Positions 1 through 64,000 of a stretch of 64,000 nt of DNA are shown piece after piece. Origin of the DNA: Thermoplasma acidophilum DSM 1728. Lineage in GTDB: Archaea; Thermoplasmatota; Thermoplasmata; Thermoplasmatales; Thermoplasmataceae. Below the pieces are notes generated by a model. That model made no database searches. It had not been told where the DNA came from and saw only the letters and a program-made list of their open reading frames with translations. Position 1 is the stretch's first letter, and every line of letters begins with the position of its first letter. The stretch covers positions 496,001-560,000 of the forward strand of contig NC_002578.1 in the NCBI RefSeq assembly GCF_000195915.1, in the 5' to 3' direction. The position numbers and the translations under genes were made by a program.

Positions 1-369
1 CTCTATCAGGTTCTGGGGGGCTTCATATTCGGTCTTGGCATGGGCCTTGCTTTCAACTGCACCTACAGCATGGAGTGGAGGATGGGATCCGGAAACATCC
101 AGGCCCTGATAACATTCATGGGGCTAACGTTCATAGGGGCGCCACTCTACGCAATTTCATATTCATTCTGGCACTCGATCATCCCTGTCGTCGTTGAACC
201 GGCGCCATACTGGCAGTTTTCAATCTACAGGTACGGTATCATCGGTGCCGTGATAATAGATCTGTTTCCGGTGGTCTGGCTCCTTGTCTTCGGCTACAGA
301 AAGCCCAGTGCAAGATCCAACGAGAGAACGGACAGAAAATCAGTCAGAGCGCGTCAAGACGCTGATTGA
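1..369 (+). CDS. YeeE/YedE-type sulfur transporter, C-terminal fragment
   Basis: The reading frame is open from the first base, so this is the 3' part of a gene that begins outside the window. The visible 122 residues contain three to four hydrophobic segments. The stretch GGFIFGLGMGLAFNC followed by a short GSGN turn resembles the repeated half-unit of YeeE/YedE (TsuA-like) membrane proteins, in which a cysteine in this segment helps pass thiosulfate or similar sulfur compounds. The last 25 residues are charged and cytoplasmic-looking. Family assignment rests on one motif, so another polytopic family is possible. Confidence 0.55.
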   Translation, partial: LYQVLGGFIFGLGMGLAFNCTYSMEWRMGSGNIQALITFMGLTFIGAPLYAISYSFWHSIIPVVVEPAPYWQFSIYRYGIIGAVIIDLFPVVWLLVFGYRKPSARSNERTDRKSVRARQDAD

Positions 370-415
370 TGGAAACGGATCGAATGAAATTGGTCAAATG
401 AAGGTATGATTTCCA

Positions 416-428
416 TTATATATATAAT
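416..428 (+). promoter_or_regulatory. TATA element of serS
   Basis: An A/T-only run (TTATATATATAAT-like) is centred about 23 nt before the serS ATG, and no Shine-Dalgarno sequence lies between them. This is the spacing expected of a leaderless archaeal transcript and supports ATG 445 as the start. Confidence 0.6.
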
Positions 429-444
429 TAAAATATAGTTTGCA

Positions 445-1770
445 ATGATAGACGTAAAGCTCCTGAGATCCAATAGAGAACTGTTTGAGAAAAACTGCGA
501 ATACAGGGGGGTGGATAAGGCACCGGTTGAGGATTTCTTCAGGCTTGATGAGGAGTGGAGATCCATAAACAGGGAATTGAACGGATTGAGATCGCAGAAG
601 AATAGGGAGACGAGGAAGATTGCAGAACTCATAAAGAATAACGGAGACGCTTCAGCAGAGAAGAAAGCGGTTGAGGATATAAACGCCAGAATTTCAGATC
701 TTGAAAATAAACTGAAGAAGATCGAGGAGGAGAGGGACAGGATACTGTGGACCATCCCCAATCTTGTCCATGAAAGCGTACCTGTTTGCTTTGGTGATGA
801 GAATAATCAGCTGGTCAGATATGTCGGGCACGCGAAGGTATTCCGGGATGATATCGAGGAGTTCAAAAAGAATTCAGGAAACAGCCAAGATTACGAAGTT
901 CTGGATGAGAGGCCAAAGAGCCATGTGGATCTTGGCCTGGACCTGAACGTCATCGATCTCGAGAGCGCGGCTAGAATATCGGGTTCGCGTTTCTACTTCA
1001 TCAAGAACAGGCTGCTCAAGCTGGAAATGGCGCTTGAGAACTATGCGGTGGATTTCCTTTCGCAGAGAGGGTTTTCGATAGTGGAACCCCCCTATATGCT
1101 GAATCTGGAGAGCATGCGCGGCGCTACGGATCTGGAGACGTTCAAGGATACCCTTTACAAGATCGAGGGTGAAGATCTTTACCTTATAGCAACTTCGGAG
1201 CATTCCATAGCAGCGATGCTCTCAAACCAGTTCCTTGAGGAGAAGGATCTGCCTCTCAGGGTGGCCGGTATATCGGCATGCTTCAGGCGTGAGGCCGGTG
1301 CGCATGGAAAGGATACAAAGGGTATATTCCGTGTACATCAGTTCAACAAGATAGAGCAGTTCGTTTTCTGCAAGCCGGAGGACTCGTGGGATTTCCTTGA
1401 GGAGATTCTCGGCAATGCTGAAGCCATATACAGGAGCCTGGGAATACCATACAGGGTCGTCAACGTGTGCTCGGGAGAACTCGGCCGGCTAGCGGCAAAG
1501 AAGTACGATATAGAGGCCTGGTTCCCGGCTCAAGGCAAGTTCAGGGAGATAGTGTCGGCTTCAAACGACACGGACTATCAGGCAAGATCGCTGAATATAA
1601 AGTACAGGACCAGCGAAGGGAATAGATTCGTCCACACGCTCAACAGCACGGCGATAGCGACGACTAGGATACTGGTAGCCATAATGGAGAACTTCCAGGA
1701 AGGCGACAGAATAAGGATACCTGATGTACTTGTTCCCTACACTGGATTTCAATACATAGAGAAGGGATGA
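445..1770 (+). CDS. serS: Seryl-tRNA synthetase
   Basis: Charges tRNA-Ser with serine in the cytoplasm. The 441 residues match the common class II SerRS. An N-terminal coiled-coil arm rich in E/K/R (about residues 30-105) contacts the tRNA extra arm. The catalytic core has motif 2 around residues 277-305 (CFRREAGAHGKDTKGIFR) and motif 3 around 392-410 (NRFVHTLNSTAIATTRIL). It is not the divergent SerRS of some methanogens. Start ATG 445 is fixed by the TATA element. It converges on ahcY with only 2 nt between the stop codons. Confidence 0.96.
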   Translation: MIDVKLLRSNRELFEKNCEYRGVDKAPVEDFFRLDEEWRSINRELNGLRSQKNRETRKIAELIKNNGDASAEKKAVEDINARISDLENKLKKIEEERDRILWTIPNLVHESVPVCFGDENNQLVRYVGHAKVFRDDIEEFKKNSGNSQDYEVLDERPKSHVDLGLDLNVIDLESAARISGSRFYFIKNRLLKLEMALENYAVDFLSQRGFSIVEPPYMLNLESMRGATDLETFKDTLYKIEGEDLYLIATSEHSIAAMLSNQFLEEKDLPLRVAGISACFRREAGAHGKDTKGIFRVHQFNKIEQFVFCKPEDSWDFLEEILGNAEAIYRSLGIPYRVVNVCSGELGRLAAKKYDIEAWFPAQGKFREIVSASNDTDYQARSLNIKYRTSEGNRFVHTLNSTAIATTRILVAIMENFQEGDRIRIPDVLVPYTGFQYIEKG

Positions 1771-1772
1771 GG

Positions 1773-3005
1773 TTAAGTCCCCTCGTCCCATGAGTTCAGG
1801 TATTTTATCTGTTCTTCATTCAGCTGATCCAGTTCGCCTCCGAACTGCTTCAGCCTTATCTCTGCGACGTACCTGTCTATATCTGCCGGAACAGGGTAAA
1901 CCTTTCTCTCAAGCTTATCATGGTTTTTGACCAGGTATTCAGCGGTAAGGGCCTGCAGCGCGAAGCTCAGATCCATGATCTCAACTGGATGCCCCTGTCC
2001 AGCGGCCAGATTGACCAGCCTTCCATCTGCTATTATGTCCACCGTGTTCCCATTTTCGAGCCTGTATCTCTTCACGAATTCACGGACTTCATTCACTTCA
2101 AGCGATCTTTTTTCTATTTCGGACACGGCCACCTCGTTATTGAAATGGCCGGCATTGGCCAGAACGATGTTCTTCTTTGCAACCAGCGCGTCCTCATACT
2201 TGACAACATCCTTCATGCCCGTCGCGGTTATTACCATGTCCGCGTCCCGGATCGCATTGTTCATCCTCCTGACCTGAAAACCATCCATTATGGCTTCGTT
2301 TGCCTTGATGGGATCTATTTCGGTAACTATGACGTTAGCCCCCATGCCCTTGAGCCTCATCGCTATTCCGCGGCCGCAGTATCCGTACCCTGCCACAACC
2401 ACAGTCCTTCCGGCTATAAGCAGGTTAGTTGCATTCATAATTCCGTCCAGCGTGCTCTGTCCTGTACCATACCTGTTGTCAAACAGGTGCTTCATGTTTG
2501 CATCGTTAACATCGAACATAGGGAAGAGCAGGACGCCGGATCTCTCCATGGCCCTGAGCCTCTGCACTCCTGTGGTCGTTTCCTCGTTTCCACCCAATAT
2601 GTTCTTCGCCAGATCCTTCCTCTCAGTATGCACAATCTTCGTGAGATCGCCTCCGTCGTCTATTATTATGTCCGGCTGGACATCCAGCGTTCTATGGAGG
2701 TATTCATAATACTCCTCGCTGGTCTCGCCCTTTCTGGCGAAGACCGGCATCCCATAATCCTCCTTGAGGCTCTGTACAACGGAATCGTCGGAGCTGAGCG
2801 GGTTGCAGGAGGCCATCTTTACTTCTGCACCGCCCTCTTTCAGCAATAGAGCGAATATGCCCGTTTTTGCCTCAACATGCAGGGCCATGGCCACTTTTAT
2901 GCCCTTGAATGGTTTTTCAGCCTGAAACCTCTTCCTTATTTCCGCTATGACGGGCATGTGGTCTCTTGCCCATGCCAGTCTGAGAAAACCCTTGCTTTCT
3001 GTCAT
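1773..3005 (-). CDS. ahcY: S-adenosylhomocysteine hydrolase
   Basis: Splits S-adenosylhomocysteine into adenosine and homocysteine, relieving product inhibition of methyltransferases. The NAD-binding signature VVVAGYGYCGRGIA lies in the middle of the protein, followed by the family's DNAMKHLFDNRYGTGQS-like and NLAAGQGHPVEIMD segments. A longer frame begins at 3047, but ATG 3005 (protein starting MTESKG, 410 aa) is preferred. A TATA-like CCTTTATCAAC at 3026-3036 lies 26 nt upstream of it, and 410 residues is the usual archaeal length. The upstream region is shared with the divergent MMPL gene. Confidence 0.95.
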   Translation of the reverse strand: MTESKGFLRLAWARDHMPVIAEIRKRFQAEKPFKGIKVAMALHVEAKTGIFALLLKEGGAEVKMASCNPLSSDDSVVQSLKEDYGMPVFARKGETSEEYYEYLHRTLDVQPDIIIDDGGDLTKIVHTERKDLAKNILGGNEETTTGVQRLRAMERSGVLLFPMFDVNDANMKHLFDNRYGTGQSTLDGIMNATNLLIAGRTVVVAGYGYCGRGIAMRLKGMGANVIVTEIDPIKANEAIMDGFQVRRMNNAIRDADMVITATGMKDVVKYEDALVAKKNIVLANAGHFNNEVAVSEIEKRSLEVNEVREFVKRYRLENGNTVDIIADGRLVNLAAGQGHPVEIMDLSFALQALTAEYLVKNHDKLERKVYPVPADIDRYVAEIRLKQFGGELDQLNEEQIKYLNSWDEGT

Positions 3006-3085
3006 GCTTCGAATATAACGCTGACGTTGATAAAGGTTGATCTTCATTGCTAAATTCTTAATTAGTTAAATTAAATTCAGGTGCT

Positions 3086-6000
3086 GTGTTTGAGAATACT
3101 TTCCGAAGGATCGGTACATTTTCTGCAAAACACAGCGCTGCCGTCATAATTGCATGGATTGTAGTCTTAGTTATTCTTGCTCCGTTCGCACCGGCACTCT
3201 TTTCTGATACAAGTTACAACATTGCTAGTGATATAGTACCGCCAAATTCGCCTGCTAACATTGCATCGAACCTACAATCACAGTATTTCAACACTTCCAA
3301 CGATTCATCCTTTGTTATAGTTACAAACAACACAAGCATCGATACCATTACGTCGCTTCATGCGCTGATGGGTATGCAGGGTGCAATACTATCGTATCTT
3401 AACAGGAATGGCTACAGAGCCAATGCATCTAGCATAATAACGGTGGAAAATGACACATTGAAATCTGTTTCGCTATCCCTCGGAAAGGAGCTGTCCGGAA
3501 TTTACAAGATCAATGTTAACCTTTATAATGAGGCTACCAAGCTGAATCAGAGCCTCTCCGCTACCGCCGATTTTCTCTTTGTTCCTGCCATTGCTTACGT
3601 TATGAATTTCACGAAAGAGCTAGAATCAGGTTATAATTTATCCGATCCGGAAAAAGCAGGATACCAGAATGCAAGCCTTGTTATGCAAAAATTCGCCGAA
3701 TCTCCATACGCTAGTCTGTCGCCGATATATCTGTCCTCATTTTCGACCTATATGAATAAAACGCTAACTCCTGGAAATACTACTAAGATTTCAGAAATAG
3801 CAAATTCGGCTGTGAATTCTACCTCAGAAATAATTTCTCAATCGGTGAAAAGTAGCAGCGCCTTCCTTTCTTCAGAGATAATGGCTGTTGATAGCAACCT
3901 TACCCTGATCGATTTTGACAACATGTCCGTTTACAGGCCATTTGCTGAGAATTTTACGGTAAATGCCATTGTTCCTGGGCTCTCCAACTATTCCACGGTG
4001 ATATCAAATCTGAACCTGACTGTACGCGACTTCGTGCATAAAATTGTCAATGTGTCGTTCGAAGCGAATTATGCTCAAATAGTGGATCTCACTTCCTCGG
4101 AAATTTACAATGGCACCATTTATCAGTTCAATGGAAACCCGCTCGTTTCACTAAATCTGAAGTATCTCGAACCATATCTTTCTGATCTGCTCAATAACGG
4201 GAATACAAACGATTCTTACATCAACAGCACAGTGAACAGCACAATTTACGACGAGACATTTCAGCAATACCCCGTTATTCCGTCACAGTATGTTATGGGT
4301 TCCCTGGTGGGCTACGGTAATACAACGGAGATATTCGCCTTCACCTTAAACAAGAATTACACCATATCAACCCTTAACTCAGTGAACAAGATAGCGGCTT
4401 CGTATGTTTCAGTTAAGCCTGTTGATGGAATATATTACACGGCAGGAACCGATGTGCTCAGCCAGCAGATAGAGCAGGAGGTAATGACCGGTCTGGTCAG
4501 GGCACTGATCATAGGTATAGTCCTGTCTATACTCATTGTTGGGCTGTTCTTCAGGTCACCAGTTGCAGCGTTCCTTCCATTTAGTCTCTTCCTCATGTCC
4601 TCAATAATCTCCTTCGGTCTGAACGATATTCTGTACCGCTATGCTCTGCATGCATCTGTATCATTCGTAACACCAACGTTGCTCCTCATCCTGCTCCTGG
4701 GGCTGACCAGCGATTACGTCGTATACATAATGTCCAGATACAGAAGGGAGCTTTACAGGAATGGCGGTGATCCAATACCAGAATCATCGAAATGGGCTGG
4801 ACACGCTGTTTTCACGTCAGGAATTACGGTTGCATTATCATATATAGTACTCTATCTTTTCAAGGTACCCATATTCAGCGATGCCGGTATAACCAACGCA
4901 GTGGGGGTTGTGGTCTCCATCATGCTGGCCAACACGTTCCTCATCGCGGTGTTCAAGAGACTGGGATACCGCACATTCTGGCCGGCAAGAAACAGGAATA
5001 TACCCATGGAGACCACGATGGAGAAGATATCCAGCGTAGTACTCAGAAACAAGAAGAAAATTGTTGTGATATTCGTTATCGTGGCATTCGGTGCACTGTA
5101 CGTATATGCATCTACGCCCACGAACATGAATGTTTTCAGCCTCATACCTCCCAGCAGCGGGATTCAATCCGCGGTGATTGTGAATCAGAGCTTCCATGGT
5201 GATCTGTTCTTCGAAAGCTTCGTTATCCTGAAGTTCAACAGCCCAGTGATAGTTAACGGCACTTACAATGCATCCGAGATGAACCAGATCACGAAGCTGG
5301 AGAACATGATAGCCGGCCTAAGTGGAGTTGCCAAGGTCTATGGGCCAACCTATCCATACGGGCAGTATGTCAATATAGATAAACTCCCATCTAACTACGT
5401 TTCCACTTACAGATCGCAGATCAATACCTTCATCGGGAGTGATCCGCACTACGTAATGGTGGAGTTCGAGCTGTCGAACATAAGCTGGTCAAATGCCGCC
5501 ACATCCTTCATAAATTCTCTCCCATCGAAGATATCATCGTACATGGGTAATTCCATCACGTTCTATGTTGGGGGCCTTACTGCTGGTTTGGATGCCGCAT
5601 ACAGCCATACCCTGCACACATTCGAGGAGATGATACCGATACTCGCAGCCTCGATCTTCGTAATACTTGCCGTGCAGCTGAGCTCAGTATTCACGCCATT
5701 GAGGCTGATACTCATGGTACTTGCATCTGTCATCGTTGGTCTCATGCTGATATACTGGATTGTCTACTACATCTACCATCTGCCGATAATAATATTCATG
5801 CCCATGTTCACCTTCGTGACGCTTCTAGCCGTAGGTCTGGATTATGATATATTCATGATAACACGTGCCAGAGAGGGTGTAATGAAGGGAATGACGGATG
5901 AAGAGGCGATAACCACCAGCATAAGGGAGAACGGTGGCATAATCGTGACGCTTGGATCGTTGCTGTTTGTAACATTCGGTTCGTTATACTTCAGCGACCT

Positions 6001-6142
6001 GCAGCTCATAGAGGAGATAGGTGGGGGTCTGGCAATAGGCGTTCTCATAGATACATTCCTTAGCTGGCCATTCTTCGTACCTGCGGTGATGCTCTTGATG
6101 AAGAAGTGGAACTGGTGGCCATCAAAGATTAGAAAAGCTTAA
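3086..6142 (+). CDS. MMPL/RND-superfamily membrane exporter
   Basis: A 1018-residue RND-type permease starting at GTG. The layout is classical: a first TM helix near residues 18-38, a large extracytoplasmic domain to about 465, a bundle of TM helices about 470-630, TM7 near 660, a second extracytoplasmic domain, and a final bundle about 855-1005. The paired TM4-like motifs GLTSDYVVYIMSRYRRE and GLDYDIFMITRARE are the MMPL proton-relay segments. The first outer domain is unusually rich in Asn, Ser and Thr with dozens of N-X-S/T sequons, suggesting N-glycosylation. Substrate unknown; MMPL proteins export lipids, drugs or sterol-like molecules. Confidence 0.9.
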   Translation: MFENTFRRIGTFSAKHSAAVIIAWIVVLVILAPFAPALFSDTSYNIASDIVPPNSPANIASNLQSQYFNTSNDSSFVIVTNNTSIDTITSLHALMGMQGAILSYLNRNGYRANASSIITVENDTLKSVSLSLGKELSGIYKINVNLYNEATKLNQSLSATADFLFVPAIAYVMNFTKELESGYNLSDPEKAGYQNASLVMQKFAESPYASLSPIYLSSFSTYMNKTLTPGNTTKISEIANSAVNSTSEIISQSVKSSSAFLSSEIMAVDSNLTLIDFDNMSVYRPFAENFTVNAIVPGLSNYSTVISNLNLTVRDFVHKIVNVSFEANYAQIVDLTSSEIYNGTIYQFNGNPLVSLNLKYLEPYLSDLLNNGNTNDSYINSTVNSTIYDETFQQYPVIPSQYVMGSLVGYGNTTEIFAFTLNKNYTISTLNSVNKIAASYVSVKPVDGIYYTAGTDVLSQQIEQEVMTGLVRALIIGIVLSILIVGLFFRSPVAAFLPFSLFLMSSIISFGLNDILYRYALHASVSFVTPTLLLILLLGLTSDYVVYIMSRYRRELYRNGGDPIPESSKWAGHAVFTSGITVALSYIVLYLFKVPIFSDAGITNAVGVVVSIMLANTFLIAVFKRLGYRTFWPARNRNIPMETTMEKISSVVLRNKKKIVVIFVIVAFGALYVYASTPTNMNVFSLIPPSSGIQSAVIVNQSFHGDLFFESFVILKFNSPVIVNGTYNASEMNQITKLENMIAGLSGVAKVYGPTYPYGQYVNIDKLPSNYVSTYRSQINTFIGSDPHYVMVEFELSNISWSNAATSFINSLPSKISSYMGNSITFYVGGLTAGLDAAYSHTLHTFEEMIPILAASIFVILAVQLSSVFTPLRLILMVLASVIVGLMLIYWIVYYIYHLPIIIFMPMFTFVTLLAVGLDYDIFMITRAREGVMKGMTDEEAITTSIRENGGIIVTLGSLLFVTFGSLYFSDLQLIEEIGGGLAIGVLIDTFLSWPFFVPAVMLLMKKWNWWPSKIRKA

Positions 6143-6160
6143 ATATTTATTTTTAATATA
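6141..6160 (+). promoter_or_regulatory. TATA region of the hsp20 operon
   Basis: Twenty consecutive bases containing only A and T lie immediately after the MMPL stop codon and just upstream of the palindrome at 6164-6184. The position fits a box A whose transcription start falls inside the palindrome. Confidence 0.55.
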
Positions 6161-6163
6161 AGG

Positions 6164-6184
6164 TTGTCAACCAAAAGTTGACAA
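6164..6184 (+). promoter_or_regulatory. Perfect 8+8 bp inverted repeat, probable hsp20 operator
   Basis: TTGTCAAC, five bases, then GTTGACAA form a perfect inverted repeat directly downstream of the TATA region and overlapping the expected transcription start of hsp20. A repressor bound here would block initiation. The second gene of the operon encodes a winged-helix regulator, the natural candidate ligand. This resembles the autoregulated heat-shock regulator plus hsp20 arrangement known from Archaeoglobus (HSR1); the pairing here is inferred. Confidence 0.7.
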
Positions 6185-6186
6185 GT

Positions 6187-6194
6187 AGGTGGTG
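6187..6194 (+). promoter_or_regulatory. Ribosome binding site of hsp20
   Basis: AGGTGGTG lies three bases before ATG 6198. It selects that ATG over the upstream in-frame GTG codons at 6189 and 6192 and shows that this transcript has a leader, unlike many neighbours. Confidence 0.6.
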
Positions 6195-6197
6195 AAT

Positions 6198-6737
6198 ATG
6201 GCAAAGAAAGACGAATTTGATGATTGGGATGACATGTTCGATGAATTCTTCAAGGACTTCGGTATCGACATAAAGTCCCTCAACAACAGGCTGATGAGGA
6301 TATGGAACAGGATACTCAACGATCCGAACATGAGCATGTCCGAACCATATGTGTACGGATTTACCTACAGAATTGGCTCCGACGGAAAGCCTATATTCCA
6401 GGAATTCGGTAATGTACCTGGCATAACCAGGGGGGCGAGGCCTATAGAGCGCGGCGTTAGAGAACCGATAACGGACATAAATGACGATGACAAGAAGGTG
6501 TACGTGACATTCGAGCTTCCGGGCGTCAGCAAGGACAGCATAGACCTGAAGATCTCTGAATACAACATAACGCTCAACGTGGATGAAGACCAGAGGAAGT
6601 ATTACAAGAGCATAGACTTCGACTACAAGCTGAAGCCAGAGACGGCGACCGCTAAATTCAATAACGGTCTCCTCGATGTCACCGTTGAAAAGGCCACAAG
6701 CAAGGAAGGCAGTGGCAGGAAAGTATCGATAGAATGA
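6198..6737 (+). CDS. hsp20: Small heat-shock protein Hsp20 / alpha-crystallin
   Basis: An ATP-independent chaperone that holds unfolding proteins in large oligomers. The first 45 residues are very acidic (DEFDDWDDMFDEFF). The alpha-crystallin domain occupies roughly residues 90-170, with the strand pattern KVYVTFELPGVSKDSIDLKI and a later NGLLDVTVEK, close to the canonical A-x-x-x-N-G-V-L segment. At 179 aa it is a normal family size. Its stop overlaps the start of the regulator gene (ATGATG), so the two are co-transcribed and probably co-translated. Confidence 0.93.
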   Translation: MAKKDEFDDWDDMFDEFFKDFGIDIKSLNNRLMRIWNRILNDPNMSMSEPYVYGFTYRIGSDGKPIFQEFGNVPGITRGARPIERGVREPITDINDDDKKVYVTFELPGVSKDSIDLKISEYNITLNVDEDQRKYYKSIDFDYKLKPETATAKFNNGLLDVTVEKATSKEGSGRKVSIE

Positions 6738-7333
6738 TGGACGACATCGATCTTTTTATTTCGGCCATCGAAAATTCCACGAGGCGGGAGATCATAAGGA
6801 TGCTCACCCAGCTTGAGAGATCCTATGCTCTTGAGCTGAGCAAGAGCATCGGCCTCAGCCAGCAGGCTATTCTGAAGCAGCTGGAGTTGCTGGAGAGGGC
6901 TAACCTGGTGACTAGCATCGGATTCGTACCGAGCGATCTCGGTGCAAAGCGGAAGGTTTACCTGCCCTCTGGATTCTCATCAGTTTTCATAGATTACGGC
7001 CGCAATTTTTTCGATATAAGGCGGTTGCCGATAGATGCATCTTCAGTCAGGCTTGATGGAATCTCGGATGCCATGAAAAGGCTGAGGGAAATCAATAAGG
7101 AAATAGATGATCTTACCAGGAGAAGGACAGATCTGATAAAGCAGAAGGACAGCATCATCACAGCCATAAAGGAGAACATCGATGATGATGACGGACTTGC
7201 CAGAGAGGTCGTGACTGTGTATCTTGACACTCTGAGCATCAAGGAAACCGCCAGGAATACCGGCCTCAGCGAATCTGAAGTGATCGAGATCCTGACAGAT
7301 CTGGGGATCATTGAAGACAGCATAGAGGAATGA
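6734..7333 (+). CDS. ArsR-like winged-helix regulator, probable heat-shock regulator
   Basis: A 199-residue DNA-binding protein. Residues about 10-80 form an ArsR-type winged helix (STRREIIRMLTQLERSYALE, then SQQAILKQLELLERANLV as recognition helix). Residues about 110-145 form a charged coiled coil, probably for dimerisation. The C-terminus holds a second helix-turn-helix-like segment (SIKETARNTGLSESEVIEIL). The start overlaps the hsp20 stop; a second ATG follows at 6737. The gene order and the palindrome in front of the operon suggest an autoregulatory repressor of hsp20. DNA target and heat response are inferred. Confidence 0.8.
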   Translation: MMDDIDLFISAIENSTRREIIRMLTQLERSYALELSKSIGLSQQAILKQLELLERANLVTSIGFVPSDLGAKRKVYLPSGFSSVFIDYGRNFFDIRRLPIDASSVRLDGISDAMKRLREINKEIDDLTRRRTDLIKQKDSIITAIKENIDDDDGLAREVVTVYLDTLSIKETARNTGLSESEVIEILTDLGIIEDSIEE

Positions 7334-7418
7334 ATTTTTGCTCATTTATATGCTAGATACGGTTTCTCGAGTAGACCAGGATCAGAAATTGTTGTAAGTC
7401 GTCTCAGTTTGAGAAAGG

Positions 7419-7428
7419 ATATATAGCA
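7419..7428 (+). promoter_or_regulatory. TATA element of the peroxiredoxin gene
   Basis: GATATATAGC lies about 33 nt before ATG 7457. A Shine-Dalgarno-like CAGGTGA at 7446-7452 follows, so the transcript has a short leader and translation starts at ATG 7457 rather than at the in-frame TTG 7442. Confidence 0.5.
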
Positions 7429-7456
7429 ATACGGACTATTTTTGTCAGGTGAAAAT

Positions 7457-8158
7457 ATGCCAGATGAGAATAAATTTCCGCTGATAGGAGAGAAATTTCC
7501 TGAGATGACCGTGGAGACAACGCATGGAAGCATGAAGCTTCCCGATCAGTACAAGGGTAGGTGGTTCATGCTCTTCAGCCATCCCGGTGATTTCACACCA
7601 GTATGCACGACTGAGTTCTACTCCTTTGCACGAAGGTTTGAGGATTTCCAGAAGATCAATACCGATCTCATTGGGCTTTCGGTTGACAGCACGATAAGCC
7701 ACATAGAGTGGGTCAACTGGATCAGGGATAATCTGAAGATAGAGGTGCCGTTCCCCATAATTGGGGATTCCATGGGACGTGTTGCGACACGACTCGGGAT
7801 GATACAGGCAGAGTCATCCACATCCACAGTGCGCGCGGTTTTCATAGTGGATCCGAATTCTACGGTCAGGCTCATAATGTATTACCCACTTGAAATTGGC
7901 AGGAATGTTGACGAACTTCTCAGGGCAATAAAGGCGCTGCAGATGTCTGATAAGTACAGAGGTGCAATGCCGGCAAACTGGCCATACAATGAACTTATCG
8001 GCGAGAAAATGCTCAACCCGGCTCCGAAGAACGTTAAGGATGCAACGGGCAGGCTGAAGGAGTTCAAGGGATACGCCTGGTGGCTCACATATAAAGACGT
8101 TCCAGACAATGAGGTGCAGGAGACCAAGAAGATAGTTAAGATGCGCGAAGAGAAATGA
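7457..8158 (+). CDS. 1-Cys peroxiredoxin (Prx6/AhpC type)
   Basis: Reduces hydrogen peroxide and alkyl hydroperoxides. The protein has 233 residues in the archaeal Prx6-like layout. The peroxidatic cysteine is Cys50 in [14 protein letters not shown], and the C-terminal arm contains the family's NWPYNELIG and [11 protein letters not shown] segments. Cys50 is the only cysteine in the whole protein, so the C-terminal resolving cysteines of many archaeal relatives are absent and recycling must use an external thiol. Monocistronic; downstream lies the IS element. Confidence 0.93.
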
Positions 8159-8341
8159 GTTATACTGATTCTTAATTATTTGAAGGATGATGGAAACTGC
8201 GCGCGTCATTCATCATTTAACGGTGGAAGACATGCGGGCAGTTCTTCAATTTCTGAGAGAGTGGATCATAGGCAGAAGACTTTTCTTCACAAATTATACT
8301 GTAAGCTGACCCATAAAATTACGTAAGAAATAGCAAGAAAG

Positions 8342-8361
8342 CTCCGATCTTCAGAGAGGAG
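8342..8361 (+). repeat. Left-end subterminal hairpin of the IS
   Basis: CTCC, a GA bulge, TCT, loop TCAG, AGA, GGAG: a bulged hairpin of the kind TnpA recognises on single-stranded DNA. A related CTCC...GGAG hairpin occurs at the right end (9861-9881). AAAG at 8338-8341 is the left guide tetranucleotide. Confidence 0.75.
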
Positions 8362-8411
8362 ATGAATTGCGGAAGAGTATATGTATGATAATAGTATATG
8401 ATATTCGATAT

Positions 8412-8825
8412 ATGGAAATAAGTAATGTAGAAAAGGAATACCACCACGAACCACATCTGGTGTATAGTTGCCAATACCATGTCATATTCTGCCCAAAATA
8501 CAGGCGAAAAGTCCTAGTGGACGGTATTGATAAAAGGCTGAAAGAGTTGATCCTTGAGAAACAGAACGAATATCAGTACAAAATCCTTGAAATGGAGGTG
8601 ATGCCTGACCATGTGCATCTCCTCATAGACGTTGATCCGAGAATGGGTGTATACCATGTCGTGAACAGGATCAAGGGGTACACGTCACGTGTTCTGAGGG
8701 CGGAATTCCCGGAGCTGAGGAAAAGATTACCCACATTGTGGACGCATTCAAAATTCATATCCTCTGTTGGCGCAGTAACGCTTGAAGTTGTGCAAAAATA
8801 CATAGAGGATCAGAAGGGAAAATGA
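8412..8825 (+). CDS. tnpA: IS200/IS605 TnpA, HUH Y1 transposase
   Basis: A single-strand-specific transposase that excises and inserts the element as a DNA circle. The HUH motif is HVHLLID in the context MPDHVHLLID. The catalytic tyrosine lies near the C-terminus in VVQKYIEDQ. From ATG 8412 the protein has 137 residues, a typical length. Frames continue upstream to TTG 8367, but the family N-terminus (HLVYSCQYHVIFCPKYRRK) favours 8412. The stop overlaps the tnpB start by 4 nt (ATGA). I see no lesion. Confidence 0.92.
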   Translation: MEISNVEKEYHHEPHLVYSCQYHVIFCPKYRRKVLVDGIDKRLKELILEKQNEYQYKILEMEVMPDHVHLLIDVDPRMGVYHVVNRIKGYTSRVLRAEFPELRKRLPTLWTHSKFISSVGAVTLEVVQKYIEDQKGK

Positions 8826-9874
8826 TATTAACATTCAAAATCAAGCATGGAAGGGATTTTTCTGCGGAACTGAAGAAGGCAAAACAGATAGCTGAATTTG
8901 CAGTAAAAACGCACACGCTATCATCAAAAGATGTTAAGCAGTTCGGACTGAAGAGTATTATAGCGAACCAGATACTGAGAAAATATTCGAGGAATAAACA
9001 AATAAAGAAGGTAAAGAGTGTTAAGCTTACGGTACCGAATCAGGGCATTAAAGTTGATAAAGAAAAAAGGGAAATATATATCCCGTCGCTGAAACTGACC
9101 CTCACATACATGTTCAGAAACGATTTCGAGAAGATAAACCAGATCGAGATCGATGAATGCTACGCATACGTATCGGTAAATATACCCGAAAAGAAGATGA
9201 TTGAACCTAAAAAGTGGATAGGCATAGACAGGAACGCCACAGGCCATATTGCTGTTGTTGCAGATCCTCAGACAGGTAAAATATGGAAATTGGGGAAAAA
9301 AGCAGAGCACATACACAATAAATACAAAGCAATCAGAAAGAAATTGCAAAAGAAGAAGAAATACAAGTTACTGAAAAAAATTAAAGACAGAGAGAGCAGA
9401 ATAGTCAGAGACTTGAACCACAAAGTTTCGAAGAAGATAGTTGAGATAGCACAAGGGGAGAATGCAGGAATAAAACTTGAGAAACTCAACGGAATAAGAA
9501 GCAACAAAAAACACACAAAGCCGTTCAAATATGGCCTGAATTCATGGTCGTTCTACCAGCTCGAATTCTTCATACAGTATAAAGCTAAAATGAACGGCAT
9601 CCCCCTAACCTATGTTGATCCTAGATACACATCGAAAGAGTGCTCTAGGTGTGGATACATAGGTATTAGGGAGGACAAATCATTTGAGTGCCCGAGGTGC
9701 GGGCACGTTGACCATGCCGACGCCAACGCCTCGTTCAATATAGCGGTGCGTCCTCCTTTGATGGAAGGCACAGGTCGATTGCATGCAGACAGTGATGCAT
9801 GCAAGGGGAGCACTGATACCCCTGAAGAGGCAACCCCGGGAACGACGGGGACCTTAGAACCTCCGAAGCTTTAG
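8822..9874 (+). CDS. tnpB: TnpB, RNA-guided RuvC nuclease (OrfB of IS605)
   Basis: A 350-residue TnpB, ancestor-type relative of Cas12. All catalytic elements are present: RuvC-I Asp136 (GIDRN), RuvC-II Glu220 (IKLEKLNG), the zinc ribbon Cys274/Cys277/Cys290/Cys293, and RuvC-III Asp300 (HADANASFNIA). The N-terminal half is Lys-rich, as expected for RNA binding. The last 40 residues lie beyond the catalytic core and are encoded by DNA that forms the predicted omega-RNA hairpins. The stop codon sits in the loop of the right-end hairpin. The 5'-TTAC flank predicts TTAC as its target-adjacent motif. Confidence 0.93.
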   Translation: MILTFKIKHGRDFSAELKKAKQIAEFAVKTHTLSSKDVKQFGLKSIIANQILRKYSRNKQIKKVKSVKLTVPNQGIKVDKEKREIYIPSLKLTLTYMFRNDFEKINQIEIDECYAYVSVNIPEKKMIEPKKWIGIDRNATGHIAVVADPQTGKIWKLGKKAEHIHNKYKAIRKKLQKKKKYKLLKKIKDRESRIVRDLNHKVSKKIVEIAQGENAGIKLEKLNGIRSNKKHTKPFKYGLNSWSFYQLEFFIQYKAKMNGIPLTYVDPRYTSKECSRCGYIGIREDKSFECPRCGHVDHADANASFNIAVRPPLMEGTGRLHADSDACKGSTDTPEEATPGTTGTLEPPKL

Positions 9875-9891
9875 CGAGGAGAGTATGTCAG
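9779..9891 (+). ncRNA. Putative omega-RNA (reRNA) scaffold
   Basis: Four hairpins follow one another at the 3' end of tnpB: TTGCATGCA/TGCATGCAA (9779-9787 with 9796-9804), AGGGG/CCCCT (9804-9808 with 9819-9823), CCCCG/CGGGG (9834-9838 with 9846-9850), and the right-end hairpin 9861-9881. TnpB proteins use an RNA from exactly this position. The guide would be the first bases past the element end, from 9892. The 5' end is not defined by sequence; the RNA itself is inferred. Confidence 0.65.
9861..9881 (+). repeat. Right-end subterminal hairpin of the IS
   Basis: CTCC at 9861-9864 pairs with GGAG at 9878-9881, with a short GC/GC inner stem. It mirrors the left-end hairpin (both begin CTCCGA and end GAGGAG). 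GAAC at 9857-9860 is the right guide and TCAG at 9888-9891 the predicted cleavage site. Confidence 0.7.
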
Positions 9892-10032
9892 CATGAAGGT
9901 ATAGTTTATCAGAACGAGTACGCATTGCATTTTCTGTGAGGGCATCCCCGCACCCCATTCCATCCTATTGGCGATCTTTACATTACTGCTGTTTTTCCAT
10001 TAAATTTTTATGAAGGTTAACACTGAAAGATT

Positions 10033-10908
10033 ATGGATATCAGGACTACGGCTGTTGTGGGTAGTGGTGTTATGGGGCAGGGGATAGCCCAGGTTTTCGC
10101 CAGATCTGGTTACCCCGTGACTATAATAGATGTGAGGGATGATATACTGGCAAACGCTGTTCGCAGCATAAAGGAGGGGCGTTATGGCCTCATGAACCTT
10201 GTCAAGAAAGGCACAATGACCGAATCAGAAGTCGATAAGATAATGGGAAAAATACGCACATCAACAAGTTATGGTTCACTTTCAGACGCCGATATTGTAG
10301 TGGAAGCCGTTCCGGAGAACCTGGATCTGAAAAGAAAGGTCTTCATCGATATAGAGAAAAATGTGAGTGAGAATGCCATAATAGCATCAAACACATCCGG
10401 TATAACCATAGCCGAGATTGCCCAGGATCTGAAGAAGAAGGACAGGGCAATCGGAATGCACTGGTTCAATCCAGCAGGCATCATGAAGCTTATAGAGGTT
10501 GTTAGGGCGAAGATGACCTCTGAAGACACGATCAGCACTGTCGTTGATTTTTCACGCAGGATCGGGAAAACGCCAGTTGTCGTTGCAGACGTTCCTGGCT
10601 TCTTCACAACTAGATTCATAGAGGGGTGGTTGCTGGCCGCCATAAGGTCATACGAGGCGAACATTGCAACGAAGGCGGACATAGATACCATGGCGAAGCT
10701 CGCCTTCGGTTTTCCCATGGGTCCGTTCGAGCTGATGAACATAATAGGCATAGATACGGTGTATCACATAGCGGAGTACCTCAGGGAAGAGACCGGAGAT
10801 CCGCAGTTCATACCGCCCGTATCGCTCAAGCAGATGGTCATAAACGGCTATCTCGGCGATCCGAAGGTCAAATACGGAAGCAAGGGCGGCTGGTTCGACA
10901 TGCAGTGA
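10033..10908 (+). CDS. 3-hydroxyacyl-CoA (3-hydroxybutyryl-CoA) dehydrogenase
   Basis: Oxidises L-3-hydroxyacyl-CoA to 3-oxoacyl-CoA with NAD in fatty-acid or butyryl-CoA metabolism. The 291-residue protein is a single-domain-pair enzyme without an enoyl-CoA hydratase fusion. The Rossmann fingerprint is GSGVMGQG at residues 10-17. The signature GMHWFNPAGIMKLIEVV carries the catalytic His, and the C-terminal helical domain includes AFGFPMGPFELMNIIGIDT. A TATA-like TTAAATTTTTA at 10000-10010 is 28 nt upstream of ATG 10033, indicating a leaderless start. Confidence 0.92.
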   Translation: MDIRTTAVVGSGVMGQGIAQVFARSGYPVTIIDVRDDILANAVRSIKEGRYGLMNLVKKGTMTESEVDKIMGKIRTSTSYGSLSDADIVVEAVPENLDLKRKVFIDIEKNVSENAIIASNTSGITIAEIAQDLKKKDRAIGMHWFNPAGIMKLIEVVRAKMTSEDTISTVVDFSRRIGKTPVVVADVPGFFTTRFIEGWLLAAIRSYEANIATKADIDTMAKLAFGFPMGPFELMNIIGIDTVYHIAEYLREETGDPQFIPPVSLKQMVINGYLGDPKVKYGSKGGWFDMQ

Positions 10909-10914
10909 TGGCTC

Positions 10915-11604
10915 ATGCAGGGCGAGGATCGGTGGGCAGACATCAGGGAGATGAACGATCGCCTCATAGCTTGCGAAAGATGCCCCAGGCTTGTGGAATT
11001 CAGAAAAGCGGTTGTTGGAAGGGATAAGCGTTTCAGGGGCGAGACCTACTGGGCAAGGCCAGTTCCGGGATACGGCGATATAAATGGTCGTCTGCTCATA
11101 GTTGGTCTTGCTCCTGCGGCATCAGGTGGAAATAGAACCGGAAGGGTGTTCACCGGCGATAAGAGCTCTGATTTTCTCGTGTCTTGCCTGCATGAAGCCG
11201 GTATAACAAATCAGCCAACATCGGAAAGAAGGGATGATGGCCTCATATATTACGATGCTTACATTACCGCAGCAGTCAAGTGCGTACCGCCAGACAACAA
11301 GCCACTGCCGGAAGAGATCGAGAACTGCTCTGTCTACCTTCGATCGGAGATCGGTTTCATGAAGAACCTTAAGGTCATACTTGTCCTGGGGCAGATTGCT
11401 CTGCAGGCAGTTGTTCGCCTGATTGCCGATCCCGCGGAGCCGAGATCGAGGTACAGATTTGTGCATGGCGCCGTTTACAGTATGAACGGCATCAGGGTGG
11501 TGTGCTCATACCATCCGAGCCCGAGGAACGTGAACACGGGAAAGCTGAAGAGAAGCGACTTCGTTGATCTTCTCAAAAAAGTGAAGGAGATGGCGCTGGA
11601 GTAA
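10915..11604 (+). CDS. Family 5 uracil-DNA glycosylase (UDGb), Fe-S
   Basis: Removes uracil and other deaminated bases from DNA, important in a hot, acidic habitat. Cys20, Cys23, Cys123 and Cys138 are placed as the 4Fe-4S ligands of thermophilic UDGs. Motif 1 is GLAPAASGGNRTG (residues 64-76); it lacks the polar catalytic residue of other families, which is the hallmark of family 5. Motif 2 is HPSPRNVNTG near residue 195. It starts 6 nt after the dehydrogenase stop, so the two probably share a transcript. Confidence 0.9.
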   Translation: MQGEDRWADIREMNDRLIACERCPRLVEFRKAVVGRDKRFRGETYWARPVPGYGDINGRLLIVGLAPAASGGNRTGRVFTGDKSSDFLVSCLHEAGITNQPTSERRDDGLIYYDAYITAAVKCVPPDNKPLPEEIENCSVYLRSEIGFMKNLKVILVLGQIALQAVVRLIADPAEPRSRYRFVHGAVYSMNGIRVVCSYHPSPRNVNTGKLKRSDFVDLLKKVKEMALE

Positions 11605-11616
11605 TTGCCAATACCT

Positions 11617-12900
11617 TCACATGGACATTATGAGGCTGTAAACCCCAGCGGATTCTATTATTGCCAGTGTTATCCAGTATATGGCCATGTACCATTTCTT
11701 CATCGGGTTCCCCTTCATAACCCTGGCATCGGATACCAAAAGGCCCAGGAGCAGTCCCACTGGTGCCAGAACTATGACGAAGACTATCATCAGATCGATG
11801 ACAAGCGAGAGAAGATAGGATGAGGCCAGGATGGCTATCACTGCAGCCGGTATGCTTTCAGTCATGTATAGTATCAGAAACTTTCTTCTGTCGGATATCA
11901 TGTTCTTTCTGGCCGATTCCATTTCCGGTTCGCTCAGATCCCCCTTCCTTATCAGGTATCTTCCGTGCCTGTGGAATTTCCATCCGAGTGCCTCAGCGAT
12001 ACCCCATGTCGATGCCAGCGAGATTACGATGAGCGCTAGGAAACCGGCAGTGAAGAAACCAGCTGCCATTATATATGGAGCAAGGCTGCCAAACGGTTTC
12101 AGCGCCCGATCCAGAAGCGCGGGATCAGTGGCATATCCACCTATGAATGTTCCTGCTATAACGGTCATAACCATGAGGATCTCGCTCACGATGGAACCTA
12201 CCGCAGTTTCGTTCCTGCTTATCCTGATATCCTCCTTTATCATGTGTTTCTGGACGCTGGCGCCTGCCTGGTAGAATATCATGAATGGCATTATGACGGC
12301 GCCTATATTTGCTATCAGCAGCGTTTCGTACTGCCTGTTCGTGTATGGCTGCAGCGGATTGAGGCCTATGCGCACTATATCGATCAGCGAAGGCCTCATC
12401 ATGACCGCGCTGGATACTATGGATATAACAAGCACGAGCGAGATCAGAAGGAGAACACGTTCTATCCTGTGGTACCTGCCGGCCATTATTATCCCATTGT
12501 GGATGGCGAATATGATTGGTATTGAGATTATCGGCGGGATGCCGATCAGCGATAGGCCGATGGCCATACCGCTGTATTCCGCTATGTACGAAAGAACATC
12601 GGTAGAGGCCATGGGCACTGCTACCAGCATGGCAAGCTTCTTTCCGTATCTTGTCCTAACGGCCTCGCCCATTCCCATGCCGGAGAATATGCCAAGGTAG
12701 CCGGCTGCGTTCTGGACTATGAAGAGCGGGGGTATCAGTATGATCATGATGAAGATCATCCTGTAGCCGAATGCGGCGCCAGACTGAAGCCCAGTTATGA
12801 CGCTTGCAACGTCAACATCGGCCATCATGACTATCCATGCTGGCCCGATTCTGGACAGTATCCTGTGGATGTTCGCCGGCTTCGCTATTTCAATGTTCAT
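11617..12900 (-). CDS. NRAMP-family divalent metal transporter, non-canonical motifs
   Basis: A 427-residue membrane protein with about 11 TM helices. TM1 reads DVASVITGLQSGAAFGY, aligning position by position with the NRAMP signature DPGNxATDxxAGAxFGY. The metal-binding Asp is kept but the Asn is Ser. In TM6 the usual MPH is MPF, so the Met is kept and the His lost. NRAMP proteins import Mn2+ or Fe2+ with protons; these substitutions leave the substrate open (Mg2+-type NRAMP relatives are also known). The gene sits alone behind a perfect palindrome at 12910-12925. It converges on the UDG gene. Confidence 0.87.
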   Translation of the reverse strand: MNIEIAKPANIHRILSRIGPAWIVMMADVDVASVITGLQSGAAFGYRMIFIMIILIPPLFIVQNAAGYLGIFSGMGMGEAVRTRYGKKLAMLVAVPMASTDVLSYIAEYSGMAIGLSLIGIPPIISIPIIFAIHNGIIMAGRYHRIERVLLLISLVLVISIVSSAVMMRPSLIDIVRIGLNPLQPYTNRQYETLLIANIGAVIMPFMIFYQAGASVQKHMIKEDIRISRNETAVGSIVSEILMVMTVIAGTFIGGYATDPALLDRALKPFGSLAPYIMAAGFFTAGFLALIVISLASTWGIAEALGWKFHRHGRYLIRKGDLSEPEMESARKNMISDRRKFLILYMTESIPAAVIAILASSYLLSLVIDLMIVFVIVLAPVGLLLGLLVSDARVMKGNPMKKWYMAIYWITLAIIESAGVYSLIMSM

Positions 12901-12909
12901 TCTAGCACC

Positions 12910-12925
12910 GTAAGGATAACCTTAC
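12910..12925 (-). promoter_or_regulatory. Metal-repressor-like operator of the NRAMP gene
   Basis: GTAAGG-ATAA-CCTTAC is a perfect 6+6 bp palindrome 10-25 nt before the NRAMP ATG. It lies just downstream of an ATATTTATATATCC box on the minus strand at about 12936-12949, so it covers the expected transcription start. The half-site AGG(T/A)TA resembles DtxR/IdeR-family operators (TTAGGTTAGCCTAA-like). Binding by such a repressor is inferred from position, symmetry and the gene controlled. Confidence 0.65.
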
Positions 12926-12949
12926 ATTGCCAACGGATATATAAATATC

Positions 12950-13247
12950 TCGTACAGACTGCGAAAATGGAAAATTTATGGAAACGTTATTAATTATTCT
13001 GAGGCACAGAAAACTCAACTTTTGACAGCATATACGAGCTTTTCCGAAATTGGAAATTCAATTGATCCTGATATGCGATGCGATCGCAATCCTAAACAAG
13101 CCGCAGAGACGACGTATGCTTCATCGTGATTGAATCACACGTATTTGTATCGCTGCACCGAGTTTCTGTGAAATACATCCGTACGGACGGATTTTCATCC
13201 TCGAATGGTCAGGATCCGATGCTTCAATAAACGATATCCCTACGGAT
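12950..13247. other. Intergenic region, no gene recognised
   Basis: About 300 bases between the NRAMP promoter and the 3' end of the SIS-domain gene. It holds two perfect 10-bp palindromes, TGCGATCGCA at 13079-13088 and TCCGTACGGA at 13178-13187, but no open frame with coding character and no recognisable RNA gene. Confidence 0.4.
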
Positions 13248-14279
13248 TCAGTGTTCTCCTGGAGGAAAGACGACGCTGTCGTAGTCCCTGTATCTCCTGT
13301 CCTCGAACCTCAGCATGTCCGGGTTTATGTTTCTGCGCACTGCCAGATAGTAGGCAAGGTAGTACAGGTCAAGCGTGTTCAGGAATGCTGCGGACAGGTC
13401 ATCCTGCGGATCGTTGTAGACGCTTATGTCCCCAACACCGTTGATAGCAAGGGTCTTCGATCCGACGTAGCGGGATGCTCTCGCTATCTGATCTCCCCTT
13501 GCCCTGTCCTTCTCGCCCTCTATGAGTATTACAAGGGTGTTCTCATCCATCACGGCGGTGCATCCATGGTTGAACTCTTCGAATTCGATGCCCTCCGCGT
13601 GGATGTGCGTCGCCTCCTTGATCTTCTGTGCGGCCTCCCTGGCAACGGGGAAATTGAAGCCAGAACCAAGCACGAAGATGTCATCTATCTGGTCAAGTTC
13701 CTCGGCAGCGGATCTCATCTCCGGATCATCCTTCCCAACATGCTTTGCTATCTCGGATCTCAGATTCTTCATATCGTAGGAGAGATTCCCGTAATAATCC
13801 GCAATGTAGAGCGAGGCGAAGGCATTGTTGAAGAAGGCCTTCGTATTGCAGAGGGATTTGTCCTCATCCGCTATGGCAATGGGATAATCCACCGAATTGT
13901 AAAGAGGCGAATCAGCATAGTGGGTTATTCCGGCGGTCTTGGCCGTCTTCCTTGCCTTGATGACGGCATCGACGGTGCTCTTGGTCTTTCCCGTATGCGA
14001 TATGGCAATGGTGGCTGCATTGGATTGCATGTAATTCAGGTATTCATAGGCCTGCACAACCGCATGCCTCTTTGAAACCCGGTCCAGTATCTGGCTGCCA
14101 ACGTATGCCGAATGGTAGGCTGTCCCGTTTCCAAGAAAGATCAGATCATCGCCAATAAACGATAGATCCGCATTCTGCATTGAGGAGAGGGTTCTGTCAA
14201 TGCCGTTCGGTATGTCTTTCATCATCTCGTACATCACGTAAGGATGTGATTTCCTGACTTCCGGTAGCTGATCGGTCAT
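13248..14279 (-). CDS. SIS-domain sugar-phosphate isomerase (GlmS isomerase-like)
   Basis: Two tandem SIS domains, about residues 30-160 and 185-320, without the glutaminase domain of GlmS. The first domain has FLGNGTAYHSAYVGS and the AISHTGKTKST phosphosugar-binding loop. The second has VLGSGFNFPVAREAAQKIKEA followed by AEGIEFEEFNHGCTAV, which is GlmS/AgaS-like. It probably isomerises or deaminates an amino-sugar phosphate; the substrate is not readable. A longer frame starts at ATG 14288, but the TATA run 14291-14309 fits a leaderless start at ATG 14279 better. Divergent from the next gene. Confidence 0.85.
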   Translation of the reverse strand: MTDQLPEVRKSHPYVMYEMMKDIPNGIDRTLSSMQNADLSFIGDDLIFLGNGTAYHSAYVGSQILDRVSKRHAVVQAYEYLNYMQSNAATIAISHTGKTKSTVDAVIKARKTAKTAGITHYADSPLYNSVDYPIAIADEDKSLCNTKAFFNNAFASLYIADYYGNLSYDMKNLRSEIAKHVGKDDPEMRSAAEELDQIDDIFVLGSGFNFPVAREAAQKIKEATHIHAEGIEFEEFNHGCTAVMDENTLVILIEGEKDRARGDQIARASRYVGSKTLAINGVGDISVYNDPQDDLSAAFLNTLDLYYLAYYLAVRRNINPDMLRFEDRRYRDYDSVVFPPGEH

Positions 14280-14346
14280 ATCTGCCATATTTATTATTAA
14301 TTAATAAAAATTGGCAAAAATTTCAGATCGCAACTGATTAATCGTT

Positions 14347-15270
14347 ATGATGCATTATGATGGTATGTATTATATAAATGAGGAAGAGGTCCGCTCAAAC
14401 TTGACCATGAAGGATACGATCGATGCAATAAGAGAGGCATTTGAAGAATACAGGGCTGGCAGGGCATCTTCCAATACAAGGGTCAGGACGTTCTCCGAGG
14501 GTTCTGTGCTCAACACCATGCCGGCATCGATGGAAAAATACCACATCCTGGGGCACAAGACATATTCTGCCTCCAGAAACGGGGCAAGATTTGTGGTAAC
14601 TCTGTTCGATTCAAGGAACAATGACCTGATCGCAATCGTGGAGGCGAACAGGCTCGGCCAGATGAGAACCGGAGCCGTCACCGCGTATGCAACTAGCATT
14701 CTGCATCCACACGTGGAGAACTTCACGATCATAGGATCTGGCTTTCAGGCCGAGACACAGCTTGAGGGCATGATCACGGTTTCACATCCGCAGTCCATAA
14801 GAGTATACTCACGCAACTACGATCATGCGAAGGATTTTGCCTCACGCATGTCAAAGCAATTCGGAGTAGATATAAGGCCTGTTGACAATGCAGAGGCAGC
14901 TCTATCTGACGCGGATACCGTGTCATCCATCACAAACAGCACGTCGCCCGTGATATTGAGAAAATACTTGGGCGATGAATACCATGTGAACCTCGCCGGA
15001 TCAAACTACATGAACAGGAGAGAGGCGGAGTATGAGGTTCTTCATGATGCGGACCTGGTCGTCACGGAGCACTACGATCAGTCAATGGTAGAGAGCGCCG
15101 AAATATCCGAATACGTGAAGTTTGGAGGAAAACCAGTGGAGCTGAGGGAAATAGCAGGAAGGTATGGCGAGTTCTCTGGCCTAAGGAGGACGGTGTTCAA
15201 ATCGATGGGCATCGGCCTGGAGGATATAGCAACGGCATACAGAGTCCTGCGCAATCTGGGCATCGCATGA
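14347..15270 (+). CDS. Ornithine cyclodeaminase / mu-crystallin family dehydrogenase
   Basis: A 307-residue member of the OCD/mu-crystallin/AlaDH family. The N-terminal dimerisation region ends with KTYSASRNGARFVVTLFD. The substrate-contact segment EANRLGQMRTGAVTAYAT carries the conserved Arg-Thr-Gly-Ala. The Rossmann loop is IIGSGFQAETQLEG. Family members are ornithine cyclodeaminases, alanine dehydrogenases or ketimine reductases, and sequence alone does not choose. ATG 14347, 14350 and 14365 are all possible starts. The two-sided promoter with the SIS gene lies in 14289-14346. Confidence 0.87.
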   Translation: MMHYDGMYYINEEEVRSNLTMKDTIDAIREAFEEYRAGRASSNTRVRTFSEGSVLNTMPASMEKYHILGHKTYSASRNGARFVVTLFDSRNNDLIAIVEANRLGQMRTGAVTAYATSILHPHVENFTIIGSGFQAETQLEGMITVSHPQSIRVYSRNYDHAKDFASRMSKQFGVDIRPVDNAEAALSDADTVSSITNSTSPVILRKYLGDEYHVNLAGSNYMNRREAEYEVLHDADLVVTEHYDQSMVESAEISEYVKFGGKPVELREIAGRYGEFSGLRRTVFKSMGIGLEDIATAYRVLRNLGIA

Positions 15271-15309
15271 ACGGGCGAGCGCTTGGAACACGAAATAAAA
15301 AAATGAAAT

Positions 15310-17280
15310 TCAGAGGATGCCACCGTCCACCGGAACCATGGCATCGGTGGTAGCTCCGAAGATATCTTCGTTCACCATGGCAAGGAGCATGTTCGCGACA
15401 TGCGATGGCAAAACCTCCCTCCTAAGGAGGTTTCCGGTCACGTACTCTTCAACGGTCTGGCCCTTTGCCTTTGCCCTGGCCTCGAGCACGCCATTCTCCC
15501 ATATCTTGGAACCCCTGAATATCTTGTCGGGATTTATTATGTTGGCTCTTATGCCGTATCGGCCGCCTTCCTTTGCAACATAGTGGCATACCTGTGCAGC
15601 GAACGCCTTTGCCGATCCGTATGATACCATCTCCGGCCCAGGATGCGTCAGGTTCTTTGATATGTTGTAAACTATGTTTCCGCCTATGCCCTGTGAGATC
15701 ATTATCTTCATTGCTTCACGGGAGGTTATGAATGAAGCCCTTCCTATTATGGCATAATGCCTGTCCAGATCCTCTACGCTTGTTTCAACTATCTTTGAAC
15801 TCTTGAGTATGCCCGCATTGTTGAACAGTATGTCCAGGCCGCCAACCTCACGCACAAACTGTCCGAACATATCCAGGATCTGGGATTCCGAGGATAGATC
15901 CACGACAAAGGGTATCGCCCTGACTCCATACTGTTCCTCAACCTCCCTGCAGCGGTCGGTTATCGAAGGATCAATATCGCATCCGATAACTGTGCACTCG
16001 TTCTCGGCAAGCTTCTTCATGGCTTCGAGTCCAATTCCACTGGCTGCGCCGGTTACAAGGCCTATGGATCCAAGAAGGAACTTGTGTGTGGTCTTCTTCA
16101 GCTTGGCCTCTTCCAGTGGCCAGTACTCCATAGCATAGGCCTCCCGCTTCGATATGAACTCATGCCTGGATATCTGTTCTGCGTTTGCGTTTACCCTGAA
16201 GCTGTGTATGGCAAGATCGTCGATGATCTTCGCTTCTCTGTAGCTTGTACCTGCCGTTATTATACCGAAGCCCCTGATGACCATAACCGCAGGATATGGA
16301 TCGTGCATGGCGAAGTCCTTTACGTATTCAGCGTATTCCTCAGCGTATTTCGATGCAAATTTCTCTATGTATTCGCCGGCCTTCGATGGATCGTCAAGAT
16401 AGAGAAAGTCGTACTTTGTCCTGATGAGCATGTCAGGTGTGGCCGGCCCGTATGAGCACATCTCCCTTGTCTTTTCCGTTCTGGCTATCCGGCTGGCCTC
16501 ATCGGACGTATCTATGTAAAGGATCTTCTTTTTCTTCTTTGATACCGCACCCCTTATGACAGGAATGTATTCAGCGATCTTCTTGTATTCAACGGCTGGG
16601 ATTTCTTCTTTAAAGAATTTTCCGTCCGTCTTTTCCCTGATGAAATTCTCGGCTCTGCTTACGATGTTTATGTGCCTATCGTAGGCCTCCTTTCCCGTAT
16701 CGCCGAAGGTAAGAAGGCCGTGCTTTCTCAGCACTATGCCGTCAATGCCCTTCTTGAAGCAGTTCATGACCTCCTTTGCAAGCGTAAAACCAGGAGGTAT
16801 GTAAGGCAGAACCACGACATTGCCGAGTATTTTCGCGATCTGATCAGAAGGAAGATCCGTGTTGGTTATTGAAAGTATAGCATCGGCGTGGGAGTGCATG
16901 ACAAACTTGTATGGCAAAAAAGCATGCAGAAAGGTTTCCACAGATGGTGATGGCTCCGATGGGTTAACCATGCTTTTCTTCAGGTAATCCACCATGGCTT
17001 CATCGGTCATTTTGTCAATCTTTGCGGCCGCAAGAGCGTCATCCATCCTTATACCTGTGAAACCCCTGCTGTCTATCGTCCCAAGGTTCGAACCGCTGTT
17101 TTTGACCCGGAGAACGCTAATGATTCTGCCGGCATGATCCCTCTCAGTTGTCTTGACAGAGGTATTTCCCCCACCGTGGAGGACAAGATCCGGATCGCTA
17201 CCTATGAGCCTTGATCCGTATACCACCTCATCAATATCACTGTCAAACTTTGTCTCTGCCCATCTATTCTGCATGGACAA
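15310..17280 (-). CDS. Class II aldolase / short-chain dehydrogenase fusion
   Basis: A two-domain enzyme of 656 residues. Residues about 1-400 are a class II (zinc) aldolase: LHGGGNTSVK, then HSHADAIL and LRKHGLLTFG carry the zinc histidines. Residues about 410-656 are a short-chain dehydrogenase with TGAASGIG as dinucleotide loop, NNAG, and YGSAK as the catalytic Tyr-x-x-x-Lys. Bacterial RhaD/RhaE fusions of this shape cleave rhamnulose-1-phosphate and oxidise the lactaldehyde formed. The substrate here is unproven. Not obviously in an operon with sugar genes. Confidence 0.9.
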   Translation of the reverse strand: MSMQNRWAETKFDSDIDEVVYGSRLIGSDPDLVLHGGGNTSVKTTERDHAGRIISVLRVKNSGSNLGTIDSRGFTGIRMDDALAAAKIDKMTDEAMVDYLKKSMVNPSEPSPSVETFLHAFLPYKFVMHSHADAILSITNTDLPSDQIAKILGNVVVLPYIPPGFTLAKEVMNCFKKGIDGIVLRKHGLLTFGDTGKEAYDRHINIVSRAENFIREKTDGKFFKEEIPAVEYKKIAEYIPVIRGAVSKKKKKILYIDTSDEASRIARTEKTREMCSYGPATPDMLIRTKYDFLYLDDPSKAGEYIEKFASKYAEEYAEYVKDFAMHDPYPAVMVIRGFGIITAGTSYREAKIIDDLAIHSFRVNANAEQISRHEFISKREAYAMEYWPLEEAKLKKTTHKFLLGSIGLVTGAASGIGLEAMKKLAENECTVIGCDIDPSITDRCREVEEQYGVRAIPFVVDLSSESQILDMFGQFVREVGGLDILFNNAGILKSSKIVETSVEDLDRHYAIIGRASFITSREAMKIMISQGIGGNIVYNISKNLTHPGPEMVSYGSAKAFAAQVCHYVAKEGGRYGIRANIINPDKIFRGSKIWENGVLEARAKAKGQTVEEYVTGNLLRREVLPSHVANMLLAMVNEDIFGATTDAMVPVDGGIL

Positions 17281-17380
17281 GTATCACTGTTTATCTTTTA
17301 AATCTTGCATGGATCTGGCTGGTTTCCAGGAGATGATTGTGACCCCTCAACAAAATGATTACGAACAGACCATATCTAGC

Positions 17381-17731
17381 TTAAAGATATTTCCTGATCC
17401 TCGTAGGTTTGATTTCGAAGTTTCCAAGTAAAGAATGGACACCGGCTCCCATGGAAAGAATCATATTGTCCGAATCATAGATTTCTACCTTTATGCCTTT
17501 TCTTGTCATCGAATAGGACAGTTCACGAATGATTTTGATCATTTTAAGTGTACCGTGTATTTTTTCGGAAAGGCCTTTCACGGTTTCTGCATCTTTCAAG
17601 GTAACCTTTAGATGATTATTCGATATGCTGATCTCTGCCAGTTCATAATTATCTATCCTTATATGCACGGTTCCAGATAGCAAGGCACATTTATCTGGAG
17701 CTGTATCCTGATCATTGCTTGGTTTTTTCAT
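17381..17731 (-). CDS. Small protein of unknown function, second gene of a pair
   Basis: A 116-residue protein I do not recognise. No membrane segment or signal peptide. It is predicted to be mostly beta in the first half (SGTVHIRIDNYELAEISISN), followed by a helix rich in Lys and a second beta-rich part. Its ATG overlaps the 3' end of the upstream 58-residue gene by 20 nt, so the two are surely co-expressed. Both proteins contain an alternating FDN/IDN-L-x-I pattern followed by a VTLK/VTAI strand, suggesting distant relationship. Confidence 0.65.
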   Translation of the reverse strand: MKKPSNDQDTAPDKCALLSGTVHIRIDNYELAEISISNNHLKVTLKDAETVKGLSEKIHGTLKMIKIIRELSYSMTRKGIKVEIYDSDNMILSMGAGVHSLLGNFEIKPTRIRKYL

Positions 17732-17888
17732 TTACAGGGATTGCCGTTACATTCACTTTTCCATTTATCAGTACGTTTGCGTTCATTCCTGGCAGTTTTA
17801 TGCTTAAATTATCGAACGAGAATTCGACTGTTCCCTTTGTCCCCTCTAAGGCCCTTACAAAACTTTCGATCAGAGATTCTTCTACCAT
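17712..17888 (-). CDS. 58-residue protein of unknown function, first gene of a pair
   Basis: An unrecognised small protein beginning MVEESLIESF. An N-terminal helix is followed by alternating hydrophobic strands (GTVEFSFDNLSIKLPG, then INGKVNVTAIPV). A frame continues upstream to TTG 17903, but ATG 17888 is the start: TTATATATAA at 17907-17915 lies 23 nt upstream, the leaderless spacing used by its neighbours. It overlaps the next gene by 20 nt. Confidence 0.65.
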   Translation of the reverse strand: MVEESLIESFVRALEGTKGTVEFSFDNLSIKLPGMNANVLINGKVNVTAIPVNEKTKQ

Positions 17889-17906
17889 GATTGAAATATA
17901 CAATCA

Positions 17907-17915
17907 TTATATATA
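17907..17915 (-). promoter_or_regulatory. TATA element of the two-gene unit 17888-17381
   Basis: TTATATATA centred about 23 nt before ATG 17888 on the minus strand. It decides the start of the 58-residue gene. Confidence 0.55.
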
Positions 17916-17976
17916 ACGGTGATGAATTTTTACATCAAGGAAAAAATACTGAATCAACGCCAAATTCTTACAATTC

Positions 17977-19065
17977 TTATGTGCATCTTATGAGGTTTCC
18001 ACTTGGGTCGACCACATAGGTTTCCTCTATTTTTACAGATCCGATCCCAGGTATCATCAGGGGAGCATGGCCAAGCGCAAGTACCATGTATGGTTTAACT
18101 TCCACAAATCTGTCCTTAGGAACGATAGTGGTTATAGGCATTTCCTCTGGTTTAAGGCCCACGGAATGCGCGTATCCTATCACTCTATACCTTAGCATAT
18201 CGTATTTTTTATATGTTTCATCAAGTTTTTCCATTACTTCGATGAATTTTGTTCCTGGTCTTGTATTCTCAACAGCCACTTTTTGTGCTTCGTCCATGCA
18301 TTTTATCGCATTTAGAGCGGTATCTCCAGGATTGCCGATCGGGATCGTCAGGCTTTTGTTAACGTAATATCTGGAAAAATCTGCGTCCAATGTGATTGTA
18401 ACTATGCTGTTATTCCTAATCGTTACGGTAGAAAGCGGTTCAGAATGGACTCTCGGATTAGGACCGGCATTGATATATATAAGCGGCTCTTCAGAACCTG
18501 CCTTGTATAACATGTAGTATGCCTCGGCGGCTATGTCAGTTTCCTTCATACCTTCTCTGACAAGATCTGCAAGTGCAGCGGCAACTTTTCTTGTTACTTC
18601 CCCTGCCTTCATGATGTAATCTATCTCATATCTGTCCTTTATGACTTTGATGTCGTCAAGAATATCCGTTATGTCGACGACTTCAACGTTTCTGTTTAAT
18701 TTCTTGAATAGATCATAGAAGAAGATGAAGGCATCACGCTCTACAGCGTACTCCATTCCTACTTTCTTTGCATTCAGATCTTTCAGATACTTTACTACTT
18801 CACCCATGAGCTGGCTGCCATCGGAGTAACTGAGAACGTTCTTGATCCATGCCATCTCCCTGAAGCCATCTTCTTCACCATCTGCCAGGAGAACGGTTGG
18901 ATCTCCCTCCGCCGGGATTATTAGACTCGGTCGAAGCCATTTTATACCTGTAATATAGATGAACGTTGACATTGTTCTTATTACTGCAGCGTCCAGGCCT
19001 TTTTCTATGATTTTTTCCTGCACGCGTAAATACCTCTCCTTCAGAACTTCCTCAGGAAATCTCAT
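17977..19065 (-). CDS. M24 (Xaa-Pro peptidase/creatinase) family protein with altered metal site
   Basis: 362 residues with the creatinase N-terminal domain (about 1-140) and a pita-bread domain (about 150-362). Canonical M24 peptidases bind two metals through Asp, Asp, His, Glu, Glu. Here I align Asp227, Asn236 (for the second Asp), His300 (AHSVG for GHGIG), His333 (LGHAP for the usual xxEPG) and Glu347 (KIEET). Two of five ligands are therefore replaced. It may be a one-metal enzyme, a metal-free creatinase-like enzyme, or an inactive relative. Calling it a prolidase would be unsafe. Confidence 0.82.
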   Translation of the reverse strand: MRFPEEVLKERYLRVQEKIIEKGLDAAVIRTMSTFIYITGIKWLRPSLIIPAEGDPTVLLADGEEDGFREMAWIKNVLSYSDGSQLMGEVVKYLKDLNAKKVGMEYAVERDAFIFFYDLFKKLNRNVEVVDITDILDDIKVIKDRYEIDYIMKAGEVTRKVAAALADLVREGMKETDIAAEAYYMLYKAGSEEPLIYINAGPNPRVHSEPLSTVTIRNNSIVTITLDADFSRYYVNKSLTIPIGNPGDTALNAIKCMDEAQKVAVENTRPGTKFIEVMEKLDETYKKYDMLRYRVIGYAHSVGLKPEEMPITTIVPKDRFVEVKPYMVLALGHAPLMIPGIGSVKIEETYVVDPSGNLIRCT

Positions 19066-19401
19066 TTATGTCGCTGTTTCAAAAAGTTTCATACCATATA
19101 TCAATGTTTTTGCACCTTTTCCGTGCTTTTTTAGAATAACGACAGGCGATCGTCCCTTATGCCTCCATGTTTCCCGTCATTTATTTCTTAATTTCCCACA
19201 TTAATTAATTCATACCTCTTGGATGAATGCGATTTTTCTTTATCAACACTGGCCCCCGCATCCCTCAGGTTTCAGCATCATCGTGATGCTGCTTGAATTG
19301 AAGGAAGAATAATTTTGATCTCCAGAACCCGCATAGCATCCCGATTAGAGAAGCATTGGTTATGTATTATGTATCATATGCGTGCACGGTGCATACAGAT
19401 C
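19066..19401. other. Intergenic region with one perfect hairpin
   Basis: 335 bases without a convincing gene. CAGCATCA-TCG-TGATGCTG at 19273-19291 is a perfect 8-bp stem with a 3-base loop. It could be a transcript-end hairpin or a protein site; it lies between the M24 gene promoter and the 3' end of the glycosyltransferase gene. TTAATTAATT at about 19201-19210 is A/T-rich but has no start codon at a suitable distance. Confidence 0.45.
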
Positions 19402-20919
19402 CTAGGTATTGATCCTGTGGAGAGAAATTTCATTCTTCTCTCCATTGTAGTTGCTCGTGAATAATATGACGCTGGCCGCTATCATGAACGGAATCAGATA
19501 GAGTGCAAAAAATATGTTCACTGCTATGGCCAGCTGCATAAGCCTTGAGGCTGTCTCCCTGATCCATACAAGTCCAGCAGAGACCGTACTGGTCATCAGC
19601 AGTTCAATGGATATCATTGGCATTGCCTGCCAGAATGAGTATGATCCTCTGACACCCTTTGGCGTAACTTTGAATGGTTTTCTTCTTCTCAGGATCCAGG
19701 AGATGAAGGACGAGGTCACGGTGAACATGAGAAGCAGCTCAGCCCCCTGGTGCAGGAAAAACCCTCTAATGCCATAGTTCATTAGGCCATCGGAAGCGGT
19801 GTAATGGTAAAAAAGCATAGAGTAAATAAAGTATGGGAAGTAGAAAAATACGAAGAATACAGGATTTATCATCACGGTTATCAACCTGAAGTCCAGGAAG
19901 AGAATTAGTATGATTATGGAGACAAGGCGTATCGGGCCAACCCAGATCCAGTATAGCCATCCGGCCATGTACTCTGCGTATACCGAGAGCTTTAGCTTGA
20001 GTCCGAGAATAATGCTTAGCGCTTGAAACCCGCCAAGGGACCACCTGCCCTGCTGCGTAAGATACGCGCTTATGGTTTCAGGCGGCCTACCATACCAGAT
20101 GTCTGTTGAATCAACGTAAACTATCTCCCACCCGAGGCTCTGCAGGAGTATGGATGTGGCCAGATCTTCAGTAACTACGTCTTCTCGAAAACCTCCAACC
20201 GACCTTATTGCAGAGATTCTCGCAACGAATCCAGACCCAAGAATGAATGCCGATCTTCCGTTCCTGGCCCGCATAATCTTCCTCAGGAAAACCTCCTGCT
20301 GAAAGAAGGCGGATTCGCTTATGGCCGTGGAGATAGCTGTGTATGTTTGAGGCATCTGGACCACGGCCACCATTTTACGGTCGAAATAGCTGAAAACACC
20401 GTTGAAGAACCGTGGAGTAGGCCTCTGATCGCTGTCAAACACCGCCATGAACTCATAAGAATCATCAACCCGTTTCAGGGCATCGTTTATAGCGCCTGCC
20501 TTGAATCCTCTCCTGTTGTTCCTGTGAACGAATTTTATGCCAAGTTCCTCACATACCTCAGCGAGGCCAGATACTATCTTCGGATCATTTGAATCATCAA
20601 GAAGCCAGGTTTCGCCGAAGATATTGGCCTTTTTGACAGCAATCAGGGTCTTCTTAACCATTTCCACGTTCTCGTTGTAGCTTACAACGAAGCTGATCAG
20701 CCTGGACCCAGCACTTCTGTGGATCAATTTTGCCGTATACCTGTCAGCCTTGAACATCTGCCACTGAAAGATTATCACAGTGGCCAGCGAAACGGCGAGG
20801 AGGAGCCAGAAGACGTAAACCAGAGGCATGACAAATACGCTGCTCGATGTGAAATAGGCGAAGATGGCAGGCGAGACAAAGAAAATAATGAAGAAGATGA
20901 CCTGGAAGTTCAGCCTCAT
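19402..20919 (-). CDS. Membrane glycosyltransferase, family 2, cellulose-synthase-like
   Basis: A processive-type GT2 enzyme of 505 residues. Two N-terminal TM helices (about 5-50) precede a cytosolic catalytic domain with LLDDS (108-110), DSD (162-164), TED and QQGRW, the D,D,D,QxxRW set of cellulose, hyaluronan and related synthases. At least four C-terminal TM helices follow. It probably polymerises or transfers a nucleotide-sugar across the membrane for surface glycoconjugates. A longer frame runs to 21087, but ATG 20919 overlaps the upstream stop (ATGA), showing coupling with the preceding gene. Confidence 0.9.
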   Translation of the reverse strand: MRLNFQVIFFIIFFVSPAIFAYFTSSSVFVMPLVYVFWLLLAVSLATVIIFQWQMFKADRYTAKLIHRSAGSRLISFVVSYNENVEMVKKTLIAVKKANIFGETWLLDDSNDPKIVSGLAEVCEELGIKFVHRNNRRGFKAGAINDALKRVDDSYEFMAVFDSDQRPTPRFFNGVFSYFDRKMVAVVQMPQTYTAISTAISESAFFQQEVFLRKIMRARNGRSAFILGSGFVARISAIRSVGGFREDVVTEDLATSILLQSLGWEIVYVDSTDIWYGRPPETISAYLTQQGRWSLGGFQALSIILGLKLKLSVYAEYMAGWLYWIWVGPIRLVSIIILILFLDFRLITVMINPVFFVFFYFPYFIYSMLFYHYTASDGLMNYGIRGFFLHQGAELLLMFTVTSSFISWILRRRKPFKVTPKGVRGSYSFWQAMPMISIELLMTSTVSAGLVWIRETASRLMQLAIAVNIFFALYLIPFMIAASVILFTSNYNGEKNEISLHRINT

Positions 20920-21629
20920 AAATATATCAACCTGATCCTTATCGTTTGATCCGAAAGCTCCATGCTGATCCTCGCAACGATGTATTCGGATAGAAGATCG
21001 CTGACGTACTTCAGGCCTCCTTTTATTAAAATAAAGAGCCGGTTCCTGTCGTTGCGCATCAGCAGTGAAGAGATGAAGGAACTCCAAAAAACATCCGTAA
21101 GATCCCTATTGAATCCCCTTCTATCCGATAGGTAAAGATTGGATGCGCCCAGCAGAAATATATCAAGATCGCTGATCATCATAACCGTTGAGAAGATCTC
21201 AAACGCAAGCTGATCCCCGAGGTTCATTGCATGCCTGGAATCTCCCACGATCATGCGTTCCACGTTGGCTATTTCATAGAACAGCGCTTCAGAACAGGAT
21301 GCGTTTATTTCCCTGGCAATAGCGGAAAATGGAAAAGTCGATAGAACCACAGGATGTCTTCCATTCCGCCTCCAGTGATCGCTGGAGCACAGTATCTCGG
21401 TGAGTATGGGCTTGATACTGCTCGTATCCATCATCAGATCGAATATTCCGTAGGTGTCCCCCAGCATGTCCAGCGGATGAGTCATACTGCTACTGATGCC
21501 ACCTGTTTTACTGCTGGACGGCCCATCACTTTCGGAAACCATGCTTTGAAATTCAGACAGAATTGCGCATTTTAATGGTTTCTGCGTATCGAACAAATTT
21601 CCTTCATGGATTACGATCCATGGGAACAT
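20916..21629 (-). CDS. Unknown protein coupled to the glycosyltransferase
   Basis: A soluble-looking 237-residue protein that I cannot assign. No TM helix or signal peptide is evident; the composition is Ser-rich near residues 30-60, with helices in the second half (MNLGDQLAFEIFSTVMMISD). Its stop overlaps the glycosyltransferase ATG by 4 nt, so it is first in a two-gene operon and likely helps or regulates that enzyme. The promoter is shared with the divergent UMP kinase gene. Confidence 0.75.
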   Translation of the reverse strand: MFPWIVIHEGNLFDTQKPLKCAILSEFQSMVSESDGPSSSKTGGISSSMTHPLDMLGDTYGIFDLMMDTSSIKPILTEILCSSDHWRRNGRHPVVLSTFPFSAIAREINASCSEALFYEIANVERMIVGDSRHAMNLGDQLAFEIFSTVMMISDLDIFLLGASNLYLSDRRGFNRDLTDVFWSSFISSLLMRNDRNRLFILIKGGLKYVSDLLSEYIVARISMELSDQTIRIRLIYL

Positions 21630-21676
21630 AGGCAGCGATTATATTTTAATCAGTATTTCATCACCATGGGATCAAA

Positions 21677-22366
21677 GTGAACGAATCCATAGTGATCTCT
21701 CTTGGAGGGTCTGTTATATCGGGCGATCCGATAGACGCTGATTACATGAAGAGCTTTGCCAGGATTCTGGAAGCTTCGAAATACAGAAGAGTTGGCATCG
21801 TAACCGGCGGTGGAAGAACTGCAAGATCCTACATATCCGTCTTGAGAAAGCTGAATGTGAATGAAAACGTTCTCGACGAGATCGGCATATACGCCACAAG
21901 GATGAATGCCCTTTCCATGGCAAGCCTGATCCCTGGTTCCAATCCTACAATACCGTTCACGGTGGAGGATGCAGTCAACCTCATGAACACCTATCGTTTC
22001 GTTGTCATGGGTGGCACGGAACCCGGCCACACCACAGACACAGTGGCTGCTCTCCTCTGTGAGAGGAGTGCCACTAGAACCCTGATAAACGTCACTTCGG
22101 TTGACGGCGTATATGATATGGATCCCCACAGATTCGCAAACGCAAAGAGGTTCGATCGCATAGGCTACAGGGAGGCCATAGCCCTCTCAACCAAGAGCTC
22201 TGCTGGGGCCGGGCCGAACGTATTCATGGATATAACTGCGCTGACCATCGCAATGCGTTCAAGGATAAGGGTCATAGTCACGTCAAGGGATATAGACAAT
22301 CTAGAAAAGATACTGAAGGGAGATCGGGCTGTATCAACGTTCATAGACGATGATCAGAGATCCTGA
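21677..22366 (+). CDS. pyrH: UMP kinase, archaeal type
   Basis: Phosphorylates UMP to UDP with ATP; amino-acid-kinase fold. The 229 residues begin at GTG 21677 with SIVISLGGSVISGD, the phosphate-binding start of the family. TGGGRTAR follows, and GGTEPGHTTDTVAALL is the archaeal UMP kinase fingerprint. SVDGVYDMDP is the ATP-site segment. It is a single gene divergent from the glycosyltransferase operon. The A/T-rich TTATATTTTAAT run at about 21640-21652 is its likely promoter. Confidence 0.93.
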   Translation: MNESIVISLGGSVISGDPIDADYMKSFARILEASKYRRVGIVTGGGRTARSYISVLRKLNVNENVLDEIGIYATRMNALSMASLIPGSNPTIPFTVEDAVNLMNTYRFVVMGGTEPGHTTDTVAALLCERSATRTLINVTSVDGVYDMDPHRFANAKRFDRIGYREAIALSTKSSAGAGPNVFMDITALTIAMRSRIRVIVTSRDIDNLEKILKGDRAVSTFIDDDQRS

Positions 22367-22439
22367 ACCCTGATCGTAATGTCCTTAGCATGAGTAGCCT
22401 TAAACTCCATGAAATCATGCGTATATTGAGGTTGATCAT

Positions 22440-23210
22440 TTGAAGAATGCCAGCGTTATAACTGTAGGCAATGAAATACTCAAGGGCAGGACGGTAAATA
22501 CAAATGCGGCATTCATAGGAAACTTCCTCACGTACCATGGGTATCAGGTGAGGCGCGGATTTGTTGTGATGGACGATCTGGACGAGATCGGCTGGGCCTT
22601 CAGGGTTGCCCTTGAAGTGTCCGATCTTGTCGTATCTTCGGGAGGCCTGGGCCCAACGTTTGATGACATGACTGTGGAGGGCTTTGCGAAGTGCATAGGC
22701 CAGGATCTTAGGATTGATGAAGACGCGCTAGCCATGATTAAGAAAAAATACGGGCAGGCAGATCTGACACCGCAGAGGCTGAAGATGGCCAAAATACCGC
22801 CAAGCTGCAGGCCGATTGAGAATCCGGTGGGAACGGCACCTGGCTTGATCTGCGCCGTGGGAGGCAAGAAGGTCATAATCCTCCCTGGAGTGCCGAAAGA
22901 AATGGAGGCCCTTCTGAAGGCGATGGAGAAAGATATAATCATCCCTGACACGCATTACTACGATGACTCAGTTATAATAGCCGACGTGATGGAGAGTGCT
23001 TTCGCACCATATGTTGACAGGATCATGAAGGAATTCGATGGCATATACGTCAAGAGCCATCCGAGAAACGTCGAGGTGAAGAATCCAGAGCTAGAGATAG
23101 AGATATCTGGCTTCGGCGAGGATGAGGCCGCACTCAGGAAGAAGATCGAAGATGCAATCGCACGTGCAGGGGAATACGCTGTCAAGCTGGGAGGTAGCGT
23201 TAAGCGATAA
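22440..23210 (+). CDS. CinA-type molybdopterin-binding-domain protein
   Basis: 256 residues equal to the N-terminal domain of CinA (COG1058), without the C-terminal nicotinamide-nucleotide deamidase domain. Starts at TTG with VGNEILKGRTVNTNAAF, continues with SSGGLGPTFDDMT, and carries PGVPKEME. These loops bind phosphorylated nucleotides in the MoCF fold. Homologues hydrolyse ADP-ribose or similar dinucleotides. I recall a structural-genomics entry for the T. acidophilum protein (Ta0487). Function in the cell is not settled. Confidence 0.9.
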   Translation: MKNASVITVGNEILKGRTVNTNAAFIGNFLTYHGYQVRRGFVVMDDLDEIGWAFRVALEVSDLVVSSGGLGPTFDDMTVEGFAKCIGQDLRIDEDALAMIKKKYGQADLTPQRLKMAKIPPSCRPIENPVGTAPGLICAVGGKKVIILPGVPKEMEALLKAMEKDIIIPDTHYYDDSVIIADVMESAFAPYVDRIMKEFDGIYVKSHPRNVEVKNPELEIEISGFGEDEAALRKKIEDAIARAGEYAVKLGGSVKR

Positions 23211-23242
23211 TTTTAAATTCAATTCTGGCTTAATTCCCTGAT

Positions 23243-24472
23243 TTGAAACCGCAGATAAGGATCGCAGCACTTTTCGGTTCAGTGATATCCCTGTTTACTG
23301 CGGTGTATGTGTTCTTCGCCTATGTGGCACCGGATTACACCTTTCTAGTGTATATTAAGTCATACCTTCTGGTCATCGCTGCATCGACGAACGTTATATT
23401 CTATCTCCTGGTGATCGACACAGCCATTTTTGCCTACATATTCCTGTCATACAGAGAGTTCGCTGAGGTTAAAGGCAAGACAACTCCGGATATTGAGGAG
23501 AAGCCTGAAGGGAAAACGAAGCAGCAAAACAATGAGAAGGATCGGCAAGACCTGGTATTCAGGGAAATCAAGAAATGGCCGAGCCAGTTCGATTATGCAC
23601 AGGCCTTTCAGAATCCATCATACTCCCTATCAGGGGATCTGAGCGGCTATAAGATAATAAGGAATCCAAATGTTAAGATGGCCGGAAACACCATATATTC
23701 CTCAGGAAACTACGGTATAATATTCAAGCTTGAGAACGGCGGATCCTACTATGCTATAAAGTGCTTCACGAAGGGATCGGATCTTCACAGGCGATACTTC
23801 GAGATAGGCCGCCATCTTCAGGGGCGAAACGTGCCGTGCATGGTTCGCTTCGAATACATAGAGAACGGTGTGAGGACGATGAAGGATCCCACGACCTACT
23901 ATCCCGTGCTGAAGATGGACTGGGTCGACGGTGATTCCCTCTACACCTTTCTTAAGAAGAACATCGACAACGGAAAGGAGATAAGGAGGATCGCGGGAGA
24001 ATTCATGAATATGGTTCTGGATCTGAAGAGGAACAGGATGGCGCATGGGGATCTATCATGCGATAACATACTGATCAGCAACGGCAGGGTGATATTTGTG
24101 GATTATGACGGCATGTACGTGCCCGCCCTCAGGGACATGCCATCGAATGAAAACGGCCACGAGAATTTTCAGAGGCCTGACAGGAAGCCGGGCGATTTCT
24201 CGGAGAACATGGACGATTTCTCGGCACTCGTTATATACACCTCGCTGTATGTGCTATCGCTGAGGCCGGAGGCATGGAAGTTCAACGGTGACGATCCAGA
24301 CGCACTGCTGTTCAGGAAAGCGGACTTTCTGGATCCTGAAAAATCCGAGGTATTCGCATACATAAAGGCCATGGGCGGAAAGTCCTGGAGGCTTGCCTCA
24401 ATGATCATTAAATCTTTGAAATCGGATGGCGACGGAAGCATAGACCTCCGCAAGGCTATTTCAGCGAGATGA
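23243..24472 (+). CDS. Membrane-anchored protein kinase
   Basis: 409 residues. Two TM helices (about 7-30 and 46-70) are followed by a charged linker and a eukaryote-like kinase domain from about 135. The ATP-loop SSGNYGIIF, Lys173 (YAIKCF), Glu187, HGD 268-270 with Asn275 (HGDLSCDNIL) and Asp287 (VDYDG in place of DFG) are all in place, so it should be active. It faces a PP2C phosphatase gene whose 3' end overlaps its own by 17 nt, with a vWA gene beyond: a kinase-phosphatase-vWA triad. TTG start. Confidence 0.87.
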   Translation: MKPQIRIAALFGSVISLFTAVYVFFAYVAPDYTFLVYIKSYLLVIAASTNVIFYLLVIDTAIFAYIFLSYREFAEVKGKTTPDIEEKPEGKTKQQNNEKDRQDLVFREIKKWPSQFDYAQAFQNPSYSLSGDLSGYKIIRNPNVKMAGNTIYSSGNYGIIFKLENGGSYYAIKCFTKGSDLHRRYFEIGRHLQGRNVPCMVRFEYIENGVRTMKDPTTYYPVLKMDWVDGDSLYTFLKKNIDNGKEIRRIAGEFMNMVLDLKRNRMAHGDLSCDNILISNGRVIFVDYDGMYVPALRDMPSNENGHENFQRPDRKPGDFSENMDDFSALVIYTSLYVLSLRPEAWKFNGDDPDALLFRKADFLDPEKSEVFAYIKAMGGKSWRLASMIIKSLKSDGDGSIDLRKAISAR

Positions 24473-25151
24473 TCGCGAAGGTAACGTCATCATTCTTCAT
24501 CTCGCCGGAATTTATCAGGCTCCCTATGAATTCTCCCTCGTTCTCGGAATGATCGATAAGGATCTGCCACGGCCTCTGCTTTGCCCTGCTGAGCATCCAG
24601 TGGGCGAGCGAATCGGTTGCCATTATCAGAAGATCGCTTTCCGATATCCTGCCCTCCATGTAGTTTGCCCATTTTATGGATCGCCTGGTGCGCAGGAGGG
24701 GATTGCCCGTCCAGATTAGCTTTGGGGTATTCCCAAACTCAGACGGATATTTGACCGGAAAGCTCTTCATGCCCTCCGGCGTGATTATGAAGAGGCAGGT
24801 ATCACCAACGGCAACGGATCTGAAAGATCCGTCCAGAACCTCAAGGCCCAGAAAGGTGGCCATCGATCCCCTGGCGATCTTGTTCTTCACGAACCATTTC
24901 ATGTTGTTCCATGGGAGCTTTGATCTCCACATGCCGACGGCAGTTTCCACCATGTCGTCTATCTTCATGTCATATTTTCCAGCCACAAATGTGTCGACAA
25001 GGGATCTGGCCCATTCATTGGAAAAAACGGATTCCGAAGATCCATCCGCCATTGCAAACAGGCCCTTCTCAACGTCATAGGAGAAAGCGTCCTCATATTC
25101 GCTCTCGCTGTTCCCGATCTTGGGCTGATGATAGTGGAATACGCTTATCAT
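24456..25151 (-). CDS. PP2C-type protein phosphatase
   Basis: A 231-residue PP2C catalytic domain with no extra domains. Metal-binding and fold motifs are present in order: EDAFSYD (first Asp), FAMADGSSE (Asp-Gly), GDTCLFII, LLIMATDSLAHWML (Asp) and NDDVTFAII (final Asp). It most likely reverses phosphorylation by the kinase encoded opposite it, with which it overlaps by 17 nt tail to tail. It follows the vWA gene by 4 nt and is co-transcribed with it. Confidence 0.88.
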   Translation of the reverse strand: MISVFHYHQPKIGNSESEYEDAFSYDVEKGLFAMADGSSESVFSNEWARSLVDTFVAGKYDMKIDDMVETAVGMWRSKLPWNNMKWFVKNKIARGSMATFLGLEVLDGSFRSVAVGDTCLFIITPEGMKSFPVKYPSEFGNTPKLIWTGNPLLRTRRSIKWANYMEGRISESDLLIMATDSLAHWMLSRAKQRPWQILIDHSENEGEFIGSLINSGEMKNDDVTFAIISLK

Positions 25152-25155
25152 CCGT

Positions 25156-25989
25156 TCATTCCATCGAGCTTATTGCGCCCCTTGTTCCTATGTCTATGAA
25201 CTCTATCATCTGTTCAAGCTGTGCGTTGAAAACGTAGGACCTGGAACCATCCCTTATGTCTGGAAATGTCTCTATGGCGTAATTGATGTACTTGGTTGGA
25301 AGCACGCTGGACATCTTGAACAGGGATCTTGCATACATATCATTGGGTAGCTGATTCTCGGAATACGGAAATGACAGCGGGGCAGAGTTTTCTGTAGAAA
25401 CGTGACAGTTCCATATGAGCGGGTTTCCGTCTTCAGTTTCCATCTCCATTATGGACTGGGCCACGGGATACGGATCGCCATCCGTTGACTGGCCATCGGT
25501 TATATTTATCAGTATCGGGGGATAAGAGGAGGGATGTTCGTCGATCCATCTCTCAATGGCCTCCTTGGCCATGTTCATCGCCCTCACCATGGGCGTGTCG
25601 CTGTTGGCCACTGGCTCGAACCAGACTCCAAACTCATACTCCACATCAACGGTTCCGCCCGATCCGTCAGGTACCTTCATCATTCTCTTTTCTGTCCTGA
25701 GGGGATTCTCCGCGAGCCTGGAAACCGGGACAACTTCACCATCAAGCAGATAAGATGCCCTTCCCTTTTCTCCTCCATATCCTATAACGCCAACATAGAA
25801 ATAATCACGGACACCGTCATTCTTAGTGCACCTCATTATGAGTTCCCCTATCTGCCTGTTGATGGCATCCGCCGCTTCCTTCGCCTTTGATTCGCTACCG
25901 CCTGCCATCTTCCTTATCATCGACCTGGACTGATCGATCAGAAATATGAAGAGGCCCGGATTCCTCCTGCTTATCTCCGCGTCATACAT
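25156..25989 (-). CDS. von Willebrand factor A domain protein, TerY-like
   Basis: 277 residues, essentially one vWA domain. The metal-ion-dependent adhesion site is complete: DQSRS (D-x-S-x-S) near residue 19, a Thr in SDTPMVRAM, and the Asp in NITDGQSTDGD. No signal peptide or TM helix, so cytosolic. Small vWA proteins encoded with a PP2C phosphatase and a kinase are the TerY-P triad of tellurite/stress-response loci in bacteria; here the phosphatase follows by 4 nt. The start region is internally repeated (see 25980-26014). Confidence 0.87.
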   Translation of the reverse strand: MYDAEISRRNPGLFIFLIDQSRSMIRKMAGGSESKAKEAADAINRQIGELIMRCTKNDGVRDYFYVGVIGYGGEKGRASYLLDGEVVPVSRLAENPLRTEKRMMKVPDGSGGTVDVEYEFGVWFEPVANSDTPMVRAMNMAKEAIERWIDEHPSSYPPILINITDGQSTDGDPYPVAQSIMEMETEDGNPLIWNCHVSTENSAPLSFPYSENQLPNDMYARSLFKMSSVLPTKYINYAIETFPDIRDGSRSYVFNAQLEQMIEFIDIGTRGAISSME

Positions 25990-26014
25990 TAGTATAAATA
26001 AACGTCATACATTA
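25980..26014 (-). repeat. Duplicated promoter/start segment of the vWA gene
   Basis: The 12-mer CGTCATACATTA (plus strand) occurs at 25980-25991 and 26003-26014, 23 bp apart. On the minus strand each copy reads TAATGTATGACG, that is ATG-TAT-GAC, the vWA start. The upstream copy therefore opens a 7-codon frame, MYDVYLY, from 26012. Its TAA shares one base with the true ATG at 25989. A/T-rich TATA-like runs precede both copies. It looks like a short tandem duplication that made a leader peptide with stop-start coupling. Confidence 0.7.
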
Positions 26015-26028
26015 ATAAATATTTTGTT

Positions 26029-27618
26029 TCACTGTGTTTTTATCTTGAAGTATGGATTTTTAACATCTGTTTCCTTATACACTATGGAACTGGAGTCAGC
26101 GATAAGTTCCCTCACATGTTCATCGGTGGCTATCCTCTTCCTTATGCCGTTTCTGTAAAGAATGGCGGTTTTCATTATGTCAGACGGGAGCCTGAAAATG
26201 TCCTTGATGTATGAAGGCATCATTCTCATTATGAACTTCTGGGCATTCATCATTATCTGATCCTTGAAACCTACAGCCCTCACTTCATGGAGCCTGTCAT
26301 GGAGCCATTTGTATGCATAGAACGAATAGTATCCATATGCCGTAAGCGCCTGAATTATTGCAGGATTGACCCTCGTCTTTGCAACCGGTGTAAGTATATC
26401 ATACCTTGACCAGTCAAGGGTGAATATCTCGTTTTTTCTGAGTGCGTCTAGAAATATCCGTGTACCGGGAAGCGGCGTGTACGTGCTTATCTGAATTGCG
26501 TCTATGCCGGCCCTTGCAAGAACCCTGGAGAACTTTATGGTCTTCATCATATCTCTGAAGCTTTCATAAGGAGCACCGAGCATCATTCCTCCGAGCACCA
26601 CTATGTTATTCTGGGTAAGTATCTTCACGGCATTCACCGATGCGGAAGTCATTATCCCCTTATGCATCGCCTTCAGTACCTCCTCACTGCCGGATTCTAT
26701 CCCAAGGAAGGCTATGGTCAGGCCCGCCTGGCTGGCCTTTCTGATCAGATCCGGATTCTTGGAAGTTACATCAGCTCTCATCTGGACTATGAATTTCAGG
26801 CCAAGATCCTCTTCTATTATGCGGTCAAACAGATCGGATCTCTGCTTCACATTTGGATAAACCACGAAGATATCATCGGTGAAGAATACCCATCTGTAGC
26901 CCAGACTCTTGACGATGCGGAGTTCTTCCATGATCCTGTCGTTTGATTTGTTTCTCCATTTATTTCCCCATGTTGGAGTCACGGAGCAGAAATCGCATGC
27001 ATATGGGCATCCTCGAGCTGTTTCAACCGTCGCAACGCTCCCTTCGCCGAAGACCTTGAATGTGTATCTTTCCTTGTCGACCAGATCGAAGGCGGGAATT
27101 GGAAGCCTGTCCAGATCATCGATCAGCTCCCTCTTTTCTGTCCTTATCTTCATGTTTCCGCTTTTGAATATTATGCCAGGGATATCGGAGAAATCAGCAT
27201 TATCCCTGTAATGTTCCAGTACATCCCTGAAGGCCTCATCGCCCTCACCTAAAACTATGATATCGAACCCGTTGTCAAGTAGTTCTCCAGGGACAAAGGT
27301 TGCCTGATGGCCGCCGGCAACGATGAGCGGGTTGTATATGGCCTTTATGCGCTTCGCAAGATCCTGAGAAAATGCGTGTGCGGCCGTTGCATGAAGCGTT
27401 ATGCCTATAACATCAGGCCTCCATCTTTCAACGTATTCTACCATCTGATCGGCCGTGAGGTCATCAGCTTCCATGTCCACTATGCGTACATCATTTATGC
27501 CTATTGCCCTGGCCTGTGCCGCAAGCACCTGGAGCCCAAGGGGAGTTGGCAGGAAGCCAAATTTTGTTGTGTATCCGCTACCGGTGGGGTTGAGAGGCTT
27601 TATTAGTAAAACTTTCAT
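26029..27618 (-). CDS. B12-binding-domain radical SAM enzyme
   Basis: 529 residues. A cobalamin-binding Rossmann domain fills about 1-140 (start MKVLLIKPLNPTG, then PDVIGITLHA and GEGDEAF). A radical SAM barrel follows from about 185 with ARGCPYACDFC, the CxxxCxxC cluster. The C-terminal 140 residues are helical. Such enzymes methylate or join unactivated carbons. In Thermoplasma, whose tetraether lipids carry cyclopentane rings, the Grs (GDGT ring synthase) group is of this architecture, so that is one candidate role; the assignment is not proven. Its promoter is wrapped in a large palindrome. Confidence 0.85.
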   Translation of the reverse strand: MKVLLIKPLNPTGSGYTTKFGFLPTPLGLQVLAAQARAIGINDVRIVDMEADDLTADQMVEYVERWRPDVIGITLHATAAHAFSQDLAKRIKAIYNPLIVAGGHQATFVPGELLDNGFDIIVLGEGDEAFRDVLEHYRDNADFSDIPGIIFKSGNMKIRTEKRELIDDLDRLPIPAFDLVDKERYTFKVFGEGSVATVETARGCPYACDFCSVTPTWGNKWRNKSNDRIMEELRIVKSLGYRWVFFTDDIFVVYPNVKQRSDLFDRIIEEDLGLKFIVQMRADVTSKNPDLIRKASQAGLTIAFLGIESGSEEVLKAMHKGIMTSASVNAVKILTQNNIVVLGGMMLGAPYESFRDMMKTIKFSRVLARAGIDAIQISTYTPLPGTRIFLDALRKNEIFTLDWSRYDILTPVAKTRVNPAIIQALTAYGYYSFYAYKWLHDRLHEVRAVGFKDQIMMNAQKFIMRMMPSYIKDIFRLPSDIMKTAILYRNGIRKRIATDEHVRELIADSSSIVYKETDVKNPYFKIKTQ

Positions 27619-27621
27619 AAC

Positions 27622-27655
27622 TCAATAATTCATCATTATATAAATGAATTATTGA
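27622..27655 (-). promoter_or_regulatory. 12+12 bp palindrome enclosing the radical SAM TATA box
   Basis: TCAATAATTCAT (27622-27633) and ATGAATTATTGA (27644-27655) are perfect inverted copies. The 10 bases between them hold the TATATAA element of the radical SAM gene, 16-25 nt before its ATG. A dimeric regulator bound here would mask the TATA box. The 34-bp site is the longest perfect dyad I found in the window. Confidence 0.75.
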
Positions 27656-27762
27656 CAACATTTGCTACAAAAAACGATTCATAGCCCGGAAATAACGAAA
27701 GAAAATGCATATAGATAAATGGCTATATTTCTTTCACAATATGAGTGACGTGGAATGGAATG

Positions 27763-28194
27763 TCATACCGGTGTCTTTCTCTTCTCAACGACATGAATGC
27801 CATCTATTCTGGTTTCCGGATAATTTCCACTTTCATCCTTCTCCAGATACTTTACCATGTCCCATATGTTGATCAGAGCTCCGGAAACACAGCTTATAGC
27901 TTCCATCTCAATTCCGGTTTTATACGTTGTGGTCAATGTGCATGACACCTCCACATAGTCTTCCCCGACGTTGAAATCCACGTCCACGCCTTCTATGGGT
28001 ATGTTATGGCAGTAAGGTATCTGCAAAAATGTATTTTTCGCGTGCTGCGTACCGACAACCCTGCTCACCTCGAGCACATCGCCTTTCTTCACCTTTTTTT
28101 CTCTGATCGCCTGGATAGTGGATCTCCTGAGGTGTATTCTGCCAGTAGCAGTTGCTGTTCTTGCACTTATTGCCTTTTCCGAGATATTGATCAT
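27763..28194 (-). CDS. moaC: Cyclic pyranopterin monophosphate synthase (MoaC)
   Basis: Converts 3',8-cyclo-GTP to cyclic pyranopterin monophosphate in molybdopterin synthesis. The 143 residues are a normal length and collinear with MoaC: GRIHLRRSTIQAI, the catalytic-pocket region KNTFLQIPYCHNIPIEGVDV, TGIEMEAISCVSGALINIWDM, then MVKYLEKDESGNYP. MoaC usually has LCHP where this has YCHN. Divergent from moaB across an 87-nt gap, so the two cofactor genes may share control. No moaA lies in the window. Confidence 0.94.
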   Translation of the reverse strand: MINISEKAISARTATATGRIHLRRSTIQAIREKKVKKGDVLEVSRVVGTQHAKNTFLQIPYCHNIPIEGVDVDFNVGEDYVEVSCTLTTTYKTGIEMEAISCVSGALINIWDMVKYLEKDESGNYPETRIDGIHVVEKRKTPV

Positions 28195-28281
28195 AGTTCG
28201 ATCATGCGTTGATGGAATTTAGCTTTTTGATCCTCAGAAAAAAATCCAATACTGATATCTATTAGGAAAATATCAACAGGC

Positions 28282-28770
28282 ATGGAAGAGAGACCACACC
28301 ACGGTGAAAAGCCAGGCAGGCTCAGGATTAAGATAATAACAGTTTCAAGCACCAGGACTCCGGATACGGATGAATCTGGAAGAATACTGGAAAAGCATTT
28401 CGAGATGCACAGCATCTCGAGAACAATAATCAGGGATGATCCCGTCCAGATACTCTCCGAGCTTTTCAAAGATTTCACCGATTATGACGCTTTCGTGTAC
28501 AACGGAGGAACAGGAGTGAGCAGGTACGACCTGACATCGGTTACGCTGAGGAGGGTTGCTGACAAGGAGGTGCCAGGTTTCGGTGAGATATTCAGGCGCA
28601 GGAGTGAGGCACAGGCAGGTGTATTCGCATACATATCCTCCTCCAACCTGTTCATAATCTATGGAAAGCCTGTCTTCGTCCTCCCAGGATCGCCAAAGGC
28701 CCAGGATGTCGGAGCGAAGCTCATACTTGAAATGATCGACCATGTGATATATGAAACCAGGAAAGAATGA
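28282..28770 (+). CDS. moaB: Molybdopterin adenylyltransferase-like protein (MoaB/MogA)
   Basis: A 162-residue MoCF-domain protein. IKIITVSSTRT opens the fold, VYNGGTGVSRYDLT is the molybdopterin-binding loop (T-G-G-T-G type), and VLPGSPKA closes the site. It probably activates molybdopterin by adenylation for Mo or W insertion. The short N-terminal extension (EERPHHGEKPG) is charged and dispensable-looking. Head to head with moaC. Confidence 0.93.
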   Translation: MEERPHHGEKPGRLRIKIITVSSTRTPDTDESGRILEKHFEMHSISRTIIRDDPVQILSELFKDFTDYDAFVYNGGTGVSRYDLTSVTLRRVADKEVPGFGEIFRRRSEAQAGVFAYISSSNLFIIYGKPVFVLPGSPKAQDVGAKLILEMIDHVIYETRKE

Positions 28771-28927
28771 TGTTCAATGCACGCCAGGGCCCTTAAGGCG
28801 GAATCCGCAGATAGTGCAGCGAGGTCAGCGTACTTAAATGGGCAAATCATGACGATATCCGCAGACAAAAGGCAAAGATTAATAGTAAATTGAACGATAT
28901 CAATTCAGATCTTGGCTAAAGTGTTAG

Positions 28928-28955
28928 GATCCAGCAAAAAGCTGATAACTGGATC
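28928..28955 (+). promoter_or_regulatory. Inverted repeat upstream of the winged-helix gene
   Basis: GATCCAG (28928-28934) and CTGGATC (28949-28955) are inverted copies 14 bases apart, with an inner CAGC-AAAAA-GCTG hairpin. An A/T-rich CTTTATATGG follows at once and is the only TATA-like element before the gene at 29024. It could be an operator or a hairpin; weak evidence. Confidence 0.4.
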
Positions 28956-29023
28956 TTTATATGGTGATCAATAATTGATGTCGTTAGCCGTGATGAAAAC
29001 ATAGCGGATGGAGGCGAGTATGA

Positions 29024-29404
29024 ATGGCAGAGTCAAAGGTGCTGGTTAAAGGTTCTCCTTTCAATAAGCCAGTGATAAAGGGCAAGCTCGAGAACAACTA
29101 CGATATGACAGACGATGAAGTGAAGCTTTTGATGTTCATAAAAAACCACGGGGGAAAGGTTCCGCTGTACAGGATTAAGAATGAAAGTGGCGTTAAGGAT
29201 CCGGAGGCTGTTCTGAAGAATCTCTTCGACTATGGCTTCGCTGCTGATGATAAAGAGCGCCTCGGAGAAAAGATAATACTGACCAATGAGGGCGAATTTG
29301 TAGGGCAGGCGATAAGAACCAGGGAGGAGAAGGAGAGAATAGAGAAGCTGAAGAAGGAGAAAAAAGAAAAGATCAAGAATCGTTCTTCAGCCCAGACCCA
29401 GTGA
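29024..29404 (+). CDS. Small winged-helix-like basic protein
   Basis: 126 residues of unknown role. Residues about 27-95 look like a winged helix (TDDEVKLLMFIKNHGGKVP, then DPEAVLKNLFDYGFAADD). The last 30 residues are a charged Lys/Glu helix. It probably binds nucleic acid. Translation is helped by GGAGG at 29010-29014, nine bases before ATG 29024, on a leader of about 40 nt. Its 3' end overlaps the convergent thrC gene by 32 nt. Confidence 0.75.
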   Translation: MAESKVLVKGSPFNKPVIKGKLENNYDMTDDEVKLLMFIKNHGGKVPLYRIKNESGVKDPEAVLKNLFDYGFAADDKERLGEKIILTNEGEFVGQAIRTREEKERIEKLKKEKKEKIKNRSSAQTQ

Positions 29405-30419
29405 GCACCAGCAGGCTATTTTCCTGCGGTTTTTTCCTGAATGCAGCGTATACCGTTGCGGAGCTGTATTCAACAAGGAAACCCTTTTTTGCAAGTCTGT
29501 TTCTCGCCTCTATGATCTCATCATCGCTAACGGTCATGCATCTTCCATATTCCGAAATGACCTGATACATCTTTTGCAATAGTACCGGCTTTCTGGACAC
29601 AAGTGCATCTGCAATGGAAGACAGCTTATTGTCAGGATCATAATTCAATCCATTTATTTTCGCACAGAGGGGCGAAACCGCTTCGGTCTGAACTGCAACT
29701 ATTGCCGGCATTTCGGCGATCTCTCCGGACTCCATAAGATGGCGAAGCCCTGAATAGAGGCCAAGCAGAAGCGTGCCCGCTGAAACCGGTATGTATATAT
29801 TTCTTGGCATGCGATCGTACTGCCTGTAGATCTCATAGGCCAGTGTTCGTATGCCGTCCCTGAATTCCGGTCTGAGCACATGGCTGGCATAGAACGATTC
29901 AGATCTCTCGGCGGCAGACTGGACATCCTCCCTGCTGCCCTTTACCTTTATCACATTTGCGCCGTAAGCCTGTATCTGTGAGAATTTTCTTCCGGCGACG
30001 GTTTCGGGAACGTATATATCTACCGCTAAACCAGCCGCCGATCCATATGCGGCTATCGACGCACCTGCATTTCCGGATGAATCCTCTGAAATACGGGTTA
30101 TACCATACGAATCCCTTATGTCGGCAATGTGCGAGATGAGTATCCTGCTACCCCTATCCTTATAGGAGAATGTTGGAAGCATATAATCCAGCTTCAGGTC
30201 AAAATCGTCCCCATGAAAGATCGGCGTCTCCGATTCTCCAAGCGAGATCATATTCTTAATGTATGGAAAATTGTCCTCGATGTTTTCCCGATAATGAAAC
30301 CCCGTTCGAATCTCAAACGGCGATCCGCAACTCTTGCATCTCAGTTCTTCCCCAACTCGTTTCTTTCCGCACACCATACAGTATGCGGGCACTTCCGTGA
30401 CAGGATCATTCTTAACCAT
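29373..30419 (-). CDS. thrC: Threonine synthase
   Basis: Makes threonine from O-phosphohomoserine with PLP. The 348-residue protein has an N-terminal zinc-ribbon-like set Cys14/Cys17/Cys28/Cys31. The PLP lysine is Lys87 in PTFSYKDRGS, followed by SEDSSGNAGASIAAY, the phosphate-binding segment. The C-terminal GSGLK loop is present. AAGGAGT at 30428-30434 is a good ribosome site eight bases before ATG 30419. The partner thrB lies 33 kb away at the window end. Cysteate synthase is a less likely alternative. Confidence 0.9.
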   Translation of the reverse strand: MVKNDPVTEVPAYCMVCGKKRVGEELRCKSCGSPFEIRTGFHYRENIEDNFPYIKNMISLGESETPIFHGDDFDLKLDYMLPTFSYKDRGSRILISHIADIRDSYGITRISEDSSGNAGASIAAYGSAAGLAVDIYVPETVAGRKFSQIQAYGANVIKVKGSREDVQSAAERSESFYASHVLRPEFRDGIRTLAYEIYRQYDRMPRNIYIPVSAGTLLLGLYSGLRHLMESGEIAEMPAIVAVQTEAVSPLCAKINGLNYDPDNKLSSIADALVSRKPVLLQKMYQVISEYGRCMTVSDDEIIEARNRLAKKGFLVEYSSATVYAAFRKKPQENSLLVLTGSGLKNDS

Positions 30420-30421
30420 TG

Positions 30422-30574
30422 TCAGTCACTCCTTGGCTGAAGATCATGATATTCACTGCGAACAGATACCCATCCGGGCAAATGGAGTTCGTGGTTGCGC
30501 TGAAAGTCGACAAATGCACGGATCATATTATACCACAGGGAACGCGTCCCAATGAGTCGCCGCATCGTATTCAT
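30422..30574 (-). CDS. Possible small gene or leader ORF before thrC
   Basis: A 50-codon frame starting ATG 30574 (or ATG 30565) ends with TGA two bases before the thrC ATG and contains the thrC ribosome site. TATATAAA at 30583-30590 on the minus strand would start transcription close to it. The product (MRRLIGTRSLWYNMIRAF...) matches nothing I know, so it may simply be an untranslated leader. The rest of the gap, 30591-30772, shows no gene. Confidence 0.3.
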   Translation of the reverse strand: MNTMRRLIGTRSLWYNMIRAFVDFQRNHELHLPGWVSVRSEYHDLQPRSD

Positions 30575-30772
30575 AGCATATGTTTATATACTCCATCTAT
30601 TAAAAATTTCCATCTGCGAAGCCACAGATATTTCCTCTAAAACAAAAATTTCTCATATTCCCCCATCGATAAAAATTGCGGTCCACATCCCGTATGCATT
30701 ACCGCGGCGAACAAGGCAGTATGGTTTCAACGTCCATTGAGATGCATCGCTCTATCCCCTGCGTTATGGTGA

Positions 30773-31231
30773 TCATTGATCTGGAGAAAATGTAACCACA
30801 TTCGATCCTGTATTCATATCCACTATGGCCAGATAGGATATCGGGCTGGACAGATTCAGGAGGATGTAGGATCCAGATGTAAAGACCTCTCCCTGTGTGT
30901 ACAGTGTTATGCTTGCACTGACTCCAGAATTGCTGATGGTGGACGATGGGTATACGGCCCCGAGATTTACGGATACATACGTACCATTGCTTATAATATT
31001 GAGATCCACATCGTGAAGGGAAAGCGTCCCTGGGAAGTAAGAAACGTAAACGTAGTACCCATAACTCGATGTATGATTCTCACTCAACACTTGGATCTGG
31101 GCCTGAGGGGTGAAATACTGATTCTGGGTGAAATAAGGCGTGACCTCCGTATAAAAGGTTGCGGCAAGGGTGACCGTTATCGCGATCAGGAGGATCGTGG
31201 CGATGATCGGTGAAACGGCCTTATCCTGCAT
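30773..31231 (-). CDS. Archaeal type IV pilin-like protein
   Basis: 152 residues. The N-terminus is a class III signal: a short basic start (MQDKAVSPIIA) followed by about 20 hydrophobic residues (TILLIAITVTLAATF), the archaeal pilin/flagellin-associated pattern (DUF1628 type). The remainder is a beta-rich Ser/Thr/Tyr outer domain with several N-X-S/T sites. It is expected to be processed by a prepilin peptidase and built into a surface filament. GATTTTAAATG at 31251-31261 is 25 nt before the start. No pilus assembly gene is adjacent. Confidence 0.82.
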   Translation of the reverse strand: MQDKAVSPIIATILLIAITVTLAATFYTEVTPYFTQNQYFTPQAQIQVLSENHTSSYGYYVYVSYFPGTLSLHDVDLNIISNGTYVSVNLGAVYPSSTISNSGVSASITLYTQGEVFTSGSYILLNLSSPISYLAIVDMNTGSNVVTFSPDQ

Positions 31232-31339
31232 GATTTTACCAATGAATCTGCATTTAAAATCATTGTTCCGCTTGATATGAATTTCGCCAGATATCAGTTC
31301 CGATAAGTCTTAATCCGAAGTTCTAATATACCTGCGTTC

Positions 31340-32455
31340 ATGGATAGAAAGGATCTGCCTGGCCTGATATTTGGTGCAGCGGGTATTGTAATCGCCCTGG
31401 CTTTCACCATATACTACATTCCAGAGATGATAATGAAGCCAGGAGATCTGTCAGCGGTTCCTGTTTCAGATTATGCGATGTTCTCATTTCACGGTACCGT
31501 TAGTTTCTTCATAGGGATGATAGTGATTTCCCTTGTGATCGTCATTGCTGGCCTATTTTCACTGGTCAGATTTAAAAAAGATTACACAACATCATTCACG
31601 AATAGGCCATCTGGCAGATATTTCTGGTATCTTGCAATATACGTTTTGGTTGATCTGATTCTATCATTCATAATATCCAGCATATATCCTTCCTATGGCA
31701 TCACAAGCATAAACAGATTGCCAAACTTTGTGCAGGTTTACTATTACCTCGTTTCTGTACCAGGAGAGACACTGTTTTTCTCCATCATACCCATATCCGT
31801 GATACTTCTGATATACGGCTTTGCCTCGAAGAAGATAAGCGTCATAATAAAAAGCGGAGATCTGAGCTGGAATATCGTGGGTGCCATATCGATAGGGGTT
31901 GCAACGTATGCAGCCATACTTTACGTGGTTCTAGGCCAGAACATATACTACGTTGTTTCTGCATATGTGACCACGCTCATGGTTTCCATAATATACCTGA
32001 AATTCGGTCTGATTAGGGCCATTTTGACCAACTTCATAATGAGCATGATAAGCTTCCTCAGTGTCCTGGTCTCCAAGATACCCGCCTATTCACTGCTTCT
32101 GACCATATTCCTCTTCGCATGGGCCTCGGTGGGCATTTACTATCTATTCCTGGAGAATGAGTCCAGGCAGAAGAGAATAAGCCAGGAAAGGATGGACAGG
32201 GAAAAAACCAGGGCCGCTCAGGAAGCAAGGCGGGAAGTGCAGGCCCCACTGCTGAAGCCGGAAGATCTCTTCATAAGAAGTAGCTGCCCAGAATGCGGAG
32301 GTATTGTATTCCATGTGAGAGGTGACATGAACCTTGAGTGCGATCACTGCCATCATGTCGTATCACCAGACGACGTGGGTCCATTCAATATCAAGATCGA
32401 CATATATGGGAGAATCCATGATCATTATTCTGGCGGAGATATGTACGGAAACTGA
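31340..32455 (+). CDS. Polytopic membrane protein with C-terminal zinc ribbon
   Basis: 371 residues. Eight or nine TM helices cover about 8-275. A charged linker (about 280-310, QKRISQERMDREKTRAAQEA) leads to a zinc ribbon with CPECG and CDHCH pairs near residues 315-335 and a Gly/His-rich tail. I do not recognise the membrane domain. PGETLFF and RAILTNF lie where CPBP proteases have their EExxxR and HxxxN motifs, but the catalytic residues are missing. The cytosolic ribbon may sense or bind a partner. Confidence 0.75.
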   Translation: MDRKDLPGLIFGAAGIVIALAFTIYYIPEMIMKPGDLSAVPVSDYAMFSFHGTVSFFIGMIVISLVIVIAGLFSLVRFKKDYTTSFTNRPSGRYFWYLAIYVLVDLILSFIISSIYPSYGITSINRLPNFVQVYYYLVSVPGETLFFSIIPISVILLIYGFASKKISVIIKSGDLSWNIVGAISIGVATYAAILYVVLGQNIYYVVSAYVTTLMVSIIYLKFGLIRAILTNFIMSMISFLSVLVSKIPAYSLLLTIFLFAWASVGIYYLFLENESRQKRISQERMDREKTRAAQEARREVQAPLLKPEDLFIRSSCPECGGIVFHVRGDMNLECDHCHHVVSPDDVGPFNIKIDIYGRIHDHYSGGDMYGN

Positions 32456-32534
32456 TGTGCACACGTGCAGAAGAAACGGTCAATTTGAGGTATGATTCTG
32501 AATATGCATTTTTGGGTGCCCGAAAACAAAAGAG

Positions 32535-32544
32535 TTATTTATAC
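32535..32544 (+). promoter_or_regulatory. TATA element of the DUF1059 gene
   Basis: TTATTTATAC is centred 23 nt before ATG 32563. It shows that the gene starts there and not at the far upstream GTG of the same frame. Confidence 0.6.
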
Positions 32545-32562
32545 TTGGGGGATTTTCGTATA

Positions 32563-32742
32563 ATGACGTACATATTTAGATGCAAGGACTATGGTTTCGA
32601 CTGCAGTTACACCTTGGAAGAGGAGAGAAAGGAAGATATACCACCGATGGTGAAGATGCATTTCAGATACGCCCACAATATCTATGATTTCACTGATGAT
32701 ATAAAAAACAAGATCCTGGAAGTAACGAAGGAGAAACGTTAA
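32563..32742 (+). CDS. DUF1059 small metal-binding-like protein
   Basis: 59 residues starting MTYIFRCKDYGFDCSYTLEE, the DUF1059 pattern of one Cys in a RCKDYGFDC motif and a downstream His pair (KMHFRYAHNIYDF). Family members are small proteins thought to bind a metal; no function is established. The frame is open further upstream, but the TATA element fixes this start. Confidence 0.82.
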   Translation: MTYIFRCKDYGFDCSYTLEEERKEDIPPMVKMHFRYAHNIYDFTDDIKNKILEVTKEKR

Positions 32743-33044
32743 AATCAAAAAAAGGGACAATATTGAAGTTGTTAACAGTCCTTTTAAATTATGGCTGGAT
32801 TGAGGCGTTCTGGCCTGATCATATATGATCGGTAATGGATTGCCTTCAGAATTCTTCTGTTTTCAATGAAGTTTCCCTGTCACTAATACGTAAATCATAA
32901 GCGGGGTTAGATATTCGGGCTGACCTGCGAAGCATCAATGTTTCCCGGGGTTATCGCGCAGATCCTCAGGAATCAAATGAGATTACCGTTCAGCAATCGG
33001 GTCATTCAGAAAATGGCAAAACAAATTTCGTATTGAATTAATTT
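32743..33044. other. Intergenic region with a 14-bp palindrome
   Basis: 302 bases, no recognisable gene. GATCATATATGATC at 32817-32830 is a perfect palindrome with a TATA-like centre. No coding frame with a plausible start follows it on either strand. A short RNA cannot be excluded. Confidence 0.4.
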
Positions 33045-33758
33045 TCATTGAAGGGTTATATTTACTCGATTTGAAATTTTACCCTTCAGTTTTGTTGTCT
33101 TGTAATTTATCTGCCCAACCTCTCCGGTCTTCTTTACGTTAACACCGAATTCCGGCTGATCCGGGAGGCCCTCTATGCTCATTATCCTTATCCTGTCCTC
33201 ATCATATGCATCGTGGATCGACATCTTCTTCAGGTCTTCGCTCCTGTTGAAATCTTCAAGTCCAATGTACCTGAATCTGACATCCAGATCTTTTTTGACT
33301 ACGTCATTGGCCTCAGCCATAATTTCATTTATCTCATCCTCGGTTATGTCCGGCTTCTCAATGTCGATCCATGCCCTGTCATCATACGTTTCATTGACTC
33401 TGCATGAAACTTTCCACTTTGCATACGCCAGGCCAGAAATAATACGCAGGGCTGTCCTGAACCTCATGTGTATGTATCGCTTATCCCAGTCGATCTTCTG
33501 TTTCACCGTCTTGCCCACTACGGTCTGCGGATATGTGTCCATTGAGATCAGGTGTATATATTCACCGTCGTATATCGTGTCAACTATCTGATATTCCTTT
33601 CCATCAATTATAACCTTTCCTGTATCGTTTGGCTCACCGAAAGTCGTTGGATAGAAGATCGATTGATCCACCTTCATATCGGTAAATTCGACGAATATTG
33701 CAGTGCCGGTGCCTTCAGTCGCGTACGAGTCGTCTAGGTATAACGCCTTCGTCTTCAT
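33045..33758 (-). CDS. AlaX-like tRNA-editing-domain protein without zinc ligands
   Basis: 237 residues related to AlaX / the AlaRS editing domain, which hydrolyses Ser- or Gly-tRNA(Ala). FYPTTFGEPNDTGKV matches the family's FYPxxGGQPxDTG, and QPEFGVNVKKTGEVG matches QxCGGTHVxxTGEIG. All four zinc ligands of the family appear replaced: HxxxH is Arg101/Arg105 (RFRTALR), and the Cys and His of CGGTH are Glu203 and Asn207. It may edit without zinc, bind RNA only, or do something else. Confidence 0.82.
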   Translation of the reverse strand: MKTKALYLDDSYATEGTGTAIFVEFTDMKVDQSIFYPTTFGEPNDTGKVIIDGKEYQIVDTIYDGEYIHLISMDTYPQTVVGKTVKQKIDWDKRYIHMRFRTALRIISGLAYAKWKVSCRVNETYDDRAWIDIEKPDITEDEINEIMAEANDVVKKDLDVRFRYIGLEDFNRSEDLKKMSIHDAYDEDRIRIMSIEGLPDQPEFGVNVKKTGEVGQINYKTTKLKGKISNRVNITLQ

Positions 33759-34155
33759 AGATCCCCTTATAGCTTTCTGTTTAAATATTATCTGTTGCTG
33801 GGCAGTTGATTCACTCTATGTCCGGGATATTTGAGATTGCTACCGTCAATGAATATTCGATGAATCGCACGAAAACCCCTGTCCGAGTAACATATCCTGC
33901 CCATACGTAAACGATCTTCACAAAACGCATGCGGAAAGTCATAAAAGCCTGGCTTGCGATAGACTTTGCCGGGGATTTATCAGGTTTTTCCGCTGTGATT
34001 TTCTCAATGTATAAATAAAGAAAGGAGAACCGAGGATTTTTGGGATTGTTATCCGATATACATTAACGCTGAATGCTGCCATGACTATATTTTCCATGAA
34101 TGATATATACAGTCTATCACAAAAAGAATATTAGATAAAAATAATAAGCATAGAT
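33759..34155. other. Intergenic region between divergent genes
   Basis: 397 bases. The right end holds GATAAAAATAATA at 34134-34146, the probable promoter of the ThDP enzyme. TATAAATAAA at about 34010-34019 is followed by AAAGGAG, yet no frame with a usable start follows. I see no tRNA, hairpin array or gene here. Confidence 0.4.
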
Positions 34156-35658
34156 ATGAAGGCTTCACAGATATTTTCAGATTTTCTCAAGAGAAATGGA
34201 CTTCATCCGCTTTTCGGGAATCCGGGCACCACCGAGATACCCATGCTCTCCAATGTTGAGGATTACGTCCTCACGCTTCACGATTCCATATCCGTTGCCA
34301 TGGCAGATGCCTATGCCCAGTACACAGGCCATCCTTCCATAGTGAACCTGCATTCGCTTCCTGGCATCTCGAACTCCATGGCCTTCATAATATCGGCGAT
34401 GAAGGATAATGCGCCAGTTATAATAACTGCCGGTCAGCAGGACAGAAGGCATCTATATTATGATCCACTGCTGTCTGGCGATCAGATCGGCATGGTATCA
34501 AATTACGTTAAATACGCCTACGAGGTCAGGAGGCCGGAGGAAATACCCCTGGCACTGAAAAGAGCTTACGAGATTTCAATGACGCCGCCATTCGGGCCAA
34601 CCTTCGTTTCATTTCCCATGGACATTATGGATGAAGATGCGACCCCAATTGAAAGCGAAGTTAAGTACCACACGCAGATGTGCCTTGGCGAGGACGATAT
34701 AAGAAGCATCATGGATCGCATAAACTCAGCCGATCGTGTTGCGCTGGTATTCGGATCCGAAGTAGATATGTATGGATCAATGGAGGATGCCAGGAGCTTC
34801 GCGCATGCACTCAATGCACCCGTTTACGTTGAGCCATGGTCCCAGTCGTCATCGTATTACAGGGACGATCTCTATGTGCAGGATCTGCCCTCATCGTTTC
34901 AGGCCATGAACAGGATCCTAAATCAGTACGATCTGATAGTGTTCATCGGATCAGATATATTCGTTTACCCGTACACAGGCGAGGATCCTTCGTTTGCAGA
35001 CAGGTCAATATTCATATCGACAAGATCGGGACACTACATCGGGGACACTTACCGATCGGATCCAAAATGCTTCCTGCAAAGTGCCTTGAAATATGCAAGG
35101 CCAAAGGAAAAGTTTGTTCCCAAAGTCGTGAAGGAAAAACTGGTTTACGAAGACATCATTGCCAAGATCCACAGGCATCTTAAAGGTTATACTGCCGTGG
35201 ATGAAGCCGTGACGGCATCCGGATCTGTGAGAAAGTACTTTGCTGACGGACCGAAAACGTATTTCACCTCCCGCGGGGGCCCGCTCGGCTGGGGCGATGC
35301 AGCCACAGTTTCTGTTGCCATGGCGAATAGCAAAACGGTGGGAATAATTGGAGACGGTGCCTTTATGTATACCCCCCAGAGCCTTTGGACAGCATACAGG
35401 TATGGAATACCGGCAAAATTCATCGTCATCAGAAACAATGGCTACAATATACTGAGGAGCTACTCCAGGACGTTCGGGTACGGCATAGAGAACGCCGATT
35501 ATCTGAGATTCAATTTCCGCATAGAGAAAGTTGCAGAGGGGTTCGGGGTCGACGTGAGAACCTATTCCGGCGAAGGAGATCTTGAATGGATATCAAGTGG
35601 CAACACACCAAAGGTTCTTGTGCTTGATGCGGATAATGAAATTCCTGATCTTTTCTGA
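34156..35658 (+). CDS. ThDP-dependent decarboxylase, benzoylformate decarboxylase-like
   Basis: 500 residues with the three-domain ThDP enzyme layout. GNPGTTEIPML near residue 22 carries the Glu that activates the cofactor. LHSLPGISNSM corresponds to the His70 region of benzoylformate decarboxylase. RGGPLGWGDA and GDGAFMYTPQ...RNNGYNIL form the Mg-ThDP site (GDG...N). It is therefore likely a non-oxidative 2-oxoacid decarboxylase; aromatic substrate is a guess. An 8-nt gap to the next gene suggests an operon. Confidence 0.88.
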   Translation: MKASQIFSDFLKRNGLHPLFGNPGTTEIPMLSNVEDYVLTLHDSISVAMADAYAQYTGHPSIVNLHSLPGISNSMAFIISAMKDNAPVIITAGQQDRRHLYYDPLLSGDQIGMVSNYVKYAYEVRRPEEIPLALKRAYEISMTPPFGPTFVSFPMDIMDEDATPIESEVKYHTQMCLGEDDIRSIMDRINSADRVALVFGSEVDMYGSMEDARSFAHALNAPVYVEPWSQSSSYYRDDLYVQDLPSSFQAMNRILNQYDLIVFIGSDIFVYPYTGEDPSFADRSIFISTRSGHYIGDTYRSDPKCFLQSALKYARPKEKFVPKVVKEKLVYEDIIAKIHRHLKGYTAVDEAVTASGSVRKYFADGPKTYFTSRGGPLGWGDAATVSVAMANSKTVGIIGDGAFMYTPQSLWTAYRYGIPAKFIVIRNNGYNILRSYSRTFGYGIENADYLRFNFRIEKVAEGFGVDVRTYSGEGDLEWISSGNTPKVLVLDADNEIPDLF

Positions 35659-35666
35659 GTGATAGC

Positions 35667-36164
35667 ATGAATATAGGTGTGATAGGCGGAAGCAGGGTCC
35701 ACGACGATGTATGCGAGGTGGCTTACAGGGTCGGAAGATTACTGGCGCAGAAAGGCGTTATCGTTGTATGCGGTGGTCTGACCGGCGTCATGGAATGTGC
35801 ATCTCACGGTGTGTACGATGAGGGTGGCATTGTTGTTGGGATCCTTCCGGGATACGATGCGTCCCAGGCCAATCGGTATGTCAGGATACCCCTTCCCACA
35901 GGCATGGGTTACATGAGAAATTTTCTGATAATCAGGGCATCACAGGCAATAATAGCAATAGATGGTTCGGCCGGCACGCTCTCAGAAGCATCGTTTGCAA
36001 TATCTGAAGGCAAGGACGTGGTTTCAATCTATCCACTGAATATACCGAGAACAAAGGAACACGAGGGCCACATTTACATCGAGCCAGACCCGCAGAAGGC
36101 AGTGGATCTTGCCATAAGCCTTGGATCGAGATGGCAACAGATCGACGAGAGTACCGAAAGATAA
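35667..36164 (+). CDS. TIGR00725/SLOG-type nucleotide-binding protein
   Basis: 165 residues with a Rossmann-like LOG/SLOG fold. IGVIGGSR opens the domain, VVCGGLTGVMECASHG and DGSAGTLSEASFAISEGK line the ligand site. Compared with true LOG phosphoribohydrolases, the PGGxGTxxE motif is DGSAGTLSE, keeping the Gly-Thr and Glu. Such proteins bind or cleave nucleotides; target unknown. Second gene after the ThDP enzyme. Confidence 0.82.
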   Translation: MNIGVIGGSRVHDDVCEVAYRVGRLLAQKGVIVVCGGLTGVMECASHGVYDEGGIVVGILPGYDASQANRYVRIPLPTGMGYMRNFLIIRASQAIIAIDGSAGTLSEASFAISEGKDVVSIYPLNIPRTKEHEGHIYIEPDPQKAVDLAISLGSRWQQIDESTER

Positions 36165-36192
36165 TTTATAATTAGCATGCAGATCATGCTTC

Positions 36193-36600
36193 GTGGACGT
36201 AACTCCACTCATAATAAAGACGTTCGGTTACATCATAGAGGCCCTTCTGGTCGTGAGCATAATTCTGGACATTGGATATGCGATTTACGATATATACCTC
36301 ATGAGATCGGAGGGGCTGGAGGCCCTTTCGTATTCGCTCGTTGAGAACGCGTTCTTTGCCCTTGTCCTTCTAGAACTTTACCTGGGGGCCCATGATTTTG
36401 TGGTAAGGAGCCCTTCTGGTCTCCGACATGTCGTGGAAGCCGGACTCTCTTACATAATAAGGGAAATAATAGTTGATATATCAACCGGAATAAAGGACAT
36501 CTATTCGCTGTCCGCGCTTGCAATTGTCATCGTTTCCCTCGCCGTTACCCTCTATTTCCTCTCGTCGAGCGAGAAATGGCATGATACTCCAAAATCGTGA
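36193..36600 (+). CDS. PsiE-like four-helix membrane protein
   Basis: 135 residues starting at GTG. Four TM helices (about 8-32, 46-66, 80-95, 104-125). The pattern LVENAFFALVLLELYLGAHDF then SYIIREIIVDI resembles the phosphate-starvation-inducible PsiE family, with the Glu in the second helix and the Arg-containing third helix. Function of the family is unknown. It follows the SLOG gene closely and may end that operon. Confidence 0.6.
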   Translation: MDVTPLIIKTFGYIIEALLVVSIILDIGYAIYDIYLMRSEGLEALSYSLVENAFFALVLLELYLGAHDFVVRSPSGLRHVVEAGLSYIIREIIVDISTGIKDIYSLSALAIVIVSLAVTLYFLSSSEKWHDTPKS

Positions 36601-36625
36601 AAGTTTTCGGCTATTTTCCGGCGAT

Positions 36626-38428
36626 TCATACCGTATTAATATTCCTTGATTGGAGCCTTATCCGCAAAATTACGTTCAACATCAGAACTACCACCATTAT
36701 CAGCAGGGATATCTGGATGTATATCAGATTGTACGGCGATCTTATCAGGATGTTTCCTATTATCCTGATGGTTGGAGATGCTTCCGTCCTGAAGACGATC
36801 AGCGGCAGGAGTGATAGTATCCCCAGGGTGAACCCAAAGAGCTCCATGCCCATCATGGAGAGTTTCATTATGTCGTATAGAAGATAGGCCGCAACTATGG
36901 CCATTATCCCGAGGATAACCACAGATTTATCGCTGAAGTATATGCTCACTGCACCGATCATGAACATCATGAACGTGATTATCGATATAGCTTCCACATG
37001 ATCGAACCTGTGCCTGTCCCGAAGCGCTATGGCGGTTAGGGCTATTATGGATAACGCGATCAGAACCATGAAATCGGTTATGTTAACCAGAAACCCCGTA
37101 CCCCCAAGACTCATGAAAAGTATGAGCACGAAGGTGAAAACCCAGGAAAGCGCAGCAAAGGACTGCGGAAATATTCCATCCTCTGCCAGCGACCTGAGGT
37201 GGCGCGATGCGGCCATGAAGGCGGGAACAAATGTCGTTACGGTTGCGAGAAGGAACGATATGGCCATTCCCAGAGCCCAGATATTGTTCTGAAATACCGA
37301 TGCTATGTATATTGCCGGTATAACTGCGCTTTCAACTGCTGAATAAGGGGCATGGACTGAGAAGACTGCAAGCGCATAAAGCAGCTGTATGAACCCGGCT
37401 CCGGCTATGGTTGCGTACATCGAGTACGGCATGTATCTTTTCTTTGGGTAGGCCTTTCCGGTTATTGCAGAAATGATCGGTATTTTCGATTCATCCTTCG
37501 AATCACGAACCATGACCTGTATCTCCTGGAAACCAAAGAACAGTATGAACAGATATCCGGTGTTTATCAGTATAAGCTCCGGAGCATTGGCGTGGAATGT
37601 CAGAAGCCCCGTGAGGTTCCATGAATTCATGAAGCCAAGATCAAGCGCATCCAGGAATATAATCGAGACCATTATTATGAGTAAGACTATCTGTGCCATC
37701 CCGATGCCCTTCATGTACCTCTTTCCGTAGAAGGCGTTGAGTATGAACCATATGACCATGAAGAGTATTGCGCCTGCGACGGCCGTGTACCTGAAAATCG
37801 GCGAAAGGCCAAGTTCGGCAAGCAGAGGTGATATGACGTTGAACGTAAACTCCACAAAGTAAATTACGGAGAAGGCTGCCAGTGACGTGTTGGCTATCCA
37901 CATGGAGAATCGGGAGATGAAATACCTCAGGCTCTGCCTTCCATGCGCCGTCCTTATGAATGAAGGACCGCCAAGAGCGTTCAGATCGTGTTCCAGCGAA
38001 TAAACGTGCATCTTATCGTACAGATAAGCCAGGAGATACGACATTACAATGGCCAGGATCAGCGAAGCTATTGATACTATGAAGTATTCGTAGACATTCT
38101 CCGGTATGAGAATGAACAGCGGTGAACCTATGGTCGTACCGAGGCCTATTGCAAAAAGGGTGAAGAAACCATAGACCGGACTGCCAGTTTCCTTCAGCGT
38201 GGGCTTGCGGAATTTTACCCTGTAGACTGAAGGCAGCTCCGCAATGAGTATGGAAGAAAGTACGAGCGAGGATATGACCGCAAAGAAAACGATCAGATAC
38301 CCAAATGAAAAGTGACTCAACGGGTTCGATGTGATGAGGTAAAAAATGGTTGAATAGAGGAAGAAGACACCCACGGCTGTGGAAAAGGCCTTGGTGATGA
38401 GAGTGATCCTCCTGTATCTCCTGAACAT
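36626..38428 (-). CDS. APC-superfamily amino acid permease
   Basis: A 600-residue secondary transporter with about 14 TM helices. FAIGLGTTIGSPLFILIPENV is the broken TM1 substrate-binding stretch of APC permeases (GxGxxIGxxIF), and AFMAASRHLRSLAEDGIFP is the conserved loop after TM8. It begins with about 75 extra residues holding two TM helices before that TM1. Substrate probably amino acids or polyamines. Located 4 nt behind a small membrane-protein gene, so the two are expressed together. Confidence 0.88.
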   Translation of the reverse strand: MFRRYRRITLITKAFSTAVGVFFLYSTIFYLITSNPLSHFSFGYLIVFFAVISSLVLSSILIAELPSVYRVKFRKPTLKETGSPVYGFFTLFAIGLGTTIGSPLFILIPENVYEYFIVSIASLILAIVMSYLLAYLYDKMHVYSLEHDLNALGGPSFIRTAHGRQSLRYFISRFSMWIANTSLAAFSVIYFVEFTFNVISPLLAELGLSPIFRYTAVAGAILFMVIWFILNAFYGKRYMKGIGMAQIVLLIIMVSIIFLDALDLGFMNSWNLTGLLTFHANAPELILINTGYLFILFFGFQEIQVMVRDSKDESKIPIISAITGKAYPKKRYMPYSMYATIAGAGFIQLLYALAVFSVHAPYSAVESAVIPAIYIASVFQNNIWALGMAISFLLATVTTFVPAFMAASRHLRSLAEDGIFPQSFAALSWVFTFVLILFMSLGGTGFLVNITDFMVLIALSIIALTAIALRDRHRFDHVEAISIITFMMFMIGAVSIYFSDKSVVILGIMAIVAAYLLYDIMKLSMMGMELFGFTLGILSLLPLIVFRTEASPTIRIIGNILIRSPYNLIYIQISLLIMVVVLMLNVILRIRLQSRNINTV

Positions 38429-38432
38429 GGAA

Positions 38433-38876
38433 TCACCACATCCTTGCCGTTTTCTCTGCGCCCAACCTTATGGTGTGCAAACCGAGGAATAGTATGAAGA
38501 AGGCAAGGAGCAGCATGCCTATTACTTCGGCATATCCTATTGCATTTAGGGCCACTATGTTGACCGCAATTCCATCAAGGTATCTGGATACCAGATCAGC
38601 ATTTACGAAGGAGGCAAGCGCTGGCGTCATTATGATGGCTGAGAGCAGAATGAGAAACGAAGAGATTATGAACTCACCTATGGCAGCGTACAGATATTCA
38701 CGACCAGGCGTCTCCTGTCCGACTATCTGCCTGAATTCCATGACAGACTGATCCCTGCTCTCAGAGAGGCGCTTCCTTATTCTGGCCTGAGAGCTACGGT
38801 CGTTTCCCGCGATGAGCATTAGTGCCTTGATCTGAAGGATGGTGTCATCTATCGCCTTATCCAGTGTGTCTGCCAT
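38433..38876 (-). CDS. Small membrane protein paired with the APC permease
   Basis: 147 residues, unrecognised. A soluble, helical N-terminal half with many Arg and Asp (SSQARIRKRLSESRDQSVMEF) precedes two long TM helices (about 65-85 and 115-138). It is the first gene of a two-gene unit with the permease, so an accessory-subunit role is possible but not shown. Confidence 0.7.
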   Translation of the reverse strand: MADTLDKAIDDTILQIKALMLIAGNDRSSQARIRKRLSESRDQSVMEFRQIVGQETPGREYLYAAIGEFIISSFLILLSAIIMTPALASFVNADLVSRYLDGIAVNIVALNAIGYAEVIGMLLLAFFILFLGLHTIRLGAEKTARMW

Positions 38877-38933
38877 AAAGATCCATTCATTATTGAGATA
38901 TTGCTTTATAATACTTTTGAATAAACGAATGTC

Positions 38934-40004
38934 ATGGCAATAACCGCAGAATCGATATCGAATCTCATCGACGCCCTCGTATATATGGAAAATTACCGAA
39001 AGGGCAAGGGGGACTATGAAAATTTCAGCATACTTGTTGAAAGCAGAAAGAAGATAGCAGATAATTTCGTACTGGAAATAAAAAACACAGTCCAGAATTT
39101 CGATTTTTCACAGACAGGGATCGATGCATCTGACGTCAAGAACAAGATAATAGAGTTTGCATCCCTTGCGGTGTCTCAGATAAAGGAGAAGATCGAGGCC
39201 AGGGCAAGGGATGACCAGAACGCCATAAAACAGAAGATGGATGGCGATCTTAACAGGTCAATAGGAAGCCTGAGCCTCTTCATGATCCAGGACCCGTTCC
39301 ACATAATCGATTACACGGTATACCTTAACCATGTCAGCGGTTCCTATCAGGCCAGGGCAGTTTACAGATGCGATGACAACATATCATACGAATTTTCACT
39401 GAACTGCAGCCTTGTGCCGGAGCTCAAGGACACGGTCTACATGTCCTCGATATCAAAGGGAATACGCATACCGGTGAGGAAGGGCAGATCGCTGATGAGC
39501 TCCGAGGTCTCTGTGGATTATGAAAAACTGGATAAGTACATCCTTTCCTATGTTGAATACAGCCCGAAGTACATAAACGTGATGATAGAGAACGAAGATA
39601 CGCTGTCCCAGATCTCATTCTTCTATCCGGTGGACAACCCTGATATGATACGGATAGACTACAAGGATGACTCCGGAAAGGTGAACGTTGATGGCGATCC
39701 AATACTATCAAAGTACATCGATTACAAGACTATCAGATCGATATCGGGATACATAGCTGGCGTTATGCAGAACCTGATGGCGAGAAAGAAGACCGTGACA
39801 TCCGTAATTATAGGGGATACCAATCTGCTGGAGAAGAGCGATCTCCTACCTCTTGTTAAATACGTGTTCCAGAAGTATTCCTATCTCGTCAAAGGACTCA
39901 TCTCGGACGGACACATATCCATCGATGATCTTAGGACCAGGCTGGCCAACATAAACCCAAATATAGTCCAGGATCTGATGGCATCTGCAGGTGTAACGCA
40001 ATGA
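38934..40004 (+). CDS. Unknown 356-residue protein coupled to thiI
   Basis: A soluble protein that I cannot place. The first 110 residues are helical and charged; the middle is beta-rich (IDYTVYLNHVSGSYQARAVY); the C-terminal quarter is helical, with a conserved-looking LMARKKTVTSVIIGDTNLLE. Its stop overlaps the thiI start by 4 nt (ATGA), so it is translationally coupled to a tRNA-thiolation gene. No cysteine pattern hints at sulfur handling. Confidence 0.75.
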   Translation: MAITAESISNLIDALVYMENYRKGKGDYENFSILVESRKKIADNFVLEIKNTVQNFDFSQTGIDASDVKNKIIEFASLAVSQIKEKIEARARDDQNAIKQKMDGDLNRSIGSLSLFMIQDPFHIIDYTVYLNHVSGSYQARAVYRCDDNISYEFSLNCSLVPELKDTVYMSSISKGIRIPVRKGRSLMSSEVSVDYEKLDKYILSYVEYSPKYINVMIENEDTLSQISFFYPVDNPDMIRIDYKDDSGKVNVDGDPILSKYIDYKTIRSISGYIAGVMQNLMARKKTVTSVIIGDTNLLEKSDLLPLVKYVFQKYSYLVKGLISDGHISIDDLRTRLANINPNIVQDLMASAGVTQ

Positions 40005-41446
40005 GCCTCTACATGGTCAGGTATTCTGAGATCGGTTTGAAGGGAGACAGGGAAAGAAGCAGGATGGAAAGCATCCTGATGGATAATATAAGAAAATACT
40101 ACGAGATCATAGGACTCAGGGCCAGCTGCAGGATAATGTCCGGGCATGTACTTGTGGAGGCTGATGGTGACGGCCCACTTCGCCACATCATGGGGATAAA
40201 ATCCTATTCCCCGGTTCTGCGTTTCAGGGCCGAAACACTTGAAGACATCACGCGAATTGCATCTGAGATCTACAGGGAGAAGGTCAGGGGAAAGACCTTC
40301 GGCGTCAGATGCAACCGCACCGGCACTCATTCATTCACCTCGCTTGACGTTGAGCGTGCCATAGGAGATTCGCTATACGATGCATCTGCCGGTGTGAATC
40401 TAAAAAATCCCGACATATGGATACATGCCGATATTGTCGGGAAGGATGTTTTCTTTTACCATGAAATCATACCCGGCCCGGGAGGGCTTCCACTTGGATC
40501 AGAGGGGAAGTACATTTCACTGGTATCGGGTGGAATAGATTCCCCCGTGTCAACCTGGATGATAATGAAGCGCGGATCACCGTGCGATATACTGTTCTGT
40601 TCGCTGTCGTACCCTGTGGATCTGAGGCCATTTGTCGATGTTGTAAAGAAACTTGTGGAGAGATGGGCGCCATACAGAAAACCCAGGATATACGTTGCAG
40701 ACTGCAGGTCTCTCATACGAACCATGGTCATCGAGGGCAGGACAAAGTACTCAAACGTGACATTCAAGAGGGTAATATACAGGATCGCCGAGAAGATCGC
40801 GCTTGAAAACGGATACAACGGCATAGTGACCGGTGAATCCCTCGGGCAGGTATCCTCGCAGACTGCTGAGAACCTGAAGGCCATAGAGAGCGGGATAGGC
40901 GTTCCGATACTGAGGCCGCTCATCGGGATGGACAAGGACGAGGTCGTTGATATGGCACGCAGGATCGGAACATTTCCGGAGTTGAGCATGGGGGAGTTCT
41001 GCTCTCTCTTCGCATCCCGCCCCATCATAAGGTCAAAGCCGGAGGATATAGACGAGGATATGAAGCAGATTGATATGGAAGAACTGTTTGAGGGCATAAG
41101 GGCGTATGACATCGATGACCTTTCTGTAGCGTTGAGAACCGATCTATCGCTTAAAGGTTCGATTCCGAAGGATGCTGTGATAATAGATCTGAGATCGAGG
41201 TCTCAGTACGAGAAAGATCACATACCAAATTCGATAAATCTGCCGCTGGGCGACGCGATCAATGTTGAAGATAAGGGCAGGACTTACGTGGTATACTGCG
41301 GAATGGGCCTGCAGAGTGCATACGTCGCATCCATGCTCAGAAACCGCGGCATAACTGCATATTATTCAACGTTCAGCGACCTTAAAAAGAGGTTATCAGA
41401 GAAGGAATCCGGCAATATCACCGGCATCGACCAGCCTGCCGAGTAA
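40001..41446 (+). CDS. thiI: tRNA 4-thiouridine sulfurtransferase ThiI with rhodanese domain
   Basis: Adds sulfur to U8 of tRNA and can supply sulfur for thiazole synthesis. 481 residues: N-terminal ferredoxin-like plus THUMP domains (about 1-165), an adenylating PP-loop domain with SGGIDSPVS near 175-183, and a C-terminal rhodanese domain (about 385-475) with the persulfide Cys near 433 in VVYCGMGLQS. Many archaeal ThiI proteins lack the rhodanese part, so this is the longer, bacterial-like form. Its 3' end overlaps the convergent Cld-like gene by 51 nt. Confidence 0.93.
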   Translation: MSLYMVRYSEIGLKGDRERSRMESILMDNIRKYYEIIGLRASCRIMSGHVLVEADGDGPLRHIMGIKSYSPVLRFRAETLEDITRIASEIYREKVRGKTFGVRCNRTGTHSFTSLDVERAIGDSLYDASAGVNLKNPDIWIHADIVGKDVFFYHEIIPGPGGLPLGSEGKYISLVSGGIDSPVSTWMIMKRGSPCDILFCSLSYPVDLRPFVDVVKKLVERWAPYRKPRIYVADCRSLIRTMVIEGRTKYSNVTFKRVIYRIAEKIALENGYNGIVTGESLGQVSSQTAENLKAIESGIGVPILRPLIGMDKDEVVDMARRIGTFPELSMGEFCSLFASRPIIRSKPEDIDEDMKQIDMEELFEGIRAYDIDDLSVALRTDLSLKGSIPKDAVIIDLRSRSQYEKDHIPNSINLPLGDAINVEDKGRTYVVYCGMGLQSAYVASMLRNRGITAYYSTFSDLKKRLSEKESGNITGIDQPAE

Positions 41447-42070
41447 TATCGGTGTCTCCTTTATAATCCATTTTCTTGCCCTTGCCTCCCTGAGCTTCTC
41501 TGTTACCCTCGACCATGCGGCTATGTCAGGAATCTCGTAAAGCACCACGAACTCCTGATCGCCTATTCCGAACGAGTAGGTCGTGTAGGATCGTATACCC
41601 TTTTCATCGGGATGGTTGAGTGCCATCTTTATGTGCTCGTGCATTATCTCCTTCCTGGTGTCAAAGTCAAGGAGGTACCAGTCAGGTGTCTTCGACATTG
41701 GATAGGCCACAAAATACCTGAGAGGGGGCAGTCTCAGACTATCCTCGAGCTTCTTATTCATGGCATTGTAAGGGCTCTCGTCGTATATGGAGATGGAGGA
41801 AAATGAGGAAACAGCGATGGGGCGCATCGATGCCTGTACGCGTTCCTTTGCCAAGATCATCAGATCTGGGTTTCTGCTGGAATACCAGAAAATTACATCA
41901 GAATCTGTTCTGTACGATCGGTAAATATGAAAATTTATATATCCGGGGTTTGCAGAAAAGAATTCATCTATCGACCTCATCATCCTGTCCAGGGATCTTG
42001 TATCCGCATCACTGTACGCCTTTCCTTCCAGCAGTCTATAAGATAGGACTGAAGTGTATATCTCAGTCAT
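41396..42070 (-). CDS. Chlorite-dismutase-like heme protein (HemQ family)
   Basis: 224 residues with the double ferredoxin-like fold of the Cld/HemQ family. The second half contains RYFVAYPMSKTPDWYLLD and the helix EIMHEHIKMALNH, which carries the proximal heme His. No chlorite chemistry is expected in this organism, so a HemQ-like decarboxylase or peroxidase role is more likely. I recall a structural-genomics entry for the T. acidophilum protein (Ta0507) described as putative chlorite dismutase. Tail-to-tail overlap with thiI, 51 nt. Confidence 0.88.
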   Translation of the reverse strand: MTEIYTSVLSYRLLEGKAYSDADTRSLDRMMRSIDEFFSANPGYINFHIYRSYRTDSDVIFWYSSRNPDLMILAKERVQASMRPIAVSSFSSISIYDESPYNAMNKKLEDSLRLPPLRYFVAYPMSKTPDWYLLDFDTRKEIMHEHIKMALNHPDEKGIRSYTTYSFGIGDQEFVVLYEIPDIAAWSRVTEKLREARARKWIIKETPILLGRLVDAGDIAGFLL

Positions 42071-42107
42071 GAATGGATATTACATTATAGTAATTATCAT
42101 TAACCTG

Positions 42108-43145
42108 TCATCTGACCTCTTCAAGATCCTGATCGAGCTTGAAGTTGGGCTTTATGCCCGCCACTATTATCAGAATGCGAACACCGCTGCGCATGTTTTC
42201 ATCTATTACGGTACCCCACATTATCGTGGCGTCTCTGGCTATCTTTTTCCTCAGCATGTCGGCAGCCTGCTGCGCTTCCTGTAATTGGAGATCCCTCCCA
42301 CCGGTGACGTTGACTATTGCTCCTTTCGCACGTGATATATCATAATCCATGAATGGAGAATCAAGAGCCTTCTCCAGCGCTTCGACAATTCTGTCGTTCA
42401 CAGCCTGGTTTGACGAACCCATTCCTATGGCGGCGTATCCTGCATCTTTCATGACCTTTCGGAGGTCATTGAAGTCCAGGTTTATGGTACCGGTGTTCAT
42501 GATGAGATCTGTTATTCCCTTAATGCCGGTAGATATCACCTCATCCTCAAACTTGAAGGCCTTGTATACGGGAACATCGTTGTACTTCTCTATAAGCTTA
42601 TCATTGGGTATAACGATAGCAGCATCGCTGTTCTTGACAAGCTTTCTTATACCTTCTGCCGCATTTTTCATCCTTACATAGCCCTCAGAGCTGAATGGCA
42701 GCGTCGCGAAGGCGATGGTGAGGGCTCCACGATCCTTTGCAAGTTTCGCAACGTACGGGGCAGCTCCCGTACCTGTACCTCCGCCAAAACCTGCAGTTAT
42801 GAACACTATGCTGGTCTCATCGATATGCCTGAGGATCTCGCTCTCTGATTCCTTAGCGGCCATCTCACCGACGGTTGGATCGGCACCTGCGCCGAGGCCT
42901 CTAGTCAGATTTTTGCCCAGAAGTATCTTTGCATGTGCTCTTATTCTGAGAAGATGTGCAGCATCCGTATTGCATGCGATCAGCTTAACACCAACGAGGT
43001 TTTCCCTCATCAGCCTGTTGATTGTGTTTGAACCTGAACCTCCAAAACCGAACACCTTTATCCTGAAATTTCTATCCTCAATTATTCTTGTCAGATCCTC
43101 GTCCTTTGTCCAGATGTCCTCAGCGCTTTCGTTCTGGTCAACCAT
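42108..43145 (-). CDS. ftsZ: Cell division GTPase FtsZ
   Basis: Tubulin-like GTPase that forms the division ring. 345 residues. Nucleotide-binding FGFGGSGSNTINRL, the GTP signature ITAGFGGGTGTGAAP and the catalytic T7 loop NLDFNDLRKVM are all present. The frame is open to 43244, but ATG 43145 is the start: AATTATTTATAC (43165-43176) is 25 nt upstream. The N-terminal 20 residues before the GTPase fold are acidic. No recognisable C-terminal FtsA/ZipA tail. Confidence 0.95.
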   Translation of the reverse strand: MVDQNESAEDIWTKDEDLTRIIEDRNFRIKVFGFGGSGSNTINRLMRENLVGVKLIACNTDAAHLLRIRAHAKILLGKNLTRGLGAGADPTVGEMAAKESESEILRHIDETSIVFITAGFGGGTGTGAAPYVAKLAKDRGALTIAFATLPFSSEGYVRMKNAAEGIRKLVKNSDAAIVIPNDKLIEKYNDVPVYKAFKFEDEVISTGIKGITDLIMNTGTINLDFNDLRKVMKDAGYAAIGMGSSNQAVNDRIVEALEKALDSPFMDYDISRAKGAIVNVTGGRDLQLQEAQQAADMLRKKIARDATIMWGTVIDENMRSGVRILIIVAGIKPNFKLDQDLEEVR

Positions 43146-43164
43146 ATGGCTACTATAATCCCTT

Positions 43165-43176
43165 GTATAAATAATT
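43165..43176 (-). promoter_or_regulatory. TATA element of ftsZ
   Basis: AATTATTTATAC on the minus strand, centred about 25 nt before ATG 43145. It decides the ftsZ start and indicates a leaderless message. Confidence 0.6.
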
Positions 43177-43295
43177 CTTTTGCTGAAAACGATCATCCAG
43201 ATAACTGATGTTAAGCACAATGATCCATCGTCAGATGATATCACAGATCAGCTTGATTGATTATGACGAAGGCGGACTATCACGAGTTACAGCCC

Positions 43296-43757
43296 TTAGT
43301 CAATCACAAAATTGTACGTGTATTCAATCACGATCTCATTGTCGATGACGTAATTGAAATACAGAGAAAAATTCTGCGTGCTATTGTTTATGTTAACAGC
43401 AAAGAAGCTTAAATATAACGGGGATGTATTTGAGAGATTAAAGCTGTTATTTCCAGATAAAATATAATTAGATGTGTTGTTATGTGCGAAGATTGTGAGA
43501 TCAGAGGGTATTGATCCATTTATCCAAAGCTCTGCCCTATATATGGGAGACAAAGAGTCATTCACCTGGAGTCCATCTACAACGTAGAGAATGGAAAATA
43601 AGAAAGTGGAAAATGAGACAATTGAAGCGGCATTTAGAGAGATAGTCGACCCGCTTCCAATGACGCTGGAATTTACAGTATTATTAACGGAAATATTGCC
43701 TATCAAAGGAATGGCTGAACCATAGGTGAGATAGATCTTATCGGATATAGTATTCAC
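43296..43757 (-). CDS. Secreted-type protein, main body of a frame-split gene
   Basis: 153 residues from GTG 43757, rich in Asn, Ser and Thr with many N-X-S/T sites and beta-strand character, like the secreted protein encoded just upstream. It lacks a signal peptide of its own. A perfect one lies immediately upstream in the frame shifted by one base, ending at TGA 43754, with GTG and TGA sharing two bases. Either the two pieces are one gene broken by a frameshift, or they are joined by recoding. AT-rich compared with the neighbourhood. Confidence 0.6.
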   Translation of the reverse strand: MNTISDKIYLTYGSAIPLIGNISVNNTVNSSVIGSGSTISLNAASIVSFSTFLFSILYVVDGLQVNDSLSPIYRAELWINGSIPSDLTIFAHNNTSNYILSGNNSFNLSNTSPLYLSFFAVNINNSTQNFSLYFNYVIDNEIVIEYTYNFVID

Positions 43758-43861
43758 TGGGTGGCATATTGATTGGAGACAGTAATTGGCGGCATAGCCC
43801 CAGATATTGAAAGGGCCATCATAAAAAAAGCCATGATGGCCGCGATCACGTATTTAATCAC
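43754..43861 (-). CDS. Orphan signal peptide ORF, 5' part of the split secreted gene
   Basis: 35 codons from GTG 43861 to TGA 43754, overlapping the upstream stop codon. The product, MIKYVIAAIMAFFMMALSIS and then GAMPPITVSN, has a basic start, a long hydrophobic core and a small-residue cleavage site. It contains a run of seven T (bases about 43823-43829), a likely place for an indel. A -1 shift at its stop joins it to the 153-residue frame. Confidence 0.55.
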   Translation of the reverse strand: MIKYVIAAIMAFFMMALSISGAMPPITVSNQYATQ

Positions 43862-44432
43862 TGACATAGTTAAGATATATAGTTGAAGGGCCAGATAACA
43901 CGGATGATGAACCAGATACGCTTATAACGAAGCTTATGTAATATATATGGCCAGCCGTTAGTGTTATCGCACTATCAAGGTTGTAATTACTTTCTACTGT
44001 TGGTTGGGTTCCATTTTCGACTAGGTAGCTATCATAACTAGAATCCCACACGAGCTTAGATTGACTGTTGTTGCTTACGTAGATACTCACACCAGCGGGT
44101 AGTGATCCATTCAGGTATAATACGCCGCTGAAACCAACATCCTTTATCTCCAGAACATTCATCAGATAATCCGTACCTGAATATTCGGTGTAATTGACCA
44201 TTATCTCAGATCCAGAGGTTATGTTTTCGCTGTTTCCTGTTCCAACCGCTGGGGCGTATATGTAACCGGAGCTATGCGCTGTGGCATAGTTTGGACCAGG
44301 TGATAGGTAAAGCCCAGTAGTGGTTGAACTAACGGATACATTGAAACTATCAGAAACAATCACCGACGCTGTTGCAACCGTTGGAAGCAGCAGCGCAACT
44401 GCAATCAGAGGAATTAACCTTTTATAATTCAT
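43854..44432 (-). CDS. Secreted beta-rich protein of unknown function
   Basis: 192 residues. Signal peptide MNYKRLIPLIAVALLLPTVA with cleavage after ATA near residue 22. The mature part is Ser/Thr/Tyr/Asn-rich, beta-predicted, and carries several N-X-S/T sites. No enzymatic motif. It overlaps the signal-peptide ORF of the next, similar protein by a few bases, so the two form a small secreted-protein operon. Confidence 0.7.
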   Translation of the reverse strand: MNYKRLIPLIAVALLLPTVATASVIVSDSFNVSVSSTTTGLYLSPGPNYATAHSSGYIYAPAVGTGNSENITSGSEIMVNYTEYSGTDYLMNVLEIKDVGFSGVLYLNGSLPAGVSIYVSNNSQSKLVWDSSYDSYLVENGTQPTVESNYNLDSAITLTAGHIYYISFVISVSGSSSVLSGPSTIYLNYVSD

Positions 44433-44461
44433 AAGGAATTATCATTATCATATATTTTAAT

Positions 44462-45634
44462 CTAATTGTGTATATTGAACACATTGCCATATTTGGAAAA
44501 TCTAATCTTTAGTAATAATATCGATAATGTAATCATGAAAACTATTGCCAGAAACAAAAGATGAAGGCCATGTAAATCTATCGGATTTTTAATGAGTGCG
44601 CCCATGGTCAAGGATCCTGCAAACTCCCCTGCATACCTTCCACCATTGAAGAAGCCTATGAGCGATCCGTAATCGCCCCCGTGTTCTTTTATCAGAAGAG
44701 GTATGAACGATATCTCGAATATGGTGTAACCTATTGCGAAGATGAAGAATCCTGACATAACAGCGTACGGATATTCACTGAAATAGAACATGGCCAGAGA
44801 TGAAACCGCGAACAGTGTGAGTGTGATCGCTGTAATTCTGCTTAGCATCCCAAACTTTATGCTTATCAGTATTCCTATAGATCCAGCAGCCACCAGGGAT
44901 ATCGCGATAAACGACCCATAAGGCAGTATCTGGCTCCTTGACATCCAATAGATCGGCAGGAAAAAGAATATTGCAAAGAGGATAAAGGAGGAAACGAAAG
45001 ATGAGAATGTAAAGGAAGGATCCCACTTGATTTTTAATCGCCTCCTGACTGTGACGCGATCTTCTGCCAACATCAAAATTGGCAGCAGTGAAATGAAGCC
45101 AAGGATCGCTGAGAACAGGAATATCGTATCTATTCCAATATAGGTAGATATCTCAGGACCGGCAATAACCCCTATGACTATCCCCAGGCCAGATAACGTG
45201 CCGACGAATGCCATACGGGATGTTCTTTCATCCATATCTGACCTTTCGTTCAGCAACGCCATCAGTGGAGAACTTATCGCTCCGAGGCCGGCAAGGAGTC
45301 TGGAAAATACCAGAATTTGAATGGAGAACGGATGCCATGATATGAGGTTGCCCAGCGAAAAGAGAACAGATGAAACCATGGATACTCTCTTTCTTCCGAT
45401 TATGTCGGATAGAGATCCCATCATTATCTGGGAAAATATCATGGCGATGCCGTATACGCCCATGGCAAGTCCTGCAAGAAGCCCGGAACTTGTAAATCTG
45501 AGAGCGTAAATTGAAAATACAGGGATGGGGAGGAAGGCGGCGAACGTTCTGATTCCTTCTATTATACCTATGAGGCTGACATTTCTGTCCCCTATCAGCG
45601 AACTGAATCGTTCATTATTCACGATGATACTCAA
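44462..45634 (-). CDS. Major facilitator superfamily transporter
   Basis: About 390 residues with 12 TM helices. The MFS loop 2-3 motif is GSLSDIIGRKRVS, and RLLAGLGAISSPLMALLNE follows in the position of the drug-exporter motif. Substrate not readable. The frame is open to ATG 45682, but that codon lies inside a palindrome (45677-45696). The ATATAT box at about 45656-45664 places transcription near 45635, so TTG 45634 or GTG 45622 is the likely start. Confidence 0.85.
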   Translation of the reverse strand: MSIIVNNERFSSLIGDRNVSLIGIIEGIRTFAAFLPIPVFSIYALRFTSSGLLAGLAMGVYGIAMIFSQIMMGSLSDIIGRKRVSMVSSVLFSLGNLISWHPFSIQILVFSRLLAGLGAISSPLMALLNERSDMDERTSRMAFVGTLSGLGIVIGVIAGPEISTYIGIDTIFLFSAILGFISLLPILMLAEDRVTVRRRLKIKWDPSFTFSSFVSSFILFAIFFFLPIYWMSRSQILPYGSFIAISLVAAGSIGILISIKFGMLSRITAITLTLFAVSSLAMFYFSEYPYAVMSGFFIFAIGYTIFEISFIPLLIKEHGGDYGSLIGFFNGGRYAGEFAGSLTMGALIKNPIDLHGLHLLFLAIVFMITLSILLLKIRFSKYGNVFNIHN

Positions 45635-45676
45635 GACAAGGCGCAATAACAAACGGAGATATATCGTTTGCCAGAA

Positions 45677-45696
45677 ATGCATAAACGGTTATGCAT
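45677..45696 (-). promoter_or_regulatory. 8+8 bp palindrome at the MFS promoter
   Basis: ATGCATAA-ACGG-TTATGCAT is a perfect inverted repeat just upstream of the MFS gene's probable TATA box. Position and symmetry suggest an operator for a dimeric regulator, which would also explain why the outermost ATG, inside it, is not the start. Confidence 0.55.
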
Positions 45697-45865
45697 GGGC
45701 TTAGATCGCACCTGGCTTTCTACCTTTCAGCATCGGACATGCATTTCAATGCGAAGCTAATGGCGGAATATCCTATTGTTCAATATCTTATTTTATGGTC
45801 AGAAACTACATATTGGTAATAATTACACTTTTTTCAAATATTGAAATTTCGCAAAAATGAAAAAA

Positions 45866-45879
45866 TCTTAATATTAAGA
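45866..45879 (+). promoter_or_regulatory. 14-bp palindrome at the AbrB-type gene
   Basis: TCTTAATATTAAGA is perfectly palindromic and contains the TATA-like core of the AbrB-type gene, centred 25 nt before codon 45898. AbrB proteins often repress their own promoters, so this is a reasonable autoregulatory site. Confidence 0.5.
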
Positions 45880-45897
45880 CTTTGATATCTAATTACG

Positions 45898-46056
45898 GTA
45901 AAAAAATTACTCGATGTTTCGCACGTATCGAGCAGAGGTTCGTCTCTGCGCATAACCATACCAAAGAAAGTGATACAGAGACTGGATATAAAGCCGGAAG
46001 ACATCATTGGGTTTTTCGATGACGACGGAAGGATAACCATTGAAAAAATTGAGTGA
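45898..46056 (+). CDS. AbrB/SpoVT-type DNA-binding protein without a normal start codon
   Basis: 52 codons encoding VKKLLDVSHVSSRGSSLR, ITIPKKVIQRLDIKPED and then IIGFFDDDGRITIEKIE, a complete AbrB swapped-hairpin domain. No ATG, GTG or TTG lies in frame before it. The first codon at leaderless distance from the TATA palindrome is GTA 45898; ATT 45892 is the other choice. A run of seven A follows at 45900-45906; with six, the frame would open at TTG 45882. Ends one base before the tyrS stop, convergent. Confidence 0.7.
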   Translation, partial: VKKLLDVSHVSSRGSSLRITIPKKVIQRLDIKPEDIIGFFDDDGRITIEKIE

Positions 46057-46057
46057 A

Positions 46058-47056
46058 TCACTGAAATTCTGAGAGATCCAATCCCTCCAGGGATCTCCTA
46101 GCTGGTTCCACCATTTCATTAAGGATAGTGGCAACTTTATGCTTGAGATCTGCCGGTTGAATCTCTCCCCTTTGGTAAGCCTGATCGAAGTTTTCTACGC
46201 TGTCGAGATTTATTACGCCATTGGATCCGTGTATCTCAATACTCTTTCCGTAATAAGGTATTATTATGTATTTCATAATTTCGGCAACAGGATTCCCCTC
46301 TACCTGCTGTGGCGGGCAGTAAGCTGCATTTATCTTCCTTTCGATATCTTCCATATGATCGGTCACCAGTATTGCTGAATTCGGATCGCTCTTTGACATC
46401 TTCACGAAGTTATCCATTCTGGCGTTTCCCTTCAGACTGCTCAGCAGGAAACCGTGAACCGAAACAACCTTCTTCCTCTTCATCTTTTCTGCGATATCCC
46501 TGGCCAGCATGTGCGCATGCCTCTGATCCATTCCGCCGAATGCCATGTCCACATCCAGATAGAATATGTCGGTGACCTGCATTATCGGATAGAGATACAT
46601 GCTGAAGTCCTTCTCGGCGTCGGTCTCATTCCTGCCCATTATGGGAAGTGATCTTATCACACGCTTGAGCGTGCTCCTCTTAGCCGTATCTATGAACATC
46701 CTCCAGTACTCGGAAGAGTCTACAAGATCCGATGCCCACACATAATCAGCCTTGGTCAGGCCTTCAGCTTGGAAGGTTTTCCGGAGAATCTCACCCCCCT
46801 TCCTTATGAGATCGAGATCCCCGTGAAGCTTATTGTTTATCATTGCGTGCCAGTCAGCTAGCAGAACTGTGACCTTTATGTCATCCTGGATCTCTGCAAG
46901 TTTTCTCGGCCACATCACTGCGGTTGCAATATGCGGAATGCCAGATGGCTCTATGCCAATGTATGACTTTATATCGCTCTTCCCCTCGAGTCTCTCTGCA
47001 TCTTCCCTTGTGACTACCTCCCGCGTATTCTTGTAGATCTTCTCAATTAAATGCAT
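46058..47056 (-). CDS. tyrS: Tyrosyl-tRNA synthetase, archaeal type
   Basis: 332 residues, class I. The HIGH-type motif is HIAT in GIEPSGIPHIAT. GGMDQRHAHMLARD is the conserved tRNA synthetase segment of archaeal TyrRS. KMSKSD is the KMSKS loop, and AYCPPQQVEGNPV matches the TyrRS (not TrpRS) downstream stretch. Short archaeal/eukaryal form without the bacterial S4 domain. The stop is one base from that of the AbrB-type gene on the other strand. Confidence 0.93.
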   Translation of the reverse strand: MHLIEKIYKNTREVVTREDAERLEGKSDIKSYIGIEPSGIPHIATAVMWPRKLAEIQDDIKVTVLLADWHAMINNKLHGDLDLIRKGGEILRKTFQAEGLTKADYVWASDLVDSSEYWRMFIDTAKRSTLKRVIRSLPIMGRNETDAEKDFSMYLYPIMQVTDIFYLDVDMAFGGMDQRHAHMLARDIAEKMKRKKVVSVHGFLLSSLKGNARMDNFVKMSKSDPNSAILVTDHMEDIERKINAAYCPPQQVEGNPVAEIMKYIIIPYYGKSIEIHGSNGVINLDSVENFDQAYQRGEIQPADLKHKVATILNEMVEPARRSLEGLDLSEFQ

Positions 47057-47215
47057 CGCACCGGTTATCGCTGGTGCCGTTAATAAATGTTACATGGAGA
47101 TTGCGGAAGGCTTTTTGGGTGCTGCTATGGCGCTAAGAAATCTTTGCATTTCACAGATTCCAATACTGTATCCCCGTACACGTCAAAATGATAATAAATG
47201 GTTCTCAATTATACT

Positions 47216-47482
47216 ATGCATATGATGTACAGCAAGAACTGGAAGGCGAAGAAGGGACTCATAAGGGTAACGCTGGATCTGGACGGGAATAGAATAAAGG
47301 ACATACACATTTCCGGAGATTTCTTCATGTTTCCGGAAGATTCCATAAACAGACTAGAAGATATGCTGAGGGGATCGAGCATTGAAAAGATAAACGATAT
47401 TATAAGGGATTTCTATAATCAGGGCGTGATAACTCCTGGCGTAGAACCTGAGGACTTTATTCAGGCTTTGAGGGTGATCTGA
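47216..47482 (+). CDS. lplB: Lipoate-protein ligase accessory subunit LplB
   Basis: About 88 residues equal to the C-terminal domain of single-chain lipoate ligases: KAKKGLIRVTLDLDGNRIKD, then GDFFMFPEDSINRLEDML. In T. acidophilum the ligase is split in two and LplA needs this piece for adenylate formation, as I recall from published work. GATAATAAAT at 47190-47199 is about 21 nt before ATG 47216, which is preferred over ATG 47198. The TGATG junction with lplA couples translation. Confidence 0.92.
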   Translation: MHMMYSKNWKAKKGLIRVTLDLDGNRIKDIHISGDFFMFPEDSINRLEDMLRGSSIEKINDIIRDFYNQGVITPGVEPEDFIQALRVI

Positions 47483-48270
47483 TGGAAGGCAGGCTTCTTT
47501 TACTAGAAACACCAGGCAACACGCGAATGAGCCTTGCTTATGACGAAGCCATATACCGCAGCTTCCAGTACGGTGATAAGCCCATACTGAGATTCTACAG
47601 ACACGACAGATCGGTGATCATAGGCTATTTCCAGGTTGCAGAGGAGGAGGTAGATCTTGATTACATGAAGAAGAACGGAATAATGCTTGCCAGGCGCTAT
47701 ACCGGCGGAGGCGCAGTATATCATGATCTCGGCGATCTCAACTTTTCGGTTGTGCGATCCAGCGATGACATGGACATCACATCGATGTTCAGGACGATGA
47801 ATGAGGCAGTTGTGAATTCTCTCAGGATCTTGGGGCTGGATGCAAGGCCGGGCGAACTCAACGATGTTTCCATACCAGTTAACAAGAAAACCGACATTAT
47901 GGCAGGCGAGAAAAAGATAATGGGCGCAGCAGGTGCGATGAGAAAGGGAGCCAAACTCTGGCATGCAGCTATGCTGGTACACACAGATCTGGATATGCTA
48001 TCTGCCGTGCTGAAGGTCCCAGATGAAAAGTTCAGAGACAAGATCGCCAAGAGTACAAGGGAGCGGGTGGCAAACGTAACGGACTTCGTGGATGTTTCCA
48101 TTGATGAAGTGAGAAACGCGCTCATCAGGGGTTTCTCTGAGACGCTTCACATAGATTTCAGGGAGGATACCATAACAGAAAAGGAAGAAAGCCTGGCACG
48201 GGAACTGTTTGACAAAAAGTACAGCACTGAGGAGTGGAACATGGGCCTCCTGAGGAAAGAGGTCGTATAG
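47482..48270 (+). CDS. lplA: Lipoate-protein ligase LplA
   Basis: 262-residue catalytic domain that activates lipoate and attaches it to lysines of lipoyl proteins. RRYTGGGAVYHDLGDLNFS is the lipoyl-AMP binding loop, KKIMGAAGAMRKGAKLWHAA the catalytic-lysine segment. It lacks the C-terminal domain, supplied separately by LplB just upstream (1-nt overlap). Corresponds to Ta0514, of which I recall crystal structures. Confidence 0.95.
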   Translation: MEGRLLLLETPGNTRMSLAYDEAIYRSFQYGDKPILRFYRHDRSVIIGYFQVAEEEVDLDYMKKNGIMLARRYTGGGAVYHDLGDLNFSVVRSSDDMDITSMFRTMNEAVVNSLRILGLDARPGELNDVSIPVNKKTDIMAGEKKIMGAAGAMRKGAKLWHAAMLVHTDLDMLSAVLKVPDEKFRDKIAKSTRERVANVTDFVDVSIDEVRNALIRGFSETLHIDFREDTITEKEESLARELFDKKYSTEEWNMGLLRKEVV

Positions 48271-48381
48271 GCGCATTTTTTAATTTTTAATTTTCTGATC
48301 GTAGGGACAGCAATTTATGTGCTATATTTGAGAACGTCTCGATATCCCTGTTCCGTTGCGCATCATCGATTGTGTAGATAA

Positions 48382-48391
48382 CTTAAATATT
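48382..48391 (+). promoter_or_regulatory. TATA element of ffh
   Basis: CTTAAATATT centred 26 nt before ATG 48413, showing that the SRP54 gene begins there and not at the far upstream TTG. Confidence 0.6.
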
Positions 48392-48412
48392 CAAAGATCA
48401 ATATGGATACGT

Positions 48413-49783
48413 ATGGTTCTTGAAAGTTTCTCGGCCTCGCTACGTGAGACGATACGTAAGATCACAGGATCGTCTTATATCGATAAGGAAACCGTTAAGG
48501 AGATATCGAAGGATCTGCAACGCATACTGCTGAAGGCCGACGTCAACGTCAAGACTGTTCTTCAAGTAACGAAGGAAATGGAGAGGCGCGCCTTGGAAGA
48601 AAAGCCTCCAGCCGGAATGGCGCACCAGGATTACATGGTCCGCATAATTTATGAAGAACTCCTGAAGATCCTTGGAGAACCATCAAACGTCAAGCTCAAG
48701 CCCCAGACAATAATGCTTGTCGGTCTGTATGGAAACGGAAAGACCACAACTGCCGGGAAGCTGGCCAGATTCTTCGCCAAGAAGGGCCTGAACTCTGGCC
48801 TGATAGCGGCAGATGTTCACAGATATGCCGCATACGATCAGCTGAAGCAGATCGCTTCAGAGGTCAATGCGAAGTTCTATGGTGACCAGAGCGAAAAGGA
48901 TCCGGTCAGGTTGATAAAGCACGGCCTGGAACAGCTGAAGGATGTGGCGGTCAAGATCATCGATACCAGTGGCAGGGATTCCATGGACGCCGAGCTCTTC
49001 GATGAGATAAGGAGGATCAAGGAAGCCGTGGCACCTGACGAGGTCCTCATGATCATCGATGCTACCATGGGGCAGCAGGCCGGGCCGGAGGCGAAGGCAT
49101 TCAATGACGCAATAGGCGTAACAGGCATTATCATAACAAAGATGGATGGAACGGCCAAGGGCGGCGGTGCCCTCAGTGCAGTCGCTGAAATACACGTTCC
49201 CATATACTTCATAGGTACTGGAGAGCACATGGATGATCTGGAGGTCTTTGACCCAAAGAAATTCCTGTCAAGGCTTCTCGGCCTAGGCGATCTAGAATCC
49301 CTCTTCGAAACCGTCCAGGAGGCGGATATAACGGAGGAGGAGGCTCAGGAATCGTTTGAAAAGCTGATGACGGGAAAGTTCAACCTGAAGGACATGTACG
49401 ATGTCTGGGAGAAGTTCTCCAAACCGGGCCTGATGAAGAAACTGGTTGACGCTCTCCCGCTGGCAAGGATACCGGGTTCGCAGAAGATCGATGACAGCAA
49501 GATACAGAGCGCCGAGGATAAGCTGAGAATGTACAGGATCATCATGGATTCGATGACGTTTGAAGAGCTCGAGAACCCTGAAATAATAAATGCCAAGAGA
49601 ATAACGAGGATTGCCAGAGGCGCAGGTGTCAGGGAAGAAGATGTGAGGATGCTTTTGAAGGAGTTCAAGGCCATGAAGAACAACATGAAGATGATGAAGG
49701 GAAACCGTGGCCTAAAGAAAATGCTGCAGGCAAACTTCAGATCCGGAAACTTCGGCCTGGAGGATCTCGGCATAAAGGAGTGA
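48413..49783 (+). CDS. ffh: Signal recognition particle GTPase SRP54
   Basis: Targets membrane and secreted proteins with 7S RNA. From ATG 48413 the protein has 456 residues. N domain helices come first; the G domain has GLYGNGKTTTAGKLA (P-loop), ADVHRYAAYDQL, DTSGRDSMD and TKMDGTAKGGGALS. The Met-rich M domain is at the end (KAMKNNMKMMKGNRG, KKMLQANFRSG). The P-loop has Gly-Leu-Tyr-Gly-Asn where bacteria have Gly-Leu-Gln-Gly-Ser/Ala. Single gene with its own promoter. Confidence 0.95.
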   Translation: MVLESFSASLRETIRKITGSSYIDKETVKEISKDLQRILLKADVNVKTVLQVTKEMERRALEEKPPAGMAHQDYMVRIIYEELLKILGEPSNVKLKPQTIMLVGLYGNGKTTTAGKLARFFAKKGLNSGLIAADVHRYAAYDQLKQIASEVNAKFYGDQSEKDPVRLIKHGLEQLKDVAVKIIDTSGRDSMDAELFDEIRRIKEAVAPDEVLMIIDATMGQQAGPEAKAFNDAIGVTGIIITKMDGTAKGGGALSAVAEIHVPIYFIGTGEHMDDLEVFDPKKFLSRLLGLGDLESLFETVQEADITEEEAQESFEKLMTGKFNLKDMYDVWEKFSKPGLMKKLVDALPLARIPGSQKIDDSKIQSAEDKLRMYRIIMDSMTFEELENPEIINAKRITRIARGAGVREEDVRMLLKEFKAMKNNMKMMKGNRGLKKMLQANFRSGNFGLEDLGIKE

Positions 49784-49887
49784 GATCAGGCATTTGCCAG
49801 CACATATCAGCTAAAGCATCAAAATTTCAATTATTTTTCAAAACTGCTGAATTCTTCGTAAAAAATGTATAAATGAATGGATAAAAA

Positions 49888-51078
49888 TCAGATGAGGTCT
49901 TCCAGCTCCTTGACGACCTCAGGGTATTTTTCAGCGATCGCCTTCAGTATCGCCTCGACAGATATGGTTGTAAGCACCTGCTCAGATACTATATCGACGA
50001 GCTTGTCAAGCGTATCATCCGATAGCATGGCAAGTTTCTCCTTCGCCACCCAGTTCCTGAGGTGCTTTCTCTCGAAGCGTTCCTTTATCAGTTTTTCGTA
50101 TTTCTGCATCATCTGCGGCGAGTAATCATTGCTCTCAATTGCTTCCTTGGTAACCTGCGCAGCGTACATACCAGAGACAATGGCGTTTGCTATTCCACCA
50201 CCCGTGATTGGATCGATGAGCCTTGCAGCGTCTCCTACGAGCATTAGGCCCGGCATAGTGATAGGCATCTTGACCTTAGAAACCGAAACGCCGCCTGTAA
50301 CAAGCTGTATATCCTGGCCCTTCTTCAAACCAGGATGGTTCTCTATGAACCTGTCAAGGTAGTTCTTCAGCTCGAACCTGTTGTGTATCCAGTTTATGGA
50401 GGACCCTATGCCCACGTTGGCCATGCCTTCCCCCTTCGGGAATACCCATATATAACCGGCCGGCGCTATCGAACCGAGGTAGAAGTCGGTGTAGTCAGGG
50501 TCCACATCGACATTGATCATCCTGTACTGAAGCGCGGATATTATGTCATTCCTTGCCAGTATCACGCTCTTCAGGCCGGCCCACCTTCCGAATTCGCTCT
50601 CGAAACCGTCTGCGGCTATGACCATCTTTGCCCTGACATCCACTATCTCGTTATTGTGCCTTATCTTTGCCCCAGCGACCTTGCCGTTCTCTTTTATCAC
50701 GCCAAGGGCCGGCGACTTTACCCACACATCTGCGCCCGCCTTGGCAGCAAGGGCAGCAAGATGCTTGTCGAACTTGTCCCTCTCAAGAACATAGCCAACT
50801 TCATTTCCGGCCTTCTCGCTCTGCAGAATTATTGGCCTCTTCTCCGATGGTCCGTAAATCCTTGCACCTTTCACTTCGTTGGCTATGAAGGATCTGTCAG
50901 CTTTTATATCTGCTTCGTTGAGTATCCCCTTTGAAAGGCCCTCTCCGCATCTCACAGGAGATCCTATCTCAGGTCTCTTCTCTATCATCAGTGTTTTCAG
51001 GCCATACTTGGCAGCATATCTGGCAGCCGTACTTCCGCCAGGGCCGCCTCCAACCACAAGAACATCATAGGTTTCCAT
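49888..51078 (-). CDS. Digeranylgeranylglycerophospholipid reductase
   Basis: FAD enzyme that saturates the geranylgeranyl chains of archaeal membrane lipids. 396 residues. The N-terminal dinucleotide site is VLVVGGGPGGSTAARYA; RCGEGLSKG, the C-loop of the family, and GYIWVFPKGEGMANVGIG and LVGDAARLIDPITGGGI complete the FAD and substrate pockets. I recall the structure of this T. acidophilum enzyme (Ta0516). Its start overlaps the end of a ferredoxin gene by 14 nt, suggesting that ferredoxin feeds it electrons. Confidence 0.95.
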   Translation of the reverse strand: METYDVLVVGGGPGGSTAARYAAKYGLKTLMIEKRPEIGSPVRCGEGLSKGILNEADIKADRSFIANEVKGARIYGPSEKRPIILQSEKAGNEVGYVLERDKFDKHLAALAAKAGADVWVKSPALGVIKENGKVAGAKIRHNNEIVDVRAKMVIAADGFESEFGRWAGLKSVILARNDIISALQYRMINVDVDPDYTDFYLGSIAPAGYIWVFPKGEGMANVGIGSSINWIHNRFELKNYLDRFIENHPGLKKGQDIQLVTGGVSVSKVKMPITMPGLMLVGDAARLIDPITGGGIANAIVSGMYAAQVTKEAIESNDYSPQMMQKYEKLIKERFERKHLRNWVAKEKLAMLSDDTLDKLVDIVSEQVLTTISVEAILKAIAEKYPEVVKELEDLI

Positions 51079-51277
51079 GGAACCACTCCGCTGTTATTGC
51101 CCCAGTTGGGCATCCAACGATGCAGAACCCGCACTCTATGCATTTTTCCTCATGGATCTTTATCACCGTTTCATCGAGCCATATGGCATCCGTGGGGCAC
51201 ATACCCACACAGGCTCCGCAGTAATTGCAGAGGTTTCTGTCGACATCCATCTCTGTCTTAACTTTTAGCTCCACCAT
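51065..51277 (-). CDS. 2[4Fe-4S] ferredoxin, probable partner of the reductase
   Basis: 70 residues with two CxxCxxCxxxCP clusters: CNYCGACVGMCP and CIECGFCIVGCP. The 14-nt overlap with the geranylgeranyl reductase gene makes the pair a translationally coupled operon. Ferredoxin as reductant is known for other archaeal geranylgeranyl reductases; here it follows from context. Confidence 0.92.
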   Translation of the reverse strand: MVELKVKTEMDVDRNLCNYCGACVGMCPTDAIWLDETVIKIHEEKCIECGFCIVGCPTGAITAEWFHGNL

Positions 51278-51488
51278 CAGCTACACCTAGAATTAAAGTT
51301 AAAACGGTTGCCTGTATATTTGACTTTTGTTAAGATGCCTGATCAAAAACTGTAGATGCGCGCGTAATATGACATAGCATGCCCATATCAGATTGTACGG
51401 CATCCCAAAACCTGTGCGCAACGCACGTCTATAAAATTCATTTTAAAAGTAGTCGCAATAGCTAATTTTTCAACAAAATAAGTTTGCG

Positions 51489-52355
51489 TCACTCCTTTGA
51501 GGGGAGTTCTCTGGCATTTATTTTCTCAAATTCCTTCCTTGTCATTTTATTTATCAGTGTGTCGTATTTTTTGAATATATCATTGTAACTGTCCTTCAGC
51601 TTCTTTATCTCTGCATCTCTTTGCAGTATCAGATCCTTCATCTGCGATATAGTAGACATGGCGTTGGCAAGATCGCCCCTCACCTTATCATAATCCTCCA
51701 GAGTCTTCTTCATGCTCTCGTTCTCAGCGTATATCTGCTTTATCCTCTCATCTATGCCGTTTTGTATATCGTCCATCTGCCTCTGCATGTCGGCCAGGGC
51801 CTGATCCAGCTGCACCTTTGTGTTACCCAAATTGGCAAGTTCCTGTTTTGCCTGATCTATCTCCTGGGTCAGCCTCTCCTTCTGTACCATGAGATCCTGT
51901 ATCTCCGCCTCGACCTTCTTTCTCTCGCCTGCTAGGCCGTCATCAGAGTAAATGCTGTCGATGATATCGATCACAGGTTTCATGGCCGACCTCACCAGTT
52001 CAAGTTCGAACGGGCTCTCTTCATTGGTCATGTCCTGTATGACAAACTCCTTGAGATCCAGGAGCTTCTCATCTCCCGGATTTTTTTCCAAACGCTCGGT
52101 TATTCTGTGATAGAGGTACCTTACAAATTTCTGATTGTAATCATTCACCTCCAGGCCCTTGAGGTATCCGTAAAGCGATATCCTGCTTACCTTTTCAGGC
52201 TCGAAAATCCATTCTGGTATGGAATTGCCATTATTTGTGCCGTTGAAGTATTCGAAAACTATATCACGATAACTCTTTCCACTGTCCTTTACCCTGGCAT
52301 CGAGATCCACGGGTATCTTGAACCTGACATCCTTTAAAGGTGATTCTTCTGCCAT
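51489..52355 (-). CDS. Coiled-coil protein of unknown function
   Basis: 288 residues. The first 40 (FKIPVDLDARVKDSGKSYRD) could be a small DNA-binding or dimerising motif. Residues about 45-130 are globular; about 140-270 form a long coiled coil (heptads in KKVEAEIQDLMVQKERLTQE and the following helix). No membrane segment. A structural or chromosome-associated role is possible; nothing specific is visible. Divergent from asnS. Confidence 0.78.
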   Translation of the reverse strand: MAEESPLKDVRFKIPVDLDARVKDSGKSYRDIVFEYFNGTNNGNSIPEWIFEPEKVSRISLYGYLKGLEVNDYNQKFVRYLYHRITERLEKNPGDEKLLDLKEFVIQDMTNEESPFELELVRSAMKPVIDIIDSIYSDDGLAGERKKVEAEIQDLMVQKERLTQEIDQAKQELANLGNTKVQLDQALADMQRQMDDIQNGIDERIKQIYAENESMKKTLEDYDKVRGDLANAMSTISQMKDLILQRDAEIKKLKDSYNDIFKKYDTLINKMTRKEFEKINARELPSKE

Positions 52356-52513
52356 CCATAAGTTTATTCCGACGGTATAATATATATTTATCGATTCTAA
52401 TTATGATGCTAGCATTATCTGAGGATAATTCTTCGATTTTTGCAAAATAACCATATATTGGAAATGCACACACTAAACTAAATATTTATTTCTTAAAGAT
52501 AAATAACCTCTGG

Positions 52514-53803
52514 ATGTTGTCTATTGCTGAAGTTTCCACCAAGGCATACGTAGGTTCAAAAGTATCGATCAGAGGCTGGGTTTACCGGATAAGGAGTAGC
52601 GGCGGCGTAACGTTCGTTGTCGTCAGGGATTCCAGCGGCATAATTCAGTGCACAGCCAGAAAGAATGAATTGCCTGAAGATGTTTACGATACGATCTCTT
52701 CATTGGGTATAGAGAGCAGTGTGGAATTTCACGGGACGTTGAAGGAAGATAGGCGGTCTCCGTCCGGTTATGAGATCGCGGTGGATTCTTTCAGAGTGTA
52801 TCAGAAAAATGATGTTTTCCCGATCACGAAGGATCAGGGAGAGGAATTTCTCCTCGACAACAGGCATCTCTGGTTGAGAAGCAGGGAGTTCACCTCAGTG
52901 CTGAAGATAAGATCGACCATATTCAGATCCTTCGCGGACTTCTTCTATGAGAACGGCTACTATCAGGTTCAGACGCCATTCATGGTTTCCACGGCAGTGG
53001 AGGGCGGATCAACGCTGTTCAAGGTGGACTTCTTCGGTGAACCAATATATCTCAATCAGAGCGCGCAGTTCTATCTTGAGACGATGATCTACAGCCTGGA
53101 AAAGGTATTCACCATCGCACCGAGTTTTAGAGCTGAGAAGTCAAGGACAAGGAGACATCTCACCGAATACTGGCATGCCGAGGCGGAGGTGGCCTGGATA
53201 GATAACAATGAGATGATGGACATAGAGGAACGCATGATATACTACATAGTAAGTAGGGTAACAGAGGATAATGAAGATGAACTCAAAATGCTCAACAGGG
53301 ATCCTGAAGTTCTGAAGGCTATGAAACCGCCATTTCCAAGAATACGCTATTCCGAAATAATAAAGGTTGCAAATTCCATAGGCCTTCCGCTGAAGTATGG
53401 GGATGATCTGGGCGCCGATGAAGAAAGACAGATAACCATGAAGTACGACAGGCCGATATTTGTCACGAACTATCCGAAGGATCTCAAGCCATTCTACATG
53501 CCCGTAGATCCGGAAAATCCGGGAGAGGTCCTTAACCATGATATGCTTGCTCCTGAGGGCTACGGGGAGATAATCGGAGGGAGCCAGAGAATATGGAATT
53601 ACGATGAACTTATGCAGAGGATAAGAGAGGCGAATCTAGATGAAAGCGCCTATTACTGGTACGTGGACCTCAGAAAATATGGAAGCGTACCGCACTCTGG
53701 CTTCGGGCTTGGCCTGGACAGGCTTGCGATGTGGATCATGCATCTAGACAATATACGTGAGGCCATACCCTATCCGAGGACGATAAGAAGAACAAAACCC
53801 TGA
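52514..53803 (+). CDS. asnS: Asparaginyl-tRNA synthetase
   Basis: 429 residues, class IIb: an N-terminal OB-fold anticodon domain ([19 protein letters not shown]) and a catalytic domain with motif 2 [20 protein letters not shown] and motif 3 [13 protein letters not shown]. The [11 protein letters not shown] sequence marks AsnRS; AspRS has a different residue set there. The start is ATG 52514. Convergent with the DUF92/pdxS unit, 16 nt away. Confidence 0.9.
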
Positions 53804-53819
53804 AATCCGATTCGATCCT

Positions 53820-54530
53820 TCATATAAACATAGCGGCGCTGGCCATGACGGTCAGGAACGAGGATAGAAAGTTCACCTGGCCCTTGTTCAATTTTCCGCG
53901 ATTTTCGAACAGCGCCCCTAGGATGCTATCTATCTGGCAACCCACGAATCCAGCCGCAGTTACCTCGGCAATGCGCGGTACGTTGAATCCATGGTAAGCG
54001 AAGATTGAGTAGAACATAGCTATTATGAATCCTCCCAATATGGCCGCAAGTTCGCCGGTCAGCGAGACGCCGCCGTTGACACCTGGCCTGACCCTCTTGA
54101 ATGTGGTGATCATGTATACTCTCTGATCGATAACCCCTATCTCAGATGCGAATGTATCAGAATTTATAACGGCAAATGAAATGGCAAAGAGTTCAAAGAA
54201 ATAGTTATGCATGTGTGGATATATCCCGTAGATCAGTGTTATCATTATTCCAACCAGCGCTGCATAGGTAACGTTCGATATGCGTCTCTCGCCGTGTTCG
54301 CCCTCCTGGACCTTCATTTTTACCTTTTTGCTGAAAAAGGCCTTTGTGGCCAAAAACGATGAAGCTACAAAAATGAGCATTAGTATAAGCCAGTAGATGG
54401 ATCCTATGAAAGAGACGATTGCCCCTATGAACAGCGCTGCAACACTGCCTTTTAGATCCAATACCCTGAGTTTCAGGGAAAGTACGAAGAGTATCGCGAG
54501 GATTAGCAGTGTCAGGACGATCGTCTCCAA
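53820..54530 (-). CDS. DUF92 / TMEM19-family membrane protein
   Basis: 236 residues with six or seven TM helices. INSDTFASEIGVIDQRVYMIT and RVRPGVNGGVSLTGELAAI are the DUF92 signatures. Plant and cyanobacterial relatives (VTE6) phosphorylate phytyl phosphate, so an archaeal isoprenoid-phosphate kinase role is a sensible hypothesis. It follows pdxS by 7 nt and shares its transcript, which does not by itself explain the function. Confidence 0.85.
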   Translation of the reverse strand: METIVLTLLILAILFVLSLKLRVLDLKGSVAALFIGAIVSFIGSIYWLILMLIFVASSFLATKAFFSKKVKMKVQEGEHGERRISNVTYAALVGIMITLIYGIYPHMHNYFFELFAISFAVINSDTFASEIGVIDQRVYMITTFKRVRPGVNGGVSLTGELAAILGGFIIAMFYSIFAYHGFNVPRIAEVTAAGFVGCQIDSILGALFENRGKLNKGQVNFLSSFLTVMASAAMFI

Positions 54531-54537
54531 GCTCGTT

Positions 54538-55548
54538 TTACCAGCCCCTTTCCTGAAGCCTCATATCTTTGGGTATTGACTCTATGTCAACACCTGGCAT
54601 CCCCTGGAGGCCCTCACTGGCTTTTTCCACTACATCGTAGTCTCTGTAGTTTTCTACAGCTTCAACGATGCTTCTTGCCATCTTCTCAGGATTCGGAGAC
54701 TTGAAGATCCCGCTGCCAACAAATACGCCATCTGCACCAAGTTCCATCATCAGTGCGCCATCTGCTGGTGTAGCCACTCCACCTGCAGCGAAGTTGACAA
54801 CCGGTAACCTTCCCATCCTGCGTATCTGCCTCAGTATGGCCAATATTTCACGCTCTATCCTACTCCTACCCATGCCGGCGTACGCAGAATCGTATGAAAG
54901 CTTTCCCTCAACACCCATGAGATCCTTTGAAGCCTCTTCCCGGAGCACGAAATACGATGCCGATATATTTGAAGCAACAGCACGCAGTTGCTCATCGCTC
55001 ATTCTCTTGAGTACAGATATCTCCTCATTCACCTTCCTTATATGCCTGACCGCTTCTATGATGTTTCCAGTGCCTGCCTCACCCTTTGTCCTTATCATCG
55101 CCGCGCCTTCAAATATTCTGCGCACCGCCTCGGGAAGATTTCTTGCCCCAGAAACAACCGGTACGGTGAGATTTTTCTTGTAAAGATGAAAGAATGGGTC
55201 GGCCGGTGTCAGTACCTCGCTCTCGTCCAGCATGTCCACGCCTATCTTCTCTAAGACGTAGGCTTCAGATATATGCCCTATCCTGACCTTTGCCATTACA
55301 GGGATTGAGACGGCATCCATGATTTCCTTGATCTTCATAGGATCGGCCATTCTGGCAACACCGCCAGCCGCTCGAATATCGGCAGGAACACGTTCAAGGG
55401 CCATAACTGCCACAGCACCTGCAGCCTCAGCAATCTTTGCCTGATCGGCAGTTGTCACGTCCATGATGACTCCGCCCTTCGTCATCGCGGAGAATCCCCT
55501 CTTGATCAGTTCGCTGCCGAATCGCAATTTATTAAGATCCAGTGTCAT
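54538..55548 (-). CDS. pdxS: Pyridoxal 5'-phosphate synthase subunit PdxS
   Basis: Builds PLP from ribose 5-phosphate, glyceraldehyde 3-phosphate and ammonia from PdxT. 336 residues, a TIM barrel. [20 protein letters not shown] opens it, with the catalytic lysines in VMAKVRIGH (Lys near 87) and the [11 protein letters not shown] segment (Lys near 154). [17 protein letters not shown] and [11 protein letters not shown] form the phosphate site. PdxT is not in the window. First gene of a two-gene unit with DUF92. Confidence 0.95.
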
Positions 55549-55811
55549 AAATTGATATTGACATGTTAAATATAAAGATTAACGGGATGTCAGCTCGCTC
55601 TCTCCATAGCTTCATCTTTATCATGCTGATGAATCAACGGCTTCCGCTTTCTGGAATTAAGGTTCATCTTCGATCTTTCAAGGCATGAGCATCAGCCTGT
55701 TCTCTGATATTTGCGTCTGCGAGATCGTAATGACTATTTTAAAAGGAATAGGCCTGATACGTGCGTGATTACATGCAATGAGAGACTGGATGTGATCAGA
55801 TCATGTAACAA

Positions 55812-55821
55812 ACTATAAAAC
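55812..55821 (+). promoter_or_regulatory. TATA element of purB
   Basis: ACTATAAAAC is centred 27 nt before ATG 55843, the leaderless spacing. The remaining intergenic stretch 55549-55811 shows no gene. Confidence 0.55.
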
Positions 55822-55842
55822 GGCAATGACAATTAACAGAGG

Positions 55843-57210
55843 ATGGTAGTCTCGCCCATAGAATACAGGTATGGCAGAAGACAAGTCAAGAAAATATTCG
55901 ATGATGAAACACGCCTAAATTACATGCTTAAGGTTGAAGCCGCAATAGCGAAGGCAGAATCCGAGCTTGGTATAATACCGCAAGATGCCTACAATGAGAT
56001 CCAGAGAGCGGTAGATTCCGGATCAATAACTCTGGACGAGGTCAGGCAGGTTGAGGATGAGATAAAACATGACGTTATGGCCGTTGTCCGGGTTCTTTCA
56101 AAATATTCCGGATCAGGGTCTAAGTATGTACACTTCGGTGTCACATCAAACGATATAAACGATACCGCAACTGCACTTCAGCTGCATGATTTCTCTTCTA
56201 TCTACAGATCGAACCTTGTATCATTCATGGAAACACTTGTAGGCCTCGCATCTAAATATCGCGATCTTCCAATGATGGGTAGGACTCATGGCCAGCATGC
56301 CTCGCCGATAACCCTTGGCCTGAAGTTTGCGGTCTATCTTGCGGAGATGATAAGGCATCTCGACCGGTGGGATGAGATGGCTGGCAGAGCATTTGCCGGG
56401 AAGGTGCTGGGTCCTGTCGGTACTGGAGCAGCTCTGGGAGAAATGGCACTGGATGTTCAGAAGAGGGTCATGGACATACTGGGTATATATCCGGAGGACG
56501 GCGCAACGCAGATCGTCAACAGGGATCGTTACATAGAGTATCTCTCCGTCATAAATGGTATATCGGTGACGCTGGAAAAGATAGCTACCGAGATAAGGAA
56601 TCTTCAAAGACCAGAGATAGATGAACTCTCCGAATACTTTGACTTTGAAAAGCAGGTCGGCTCAAGCTCCATGCCAAGCAAGGTAAATCCAATAAATTCC
56701 GAAAACGTGGTGAGCCTCTCACGCTTCATAAGATCCTTGATAATATCTGAGTACGAGGCCGGTGTTACATGGCATGAACGGGATCTCACCAATAGTGCAT
56801 CTGAACGCTTTGTTATACCGTACGCGAGCATACTGATAGATTATGCTACTGATCGATTAAACGGTGTTCTGAAAACCCTCATCGTCAAGGAGGACAATAT
56901 ACGCAGGAATCTGGAAAACGATGACAGCATCTACTCTGAAAGTATAGTAACGATACTGACTGAGCGCGGTATGGCAAGGCAGGACGCACATGAATTTGTC
57001 CGAAGATCGGCCATGAATGCAAGGAGCAAGGGTATGAGCTTCAGGCAGGGCCTGCTAGAGAATGGCATTGAAAGATATCTCAGCAAAGCCGATCTTGACA
57101 GGGCGATGGATCCGGCCAACTTCATAGGATTGGCACCGATCATATGTGATACGATAGTAAAGAAGGCGAAAGAGAGGATCGGGATGAAAGATGGAGAGCA
57201 AGCTTCCTGA
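55843..57210 (+). CDS. purB: Adenylosuccinate lyase
   Basis: Catalyses two steps of purine synthesis: release of fumarate from SAICAR and from adenylosuccinate. 455 residues of the fumarase/ASL superfamily. GRTHGQHASPITLG carries the catalytic His pair, and QVGSSSMPSKVNPINSENV is the flexible signature loop with the active Ser. The 20-nt overlap with the next gene shows co-expression. Confidence 0.95.
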   Translation: MVVSPIEYRYGRRQVKKIFDDETRLNYMLKVEAAIAKAESELGIIPQDAYNEIQRAVDSGSITLDEVRQVEDEIKHDVMAVVRVLSKYSGSGSKYVHFGVTSNDINDTATALQLHDFSSIYRSNLVSFMETLVGLASKYRDLPMMGRTHGQHASPITLGLKFAVYLAEMIRHLDRWDEMAGRAFAGKVLGPVGTGAALGEMALDVQKRVMDILGIYPEDGATQIVNRDRYIEYLSVINGISVTLEKIATEIRNLQRPEIDELSEYFDFEKQVGSSSMPSKVNPINSENVVSLSRFIRSLIISEYEAGVTWHERDLTNSASERFVIPYASILIDYATDRLNGVLKTLIVKEDNIRRNLENDDSIYSESIVTILTERGMARQDAHEFVRRSAMNARSKGMSFRQGLLENGIERYLSKADLDRAMDPANFIGLAPIICDTIVKKAKERIGMKDGEQAS

Positions 57211-57784
57211 GAACAGGCACATTATGGAGATCATCCTGGACACGCTCCAGAACGGCGAGCAGTCCATATCGGGCATAGGACGTGTCCTTGCGGAGAATGG
57301 CTTCAGGATGCACAGGATCATGCTGTCAGGATACCTTAAGGCGCTTGTGGATGCAGGCATACTCAAGGAGAGGAGGATAAAACCAGTAACGCTCTACTCT
57401 GTCCTCAGGCGCCAGGATATGAACATCTACGAGCTCACCGGCAACGCTATAAGATCCTCTGGAAGCAAGATGGATGGTGATACGGCGTTGAGATTGCTCT
57501 ATGCCATACTGCGAAGGCCAGTTTTCTTAACGGAAGTGGAGCGGTGCGGTACAAAAAAGCCTCTGAACTTCGAAACCATAATATGGGAGAGACGGAAGGA
57601 TCTGATAAGAAAACTTGCAGAGTCAGGGATAATAATACCTGAGACGGACATGCTCGTTGTTCCTAAGGACGCAACCGCTGATAACACGATCGATCTGATC
57701 TCGACTCTGCTCGGGCAGGTGATCGATCTGAAAAAATATACGATACCGGAAGCAGAAAAAAAGCAGAAAACGCTTGATTTCTGA
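57191..57784 (+). CDS. Winged-helix protein encoded behind purB
   Basis: 197 residues. The first 75 form a winged helix (SISGIGRVLAENGFRMHRIM and SGYLKALVDAGILKERRIKP). The rest is helical with a short basic tail ending QKTLDF. The tail resembles half of a PCNA-interaction box but is one position too short. Probably a DNA-binding regulator; it starts 20 nt before the end of purB. Target unknown. Confidence 0.75.
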   Translation: MESKLPENRHIMEIILDTLQNGEQSISGIGRVLAENGFRMHRIMLSGYLKALVDAGILKERRIKPVTLYSVLRRQDMNIYELTGNAIRSSGSKMDGDTALRLLYAILRRPVFLTEVERCGTKKPLNFETIIWERRKDLIRKLAESGIIIPETDMLVVPKDATADNTIDLISTLLGQVIDLKKYTIPEAEKKQKTLDF

Positions 57785-57792
57785 TAAAATGT

Positions 57793-58443
57793 TCAGCATG
57801 AATCCGGTCTTTCTTCTACGCTGTCGATATTGAAGTAACCGCCGGATCCTTTCCATATCCTGTGCCCCTTTACGGATATGTACTTATTTCCAAAACCAAA
57901 GACAAAGGTCTCATACTCGCCGCCTTCTCCCGTTATATTTATGCCGTACCTTTTCTCAAGGTGATACAGGCGTTCTAGATACTTATCATCTATCTCCCTT
58001 CCCAGATCATTCTCACTGAATCCTTCTGCAGATACCGATACTATCATTGCCCTTATTCCAGCATCGAGTATATCCCTCATAACCCTGTGTTGATCGACCT
58101 TCCACAGGGGGGTATAAGAGATTATGGAAAACTCGGTTGCAATTCTTTCCAGCCTTGTCTTCTGGAACTCAGATGCTATTGCGCCGGATACGATGGCCTT
58201 CACACCGTCAGATGCGTATTCTTTCACACGCTGCTGAAACCCATCCTCCAGTACGAATTCTGGCTCGATGCCAAGCATACCTGCCACGTATCCGGCCTTA
58301 TCCACATTCGGGAAGTGAAACATGTATGAGTATTCCTGCGGGCGCACTATCATCGCCCTGACTATATCGAACCCCTGCTGCATTGCAATATATGCAGATA
58401 GAAATGAGTCCTTGCCGCCAGATATCAGGGCAATTGCCTTCAT
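57793..58443 (-). CDS. dph6: Diphthine--ammonia ligase-like PP-loop protein (Dph6)
   Basis: 216 residues, adenine-nucleotide alpha hydrolase fold. ALISGGKDSFLSAY is the PP-loop, GAIASEFQKTRLERIA and TGEGGEYETFVFG are the signatures of the Dph6/MJ0570 family, which amidates diphthine on elongation factor 2. The start overlaps the thiL stop by one base (TGATG), so the two genes are co-translated. Confidence 0.9.
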   Translation of the reverse strand: MKAIALISGGKDSFLSAYIAMQQGFDIVRAMIVRPQEYSYMFHFPNVDKAGYVAGMLGIEPEFVLEDGFQQRVKEYASDGVKAIVSGAIASEFQKTRLERIATEFSIISYTPLWKVDQHRVMRDILDAGIRAMIVSVSAEGFSENDLGREIDDKYLERLYHLEKRYGINITGEGGEYETFVFGFGNKYISVKGHRIWKGSGGYFNIDSVEERPDSC

Positions 58444-59417
58444 CAGACGATCCTCCCGAGCTTCGGTTTCTCTGAGAAATGCTCATAGCCCCTGCCAATT
58501 ATTGGATGCCATGCATTCCCGTCGAACATTATGTTGTCTCCGTTCCACGTTTCTCCTATGAAATGAACCTCTATGTGCTCCGAATCCATAGCTGCCTGGA
58601 AGTCCTTGTAATTGGCTTCATCCACGCTAAAGAGTATTTCATAGTCTCCACCGTAGTTGCCAGCTATGTCATAAACATCTGAACCTGATATTTCGGAGGC
58701 TTTGTTCACGGAATCATCATACGCGATCTCATCCCTCACTATTCTGAACCCAACACCATAATCTTGTTTCATTTGATCCAGGGAAGCATAGAGGCCGTCT
58801 GATAGATCCATCATGAATCTTGCTCCATATTCGCTCATCTTTATTGCTTCGCTTATCCTCGGTTCCACGCCTAGGAGCATTGAAAGGCCACGCTTGCGAT
58901 CGTAGCCGCTTTTGTAGAATATGTAACCGCTCGCCGCTCTTCCTATCCTGTTGGTGTATCCTACCATCTGCCCCTTTGCTATATCTGATCGCTTTCTTGT
59001 GAGCTTCTTCGTCTGCCGCCCGATTGCAATGCCAACCAGCGTTAGATCATCCCCCTCCTTCAGATCGCCACCTATGAAATCCACAGAGTACTTTCGCAAA
59101 ACGGACATCATGCCTTCTTCGATCGCCTCAAGATACTCCATATCAAGATCTGGGCTGACTGAATAAGCCGTCATGAACGATATGGGATGGCCTGCCATTG
59201 CGGCTATGTCGCTGAGGTTTATGGAGGCCATGAACCTTCCGGCCAGATGCGGATCTGTTCCGTCGGGCAAGTGAGTTTCCTTCCTTATGGAATCTGTGGT
59301 TATCAGAAGGTAGTGATCGCCCTCGTCCACCCAAGAGCAATCGTCCTTATATGGAAGGCCGGTTATCGATGCCAGCTTGGATATTATTGACCGTTCACCG
59401 ATATACTTCAATTTCAT
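58443..59417 (-). CDS. thiL: Thiamine-monophosphate kinase
   Basis: Makes thiamine diphosphate from thiamine phosphate and ATP. 324 residues, PurM/ThiL fold. DDCSW, LLITTDSIRKETH, INLSDIAAMAGHP and FIGGDLKEGDDLTLVGIAIG contain the Asp residues binding Mg-ATP. MMDLSDGLYASLDQM is the second conserved element. The genome needs ThDP for the enzyme at 34156. Confidence 0.93.
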   Translation of the reverse strand: MKLKYIGERSIISKLASITGLPYKDDCSWVDEGDHYLLITTDSIRKETHLPDGTDPHLAGRFMASINLSDIAAMAGHPISFMTAYSVSPDLDMEYLEAIEEGMMSVLRKYSVDFIGGDLKEGDDLTLVGIAIGRQTKKLTRKRSDIAKGQMVGYTNRIGRAASGYIFYKSGYDRKRGLSMLLGVEPRISEAIKMSEYGARFMMDLSDGLYASLDQMKQDYGVGFRIVRDEIAYDDSVNKASEISGSDVYDIAGNYGGDYEILFSVDEANYKDFQAAMDSEHIEVHFIGETWNGDNIMFDGNAWHPIIGRGYEHFSEKPKLGRIV

Positions 59418-59517
59418 CTCACACTGGTCATCACTTGCTGTATTTTACCGTTATCGGATTTGCATCTAGCGTACGATGATCACTTAAAATTTTGCGAAAT
59501 TTTCTATACTGAGTATT

Positions 59518-60993
59518 TTATTTTATCTCAGTAATGGATGATACCGCTTTTCCTATCTCAAGATCGATGAAGTTTAGAAAATCGTTCATCCTGCCAGCAG
59601 GTATGTTTGCACCGGCTGCAAGATCGTGACCACCGCCTACACCGCCCACCGTTGCTGCCGCTCTTCTGAAGAGATCGGCCAGATCGATGCCAATCTTGAG
59701 AAAGGTCTTGTTTGCCCTGACGCTGGCCTTTACTGTGCCCGGATCAGAATCCGCCATCGTTATGAGCGGCCTTACAGTATCAGGATCCCTTGCCAGGATC
59801 ATGTTCGCTATTATGCCAACGATGTTCTCATTTATGTCTTTCCCCGCATAGAAGTAATCTATGTTATTGAGTGATTTAATGCCTTCAGCCATTATGTGGT
59901 TGTATCCATTCACAAGCTTTCTCCTATGTGATGCCATTAGAGAAAGAGCTTTGCTATAGCTCTCTCCTCGGTCGCCTGCCGCTACCTTCAGCCCAGTTAG
60001 GCCTTCATCGTATCTGCCGCATGAATTGAGAAGCGTGGCGAACTCCTTTGCATCGTAGGTGGGAGACCTGGCATCCTCCTTCGGAAATACGTACGTCTCT
60101 CCAAATATGGAATCCAGATCGTCGATGCCCGCTATGATGAGCCTTTTCAGGATCTCAGTCCTTATCCTCGTCTTCTCATCCTCGCTGAGATCGTTGTATA
60201 CCCTGAATCTGTCTCCATCCTTCAGCGGCACATTGAGGTATCTCAGCATCCTCGATGCTGATCCCCTTAAATTTGATACGCCCGGTATCCTGTCAGATCC
60301 GAGCTCGAGAAATTTGGACAGCGGTCGGGTGGCACGGCCAAAGAACCTGAGATCATTTTTCACTGAGATAAGGCCTATATCCACGCCCAGATCTATGAAG
60401 GATCTGTTGATACCCTCCAGTACACCGCTGTTTGCATCCTGTACGTCTCCTATCGCCCCGACGATGGCTGGAACCACCATATCCGCGTTTTCATCTGACA
60501 TAGCCATAGATACAAGAAAAGTCGTTCCGGACCCGCTTATCTCATACGATCCGTTGAGCCCGACCATGTGCGGATTCACCTGGGTTATGCCTTCAAAATC
60601 AGAATGCTGGAGGAACTTAACGATGTCCCTGCGGAACTCCAGATCTATGTCAAACTGGTCAGGAAGATGGTGATCGGTTATCAGGCACTCTATATTTGCA
60701 TCTCTTATCATGTTCATGGAACCGGACCCTAGATCCACGAACCATTTAAAACCTGGTGGCAATCCCTTCAACACCATTGGATCTAGGTTCTTTATGAACA
60801 CAACTTCATTCTCTATCCCTGCCCTGTCCAGGCTCGTTTTTGCTATCGCTGATGAGGATAAGCCATCGGCGTCTATATGTGAAACTATTATTATCTTCCT
60901 CTGCTCGGCGATTATTCGCGAAGCGTCCTTCGCTATTCCGAAAAGCCGGCGGTATTCATCGATCCTTAGGTATGTATCAAGAATGCTGGTCAT
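59518..60993 (-). CDS. RecJ-like DHH-family nuclease (GAN/archaeal RecJ)
   Basis: A 491-residue DHH-DHHA1 phosphoesterase. The metal motifs are SHIDADGLSSSA, FVDLGSG, ITDHHLP and GAIGDVQDANSG. The DHHA1 domain ends with GGVGGGHDLAAGANIPAG. Archaeal members are 5'-3' single-strand exonucleases or Cdc45-like partners of GINS. Intact motifs argue for an active nuclease. The start overlaps the RaSEA stop by 4 nt, coupling it to a tRNA-modification gene. Confidence 0.9.
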   Translation of the reverse strand: MTSILDTYLRIDEYRRLFGIAKDASRIIAEQRKIIIVSHIDADGLSSSAIAKTSLDRAGIENEVVFIKNLDPMVLKGLPPGFKWFVDLGSGSMNMIRDANIECLITDHHLPDQFDIDLEFRRDIVKFLQHSDFEGITQVNPHMVGLNGSYEISGSGTTFLVSMAMSDENADMVVPAIVGAIGDVQDANSGVLEGINRSFIDLGVDIGLISVKNDLRFFGRATRPLSKFLELGSDRIPGVSNLRGSASRMLRYLNVPLKDGDRFRVYNDLSEDEKTRIRTEILKRLIIAGIDDLDSIFGETYVFPKEDARSPTYDAKEFATLLNSCGRYDEGLTGLKVAAGDRGESYSKALSLMASHRRKLVNGYNHIMAEGIKSLNNIDYFYAGKDINENIVGIIANMILARDPDTVRPLITMADSDPGTVKASVRANKTFLKIGIDLADLFRRAAATVGGVGGGHDLAAGANIPAGRMNDFLNFIDLEIGKAVSSITEIK

Positions 60994-62042
60994 ATCTCAG
61001 GAACAGCAGAGAGAGCCTGCTTTATCATTCTCTCAAAATCAACCTGGACCATGGATCTGTCTTCCTCCTCGATCATTGACCAGAATTCAGAGAGATCCAA
61101 TGATTCCATATACTGCTCGAGTTCTGCAACGTCCTGATTCAGCGAACTCTTCACTATTAGATCGAGAAGCCTGTCGTCGAACGTATCGTTGTGAACACCG
61201 CGATCTTTATTTCCACCGGTGGGATATGATATGACCTCAGGGCCGATTTTCATGCCCTCTATGAGCACCTTAGCGAGTGAATAGAGCCTGGGTGGGCGGT
61301 AAAGGCCATTTTTCCACAGATACTCAACCAGTGTGTTCTTCTGTATGTTTGTTGGGTTTATAGAGACGTCAGTAGTCACATCACGCACTTTTCTTATTGA
61401 ATCCAGCACATCAGCAATTGCCGCTTTTTCTGATATGAAAGGCGGTTTGAAAAGGAGATACGTACGCACCTCCATACCATATTTTCTTGCGGCAGATGCT
61501 GCATCCATGTACTTTTTGAAACTGGAGCCCTTGTTTATTGAATTCTCTATTATGTAGTCGTTGGCCGATTCTAGGCCAATTGCTATCCTAACAGGTATAC
61601 CTATCTTCCTCAACTCCTCAAGCCTTTCCGGCCTTATGTATTCCGTTCTTGATTCCACAAGGAGCTTCGATATTTTCTGGCCTATTCGCTCGTAGAAATA
61701 AGACCTTACCCCATCAGGTATCTCCATCGGATCGAGGAAGCTGCCAGATGTGAAAACTTTTAGGACATCGGAGTTCATGGTGGAAGCTACGTGATCTATT
61801 TGATGGTACAGGTTTTCCTCCGTGACATCCTGTGTATCGTTGAAGTACCCGCACATGCTGCACGATGAAAATTTATACCAGGAGCATCCCCTAGTTCTGA
61901 AGATCACCACTGTTGTCTTCTCTGGGTATCCTCTCAGCCTGTCAAGTTCATTCCACATTGATACTGGCCTGTCCGGATCGCCTCTCCCCTTGCCCTCCGG
62001 CATCAGCGATCTCACGAACAAAGCCAGTTCCTTGTTAACCAT
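60990..62042 (-). CDS. Archaeosine biosynthesis radical SAM enzyme RaSEA
   Basis: 350 residues of the TIGR01210 family. With ArcS, RaSEA converts preQ0-lysine at position 15 of tRNA to archaeosine. The iron-sulfur cysteines are in RGCSWYKFSSCSMCGYF, an unusual C-x7-C-x2-C arrangement typical of this family and not the standard CxxxCxxC. RIAIGLESANDYIIENSINKG is a barrel segment. Its 3' end overlaps the nuclease start by 4 nt. Divergent from the aminotransferase gene. Confidence 0.9.
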   Translation of the reverse strand: MVNKELALFVRSLMPEGKGRGDPDRPVSMWNELDRLRGYPEKTTVVIFRTRGCSWYKFSSCSMCGYFNDTQDVTEENLYHQIDHVASTMNSDVLKVFTSGSFLDPMEIPDGVRSYFYERIGQKISKLLVESRTEYIRPERLEELRKIGIPVRIAIGLESANDYIIENSINKGSSFKKYMDAASAARKYGMEVRTYLLFKPPFISEKAAIADVLDSIRKVRDVTTDVSINPTNIQKNTLVEYLWKNGLYRPPRLYSLAKVLIEGMKIGPEVISYPTGGNKDRGVHNDTFDDRLLDLIVKSSLNQDVAELEQYMESLDLSEFWSMIEEEDRSMVQVDFERMIKQALSAVPEI

Positions 62043-62170
62043 GCTTGAGCTTATTCCTTTCTGATTAAAATCCTTTTGATCCTTGTTGGGAAAGATCTTA
62101 GATATATGTCACAGCCATTATCAATTATACGTTATGATAAATACTCGAATAACGCACGTACACAAATAGA

Positions 62171-62181
62171 AAAGTTTTATT
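62171..62181 (+). promoter_or_regulatory. TATA element of the aminotransferase gene
   Basis: AAAGTTTTATT centred 27 nt before ATG 62203, consistent with a leaderless transcript. Confidence 0.5.
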
Positions 62182-62202
62182 CCACTCAGAGATTATGTAA
62201 AA

Positions 62203-63351
62203 ATGCTCTCCGAAAGGATGCAGTACATAAACGAGTCAGCTACGGTATCGGCATCAAACAACGTTGAAAAGCTCAGAAAACAGGGCCTGAAGATATATAA
62301 TTTTGGCATTGGTGAACCTGATTTCACAACGCCGGAAGGGATCATAGATTACGCCTTTGAGATGGCGAAACAGGGAAAGACCCATTATACTCCCTCTGCT
62401 GGAATTATGGAACTCCGCGAGAAAATTGCATCTAAGCTGAAGACAAGAAATCGCATAGATGCAAATGCGGAAAACGTGCTCGTCACGCCGACGAAGTTCG
62501 GCATAAACCTCGCAATGATGGTCATACTGAATCCTGGTGATGAGGTCATCATACCGGATCCATACTACGTATCATATCCCGATATAGTTAAACTTGCAGG
62601 AGGTAAGCCTGTACCTGTGCGAACCACCGACGATTACGATATTGATCTGGATGAGATGAGAAAATTCGTGACACCAAGGACAAGGGCCATAATTCTCAAT
62701 AATCCAAATAACCCAACCGGTAAGGTTCTATCGGAGAAAGAGATAAGAGACCTCGTAGATTTCGCATTGGAAAATGATATTTACATAGTATCAGATGAAA
62801 TATATGAGGATCTAATATACGAGGGAAGCCTGTATTCGCCAGCTTCTATGGGAAAGGAGGCATTTGAACACACCATAACGCTGAATGGCTTTTCAAAAGG
62901 ATATGCCATGACCGGATGGCGCATAGGGTATTTCGTGGCTACTGAGGAGATCGTTGAAGCCGCAAACATCATACAGCAGCAGACAATAACATGTGCTTCA
63001 TCTATATCGCAGTATGCGGCTCTCAGAGCGCTTGATGACAATGAAAGTCCAGCTAGGATGAGATCCGAATTCAGGAAACGCAGAGACCTTGCATACGGCA
63101 TACTTTCTGAGAGCACGGATATGAAGGTGCACAAGCCAGAAGGCGCATTCTACATGTTTCCTGGGTACAGCAAGGATATACCCTCCGAAAAGATCGCTGA
63201 GATGCTGCTGAACCAGGAGCATGTTGTCGTTACCCCAGGAAGCGCCTTTGGCGATCGTGGCCGACACCATTTCAGGATATCATTTGCGACCTCGGAAGAC
63301 ATTATCAAAGAGGGACTTGAAAGGCTGGTCAAATTTATGCACACATTATGA
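62203..63351 (+). CDS. aspC: Aspartate aminotransferase, class I/II
   Basis: 382-residue PLP enzyme of fold type I, subgroup I-gamma. IGEPDFTTPEGI, TPSAGIMELREKIA, NNPNNPTGKV, DEIYEDLIY and the PLP lysine in NGFSKGYAMTGWRIGY are present, ending with FRISFA carrying the carboxylate-binding Arg. Such archaeal enzymes transaminate aspartate and often other amino acids. The usual Gly-rich cofactor phosphate segment reads TPTKFGINLAM here. Followed 58 nt later by thrB on the same strand, though with its own TATA element. Confidence 0.9.
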   Translation: MLSERMQYINESATVSASNNVEKLRKQGLKIYNFGIGEPDFTTPEGIIDYAFEMAKQGKTHYTPSAGIMELREKIASKLKTRNRIDANAENVLVTPTKFGINLAMMVILNPGDEVIIPDPYYVSYPDIVKLAGGKPVPVRTTDDYDIDLDEMRKFVTPRTRAIILNNPNNPTGKVLSEKEIRDLVDFALENDIYIVSDEIYEDLIYEGSLYSPASMGKEAFEHTITLNGFSKGYAMTGWRIGYFVATEEIVEAANIIQQQTITCASSISQYAALRALDDNESPARMRSEFRKRRDLAYGILSESTDMKVHKPEGAFYMFPGYSKDIPSEKIAEMLLNQEHVVVTPGSAFGDRGRHHFRISFATSEDIIKEGLERLVKFMHTL

Positions 63352-63382
63352 TTACTAATAGTAATTATTTATAACAAAATTA

Positions 63383-63390
63383 TTAATATT
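63383..63390 (+). promoter_or_regulatory. TATA element of thrB
   Basis: TTAATATT within an A/T-only stretch, centred about 24 nt before GTG 63410. It favours that GTG over the in-frame TTG 63401. Confidence 0.5.
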
Positions 63391-63409
63391 AATACAAGGA
63401 TTGCCGCAA

Positions 63410-64000
63410 GTGAAAGTCACAGCATCGGCTCCATGTTCTTCTGCAAATCTCGGATCTGGATTCGATACGCTCGCCATTGCACTGGACGCGTTCCACGATA
63501 GAGTCACGATCAGCGATCATGATGGTTTTAAACTTACCGGCGAGGGCATTCCGCTTGATCCGGAAAGAAATACGGCCGGTCTCGCCGCGATAGCACTTCT
63601 TGACGAACTCGGTCTGGAACGGGACATTGAGATAAGGATAGAAAAGGGAGTGCCAAAGGGTCTAGGCCTTGGAAGCAGTGGCGCAAGTGCCGCAGCGGCC
63701 GTGAAAGCCTTAGATGCCTACTTCGGCCTCGGGCTGACCCAGGAGGAAATGATAGGCTATGCTATGATCGGTGAAATAGCATCATCCGGAAGTCCGCATC
63801 CGGACAACGTCTCAGCGTCCATCATCGGTGGGCTCGTCCTTGTGACGCATGATGATGACTTAAGGGCATCCAGGATAAATATATCTGGAGATTACAGGTT
63901 TCTAGTTGCCATACCTGATCTCTTTACGGAGAATAAAACCAGGGCAGCAAGACAGATGCTCCCAAGATCCATTCCGCTGGATAGCTATTCCAAGGCCTTA
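63410..64000 (+). CDS. thrB: Homoserine kinase, N-terminal part
   Basis: GHMP-family kinase that phosphorylates homoserine, the step before threonine synthase. The frame runs off the window after 197 codons. SAPCSSANLGSGFDTLAIAL is the start of family members, and PKGLGLGSSGASAAAAVKAL is the ATP-binding glycine/serine loop. SPHPDNVSASIIGG follows. GTG 63410 is the likely start. The substrate gene partner thrC is at 29373-30419. Confidence 0.92.
   Translation, partial: MKVTASAPCSSANLGSGFDTLAIALDAFHDRVTISDHDGFKLTGEGIPLDPERNTAGLAAIALLDELGLERDIEIRIEKGVPKGLGLGSSGASAAAAVKALDAYFGLGLTQEEMIGYAMIGEIASSGSPHPDNVSASIIGGLVLVTHDDDLRASRINISGDYRFLVAIPDLFTENKTRAARQMLPRSIPLDSYSKAL

What the first reader, a model, noticed from the sequence alone, without database searches (positions are those of the whole stretch)
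23243..25989. Kinase / PP2C phosphatase / vWA triad, an archaeal TerY-P-like signalling unit
Three adjacent genes encode a two-TM membrane kinase with complete catalytic residues, a PP2C phosphatase with all Asp motifs, and a small cytosolic vWA protein with a full MIDAS. vWA and PP2C genes are 4 nt apart; the kinase gene converges and overlaps PP2C by 17 nt. Bacterial stress loci carry the same triad (TerY-P), where the vWA protein is thought to be controlled by phosphorylation. Here the kinase is membrane bound and no Ter domain gene is adjacent, so this may be a stand-alone archaeal version with an unknown signal.
Basis: partly seen in the sequence, partly recalled or inferred. Interest (0 to 1): 0.75.

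Follow-up and report, generated by a model that had tools for sequence, protein, structure and literature searches.

The report
Archaeal TerY-P switch with rearranged kinase
A three-gene phosphorylation switch, known in bacteria as TerY-P and partly as a phage-defence system, is kept as a fixed unit across the Thermoplasma family of archaea, where its kinase gene is reversed and the kinase carries its extra module at the other end, here a membrane anchor.

Summary
The triad is real and at the stated coordinates: kinase (23243-24472 +), PP2C (24456-25151 -) and TerY-type vWA protein (25156-25989 -). They match PADLOC models STK_OB, PP2C and TerY (E 4e-57, 6e-29, 2e-89), so the TerY-P reading holds. 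All 40 recovered loci that keep a kinase gene share one layout: TerY and PP2C head-to-tail, kinase converging, with flanks that differ by genus and are mostly ordinary. The unit is self-contained and mainly vertically inherited. Corrections: lack of Ter genes is not distinctive, membrane anchoring is not only archaeal, and the alpha-C glutamate is not conserved. Activity and signal are untested. New variant of a known kind.

The parts
23243..24472 (+). Ser/Thr-type protein kinase of the TerY-P family, 409 aa, TTG start
   Evidence: PADLOC STK_OB 3.7e-57 over the kinase part only; Foldseek top hits are protein kinases, E 2e-10; TTG start kept in all five Thermoplasma genomes (and window sequence)
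23243..23464 (+). N-terminal TM hairpin (residues 1-74) of the kinase
   Evidence: hydropathy; AlphaFold helices 3-28 and 33-74; evolves fast, 57% identity against 90% for the kinase domain in the nearest relative
23465..23575 (+). flexible linker (residues 75-111)
   Evidence: pLDDT below 50 at residues 75-102; 32-45% identity within Thermoplasma
23576..24469 (+). kinase catalytic domain (residues 112-409), at the C-terminus of the protein
   Evidence: K173, H268-G-D270, N275, D287; confident AlphaFold model
24456..25151 (-). PP2C/PPM phosphatase, 231 aa
   Evidence: PADLOC PP2C 6e-29; Pfam PP2C_2 hits 10 of 15 aligned relatives, best 9e-9, although not this member; invariant Asp motifs
25156..25989 (-). 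TerY-type vWA protein, 277 aa, full MIDAS, most conserved part of the unit
   Evidence: PADLOC TerY 2.4e-89 over the full length; MIDAS invariant; 98% identity to the nearest relative, dN/dS about 0.008
24456..24472 (.). 17-nt tail-to-tail overlap of PP2C and kinase genes
   Evidence: overlaps of 7-23 nt or near-abutting ends (gaps of at most 12 nt) in all relatives with an intact kinase gene
23211..23218 (+). TATA-like box TTTTAAAT, 25-32 nt upstream of the kinase TTG
   Evidence: same motif and spacing in L032-L034, a similar TTAAATAT in L035; leaderless promoter is an inference
26015..26022 (-). TATA-like box ATATTTAT, 26-33 nt upstream of the TerY ATG
   Evidence: kept in the four other Thermoplasma genomes; leaderless promoter is an inference

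Best explanation
This is a stand-alone TerY-P unit: a reversible phosphorylation switch. A membrane-tethered Ser/Thr kinase and a soluble PP2C phosphatase set the phosphorylation state of the small cytosolic vWA protein TerY. TerY's MIDAS metal site then engages or releases a partner protein. The N-terminal module places or gates the kinase (a TM hairpin in Thermoplasma; multi-TM, PH-like or beta-rich domains in other genera), while TerY, PP2C and the catalytic domain form the constant core. Shown: the three families, intact key residues apart from the alpha-C Glu, fixed three-gene synteny, co-inheritance, clade-specific N-terminal modules, strong constraint on TerY. Inferred: that TerY is the kinase substrate, that the MIDAS output depends on phosphorylation, and that the N-terminal module is the input.
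For: PADLOC models STK_OB, PP2C and TerY all hit. Co-occurrence in 53-54 of 117 genomes with no convincing strays. Same gene order and convergent kinase in all 40 recovered loci that keep a kinase gene, with changing flanks. TerY tree gives one family clade, 100/99; the kinase tree gives the same groups and the PP2C tree nearly so. N-terminal module tracks clade. TerY is the slowest-evolving of the genes compared and the kinase N-terminus the fastest.
Against: No biochemical evidence that the kinase acts on TerY. The alpha-C Glu is not conserved, so activity is not certain. The PP2C of this genome has no Pfam hit of its own. The fast N-terminus could be an anchor without sensing function.
Confidence: 0.65

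Rival explanations
1. It is an antiviral defence system of Thermoplasmataceae, working as bacterial stand-alone TerY-P does: infection activates the kinase and the triad blocks virus growth.
For: Family models are those of the bacterial defence-type triad; bacterial TerY-P protects against T7-like phages and Autographiviridae (PMC7699616, PMC10889362; read); fast-evolving kinase N-terminus could reflect conflict.
Against: Presence is nearly constant within genera (Thermoplasma 5 of 5; g5 0 of 10; g2 0 of 3), unlike rapidly gained and lost defence systems. The neighbours examined are mostly housekeeping genes such as proteasome alpha, SBDS, thermopsin and radical SAM; the only PADLOC hits are generic UvrD helicase matches in one genus. 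No copies in 50,697 phage records or in viral contigs; plasmid copies only in two cyanobacteria.
Confidence: 0.3
2. It is a general kinase/phosphatase pair acting on other cell proteins, with TerY as scaffold or adaptor rather than substrate.
For: TerY is by far the most conserved member, with about 50 residues invariant from archaea to bacteria, far beyond the MIDAS, as expected for a protein with several partners; the kinase gene is transcribed separately (convergent).
Against: No evidence for other substrates; kinase and PP2C do not occur without TerY in the order apart from weak strays, which points to TerY as central.
Confidence: 0.25
3. The three genes are neighbours by chance.
For: The kinase lies on the opposite strand and has its own promoter-like box.
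Against: Fixed order in every recovered locus that keeps a kinase gene despite changing flanks; same three genes together in bacteria.
Confidence: 0.01

Closest known systems
Stand-alone antiphage TerY-P with STK-OB kinase (Gao et al. 2020, as described in PMC11090510 and PMC7699616; PADLOC PDLC02222-02224)
   Same: Same three protein families; TerY about 45-49% identical to proteobacterial members; no Ter genes needed; TerY and PP2C adjacent and co-directional.
   Different: Bacterial: all three genes on one strand, kinase domain N-terminal with a C-terminal extension of about 270-350 aa, named OB-fold in the PADLOC model, sometimes with a C-terminal TM. Archaeal: kinase gene convergent, kinase domain C-terminal, no C-terminal extension, N-terminal module variable.
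TerY-P triads with zinc-ribbon kinase in Ter loci and CoCoNuT systems (PMC11090510; H. pylori island PMC4978471)
   Same: TerY vWA, PP2C and STK triad.
   Different: The CoCoNuT-type kinases carry a C-terminal zinc ribbon and sit beside nuclease genes; here no CxxC motif in the window kinase and no such neighbours.
Minimal alphaproteobacterial triads (Magnetospirillum, Telmatospirillum and others; among L164-L183)
   Same: TerY with a kinase of the same family, PP2C-like gene between in several.
   Different: Kinase mostly about 320-340 aa with no added domain; co-directional; TerY 36-41% identical.

Membership tests
TerY-P triad | TerY-type vWA protein with complete MIDAS | tested here: met
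   PADLOC TerY 2.4e-89; D19, S21, S23, T132, D165 invariant
TerY-P triad | adjacent PP2C phosphatase with metal-binding Asp residues | tested here: met
   PADLOC PP2C 6e-29; invariant Asp columns and PP2C_2 in 10 of 15 relatives
TerY-P triad | adjacent Ser/Thr kinase of the TerY-P kinase family | tested here: met
   STK_OB 3.7e-57 over the kinase domain; kinase fold
STK-OB subtype of TerY-P | C-terminal extension (OB-fold) after the kinase domain | tested here: not met
   model matched only at 3-266 of 562; protein ends about 140 residues after the catalytic HGD, as in the intact family members
STK-OB subtype of TerY-P | three genes co-directional (seen in the bacterial loci examined; whether published definitions require it was not checked) | tested here: not met
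   kinase convergent in all 40 family loci that keep it, co-directional in the proteobacterial loci
Zinc-ribbon subtype of TerY-P | C-terminal zinc ribbon on the kinase | tested here: not met
   no CxxC motif in the window kinase
Ter-dependent stress loci | TerD/TerC-type genes next to the triad | tested here: not met
   nearest neighbours are MoaC, molybdopterin-binding/CinA-like, amino-acid-kinase and radical-SAM genes
TerY-P triad | kinase phosphorylates and PP2C dephosphorylates within the triad | not testable with these tools
   needs biochemistry
Antiphage TerY-P | protects against viruses | not testable with these tools
   needs a virus assay

The most novel reading that the evidence does not exclude
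In Thermoplasmataceae a TerY-P unit of bacterial type was rebuilt once (kinase gene reversed, C-terminal module lost, N-terminal module gained) and settled as a resident membrane-state switch, not phage defence; swapping the N-terminal module then adapted the same core to different inputs in each clade.
Probability: 0.35. Interest if true: 0.7.

Novelty: new variant of a known kind. Interest (0 to 1): 0.5.

Why it matters
What TerY-P senses and what TerY does are open questions. A family in which the core triad is constant while the kinase's extra module takes at least four forms gives a natural domain-swap series. It also offers a compact soluble core (kinase domain, PP2C, TerY) from thermophiles that should suit biochemistry and structure work, and it shows the triad kept apart from Ter genes and from defence islands.

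Tried and rejected
Pfam and NCBIfam alone did not settle the families: kinase and vWA fall below Pfam protein-kinase and VWA cut-offs and PP2C has no hit, so PADLOC and alignments were needed. No sequence relative of TerY is in the PDB. PP2C against the PDB gave only weak hits, the best E 0.05 to plant PP2C 57. Viral contigs and phage records gave no TerY relatives. dN/dS ratios beyond the nearest relative are unreliable because synonymous sites are saturated. Fisher tests on co-occurrence ignore phylogeny and are not used as evidence. The long-branched TerY copies of genome G448 cannot be placed in the tree. The founding papers on TerY-P (Anantharaman 2012; Gao 2020) were not held and could not be read, so what they say about archaea was not checked.

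Full report
Observation. The genome is a single 1,564,906-base contig with one copy of TerY and of the kinase. Its size suggests Thermoplasma acidophilum (from memory, an inference); its nearest relatives are named Thermoplasma.

Families. PADLOC gives STK_OB 3.7e-57 (kinase part only), PP2C 6.1e-29 and TerY 2.4e-89. These three models carry consecutive accessions and fit the stand-alone TerY-P system described in PMC11090510, PMC7699616 and PMC10889362. Pfam is weak for all three, so the identities were checked by alignment. MIDAS residues and PP2C Asp residues are invariant. The kinase has K173, HGD, N275 and D287, but no conserved alpha-C Glu, and DYD in place of DFG. The AlphaFold model has a TM hairpin, a disordered linker at 75-102 and a confident catalytic domain, whose best PDB matches are protein kinases.

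Conservation. In 117 genomes of the order, TerY is found in 54, PP2C in the same 54 (plus one weak stray), the kinase in 53 of them; the exception, G103, has only a fragment match. Among 41 neighbourhoods (window included) the order is TerY, PP2C, converging kinase in all 40 that keep a kinase gene; L036 is cut by a contig end, and the kinase in L056 (Thermogymnomonas draft) is broken. Kinase and PP2C 3' ends overlap by 7-23 nt or lie within 12 nt in relatives with an intact kinase. Flanks differ by genus. Those scanned are APH-like, formamidase, proteasome alpha, SBDS, thermopsin, HpcH/HpaI, radical SAM, a UvrD-type helicase with a PD-(D/E)XK domain, and two without Pfam hits. Only the UvrD-type gene hits PADLOC, through generic helicase models. 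Presence follows genus: all of Thermoplasma, g8 and g9; none in g2 and g5. In 390 genomes of the phylum, outside this family only G408 (same rearranged form, nested in the clade, so probably a transfer or a binning matter) and G448 have TerY.

Architecture. In the family the catalytic domain is always C-terminal. N-termini: 2 TM in Thermoplasma; about 4-7 hydrophobic segments in g8, g18 and G408; a soluble domain in g9, g11, g12, g13, g16 and g17; a short beta-rich region in g3, g4, g6, g7, g10 and g19. The soluble domain is modelled as seven strands and a helix (pLDDT 83.5) and matches PH-superfamily domains, for instance in GRK2, a TFIIH subunit and Lam6 (E 4e-5 to 2e-4); sequence support is weak (DUF7489 1e-4, GRAM 0.18). 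The beta-rich type is judged from sequence only. The TerY tree groups these types as clades, with starred support for the TM group (98/96) and PH-like group (100/99); the kinase tree agrees, with weak support for the TM group, and the PP2C tree nearly agrees.

Bacteria. Named loci in Proteobacteria (Simplicispira, Pseudomonas, Burkholderia and others) have TerY, PP2C and kinase on one strand, the kinase domain N-terminal and a long C-terminal extension; 5 of 11 have a C-terminal TM segment. A cyanobacterial plasmid copy is also co-directional. The archaeal form is therefore most simply a rearranged derivative, though the tree is unrooted and zinc-ribbon types were not sampled.

Selection. Against the nearest Thermoplasma, amino-acid identity is TerY 98%, PP2C 87%, kinase domain 90%, kinase N-terminus 49% (TM hairpin 57%, linker 32%); neighbouring genes 83-93%. 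TerY is the most constrained and the kinase N-terminus the least. TATA-like boxes at leaderless spacing stand before both transcription units.

Reading. The unit looks like a TerY-P switch with TerY as the conserved hub. Its genus-level stability, ordinary neighbours and absence from the searched virus and most plasmid records favour a resident regulatory role over a fast-turnover defence role, but do not exclude defence.

Noticed in passing
L119:7542-7871 (kinase N-terminus) and relatives among L120-L150: A predicted PH-like domain fused to an archaeal kinase, followed by a long Pro/Gln-rich linker; PH-superfamily domains on kinases recall eukaryotic GRK2.
   Followed up: partly
L130 / L056 / L101 (Thermogymnomonas acidicola): The kinase gene in this draft is split and PP2C also aligns in two pieces; may be draft errors or decay.
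   Followed up: no
L160:9740-12913: Thermotogae TerY-P kinase of 1057 aa with about 400 aa of 'GFDxxGxx' repeats before the kinase domain and a C-terminal region that looks like a formylglycine-generating-enzyme type domain (by eye).
   Followed up: no
L165:7974-15125: Chthonomonas locus with three tandem TerY-like ORFs and two kinase-like ORFs, recalling the duplicated vWA genes of CoCoNuT systems.
   Followed up: no
L164-L183: A minimal triad with a short kinase recurs in Rhodospirillaceae and magnetotactic genera.
   Followed up: no
window 25980-26012: The 10-mer ATGTATGACG at the TerY start is repeated just upstream, opening a tiny reading frame; the repeat is also present in three relatives.
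   Followed up: no
L062:350-1081: Genome G074 has a second PP2C-like gene about 7 kb from the triad, 25% identical.
   Followed up: no
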